10,153 bases of DNA from Bacillota bacterium. Its GTDB lineage: Bacteria; Bacillota_A; Clostridia; Peptostreptococcales; Anaerovoracaceae. Where the stretch lies: positions 1 through 10,153 of the forward strand of contig JAFYLX010000123.1 in the NCBI GenBank assembly GCA_017556895.1, read 5' to 3'. The notes under the pieces were generated by a model. That model saw only the letters and a program-made list of their open reading frames with translations. It did no database searches and was not told where the DNA came from. Shown here one piece after another: positions 1 through 10,153 of the stretch; positions within the stretch are counted from its first letter, which is position 1, and every line of letters begins with the position of its first letter. A program made the translations under genes and the position numbers.

Positions 1-638
1 CTCATGACCACATGGTATTCCCAGGCATGGTATATATCTCACATCCTTCAGAATATGGTACACTTTATACGAAGGCTGAACTAGCAGAAATACGTGAAAT
101 CTGTCAGAACTATGAGATTCCGTTATTCATTGACGGTGCACGCCTTGGATATGGACTTGCCAGCAAGCAGACAGACGTTACTCTAGCAGACATTGCTGAG
201 TACAGTGATGTTTTCTACATCGGCGGAACTAAGGTAGGTGCTCTTTGCGGAGAAGCGGTAGTTTTTACAAAGAACAACGCTCCTAAGCAGTTCGTGACTA
301 TGACTAAGCAGAGAGGTGCGATGCTTGCAAAAGGAAGACTTTTAGGTATACAATTTGACACACTGTTCACTGATGATTTATACTTAAAGATAAGTGATAA
401 TGCTATCGAGATGGCAGAAAAACTAAAAGAAATCCTACACAAAAAAGGATATAGATTTTTCCTTGAATCACCGACAAACCAGCAGTTTGTGTATTTAAAT
501 GACCAGCAGCTGGAAAGAATAAAAGGAAAAGTTTCATATAGCTTCTGGGAAGACACACCAGAGGGACTAATCGTAAGATTTGCGACAAGCTGGGCGACAA
601 CTTTAGACGACCTTGTTGCACTAGAAGAGATATTATAG
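1..638 (+). CDS. Threonine aldolase / beta-eliminating lyase family PLP enzyme (3' part)
   Basis: This is the C-terminal two-thirds (about 211 residues) of a fold-type I PLP enzyme. The frame is open to the window edge (codons from base 3), so the ATG at 12 is internal and the true start lies upstream. Visible landmarks are the PLP-ring aspartate in an IDGARLGYG segment (Asp codon 132-134) and the Schiff-base lysine in a GGTK motif (Lys codon 231-233), followed by the small C-terminal domain that ends at TAG 636-638. This arrangement matches low-specificity L-threonine aldolases, which cleave L-threonine or allo-threonine to glycine and acetaldehyde in the cytosol. Relatives in the same family act as tryptophanase or tyrosine phenol-lyase, but the DGARL context favours aldolase. 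The stop codon overlaps the ribosome binding site of gap, so the two genes are probably co-transcribed. The exact substrate is inferred. Confidence 0.85.
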   Translation, partial: HDHMVFPGMVYISHPSEYGTLYTKAELAEIREICQNYEIPLFIDGARLGYGLASKQTDVTLADIAEYSDVFYIGGTKVGALCGEAVVFTKNNAPKQFVTMTKQRGAMLAKGRLLGIQFDTLFTDDLYLKISDNAIEMAEKLKEILHKKGYRFFLESPTNQQFVYLNDQQLERIKGKVSYSFWEDTPEGLIVRFATSWATTLDDLVALEEIL

Positions 639-643
639 GAGGG
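637..643 (+). promoter_or_regulatory. gap ribosome binding site overlapping the upstream stop codon
   Basis: AGGAGGG at 637-643 is a near-perfect Shine-Dalgarno, seven bases before the gap ATG. Its first two bases are the last two of the aldolase TAG (636-638). Ribosomes ending the aldolase therefore finish on the gap initiation site, which suggests translational coupling. Confidence 0.85.
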
Positions 644-650
644 TTAGACA

Positions 651-1667
651 ATGACTAAAATTGCGATTAATGGATTTGGTAGAATTGGTAGACTTGCTTT
701 CAGACAGATTTTTGCAGATAAATCTATGGAAGTTGTAGCAATCAACGACTTAACAGATCCTGAAATGCTTGCTCACTTATTAAAGTACGACAGCGTTCAG
801 GGCAGATATAAAGGACATACAGTAACTTGGGATACTGATTCCATCACTGTAGACGGCAAGGACATTCCTGTTTACGCTGAGCAGGATGCTAAAAATTTAC
901 CTTGGAAAGAATTAGGCGTGGACATCGTACTTGAATGTACAGGTTTCTACACTACAAAGGCCAAATCACAGGCACATATCGATGCAGGCGCTAAGAAGGT
1001 AGTTATTTCTGCACCAGCAGGAGAAGACCTAAAGACTATCGTATACGGCACAAACCACGAAACTCTAACTGCAGACGACCATATCATTTCTGCAGCTTCT
1101 TGTACAACTAACTGCCTTGCTCCAATGGCGAAGGCTCTTAACAACTATCGTGAACTTCGTACAGGTTTCATGACAACAATTCACGCCTACACTGGTGACC
1201 AGATGATTCTTGACGGTCCTCACAGAAAGGGTGACTTAAGAAGAGCGAGAGCCGGTGCTATCAACATCGTTCCTAACAGCACAGGCGCTGCAAAGGCTAT
1301 TGGCCTTGTAATTCCTGAACTTGACGGCAAGCTAATCGGTTCCGCACAGAGAGTTCCGGTTCCAACAGGTTCCATCACAATTCTTGATGCTACACTAAAG
1401 GATGAGACTGATACTGTTTCTGTAGAAGGAATCAACGAAGCTATGAAGGCTGCAGCTAATGAATCCTTTGGATACACTGAAGAAGAACTAGTTTCCAGTG
1501 ATATCATCGGAATGGAATACGGTTCCTTATTCGATGCAACACAGACTCTAGCTCAGAGATGTGGTACAAACATTTATGAAGTAAGAGTAGTAGCTTGGTA
1601 TGACAACGAAAACAGCTATGTTTCTCAGATGGTTAGAACTATGAGATACTTAAAGCAGTTTGTATAA
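651..1667 (+). CDS. gap: Glyceraldehyde-3-phosphate dehydrogenase, type I
   Basis: A full-length 338-residue cytosolic glycolytic enzyme that converts glyceraldehyde 3-phosphate, NAD+ and phosphate to 1,3-bisphosphoglycerate. The N-terminal Rossmann fold opens with INGFGRIGR (residues 6-14), and an aspartate after the second strand (IND, residue 33) points to NAD rather than NADP. The catalytic loop SCTTNC carries Cys151, and His178 (TIHAYT) is the activating histidine. The conserved WYDNENSY segment is near the C terminus. The start is fixed by AGGAGGG at 637-643, seven bases before ATG. Only 12 bases separate it from the aldolase gene and no good promoter is visible in the gap. It is not next to pgk or tpi in this window, and a structured region with a terminator follows it. 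Confidence 0.98.
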
Positions 1668-1679
1668 AGAATTGATTTT

Positions 1680-1740
1680 GACTTCGCGATTCATCTAGGC
1701 TTGGACTTCGCGATTCATCTAGGCTTGGACTTCGCGATTC
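1680..1740. repeat. 24-bp tandem direct repeat, 2.5 copies
   Basis: Two perfect 24-bp units lie at 1680-1703 and 1704-1727, and the first 13 bases of a third are at 1728-1740. The unit begins GACTTCGCGATTC and ends CTAGGCTTG. It starts 13 bases after the gap stop codon. The unit is a multiple of three and is open in the gap frame, but no ribosome binding site precedes it, so it is best read as a non-coding minisatellite in the 3' untranslated region. Confidence 0.95.
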
Positions 1741-1774
1741 TCCCACTTTTGGAATACGGAATGATTTGGGAGAA
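1738..1774. repeat. Small inverted repeat downstream of gap
   Basis: TTCTCCCA at 1738-1745 is matched by its exact reverse complement TGGGAGAA at 1767-1774, across 21 bases. It has no T run, so it is not a standard terminator. The TCTCCC core recurs in the larger inverted repeat just downstream. Confidence 0.7.
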
Positions 1775-1776
1775 CG

Positions 1777-1993
1777 AAACACACTTTTTTCTCCCACACC
1801 TTCTGTAGGAGGTACACCACGGAGAAAAAAACATTATTTTAAAGAAAAAAGCGGACTTTGTCCGCTTTTTTTGACTTTTATTCGATTTTTATTCTCCCAT
1901 TTATTCGGCCACGTACGCTGAAAGGAGAAAGTTACTCGTTTTTTTCTCCGCCAGCAATGCCCTACAGGACGGGTGGGAGAAAAATTTGTGTTT
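1777..1993. repeat. 217-bp imperfect inverted repeat, MITE-like or structured 3' region
   Basis: The 56-base arms 1777-1832 and 1938-1993 align as reverse complements without gaps, with about 42 of 56 positions matching by eye. The best blocks are the innermost one (CGGAGAAAAAAAC at 1820-1832 against GTTTTTTTCTCCG at 1938-1950, 13/13), the CTCCCAC block (1791-1797 against 1973-1979) and CTGTAGG (1803-1809 against 1961-1967). The 105-base centre holds the bidirectional terminator. No transposase or obvious target-site duplication is visible. It could be a decayed non-autonomous mobile element or a long-stem RNA shared by the convergent transcripts. It fills most of the 351-base stretch between gap and the permease gene, which has no credible coding sequence. 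Confidence 0.7.
1845..1872. terminator. Bidirectional intrinsic terminator between convergent genes
   Basis: A GC-rich stem GCGGA/TCCGC (1851-1855 with 1861-1865) closes a five-base loop. It is flanked by six A on the left and seven T on the right, which extend the stem. Read on either strand, it gives a hairpin followed by a U run, so it can end both gap (+) and the permease transcript (-). Confidence 0.92.
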
Positions 1994-2018
1994 GAGCATG
2001 TAAGACTTATAGTATTTC

Positions 2019-3152
2019 CTACATAACCATCATTACAACAAGGTTTGCACCTAAGAAGATGATGTTTGCGATTGTGAAGATGATTAGGTATTTCATCTTC
2101 TGATTTGGTCTTTCTTTTGCCACATATTTATATGAGATAAGGCTGGCCATGGATGCGATCATTGTTCCAAGTCCGCCTAGGTTGCTTCCTACGATTAGGA
2201 GTTTCCAGCTCTGTGTGAAACCCGTTAGGAGAAGTACGGCCGGCACGTTACTGATTATCTGGCTGATTCCGATTGTAGCAAGCAATTCGTTGCCTGCAAC
2301 CATTTCGATGATGGCTTCGGATAACATAGGGATATGCTGCATATTTCCGACGAAGATAAAGAAGTTTACGAAAGTTAATAGCAGTGAATAATCAACATCT
2401 GCAAGGATTTCTTTATCGATGATTAATGTAAGCGCTACAACAACAACGGCTATGATACATACAGAGAATACTCTAGTTAGTGACAATAGGCAAAGTAAGA
2501 ACATTGCGCCGTAGAATAAGAACTTGCCCTTGCTTTCGTTATCGTGAAGCATAGCTCTCTGCTCTTCTGTACCGCCTTCGATGGTGATTTCGAGAGGCTT
2601 GTCTTTTTTAGCGTGGATGAAGAACATAAGTAGTCCGAAGGATACCAGTGCGTAAGGTAGAGTAATAGCTAGGAACTCTAGTGCACTAAATCCTGACTGG
2701 AAGTATAGATATATATTTTGAGGATTTCCGATTGGAGTAACCATGCTGCCAAGGTTTGCTGCGATAGTCTGAAGTACTACAACTGGAAGCAGTTTATCCT
2801 TCATTCCGGCCATATGTAATGTTTCGATTGCGAATGGTACAAAAGTGATTAAGGCTACGTCATTAGTAATGATCATGCTGGAAAAGAAGCAAGCCATGAT
2901 TAGTACAATCTCGATGGCACGCTGGCTTTTTACTTTTGATAATAGCATTTCGCCAAGTTTGCTGAATAATCCTAACGCTTTGAAACCTGCCATTACAATC
3001 ATAAGGGCAAGAAGAAGTGCTAGGGTATCCCAGTCTATGTAGTTTAGATAACCTAAACTTGGAGCAACGATAAATGATGAAGCGATTGCTAATACAAAGG
3101 TAATAACTAATAACGTTTCTTCTTTGAGCCACTGCTGGAATTTTAATAACAT
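2019..3152 (-). CDS. Ion-transporter superfamily permease (ArsB/NhaD/SLC13-like)
   Basis: A 377-residue polytopic membrane protein of about ten or more hydrophobic segments, arranged as two halves around a charged cytosolic loop at roughly residues 181-210. The first half has the family signature TNDVAL (96-101) followed by PIGNPQN (140-146). The second half has the mirrored SNVPAVLLL (301-309) and GSNLGGLGT (322-330). These repeated hairpin motifs are typical of the ArsB/NhaD/CitMHS ion-transporter group, which moves Na+ in exchange for H+, or carries arsenite or dicarboxylates. The substrate cannot be told from sequence. An in-frame upstream start at 3218 is unlikely because the predicted transcript begins near 3214. 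The ATG at 3152 has AGGAGA a few bases upstream. The gene is convergent with gap and divergent from the MFS gene. Confidence 0.85.
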   Translation of the reverse strand: MLLKFQQWLKEETLLVITFVLAIASSFIVAPSLGYLNYIDWDTLALLLALMIVMAGFKALGLFSKLGEMLLSKVKSQRAIEIVLIMACFFSSMIITNDVALITFVPFAIETLHMAGMKDKLLPVVVLQTIAANLGSMVTPIGNPQNIYLYFQSGFSALEFLAITLPYALVSFGLLMFFIHAKKDKPLEITIEGGTEEQRAMLHDNESKGKFLFYGAMFLLCLLSLTRVFSVCIIAVVVVALTLIIDKEILADVDYSLLLTFVNFFIFVGNMQHIPMLSEAIIEMVAGNELLATIGISQIISNVPAVLLLTGFTQSWKLLIVGSNLGGLGTMIASMASLISYKYVAKERPNQKMKYLIIFTIANIIFLGANLVVMMVM

Positions 3153-3191
3153 ATTCTCTCCTATTTCTCCTCTAAATTTACTCGTATTACA

Positions 3192-3208
3192 GTGTCTTGT
3201 TTTGACAC
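3192..3208. promoter_or_regulatory. Possible operator dyad at the permease transcription start
   Basis: GTGTC (3192-3196) and GACAC (3204-3208) are perfect inverted arms around seven bases, just inside the predicted permease transcript start. Its position would suit a repressor. The arms are short, so chance occurrence is possible. Confidence 0.3.
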
Positions 3209-3220
3209 ACAAACGCATAT

Positions 3221-3249
3221 ATTATACCACTTTTTGTACTAAAATTCAA
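3221..3249 (-). promoter_or_regulatory. Sigma-A type promoter of the permease gene
   Basis: On the minus strand TTGAAT (3244-3249) and TATAAT (3221-3226) are separated by exactly 17 bases (3227-3243). Transcription should start near 3214, giving a leader of about 60 bases before the ATG at 3152. Confidence 0.85.
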
Positions 3250-3274
3250 ACAATTTGTTTCCGCTGTAAGATGG

Positions 3275-3303
3275 TTGAAAACTAGGAGCAAAAGTTGTAA
3301 AAT
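3275..3303 (+). promoter_or_regulatory. Sigma-A type promoter of the MFS gene
   Basis: TTGAAA (3275-3280) and TAAAAT (3298-3303) are separated by 17 bases. The start would be near 3310, downstream of the in-frame TTG at 3309, so that TTG cannot be the translation start. The site is back-to-back with the permease promoter, leaving only 25 bases between the two -35 boxes. Confidence 0.8.
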
Positions 3304-3341
3304 ACCATTTGGAAAAGACAAACTACAAAGGATACATGACA

Positions 3342-4565
3342 ATGAAAAAGATTTTAAACGCAGAATATGGCGGAATTCATGCAACGTATTGGATGGCTTA
3401 TGCAGTAATATCAAGCTTTGCTTCCGCTTACTTATTAGATAGGGATTATACAAACTCAGAAATCGGTTTGATTCTGGCAGTAGGCAGCATCGTTGCTGTT
3501 TTTCTTCAGCCTTTTATGGCTGACTTTGCCGATAGAACTAAAAAAATATCTTTAATAGGAATTACTCAGGTTGTTACGATTTTCATAATGATAATGATGA
3601 TGTTTTGTTTCGTTATGGACAAGGCATCCATTGCGTTATCTGTGATTTTCGTAATGATGATAGCTTGGCATACGGCACTTCAGCCACTGTTTAACTCCTT
3701 AACATTCAAACTTGAAGAAAGTGGTCACAAGATTAATTTTGGCGTGTGTAGAGCGATGGGTTCCCTTGGATATTCACTTCTTTGTGCAGTGTTAGGTACA
3801 CTTGCCGAAAACTTCGGAACGCAGATTCTACCTCTTACAGGGGAAGTTACTCTATTAATGCTTCTTATCACCCTTTGCCTAACTAAGTCTCACTTCAAAA
3901 AGGCATGCAAGATGAGAGACGAGCTTGGGCAGGAACAGAGAGTTGCCGAAGCCGCTATAGATACACTTGTGGAACAAGAAGAAATCAACCTTGTACAGTT
4001 TATTAAGAGAAACAAACTGTTTTTACTTGTAAATATCGGCGTTGCCGGCATTTTCTTCAGTAATTCAATCTTCAACAGCTTCATGCTACAGATTGTCGAA
4101 AACGTCGGCGGTACTAGTGAGGACATGGGAAGAATCCTAGCAGTAATGGCTTTCCTTGAAATTCCACCGATGTTCTTGTTCGAAAGTGTACATAAGAAGG
4201 TATCATGTAAGAGACTGCTTCAGCTAGGTGCTATTTGTTTTACGCTGAAAATTCTGTGTGCGACTATTGCAGATAGCGTATTTATGGTATACGTTGCACA
4301 GCTATTCCAGCTTACATCCTTCGGCATTTTCTTACCAGCTATGGTTTGCTTTATCGATGAAATTATGGAAAAGGGAGAAGCCGTAAAGGGACAGGCTCTT
4401 TACACAATCATTACTACTGTAGCGACAATCTTTGCCAGCCTTGCGGGTGGTGTAATCCTTGACTTTAGCGGTGCATCATCACTGCTTTGGATTTCCACAA
4501 TCATTACGGGTCTAGGCGCATTGCTGTTCTGCTTAGTAATTGAAAGAGTGAAAGTAAAAAAATAG
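3342..4565 (+). CDS. Major facilitator superfamily transporter
   Basis: A protein of 407 residues with about twelve hydrophobic membrane segments in two halves, separated by a charged central loop with many Glu, Lys and Arg (around residues 185-220). The loop after the second segment carries DFADRTKK, an MFS motif A-like sequence. The opening YGGIHATYWMAYAVISSF and the overall pattern resemble the LacY/nucleoside-proton-symporter-like branch (MFS_1_like), but no substrate can be assigned. ATG 3342 was chosen because AAAGGA at 3327-3332 sits nine bases upstream. ATG 3336 would be too close at three bases, and TTG 3309 lies before the predicted transcript start. The gene is transcribed alone from its own promoter, divergent from the permease gene, and followed by a hairpin with a T run. 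Confidence 0.9.
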   Translation: MKKILNAEYGGIHATYWMAYAVISSFASAYLLDRDYTNSEIGLILAVGSIVAVFLQPFMADFADRTKKISLIGITQVVTIFIMIMMMFCFVMDKASIALSVIFVMMIAWHTALQPLFNSLTFKLEESGHKINFGVCRAMGSLGYSLLCAVLGTLAENFGTQILPLTGEVTLLMLLITLCLTKSHFKKACKMRDELGQEQRVAEAAIDTLVEQEEINLVQFIKRNKLFLLVNIGVAGIFFSNSIFNSFMLQIVENVGGTSEDMGRILAVMAFLEIPPMFLFESVHKKVSCKRLLQLGAICFTLKILCATIADSVFMVYVAQLFQLTSFGIFLPAMVCFIDEIMEKGEAVKGQALYTIITTVATIFASLAGGVILDFSGASSLLWISTIITGLGALLFCLVIERVKVKK

Positions 4566-4568
4566 AAT
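4540..4568 (+). promoter_or_regulatory. Probable promoter of the pdaA-like gene inside the MFS 3' end
   Basis: TTGAAA (4540-4545) and TAGAAT (4563-4568) have 17-base spacing. Transcription would begin near 4575, six bases before the hairpin that covers the next gene's ribosome binding site. It looks like a sigma-A promoter, not the sigma-G type expected for a forespore pdaA. Confidence 0.6.
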
Positions 4569-4580
4569 ACATAAAACAAA

Positions 4581-4616
4581 ATCACCTTGCGTAAGTTTAC
4601 GAGAGGTGATTTTTTT
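4581..4616 (+). terminator. Terminator-like hairpin overlapping the pdaA ribosome binding site
   Basis: ATCACCT (4581-4587) pairs with AGGTGAT (4604-4610), and an inner CGTAA/TTACG stem (4590-4594 with 4597-4601) extends the hairpin. It is preceded by A residues and followed by a T run, so it can terminate the MFS transcript. The same 3' arm contains GAGGTGA (4603-4609), the Shine-Dalgarno for ATG 4617, so the folded form would also hide that site. Confidence 0.75.
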
Positions 4617-5465
4617 ATGAGCAAAAAAATAATTTATAGTTTTATTATAGTAGCTATGATTGGAATCAGCATGTGGGCCCTTATTATTGGGTATGTTGGA
4701 AGCGGGACGGGCGTGATAATGTCTAATGCAATTACGACATCAGGGGAGAATGCTGAGGGAAATTGGGGATTGTCCTTTCAGGCAGAGGGCAAAGCTCCGA
4801 TAGGCAATGCAACGATAGAAGAACTCAAAAAATATAATGCCTATTATATAGACGATAAAATTGGTGGGCATGTGGATGATAAAAAGGCTATAAAAAAGGT
4901 ATATTTAACTTTTGATGCAGGATATGAGAATGGGTATACGGAGAGGATTTTAGACGTACTAAAAGGCGAAAAGGTGCCTGCAACTTTTTTTCTCGTTGGA
5001 GATTATATAAAATCAAATCCTGACATTGTAAAACGGATGGTAAATGAAGGGCATATTGTTGGAAACCATACCATGACACATCCTGATATGGCCATAATAA
5101 CGGATAAGGATGACTTTAAGAAAGAACTTGAGGACCTAGAGTCCATATATGAATCGACAACTGGCGAAAAGATGAAGAAACTATATAGGCCGCCACAAGG
5201 AAAATACAGCGAGGCTAACTTGCAGCTGGCAAAAGAGATGGGATATACGACTTTCTTTTGGAGTCTTGCGTACGTAGATTGGTACGTGGATGATCAGCCA
5301 ACTCGAGAAGACGCTTTAAGTGTATTAAATTCGAGGATTCATGACGGAGCGATAGTTCTACTTCATAGTACATCGAAGACCAACTGTGAAATATTAGAAG
5401 AATTGATTCGGGGATGGAAACAGGAAGGATACAGTTTCGAATCCCTAGAATCTATAATTGATTAG
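4617..5465 (+). CDS. pdaA: Polysaccharide deacetylase, PdaA-like (spore cortex muramic lactam type)
   Basis: A protein of 282 residues with one N-terminal membrane anchor or uncleaved signal (about residues 5-27), then a short linker and a CE4 NodB-type deacetylase domain (about 94-282). The motifs visible are TFDAGYENGY (98-107) with catalytic Asp100, the metal-binding HTMTH (His151, His155), RPPQGKYS (191-198) and the LLH histidine (His250). The second Asp of the usual TFDDG is replaced by Ala, and TFD(A/N)GYENG is the form typical of the PdaA subgroup. In Bacillus subtilis PdaA removes the N-acetyl group from muramic acid as a step toward muramic delta-lactam in spore cortex. The same role here is inferred and would imply a sporulating lineage. 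GAGGTGA (4603-4609) with a seven-base spacer supports ATG 4617 over an in-frame TTG at 4587. Confidence 0.85.
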   Translation: MSKKIIYSFIIVAMIGISMWALIIGYVGSGTGVIMSNAITTSGENAEGNWGLSFQAEGKAPIGNATIEELKKYNAYYIDDKIGGHVDDKKAIKKVYLTFDAGYENGYTERILDVLKGEKVPATFFLVGDYIKSNPDIVKRMVNEGHIVGNHTMTHPDMAIITDKDDFKKELEDLESIYESTTGEKMKKLYRPPQGKYSEANLQLAKEMGYTTFFWSLAYVDWYVDDQPTREDALSVLNSRIHDGAIVLLHSTSKTNCEILEELIRGWKQEGYSFESLESIID

Positions 5466-5477
5466 GCGTTCTGTTCT

Positions 5478-5505
5478 TTGTTTTTTGCCTTTTTTATAGT
5501 ATAAT
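5478..5505 (+). promoter_or_regulatory. Promoter of the nuclease gene
   Basis: A perfect -10 box TATAAT (5500-5505) lies 16 bases after a weak -35 (TTGTTT, 5478-5483). The start near 5512 leaves only about nine bases before the ATG at 5521, but about 27 before the TTG at 5539. Confidence 0.65.
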
Positions 5506-5526
5506 AGTGTAACAAATTGTATGGAA

Positions 5527-5541
5527 AAGGTGACAAAATTG
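5527..5541 (+). promoter_or_regulatory. Ribosome binding site that decides a TTG start
   Basis: AAGGTGA (5527-5533) lies five bases before the TTG at 5539-5541. The in-frame ATG at 5521 has no Shine-Dalgarno within the predicted transcript. The TTG start also removes six residues ahead of a normal lipoprotein signal. Confidence 0.7.
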
Positions 5542-6414
5542 AAGAAATATTTAGTTATATTATTAAGTATATTGATGGTGCTAACTTGCGCATGTAGTAC
5601 TCTGGACGAGGGAGGAAGCATAGACTATGGCGATACTTACATAGACTTAGAGAGTATTCCGGAATATTCAGGACACAAATATGTGATTTTGAATGATAAT
5701 ATTCCTGAGTTTACTGAGGAAGACCTTCAGCAAGATGCCTTCGAATATTATAGTGAACTTGATAAATATGGAAGATGCGGTGTTGCTTACGCTATGCTTG
5801 GAAGAGAACTTATGCCGACTGGACCTCGTGAGAGCATCAGCGATATCAAGCCTACCGGCTGGAAAACAGCACCTTACGAAGACTTAATTACAGATGTGTA
5901 TCTATATAATAGATCCCATTTAATTGCTCATTCTTTGGCGGGCGAAAATGCAAACCCTCAAAACCTAATCACGGGTACAGATTATATGAATAAGCAGGGT
6001 ATGCTGCCTTTCGAAGAGGATGTACTTTGGTATATTCGTAATACTGGAAACCACGTAATGTACAGGGTTACACCTGTTTTCCACGATGATGAACTGGTAG
6101 CCAGAGGCGTGCAGATGGAAGCTTATTCTGTCGAAGACGATGGTGAGGAAATTTGTTTCAACGTCTACATCTATAACGTACAGCCGGGTGTCGAAATCGA
6201 TTACGAGACAGGTGAGAACTGGCGTGATGCCGACTATTATGAAGACGATGAGGCTGTAGGAATGTATATTCTCAACACTTCCAGCATGAAGTTCCACTAT
6301 GATGGTTGTGACGGGGCATACAATATGAATTCCAATAACAGAAAGGTTTACGAAGGCCCTAGAAGCGTTCTAATCAATCAGGGATACGAACCATGCGGTA
6401 ACTGCAGACCATAA
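5539..6414 (+). CDS. Secreted lipoprotein DNA/RNA non-specific endonuclease with a C-terminal Cys/His domain
   Basis: A protein of 291 residues from TTG 5539 (297 if the ATG at 5521 is used). It starts with MKKYLVILLSILMVL and an atypical lipobox TCAC, with Cys19 the likely lipid anchor, so it should sit outside the membrane. The nuclease domain (about 45-218) has NRSHLIAHSLAG with catalytic His127 in place of the usual DRGH, then NPQNLITGTDYMN, which is characteristic of the EndA/NucA-type ββα-metal nucleases of Firmicutes. These degrade extracellular DNA and, in streptococci, act in DNA uptake. The C-terminal 50 residues carry HxxxC (His253, Cys257) and CGNC (Cys286, Cys289), probably a zinc site like the Ada N-terminal fold. 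Whether the role here is competence, nutrition or defence is not shown. The gene has its own promoter. Confidence 0.9.
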   Translation: MKKYLVILLSILMVLTCACSTLDEGGSIDYGDTYIDLESIPEYSGHKYVILNDNIPEFTEEDLQQDAFEYYSELDKYGRCGVAYAMLGRELMPTGPRESISDIKPTGWKTAPYEDLITDVYLYNRSHLIAHSLAGENANPQNLITGTDYMNKQGMLPFEEDVLWYIRNTGNHVMYRVTPVFHDDELVARGVQMEAYSVEDDGEEICFNVYIYNVQPGVEIDYETGENWRDADYYEDDEAVGMYILNTSSMKFHYDGCDGAYNMNSNNRKVYEGPRSVLINQGYEPCGNCRP

Positions 6415-6461
6415 TTAGATTGTTAGAAACTAGAAAAACGAAAGAACAGAGGGAATAATAT

Positions 6462-7337
6462 ATGTCAATAGAAGTAAAAATTGTACAGACAGCAGTAGAG
6501 AAAAAACCATTACCGCTAAAAGTCATTTTAGGGGCAGATTTTCTCTATGGTGCTTATGATGAAGAGTGGAGATTACATTCAGGCAAAATGGCGGATAATC
6601 AAATCATATGTTATATGCCTATGCAACTTGCTAGAGGTATCGCTGTTAACTGGAGCGAAGATGAAGTTGATATGATTAGCATTAGAACTTTAATACCTAC
6701 AGTGACAGTAGAACTTAGAGCTCTTTATGAGATGATATATAGAATTTGTAATTATTGGCAGTGTGAATTGATTGTAGATGATAAGCCGATGGATCTTGAT
6801 GAATTTATGGATGGATATCCGGCGATTCTTGCTTTTAATCAAAAGTCCTTAAACGATATGGCAAAAAGCATTTTGAACGGCGAAAATGAAGAAATTACAA
6901 TCTATTCCACTAAATGGCCGCTAGTTATGGGCAAAAATGAAGCTGAAGCCTTTGTTGTAGAGCCTTCATATTTTTCTAAATGGCTTCATGACAAACAGAA
7001 AATCGATGCCCATCATACATCACCGACTTTCTATAGAGAAGACCACGGTGTAGTAGGTAGATTTGTTATTGGCGAAGATGTGCGTTGCATTTTACCAACT
7101 AAACCTTATGTTCCTTATGGCTATAATGACCCTGAAACGGGAGAACTAATTGAGTGTGATGAGTATGCAGTAGTCATCTTTGATATTAAAAAGTGTGAGC
7201 CTTGTGCAGAAATGGAGTATAAGGAGTTTATCGCGGCTTTAAGAAGAAAATTCTCATCAAAAATTAAGGGATACGACGGCAAACATCTATTGATGGAACC
7301 ATTAACAATGGAGGAATTGAGAAAAATAATAGAATAA
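6462..7337 (+). CDS. Uncharacterised 291-residue protein (possibly DUF4299-like)
   Basis: I do not recognise this protein with confidence. It is soluble, acidic and has no signal peptide or membrane segment, so it is probably cytosolic. A segment around residues 57-100 (ARGIAVNWSEDE, then a helix rich in Leu, Tyr and Arg) and a later ILPTKPYVPYG (210-220) weakly recall the DUF4299 family of Firmicutes, whose function is unknown. This is from memory and not a match I could verify. A Cys pair (CEPC, 245-248) and an Asp-Ala-His-His stretch (182-185) are visible, but no catalytic signature emerges. AGAGGG (6448-6453) lies eight bases before ATG. It sits 47 bases after the nuclease gene and 40 bases before the sigma-54 activator, with no terminator seen on either side, so it may be co-transcribed with both. 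Confidence 0.6.
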   Translation: MSIEVKIVQTAVEKKPLPLKVILGADFLYGAYDEEWRLHSGKMADNQIICYMPMQLARGIAVNWSEDEVDMISIRTLIPTVTVELRALYEMIYRICNYWQCELIVDDKPMDLDEFMDGYPAILAFNQKSLNDMAKSILNGENEEITIYSTKWPLVMGKNEAEAFVVEPSYFSKWLHDKQKIDAHHTSPTFYREDHGVVGRFVIGEDVRCILPTKPYVPYGYNDPETGELIECDEYAVVIFDIKKCEPCAEMEYKEFIAALRRKFSSKIKGYDGKHLLMEPLTMEELRKIIE

Positions 7338-7377
7338 AATAACGACACAAGAAAAAAATACATACTTAGGAGGAATT

Positions 7378-8766
7378 ATGAATAACAAAAAGAACTATGA
7401 TGAGCATAATTACGATGCTAACTTTTTCTTAGACGTTATGCTTAATGAGACTGAAGAATGCATAATATTTGTAGATGTGGAAGGTAAGATTGTTGAACTT
7501 AGCCATGCCTATGCCAAGTTTTTGGGTGTTAATAGAGAAGATGTAATCGGAAAAGTTGTTACCGATGTTATTGAAAACACAAGGCTTCCAGAGGTAATCA
7601 CGACTCGTGTACCTGAAATTGCGCAGACACACAAGATTAAGGGCAAGAATATGATTGCCAATAGAATCCCTATTATTAGAAACGGTAAGGTTGAAGGTGC
7701 TTTTGGCCGAGTTTTATTTAGAAATGTCGAAGAATTAGACAAGCTATATAAGCAGATTGGCGATATGACACAGGAGTTAAACTTCTATGAGAGAAGCTTC
7801 GCTAAGTCAAATAGCTCAAAATACGGTGCTGATGATATCGTCGGAAACAGCCCTGCTATGGGGGAACTAAAAAAGACTATCAAACATATTGCCCACAGTA
7901 GATCCAACGTACTTATCCTAGGAGAAAGTGGTACTGGTAAGGAATTGGTTGCTCATGCGATACATAGTGAGTATCATGGTGATAAAAAACCTTTCGTCTG
8001 TGTTAACTGTGCAGCAATACCTTCAGAACTGTTGGAATCTGAACTTTTCGGATATGAAGAGGGGTCATTTACTGGTGCTAAAAAAGGCGGTAAAATCGGT
8101 ATGTTCCAGGCCGCAGACGGCGGGACGTTATTCCTAGATGAAATAGGTGAAATGCCACTTCAGATGCAGGCGAAACTTCTTAGAGTATTACAGGATAAGA
8201 AGGTTCAAAAGGTTGGTTCGAACGAATCAAAGCCTGTAAACGTAAGAATAATTGCGGCGACAAACCGTAATTTAGAAGAAATGGTTCAGGAAGGAAAATT
8301 CAGAGACGATTTGTATTTTAGACTGAATGTTATTTCCGTAAATATCCCTCCGCTTAGAGAAAGAGTAGAAGATATTCCTATTTTAGTAGGGGTACTAATT
8401 CACAAAGTGTCAGGAAATCCGTACATGGATGCCAAGGGTATTTCTCCTGAGGCAATGGAGTATATAAAAAAATATAATTGGCCGGGTAATGTTAGAGAGT
8501 TGGAAAACGTCATTGAACATGCCTCAAACTTCGTAGGAGAGGATGGAATTATCCAGGTAAGCCACCTTCCAAGGGTGATAACGGGCTTTGAAAAACACAG
8601 TGAAATCAAGACTTTGAAGCAAATTGTGGATGAAGTGGAAAGAGAAACGCTTGTTAATGCACTTCATAACAATAATGGTAGCAGAGTGAAGGCAGCAAAG
8701 GCCCTTGGCATAAGTAGAACTTCTCTTTATGAAAAGATGGAGAAGCACAACATAGCGGTTGGTTAG
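7378..8766 (+). CDS. PAS-domain sigma-54-dependent enhancer-binding regulator
   Basis: A 462-residue activator in three parts. An N-terminal PAS sensor (about 15-115) is followed by a short helical linker (about 117-142) and an AAA+ domain (about 152-385). The AAA+ domain has Walker A GESGTGKE (182-189), the sigma-54 contact loop GSFTGA (229-234), Walker B GGTLFLDE (248-255), the arginine-finger region FRDDLYFRLNV (308-318) and WPGNVRELENVIE (368-380). A Fis-type helix-turn-helix lies at about 425-456. There is no receiver domain, so control is probably by a small ligand or redox state through PAS and not by a histidine kinase. Such proteins hydrolyse ATP to open sigma-54 RNA polymerase complexes. 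The loop has Ser where GAFTGA is usual, a tolerated natural variant. AGGAGG precedes the ATG. A consensus sigma-54 promoter lies 185 bases after its stop codon, making the downstream dehydrogenase operon the likely target. Confidence 0.96.
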   Translation: MNNKKNYDEHNYDANFFLDVMLNETEECIIFVDVEGKIVELSHAYAKFLGVNREDVIGKVVTDVIENTRLPEVITTRVPEIAQTHKIKGKNMIANRIPIIRNGKVEGAFGRVLFRNVEELDKLYKQIGDMTQELNFYERSFAKSNSSKYGADDIVGNSPAMGELKKTIKHIAHSRSNVLILGESGTGKELVAHAIHSEYHGDKKPFVCVNCAAIPSELLESELFGYEEGSFTGAKKGGKIGMFQAADGGTLFLDEIGEMPLQMQAKLLRVLQDKKVQKVGSNESKPVNVRIIAATNRNLEEMVQEGKFRDDLYFRLNVISVNIPPLRERVEDIPILVGVLIHKVSGNPYMDAKGISPEAMEYIKKYNWPGNVRELENVIEHASNFVGEDGIIQVSHLPRVITGFEKHSEIKTLKQIVDEVERETLVNALHNNNGSRVKAAKALGISRTSLYEKMEKHNIAVG

Positions 8767-8785
8767 ACTTGTAAAAGAAAACGGA

Positions 8786-8803
8786 TGTACGGAAAAACTT
8801 ACA
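8786..8803. promoter_or_regulatory. Upstream dyad site 1 (candidate enhancer for the PAS regulator)
   Basis: The 18-bp sequence fits TGTAMGGAAAAACKTACA, a near-palindrome with TGTA...TACA ends, here with C then T at the variable bases. Its centre lies about 182 bases before the predicted sigma-54 transcription start, within the normal range of enhancer sites. Binding by the neighbouring regulator is inferred. Confidence 0.6.
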
Positions 8804-8827
8804 CAAAAAGGGCGCAAAAATGAAAAA

Positions 8828-8845
8828 TGTAAGGAAAAACGTACA
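8828..8845. promoter_or_regulatory. Upstream dyad site 2 (candidate enhancer for the PAS regulator)
   Basis: A second copy of the same 18-bp dyad, with A then G at the two variable bases. It is centred exactly 42 bases after site 1 (four helical turns) and about 140 bases before the predicted start. The conservation runs a little beyond the dyad on both sides. Confidence 0.6.
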
Positions 8846-8854
8846 AATAAGTGG

Positions 8855-8883
8855 CGACACCTTGAAAAAGGTGTCGTTTTTTT
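8855..8883 (+). terminator. Strong intrinsic terminator of the regulator gene
   Basis: A perfect nine-base-pair stem CGACACCTT/AAGGTGTCG (8855-8863 with 8868-8876) closes a GAAA tetraloop and is followed by seven T. It separates the regulator transcript from the sigma-54 operon. Confidence 0.96.
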
Positions 8884-8949
8884 GTGCTAATTTTCAGCTA
8901 AATTTTACAAAACATTGAAAAATGCACGTTTTATTTTTAACAAAGTGAG
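8884..8949. other. AT-rich linker with spaced A/T tracts
   Basis: This stretch between terminator and promoter is AT-rich and has A/T tracts centred near 8911, 8920 and 8931, about one helical turn apart. This suggests intrinsic curvature that could help DNA loop between the dyads and the promoter. No open frame or hairpin of note is present. Confidence 0.35.
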
Positions 8950-8950
8950 T

Positions 8951-8965
8951 TGGCACGATGTTTGC
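8951..8965 (+). promoter_or_regulatory. Sigma-54 (-24/-12) promoter
   Basis: TGGCAC (8951-8956), five bases, then TTGC (8962-8965) match the sigma-54 consensus at every fixed position, with the preceding T and following T also preferred. GG and GC are at the required spacing. Transcription should start near 8977, giving a leader of about 88 bases before the dehydrogenase ATG. Confidence 0.93.
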
Positions 8966-8985
8966 TATTAATTATGGCAAGAAGG

Positions 8986-9004
8986 GCAGGCCTAGCTAGC
9001 CTGC
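8986..9004 (+). promoter_or_regulatory. Leader hairpin after the sigma-54 start
   Basis: GCAGGC (8986-8991) and GCCTGC (8999-9004) form a six-base-pair GC-rich stem with a seven-base loop about ten bases into the predicted transcript. There is no T run, so it may stabilise the mRNA 5' end and is unlikely to terminate it. Confidence 0.55.
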
Positions 9005-9012
9005 ACAGAATC

Positions 9013-9022
9013 GAAACGTTTC
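9013..9022. promoter_or_regulatory. Perfect 10-bp palindrome GAAACGTTTC in the leader
   Basis: GAAACGTTTC is a perfect palindrome about 40 bases inside the predicted transcript. It resembles a shortened cre box but lacks the two central spacer positions of the usual form. It may be an operator for another regulator. Confidence 0.3.
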
Positions 9023-9064
9023 AAAAGCTAAAAATAAATTGTATTGTATATAGGAGTTACCATT

Positions 9065-10003
9065 ATGAGAGAGATTAAAAAGATCGCTATCGCAGGTGCA
9101 GGTACAATGGGCGCCTCCATGGCAGAAACATTTGCTAAGTTTGGCTATGATGTAATTTGCTACGATATCTTCGAAGCAGCATTACAGAAAGCTGAAAATT
9201 TAATTTCAATCAACCAGGAAACTGAACAGGAACATGGTATTGTTACTGCAGAAGAATCCAAAGCATTAATGGATAGAATTACATATACTACAGACATCCA
9301 GATGCTAAAGGATGTTGACTACGTAGTAGAAGCAGTTCTTGAAAAAATTGAAATCAAGCATAAGTTCTGGGAAGAAGCTTCCAGAATCGTAGACGAAGAT
9401 GTAGTTCTAGCAAGTAATACTTCTGGTCTTTCCATCACAAAGATTGCGGAAGTTGTACACAAGCCTGAAAGATTTGGTGGAATGCACTGGATTAACCCTC
9501 CACACATCATTCCTCTAATCGAAGTAATCAAGGGCGAAAAGACTAGTGAAGAAGCAGCAAAGGTTATTTACGACCTATGCGAAGCAGTAGAAAAGAAACC
9601 TGTTCTAATCAAGGATGCTCCAGGATTCGCACTTAACAGAATCCAGCTTGCAATCTTAAGAGAATGTTTATACATTGTGGATCAGGGTATTGCATCTCCG
9701 GAAGATGTTGACAAGGTTATGAAGTACGCTTTAGGTGTAAGATATGCTTGTCTAGGTCCTTTAGAAGTATGTGACCACGGTGGTCTTGATATCTTCAACA
9801 ACATCGCATCATACTTATTCGAAGATTTATGCGACGCTAAAGAACCATTTGGTCTTCTAAAAGAAGCAGTTGAAAATGGAAATTACGGTGTAAAGAGTGG
9901 AAAGGGCTTCTACGATTACAGTGGAGATAAGTATAAAGAAGCAATCGTGTACAGAGACAAAATGTACACTAAAGTTTCCGAATGTTTATTCGTAGAAGAA
10001 TAA
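9065..10003 (+). CDS. 3-hydroxyacyl-CoA dehydrogenase family protein
   Basis: A 312-residue cytosolic NAD-dependent oxidoreductase. The N-terminal Rossmann fold has GAGTMG (11-16), with an acidic residue after the second strand (YD, residue 34) favouring NAD. Catalytic-type residues follow: NTSGLS (Ser120), His141 in MHWINPP, Glu153 in IEVIKGE and Asn191 in PGFALNRIQ. The C-terminal helical domain ends with SGKGFYDYS (278-286). Members oxidise 3-hydroxyacyl-CoA to 3-ketoacyl-CoA. However, HWINPP replaces the usual HFFNPV, and the protein is about 30 residues longer than a standard 282-residue butyrate-pathway Hbd. That points to the wider group that includes L-gulonate and carnitine dehydrogenases, so the substrate may be a different 3-hydroxy acid or ester. 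AGGAG (9052-9056) supports ATG 9065. It is the first gene of the sigma-54 operon. Confidence 0.88.
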   Translation: MREIKKIAIAGAGTMGASMAETFAKFGYDVICYDIFEAALQKAENLISINQETEQEHGIVTAEESKALMDRITYTTDIQMLKDVDYVVEAVLEKIEIKHKFWEEASRIVDEDVVLASNTSGLSITKIAEVVHKPERFGGMHWINPPHIIPLIEVIKGEKTSEEAAKVIYDLCEAVEKKPVLIKDAPGFALNRIQLAILRECLYIVDQGIASPEDVDKVMKYALGVRYACLGPLEVCDHGGLDIFNNIASYLFEDLCDAKEPFGLLKEAVENGNYGVKSGKGFYDYSGDKYKEAIVYRDKMYTKVSECLFVEE

Positions 10004-10035
10004 ATTAAAAAGAAAAATTACAGGAGGATACAATT

Positions 10036-10153
10036 ATGGCAACTAAAGTTGGTATCGTAACAGGCGCAGCAAGCGGTATCGGTCTTGCAATCGCAGAAGG
10101 TTTAGTGGCAGCAGGCCACACAGTAGTAATGGCAGACATTAATGAAGCAGGTC
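10036..10153 (+). CDS. Short-chain dehydrogenase/reductase (5' part)
   Basis: Only the first 39 codons are in the window. They encode the start of a classical SDR: a beta strand, the cofactor motif TGAASGIG (9-16) and an Asp at the end of the second strand (Asp34 in MADIN), which favours NAD(H) over NADP(H). Substrate cannot be inferred from this part. AGGAGG at 10022-10027 is eight bases before ATG, and the gene starts 32 bases after the dehydrogenase stop, so it is in the same operon. Together the two enzymes suggest stepwise oxidation or reduction of a hydroxy or keto acid. Confidence 0.88.
   Translation, partial: MATKVGIVTGAASGIGLAIAEGLVAAGHTVVMADINEAG

Follow-up and report, generated by a model that had tools for sequence, protein, structure and literature searches.

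Within the window, that is the whole analysed stretch of 10,153 nucleotides, the region considered here leads from the gene of an enhancer-binding protein across an intergenic region with two dyads to the first genes of a putative target operon. Its features, with coordinates, strand and basis, are as follows:

7378..8766, + strand: enhancer-binding protein gene with PAS, AAA+ sigma-54 activation and Fis-type helix-turn-helix (HTH) domains, 462 aa (Pfam)
8710..8739, + strand: codons of the presumed recognition helix of the HTH, ISRTSLYEKM (read from the sequence, aligned with relatives)
8786..8803, + strand: dyad 1, TGTACGGAAAAACTTACA, proposed activator box (exact match; array in relatives)
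8828..8845, + strand: dyad 2, TGTAAGGAAAAACGTACA, likewise a proposed activator box, at 42 bp from dyad 1 (exact match; array in relatives)
8853..8883, + strand: intrinsic-terminator-like hairpin (stem 8853-8878) with T run, proposed end of the activator transcript
8950..8966, + strand: candidate sigma-54 (-24/-12) promoter, TTGGCACGATGTTTGCT (pattern match only)
9065..10003, + strand: first target gene, 3-hydroxyacyl-CoA dehydrogenase-like, 312 aa (Pfam 3HCDH_N, 3HCDH)
10036..10153, + strand: second target gene, truncated where the window ends, for a short-chain dehydrogenase that is perhaps a 3-hydroxybutyrate dehydrogenase (adh_short)

In line with an earlier sequence-only reading, which had placed a gene for a PAS/Fis-type enhancer-binding protein directly before the dyads, the Pfam domains found in this protein are PAS, Sigma54_activat, AAA_lid_14 and, for the Fis-type HTH, HTH_8 and HTH_50. 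By analogy with Fis-type HTH proteins, we take the ISRTSLYEKM stretch to be the recognition helix. The loop of the GAFTGA type reads GSFTGA in the translation, a variant counted as still active (PMC6615313; for this and the other papers given by PMC number, statements refer to excerpts of the text). All 25 NCBIfam models displayed for the activator, of 36, stay below their cut-offs, the best being PrdR with 445.5 of 795 bits; the NifA model scores 337.9 of 528.85 bits and is likewise below its cut-off. A PDB search returned general AAA+ activators for the activator and, for the HTH alone, weak matches led by designed repeat proteins. At some distance, directly after the glyceraldehyde-3-phosphate dehydrogenase gene of the window, there is also a perfect 24-bp tandem repeat, GACTTCGCGATTCATCTAGGCTTG, with 2.5 copies at 1680-1740.

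The two copies of TGTAMGGAAAAACKTACA that had been reported at 8786-8803 and 8828-8845 are both exact and lie at these positions, and their start-to-start distance of 42 bp corresponds, as had been claimed, to four helical turns at 10.5 bp per turn, the register in relatives being 39-44 bp and mostly 41-43 bp. Dyad 1 starts 20 bases past the activator stop codon, and the predicted dyad centres near -182 and -140 are reproduced if the start is taken to lie about 12 nt past the GC of TTGGCACGATGTTTGCT. All four half-sites read TGTACG or TGTAAG. The UAS of NifA has the form TGT-N10-ACA, and with a spacer of 12 the window dyads do indeed depart from it. However, the TGT-N12-ACA motif that had been set apart from the NifA form on these grounds is not new, as spacers of 10-12 bp are known from clostridial activators (PMC6615313) and the layout is that of the TyrR box (PMC4894688).

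Exactly two TGTA-N10-TACA sequences occur in the window, and both are the dyads. Shuffled windows contain 0.24 such sequences on average and reach two in 5 of 200 cases, and matches to the dyad with at most three mismatches have a mean of 0.04 in 200 window shuffles. Two dyads appeared in 25 of 1,000 whole-window shuffles, with a pair at 41-43 bp in none, and not once in 20,000 dinucleotide-shuffled versions of the 298-bp intergenic region. The dyad pair is not explained by chance. A further copy of the dyad with three mismatches, TGTCAGGAAATCCGTACA, is found at 8408-8425 inside the coding sequence of the activator; it precedes dyad 1 by 378 bp (9 x 42) and is probably due to chance.

Downstream of the dyads, at the distance of about 100-250 bp at which a UAS would be followed by its promoter, the sequence matches TTGGCAC-N5-TTGCT, 104 bp past the end of dyad 2 and 164 bp past the start of dyad 1. 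The terminator-like hairpin, which the sequence-only reading did not include, sits between the dyads and this promoter match.

As to the conservation of the element, a scan of contigs for activators yielded three loci including L001 (53% identical), to which loci from other clostridial genomes were added; by taxon, four belong to the family of the genomes G227 and G276, one to the family of G406, whose glyceraldehyde-3-phosphate dehydrogenase is the closest to that of the window, and many to the order of G406. At least two dyads in a 39-44 bp register, which was picked after the data had been seen, adjoin 51 of the 114 distinct activators compared, as opposed to 50 of 2,260 shuffled regions (20 for each of 113 of the 114 activators), and at least three dyads adjoin 34 of the 114 as opposed to 4 of the 2,260. 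Because some of the 114 activators were recruited through dyad scans as neighbours of a dyad pair, the share of arrays is raised, above all for the three-turn class, and because the rows are related to one another, shuffles and permutations overstate their independence. When the best pair was searched between 25 and 60 bp with no preferred spacing, 57 of the 114 activators had a pair that matches 14 or more of the 16 outer letters. A spacing of 41-43 bp is seen in 41 of these 57 pairs, the remainder being spaced by 28-31 bp (nine), 33 bp (three) or 39, 44 (two) and 45 bp (four). L098 was counted as being without an array on account of a wrong tail, a 43-bp pair adjoining it in fact, and the offsets for L205, and perhaps L211, are late as the stop codon used comes after an earlier one.

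Many of the closer activators are followed by two or three dyads just past the stop codon, for example at +1, +43 and +86 with a promoter at +185. In a tree of 105 activators computed from the AAA+ region with the HTH left out, the window activator belongs to a clade of 12 (SH-aLRT 95), and each of the 12 shows two or more dyads in register; nine activators with an unmatched Walker-A pattern are outside the tree, of which no fewer than four (L197, L215, L225, L226) carry arrays. The last dyad is 97-170 bp from the TGGC in 28 loci, and in loci with a 39-44 bp array and a promoter match within 500 bp the match starts 162-371 bp past the activator stop codon. Thus 18-bp dyads at 41-43 bp recur beside related activators, mostly before -24/-12 promoters, as expected of UAS, and the loss of conservation that would have spoken against the sequence-only reading was not observed. 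As the same box type and the same spacing are found beside related activators in other clostridia, the element can be regarded as real and as belonging to a known type of enhancer.

The interpretation that best suits the comparisons is that the two dyads constitute an enhancer (UAS) of two 18-bp boxes with a TyrR-like layout, each of which would be occupied by a single dimer of the PAS-AAA+-Fis activator encoded next to them, and to this reading we assign a probability of about 0.88. Put more generally, the dyads are very probably docking sites of the adjacent activator. Of the earlier notion of a two-dimer enhancer, the array as such is upheld by its conservation beside related activators, but the number two is not typical: among 42 four-turn loci, relatives have three boxes (25 loci) more often than two (11, as in the window), with four boxes in four loci and five and one box in one locus each.

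With respect to the distance between the boxes, it could be argued that the 42 bp are a by-product of tandem duplication and have no function in phasing. The dyads do lie within a 42-nt direct repeat, 8785-8826 and 8827-8868, whose units are 74% identical, which hints at an origin by duplication in the window genome, and with 61% likeness between the two linkers of the window, 42 bp may have been duplicated there fairly recently. Across the relatives, however, linkers are at background identity, with 0.351 within a locus (82 comparisons) versus 0.352 between loci, and still the spacing is mostly 41-43 bp. Since two linkers of one locus resemble each other no more than linkers of different loci do, it is the distance that has been kept and not the sequence, and a spacing without function is an unlikely explanation.

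The enhancer reading further draws on the finding that, among the 57 activators with pairs, both the half-site and the spacing vary in step with the recognition helix of the neighbouring activator. Helices of the SR or GR kind (SRTSLYEK, for instance) are accompanied by TGTACG-like half-sites, with the best pair at 41-43 bp in 40 of 43, HR helices (HRTALYKK) by TGTAGA or TGTATC half-sites, with 28-31 bp in 9 of 10, and the TyrR-like helices SHTTIMNK and SHTAVMNK by TGTAAA at 33 bp in 3 of 3, which is the TyrR box of the literature. At half-site position 5, G or T is present in all half-sites of the 10 HR activators versus 21% in the 47 others, and no difference as large arose in 10,000 permutations, the HR rows being essentially a single clade. 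Pairs spaced mostly by 28-31 bp next to HR-type helices were noted in L105, L143, L144, L147, L148, L174, L175, L178, L034, L027 and L029; by eye, the genes that follow look thiolase-like except in L105, where they look CoA-transferase-like. Boxes resembling TGTAAA-N6-TTTACA and 33 bp apart were noted in L093, L095 and L169, which have SHTTIMNK or SHTAVMNK helices and, again by eye, a methionine gamma-lyase-like gene thereafter.

Nevertheless, the array is not determined by the helix alone, because a clade of eight ISRT(S/N)LYEK activators has no such array and has TGT-N11-ACA sites instead, which are 114-121 bp apart in five (L019, L037, L088, L089, L230). Next to several ISRA(G/N)LYKK activators, two 17-bp TGT-N11-ACA sites abut and another one follows 66-68 bp on (L021, L060, L062, L183) or, in one case, 121 bp on (L187); abutting sites alone were seen in L031-L033. 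Among loci with a promoter match, exact TGT-N12-ACA is found 94 times and N11 once in 37 four-turn loci, versus 39 times TGT-N11-ACA and five times N12 in 25 loci without four-turn arrays. The suggestion that the motif defines the binding code of the regulator family thus holds in that half-site and spacing change with the helix, but not in full, as TGT-N11-ACA is the form used by sister activators whose helix is similar.

A different regulator might also bind the dyads, be it one that acts on the activator gene or a separate repressor, in which case their place before a sigma-54 promoter would be incidental. The location of the dyads between the activator stop codon and the terminator is compatible with this, and arrays of TGTAAAG-N4-CTTTACA without an activator nearby do exist, for example in L137 and L138, so that the outline must be used by other proteins, too. 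Such a regulator would, however, leave it unexplained why half-site and spacing vary with the neighbouring activator's helix and why a promoter match follows at a UAS-like distance in the 28 loci mentioned above, and is given little credence here.

Catabolite control had been put forward as an alternative by the sequence-only reading itself; the dyads would then be relaxed CcpA sites of the crevar type, and the operon would be repressed in the presence of sugar. The outer letters TGTA...TACA are shared with crevar, the context is clostridial in both cases, and a cre-like sequence with two mismatches to the cre pattern used, TCGAAACGTTTCAA, can be found at 9011-9024, past the sigma-54 promoter and ahead of the first gene. 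However, crevar differs by its TGTAAA/TTTACA core and variable spacer (PMC5263246), and catabolite control is disfavoured because this core is absent from both dyads, whose half-sites are TGTACG or TGTAAG. In addition, the arrays accompany activator genes and -24/-12 matches, their half-sites follow the activator helix, and the cre-like stretches with two mismatches in six scanned relatives are in no case at the same promoter distance; control by CcpA through the dyads is therefore highly improbable. A role of the dyads as hairpins in the mRNA of the activator, as their position upstream of the terminator might suggest, has next to no probability given that the window has no Rfam match, that each dyad, as read from the sequence, could form few and mostly A/T pairs, and that the L194 array begins as far as 296 nt past the stop codon.

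Returning to the reading as an activator-bound enhancer, its presumed targets can be narrowed down by comparison with related clusters. The 3HCDH-like protein of the window is 69% identical to its counterpart in the L192 cluster, and the cut dehydrogenase is 57% identical over 37 aa to an L192 protein; the L192 dehydrogenase passes the cut-off of TIGR01963 for 3-hydroxybutyrate dehydrogenase, and the L192 CoA-transferase B passes that for 3-oxoacid CoA-transferase B. In the 48 loci with a best pair at 39-44 bp, the first gene, with only genes of 110 aa or more considered, is a member of the CoA-transferase cluster 33 times and of the short-chain dehydrogenase cluster 12 times, two loci have another first gene or none, and a 3HCDH-like first gene is found in the window only. 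A member of the GntP-type permease cluster occurs in 39 of the 48, several of the other loci ending early. Cluster representatives match CoA_trans, GntP_permease, adh_short, MaoC and 3HCDH in Pfam, and thiolase and acyl-CoA dehydrogenase genes were named by eye in some clusters. CoA-transferase, GntP permease and hydroxybutyrate-type enzymes are thus found in the relatives, the window itself being cut in its second gene. From the likeness to L192 and the content of the related clusters, the window operon probably serves 3-hydroxybutyrate/acetoacetate-type, that is ketone-body-like, acids, and the adjacent activator probably switches this gene cluster on.

Scans not centred on activators offer a separate view of the spacing. 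In the first two, two orders, represented by 147 and 247 genomes, were searched for two TGTA-N10-TACA at 28-58 bp, and it was counted whether an activator was present in the fetched stretch (about 1.5 kb on each side) and a promoter match within 400 bp; of the 104 distinct pairs obtained, with relatives counted singly, many adjoin activators already met in the protein searches. Pairs at 41-43 bp (n = 23) had an activator in 20 and a -24/-12 match in 18 cases. For the shorter distances, the numbers with activator and promoter, respectively, were 0 and 0 at 28-29 bp (n = 2), 8 and 7 at 30-31 bp (n = 11), 5 and 6 at 32-34 bp (n = 15), 0 and 1 at 35-39 bp (n = 7) and 1 and 2 at 40 bp (n = 4), and for the longer ones 0 and 0 at 44-50 bp (n = 16), 0 and 8 at 51-52 bp (n = 8) and 1 and 1 at 53-58 bp (n = 18). 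The boxes of the eight pairs at 51-52 bp, or about five turns, are TGTATC/TGTAGC-like and lie at about 1500-1700 in each of L121-L124 and L128-L131, where a -24/-12 match follows 95-128 bp past the boxes in 8 of 8 with no activator in the fetched stretch; the genes thereafter look, by eye, like CoA-transferase A in five loci and like transporters in three.

For a third scan of 391 genomes, which leaves out places already seen and the pair G227:C118 and from which L034 and L198 were added as loci, thresholds were set beforehand at more than 60% activator for 41-43 bp and less than 15% for 35-39, 44-50 and 53-58 bp. Both were narrowly missed: an activator was present in 3 of 5 pairs at 41-43 bp, all three already known, with a promoter in 1 of 5, and in 2 of 13 (15.4%) of the pairs in the other three classes, namely 1 of 5 at 35-39 bp, 1 of 5 at 44-50 bp and 0 of 3 at 53-58 bp. 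The remaining classes gave an activator in 4 of 5 at 28-29 bp, 1 of 1 at 30-31 bp and 0 of 3 at 32-34 bp, and the five-turn class was not repeated, with neither activator nor promoter in the two pairs at 51-52 bp (0/2 each). With this small sample, the third scan neither strengthens nor overturns the spacing rule.

Taken together with the helix data, these observations permit a broader proposal, which is put forward tentatively and at somewhat less than even odds. Clostridial sigma-54 activators might follow a grammar by subfamily in which the helix sets the half-site, and the subfamily fixes both the spacer (N11 or N12) and the number of whole turns that separate the boxes, for example about three for HRTALYKK, four for SRTSLYEK with CoA-transferase and GntP genes including the window, and five for TGTATC/TGTAGC boxes ahead of CoA-transferase-like or transporter-like genes, so that dimers would be presented in register for the hexamer and paralogues would not cross-assemble. 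A spacing grammar by activator subfamily is favoured by the first two scans, but with the third below its thresholds it is open to doubt. It is this subfamily-specific spacing that is the fresh part, as the TGT-N10-12-ACA kind of box is already known from published sites of clostridial activators (PMC6615313). Judged by titles and the beginnings of abstracts, and the UAS position table of PMC6615313 aside, no report of a 42-bp or whole-turn subfamily spacing of clostridial sites was found. Conservation of the spacing in relatives, which the sequence-only reading had named as a check, is seen in the prevalence of 41-43 bp across linkers at background identity.

As to the mechanism, dimers of the activator would bind the boxes and, so bound, assemble into a hexamer, which a DNA loop would then carry to the sigma-54 holoenzyme, while the PAS domain might sense an inducer. 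Both the anatomy of the region and the precedents of AdhR and GcsR described below agree with a standard enhancer of this sort. The enhancer would in this way drive the catabolism of substrates presumably of the 3-hydroxybutyrate/acetoacetate type. For an uncharacterised clostridial activator, this reading predicts where it binds, which operon it controls and what class of substrate is likely. If the spacing classes hold, they would moreover provide natural enhancers with three, four and five turns for testing the assembly of dimers into hexamers, and would aid in assigning orphan activators to operons.

Among known systems, the closest setting is given by the clostridial activators surveyed by Nie et al. 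2019 (PMC6615313), where, in the excerpts drawn on, 15 groups have sites of TGT and ACA with a spacer of 10-12 bp, multiple UAS occur in 32 groups, and UAS lie mostly 100-250 bp before the promoter. The operons of AhcR, CrbR, XcgR and XcaA in that work comprise CoA-transferase, gntT, hbd and thl. Common to XcgR, CrbR and AhcR and the window are sigma-54 activators, mostly with PAS in those groups, and a box, TGT-N12-ACA, that fits the 10-12 bp spacer; unlike them, the window has 3HCDH-like and short-chain dehydrogenase first genes, and the excerpted text gives no inter-UAS spacing. The loci with HR helices and thiolase-like genes resemble the XcaA-thl group of the same paper. L093, L095 and L169 fit the MdeR-mdeA group. 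AdhR of Clostridium beijerinckii, with three UAS each of which is required for full activity (PMC7017808), would be similar to the proposed window system as a clostridial sigma-54 activator acting on multiple UAS, but differs in its alcohol dehydrogenase targets and in having GAF plus PAS.

Beyond the clostridia, the TyrR box, TGTAAA-N6-TTTACA, and the GcsR box, TGTAACG-N4-CGTTCCG, are both 18-bp dyads, with three such boxes in a sigma-54 promoter in the case of GcsR (PMC4894688). The window dyads have this 18-bp layout with presumably other ligands and targets, and with TGTACG and TGTAAG half-sites they do not have the sequence of the TyrR box. The subsites of CbrB lie on the same face of the helix, as do the window boxes, but are non-palindromic and 20-25 bp, or about two turns, apart between centres (PMC6296734), whereas the window has palindromic-type dyads at 42 bp. 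Finally, HbcR (PA2005) of Pseudomonas aeruginosa is a PAS enhancer-binding protein that acts with RpoN in the catabolism of (R)-3-hydroxybutyrate (PMC8694187), and the activator of the window, PAS-bearing and predicted to be RpoN-linked and concerned with 3-hydroxybutyrate-type acids, can be likened to it.
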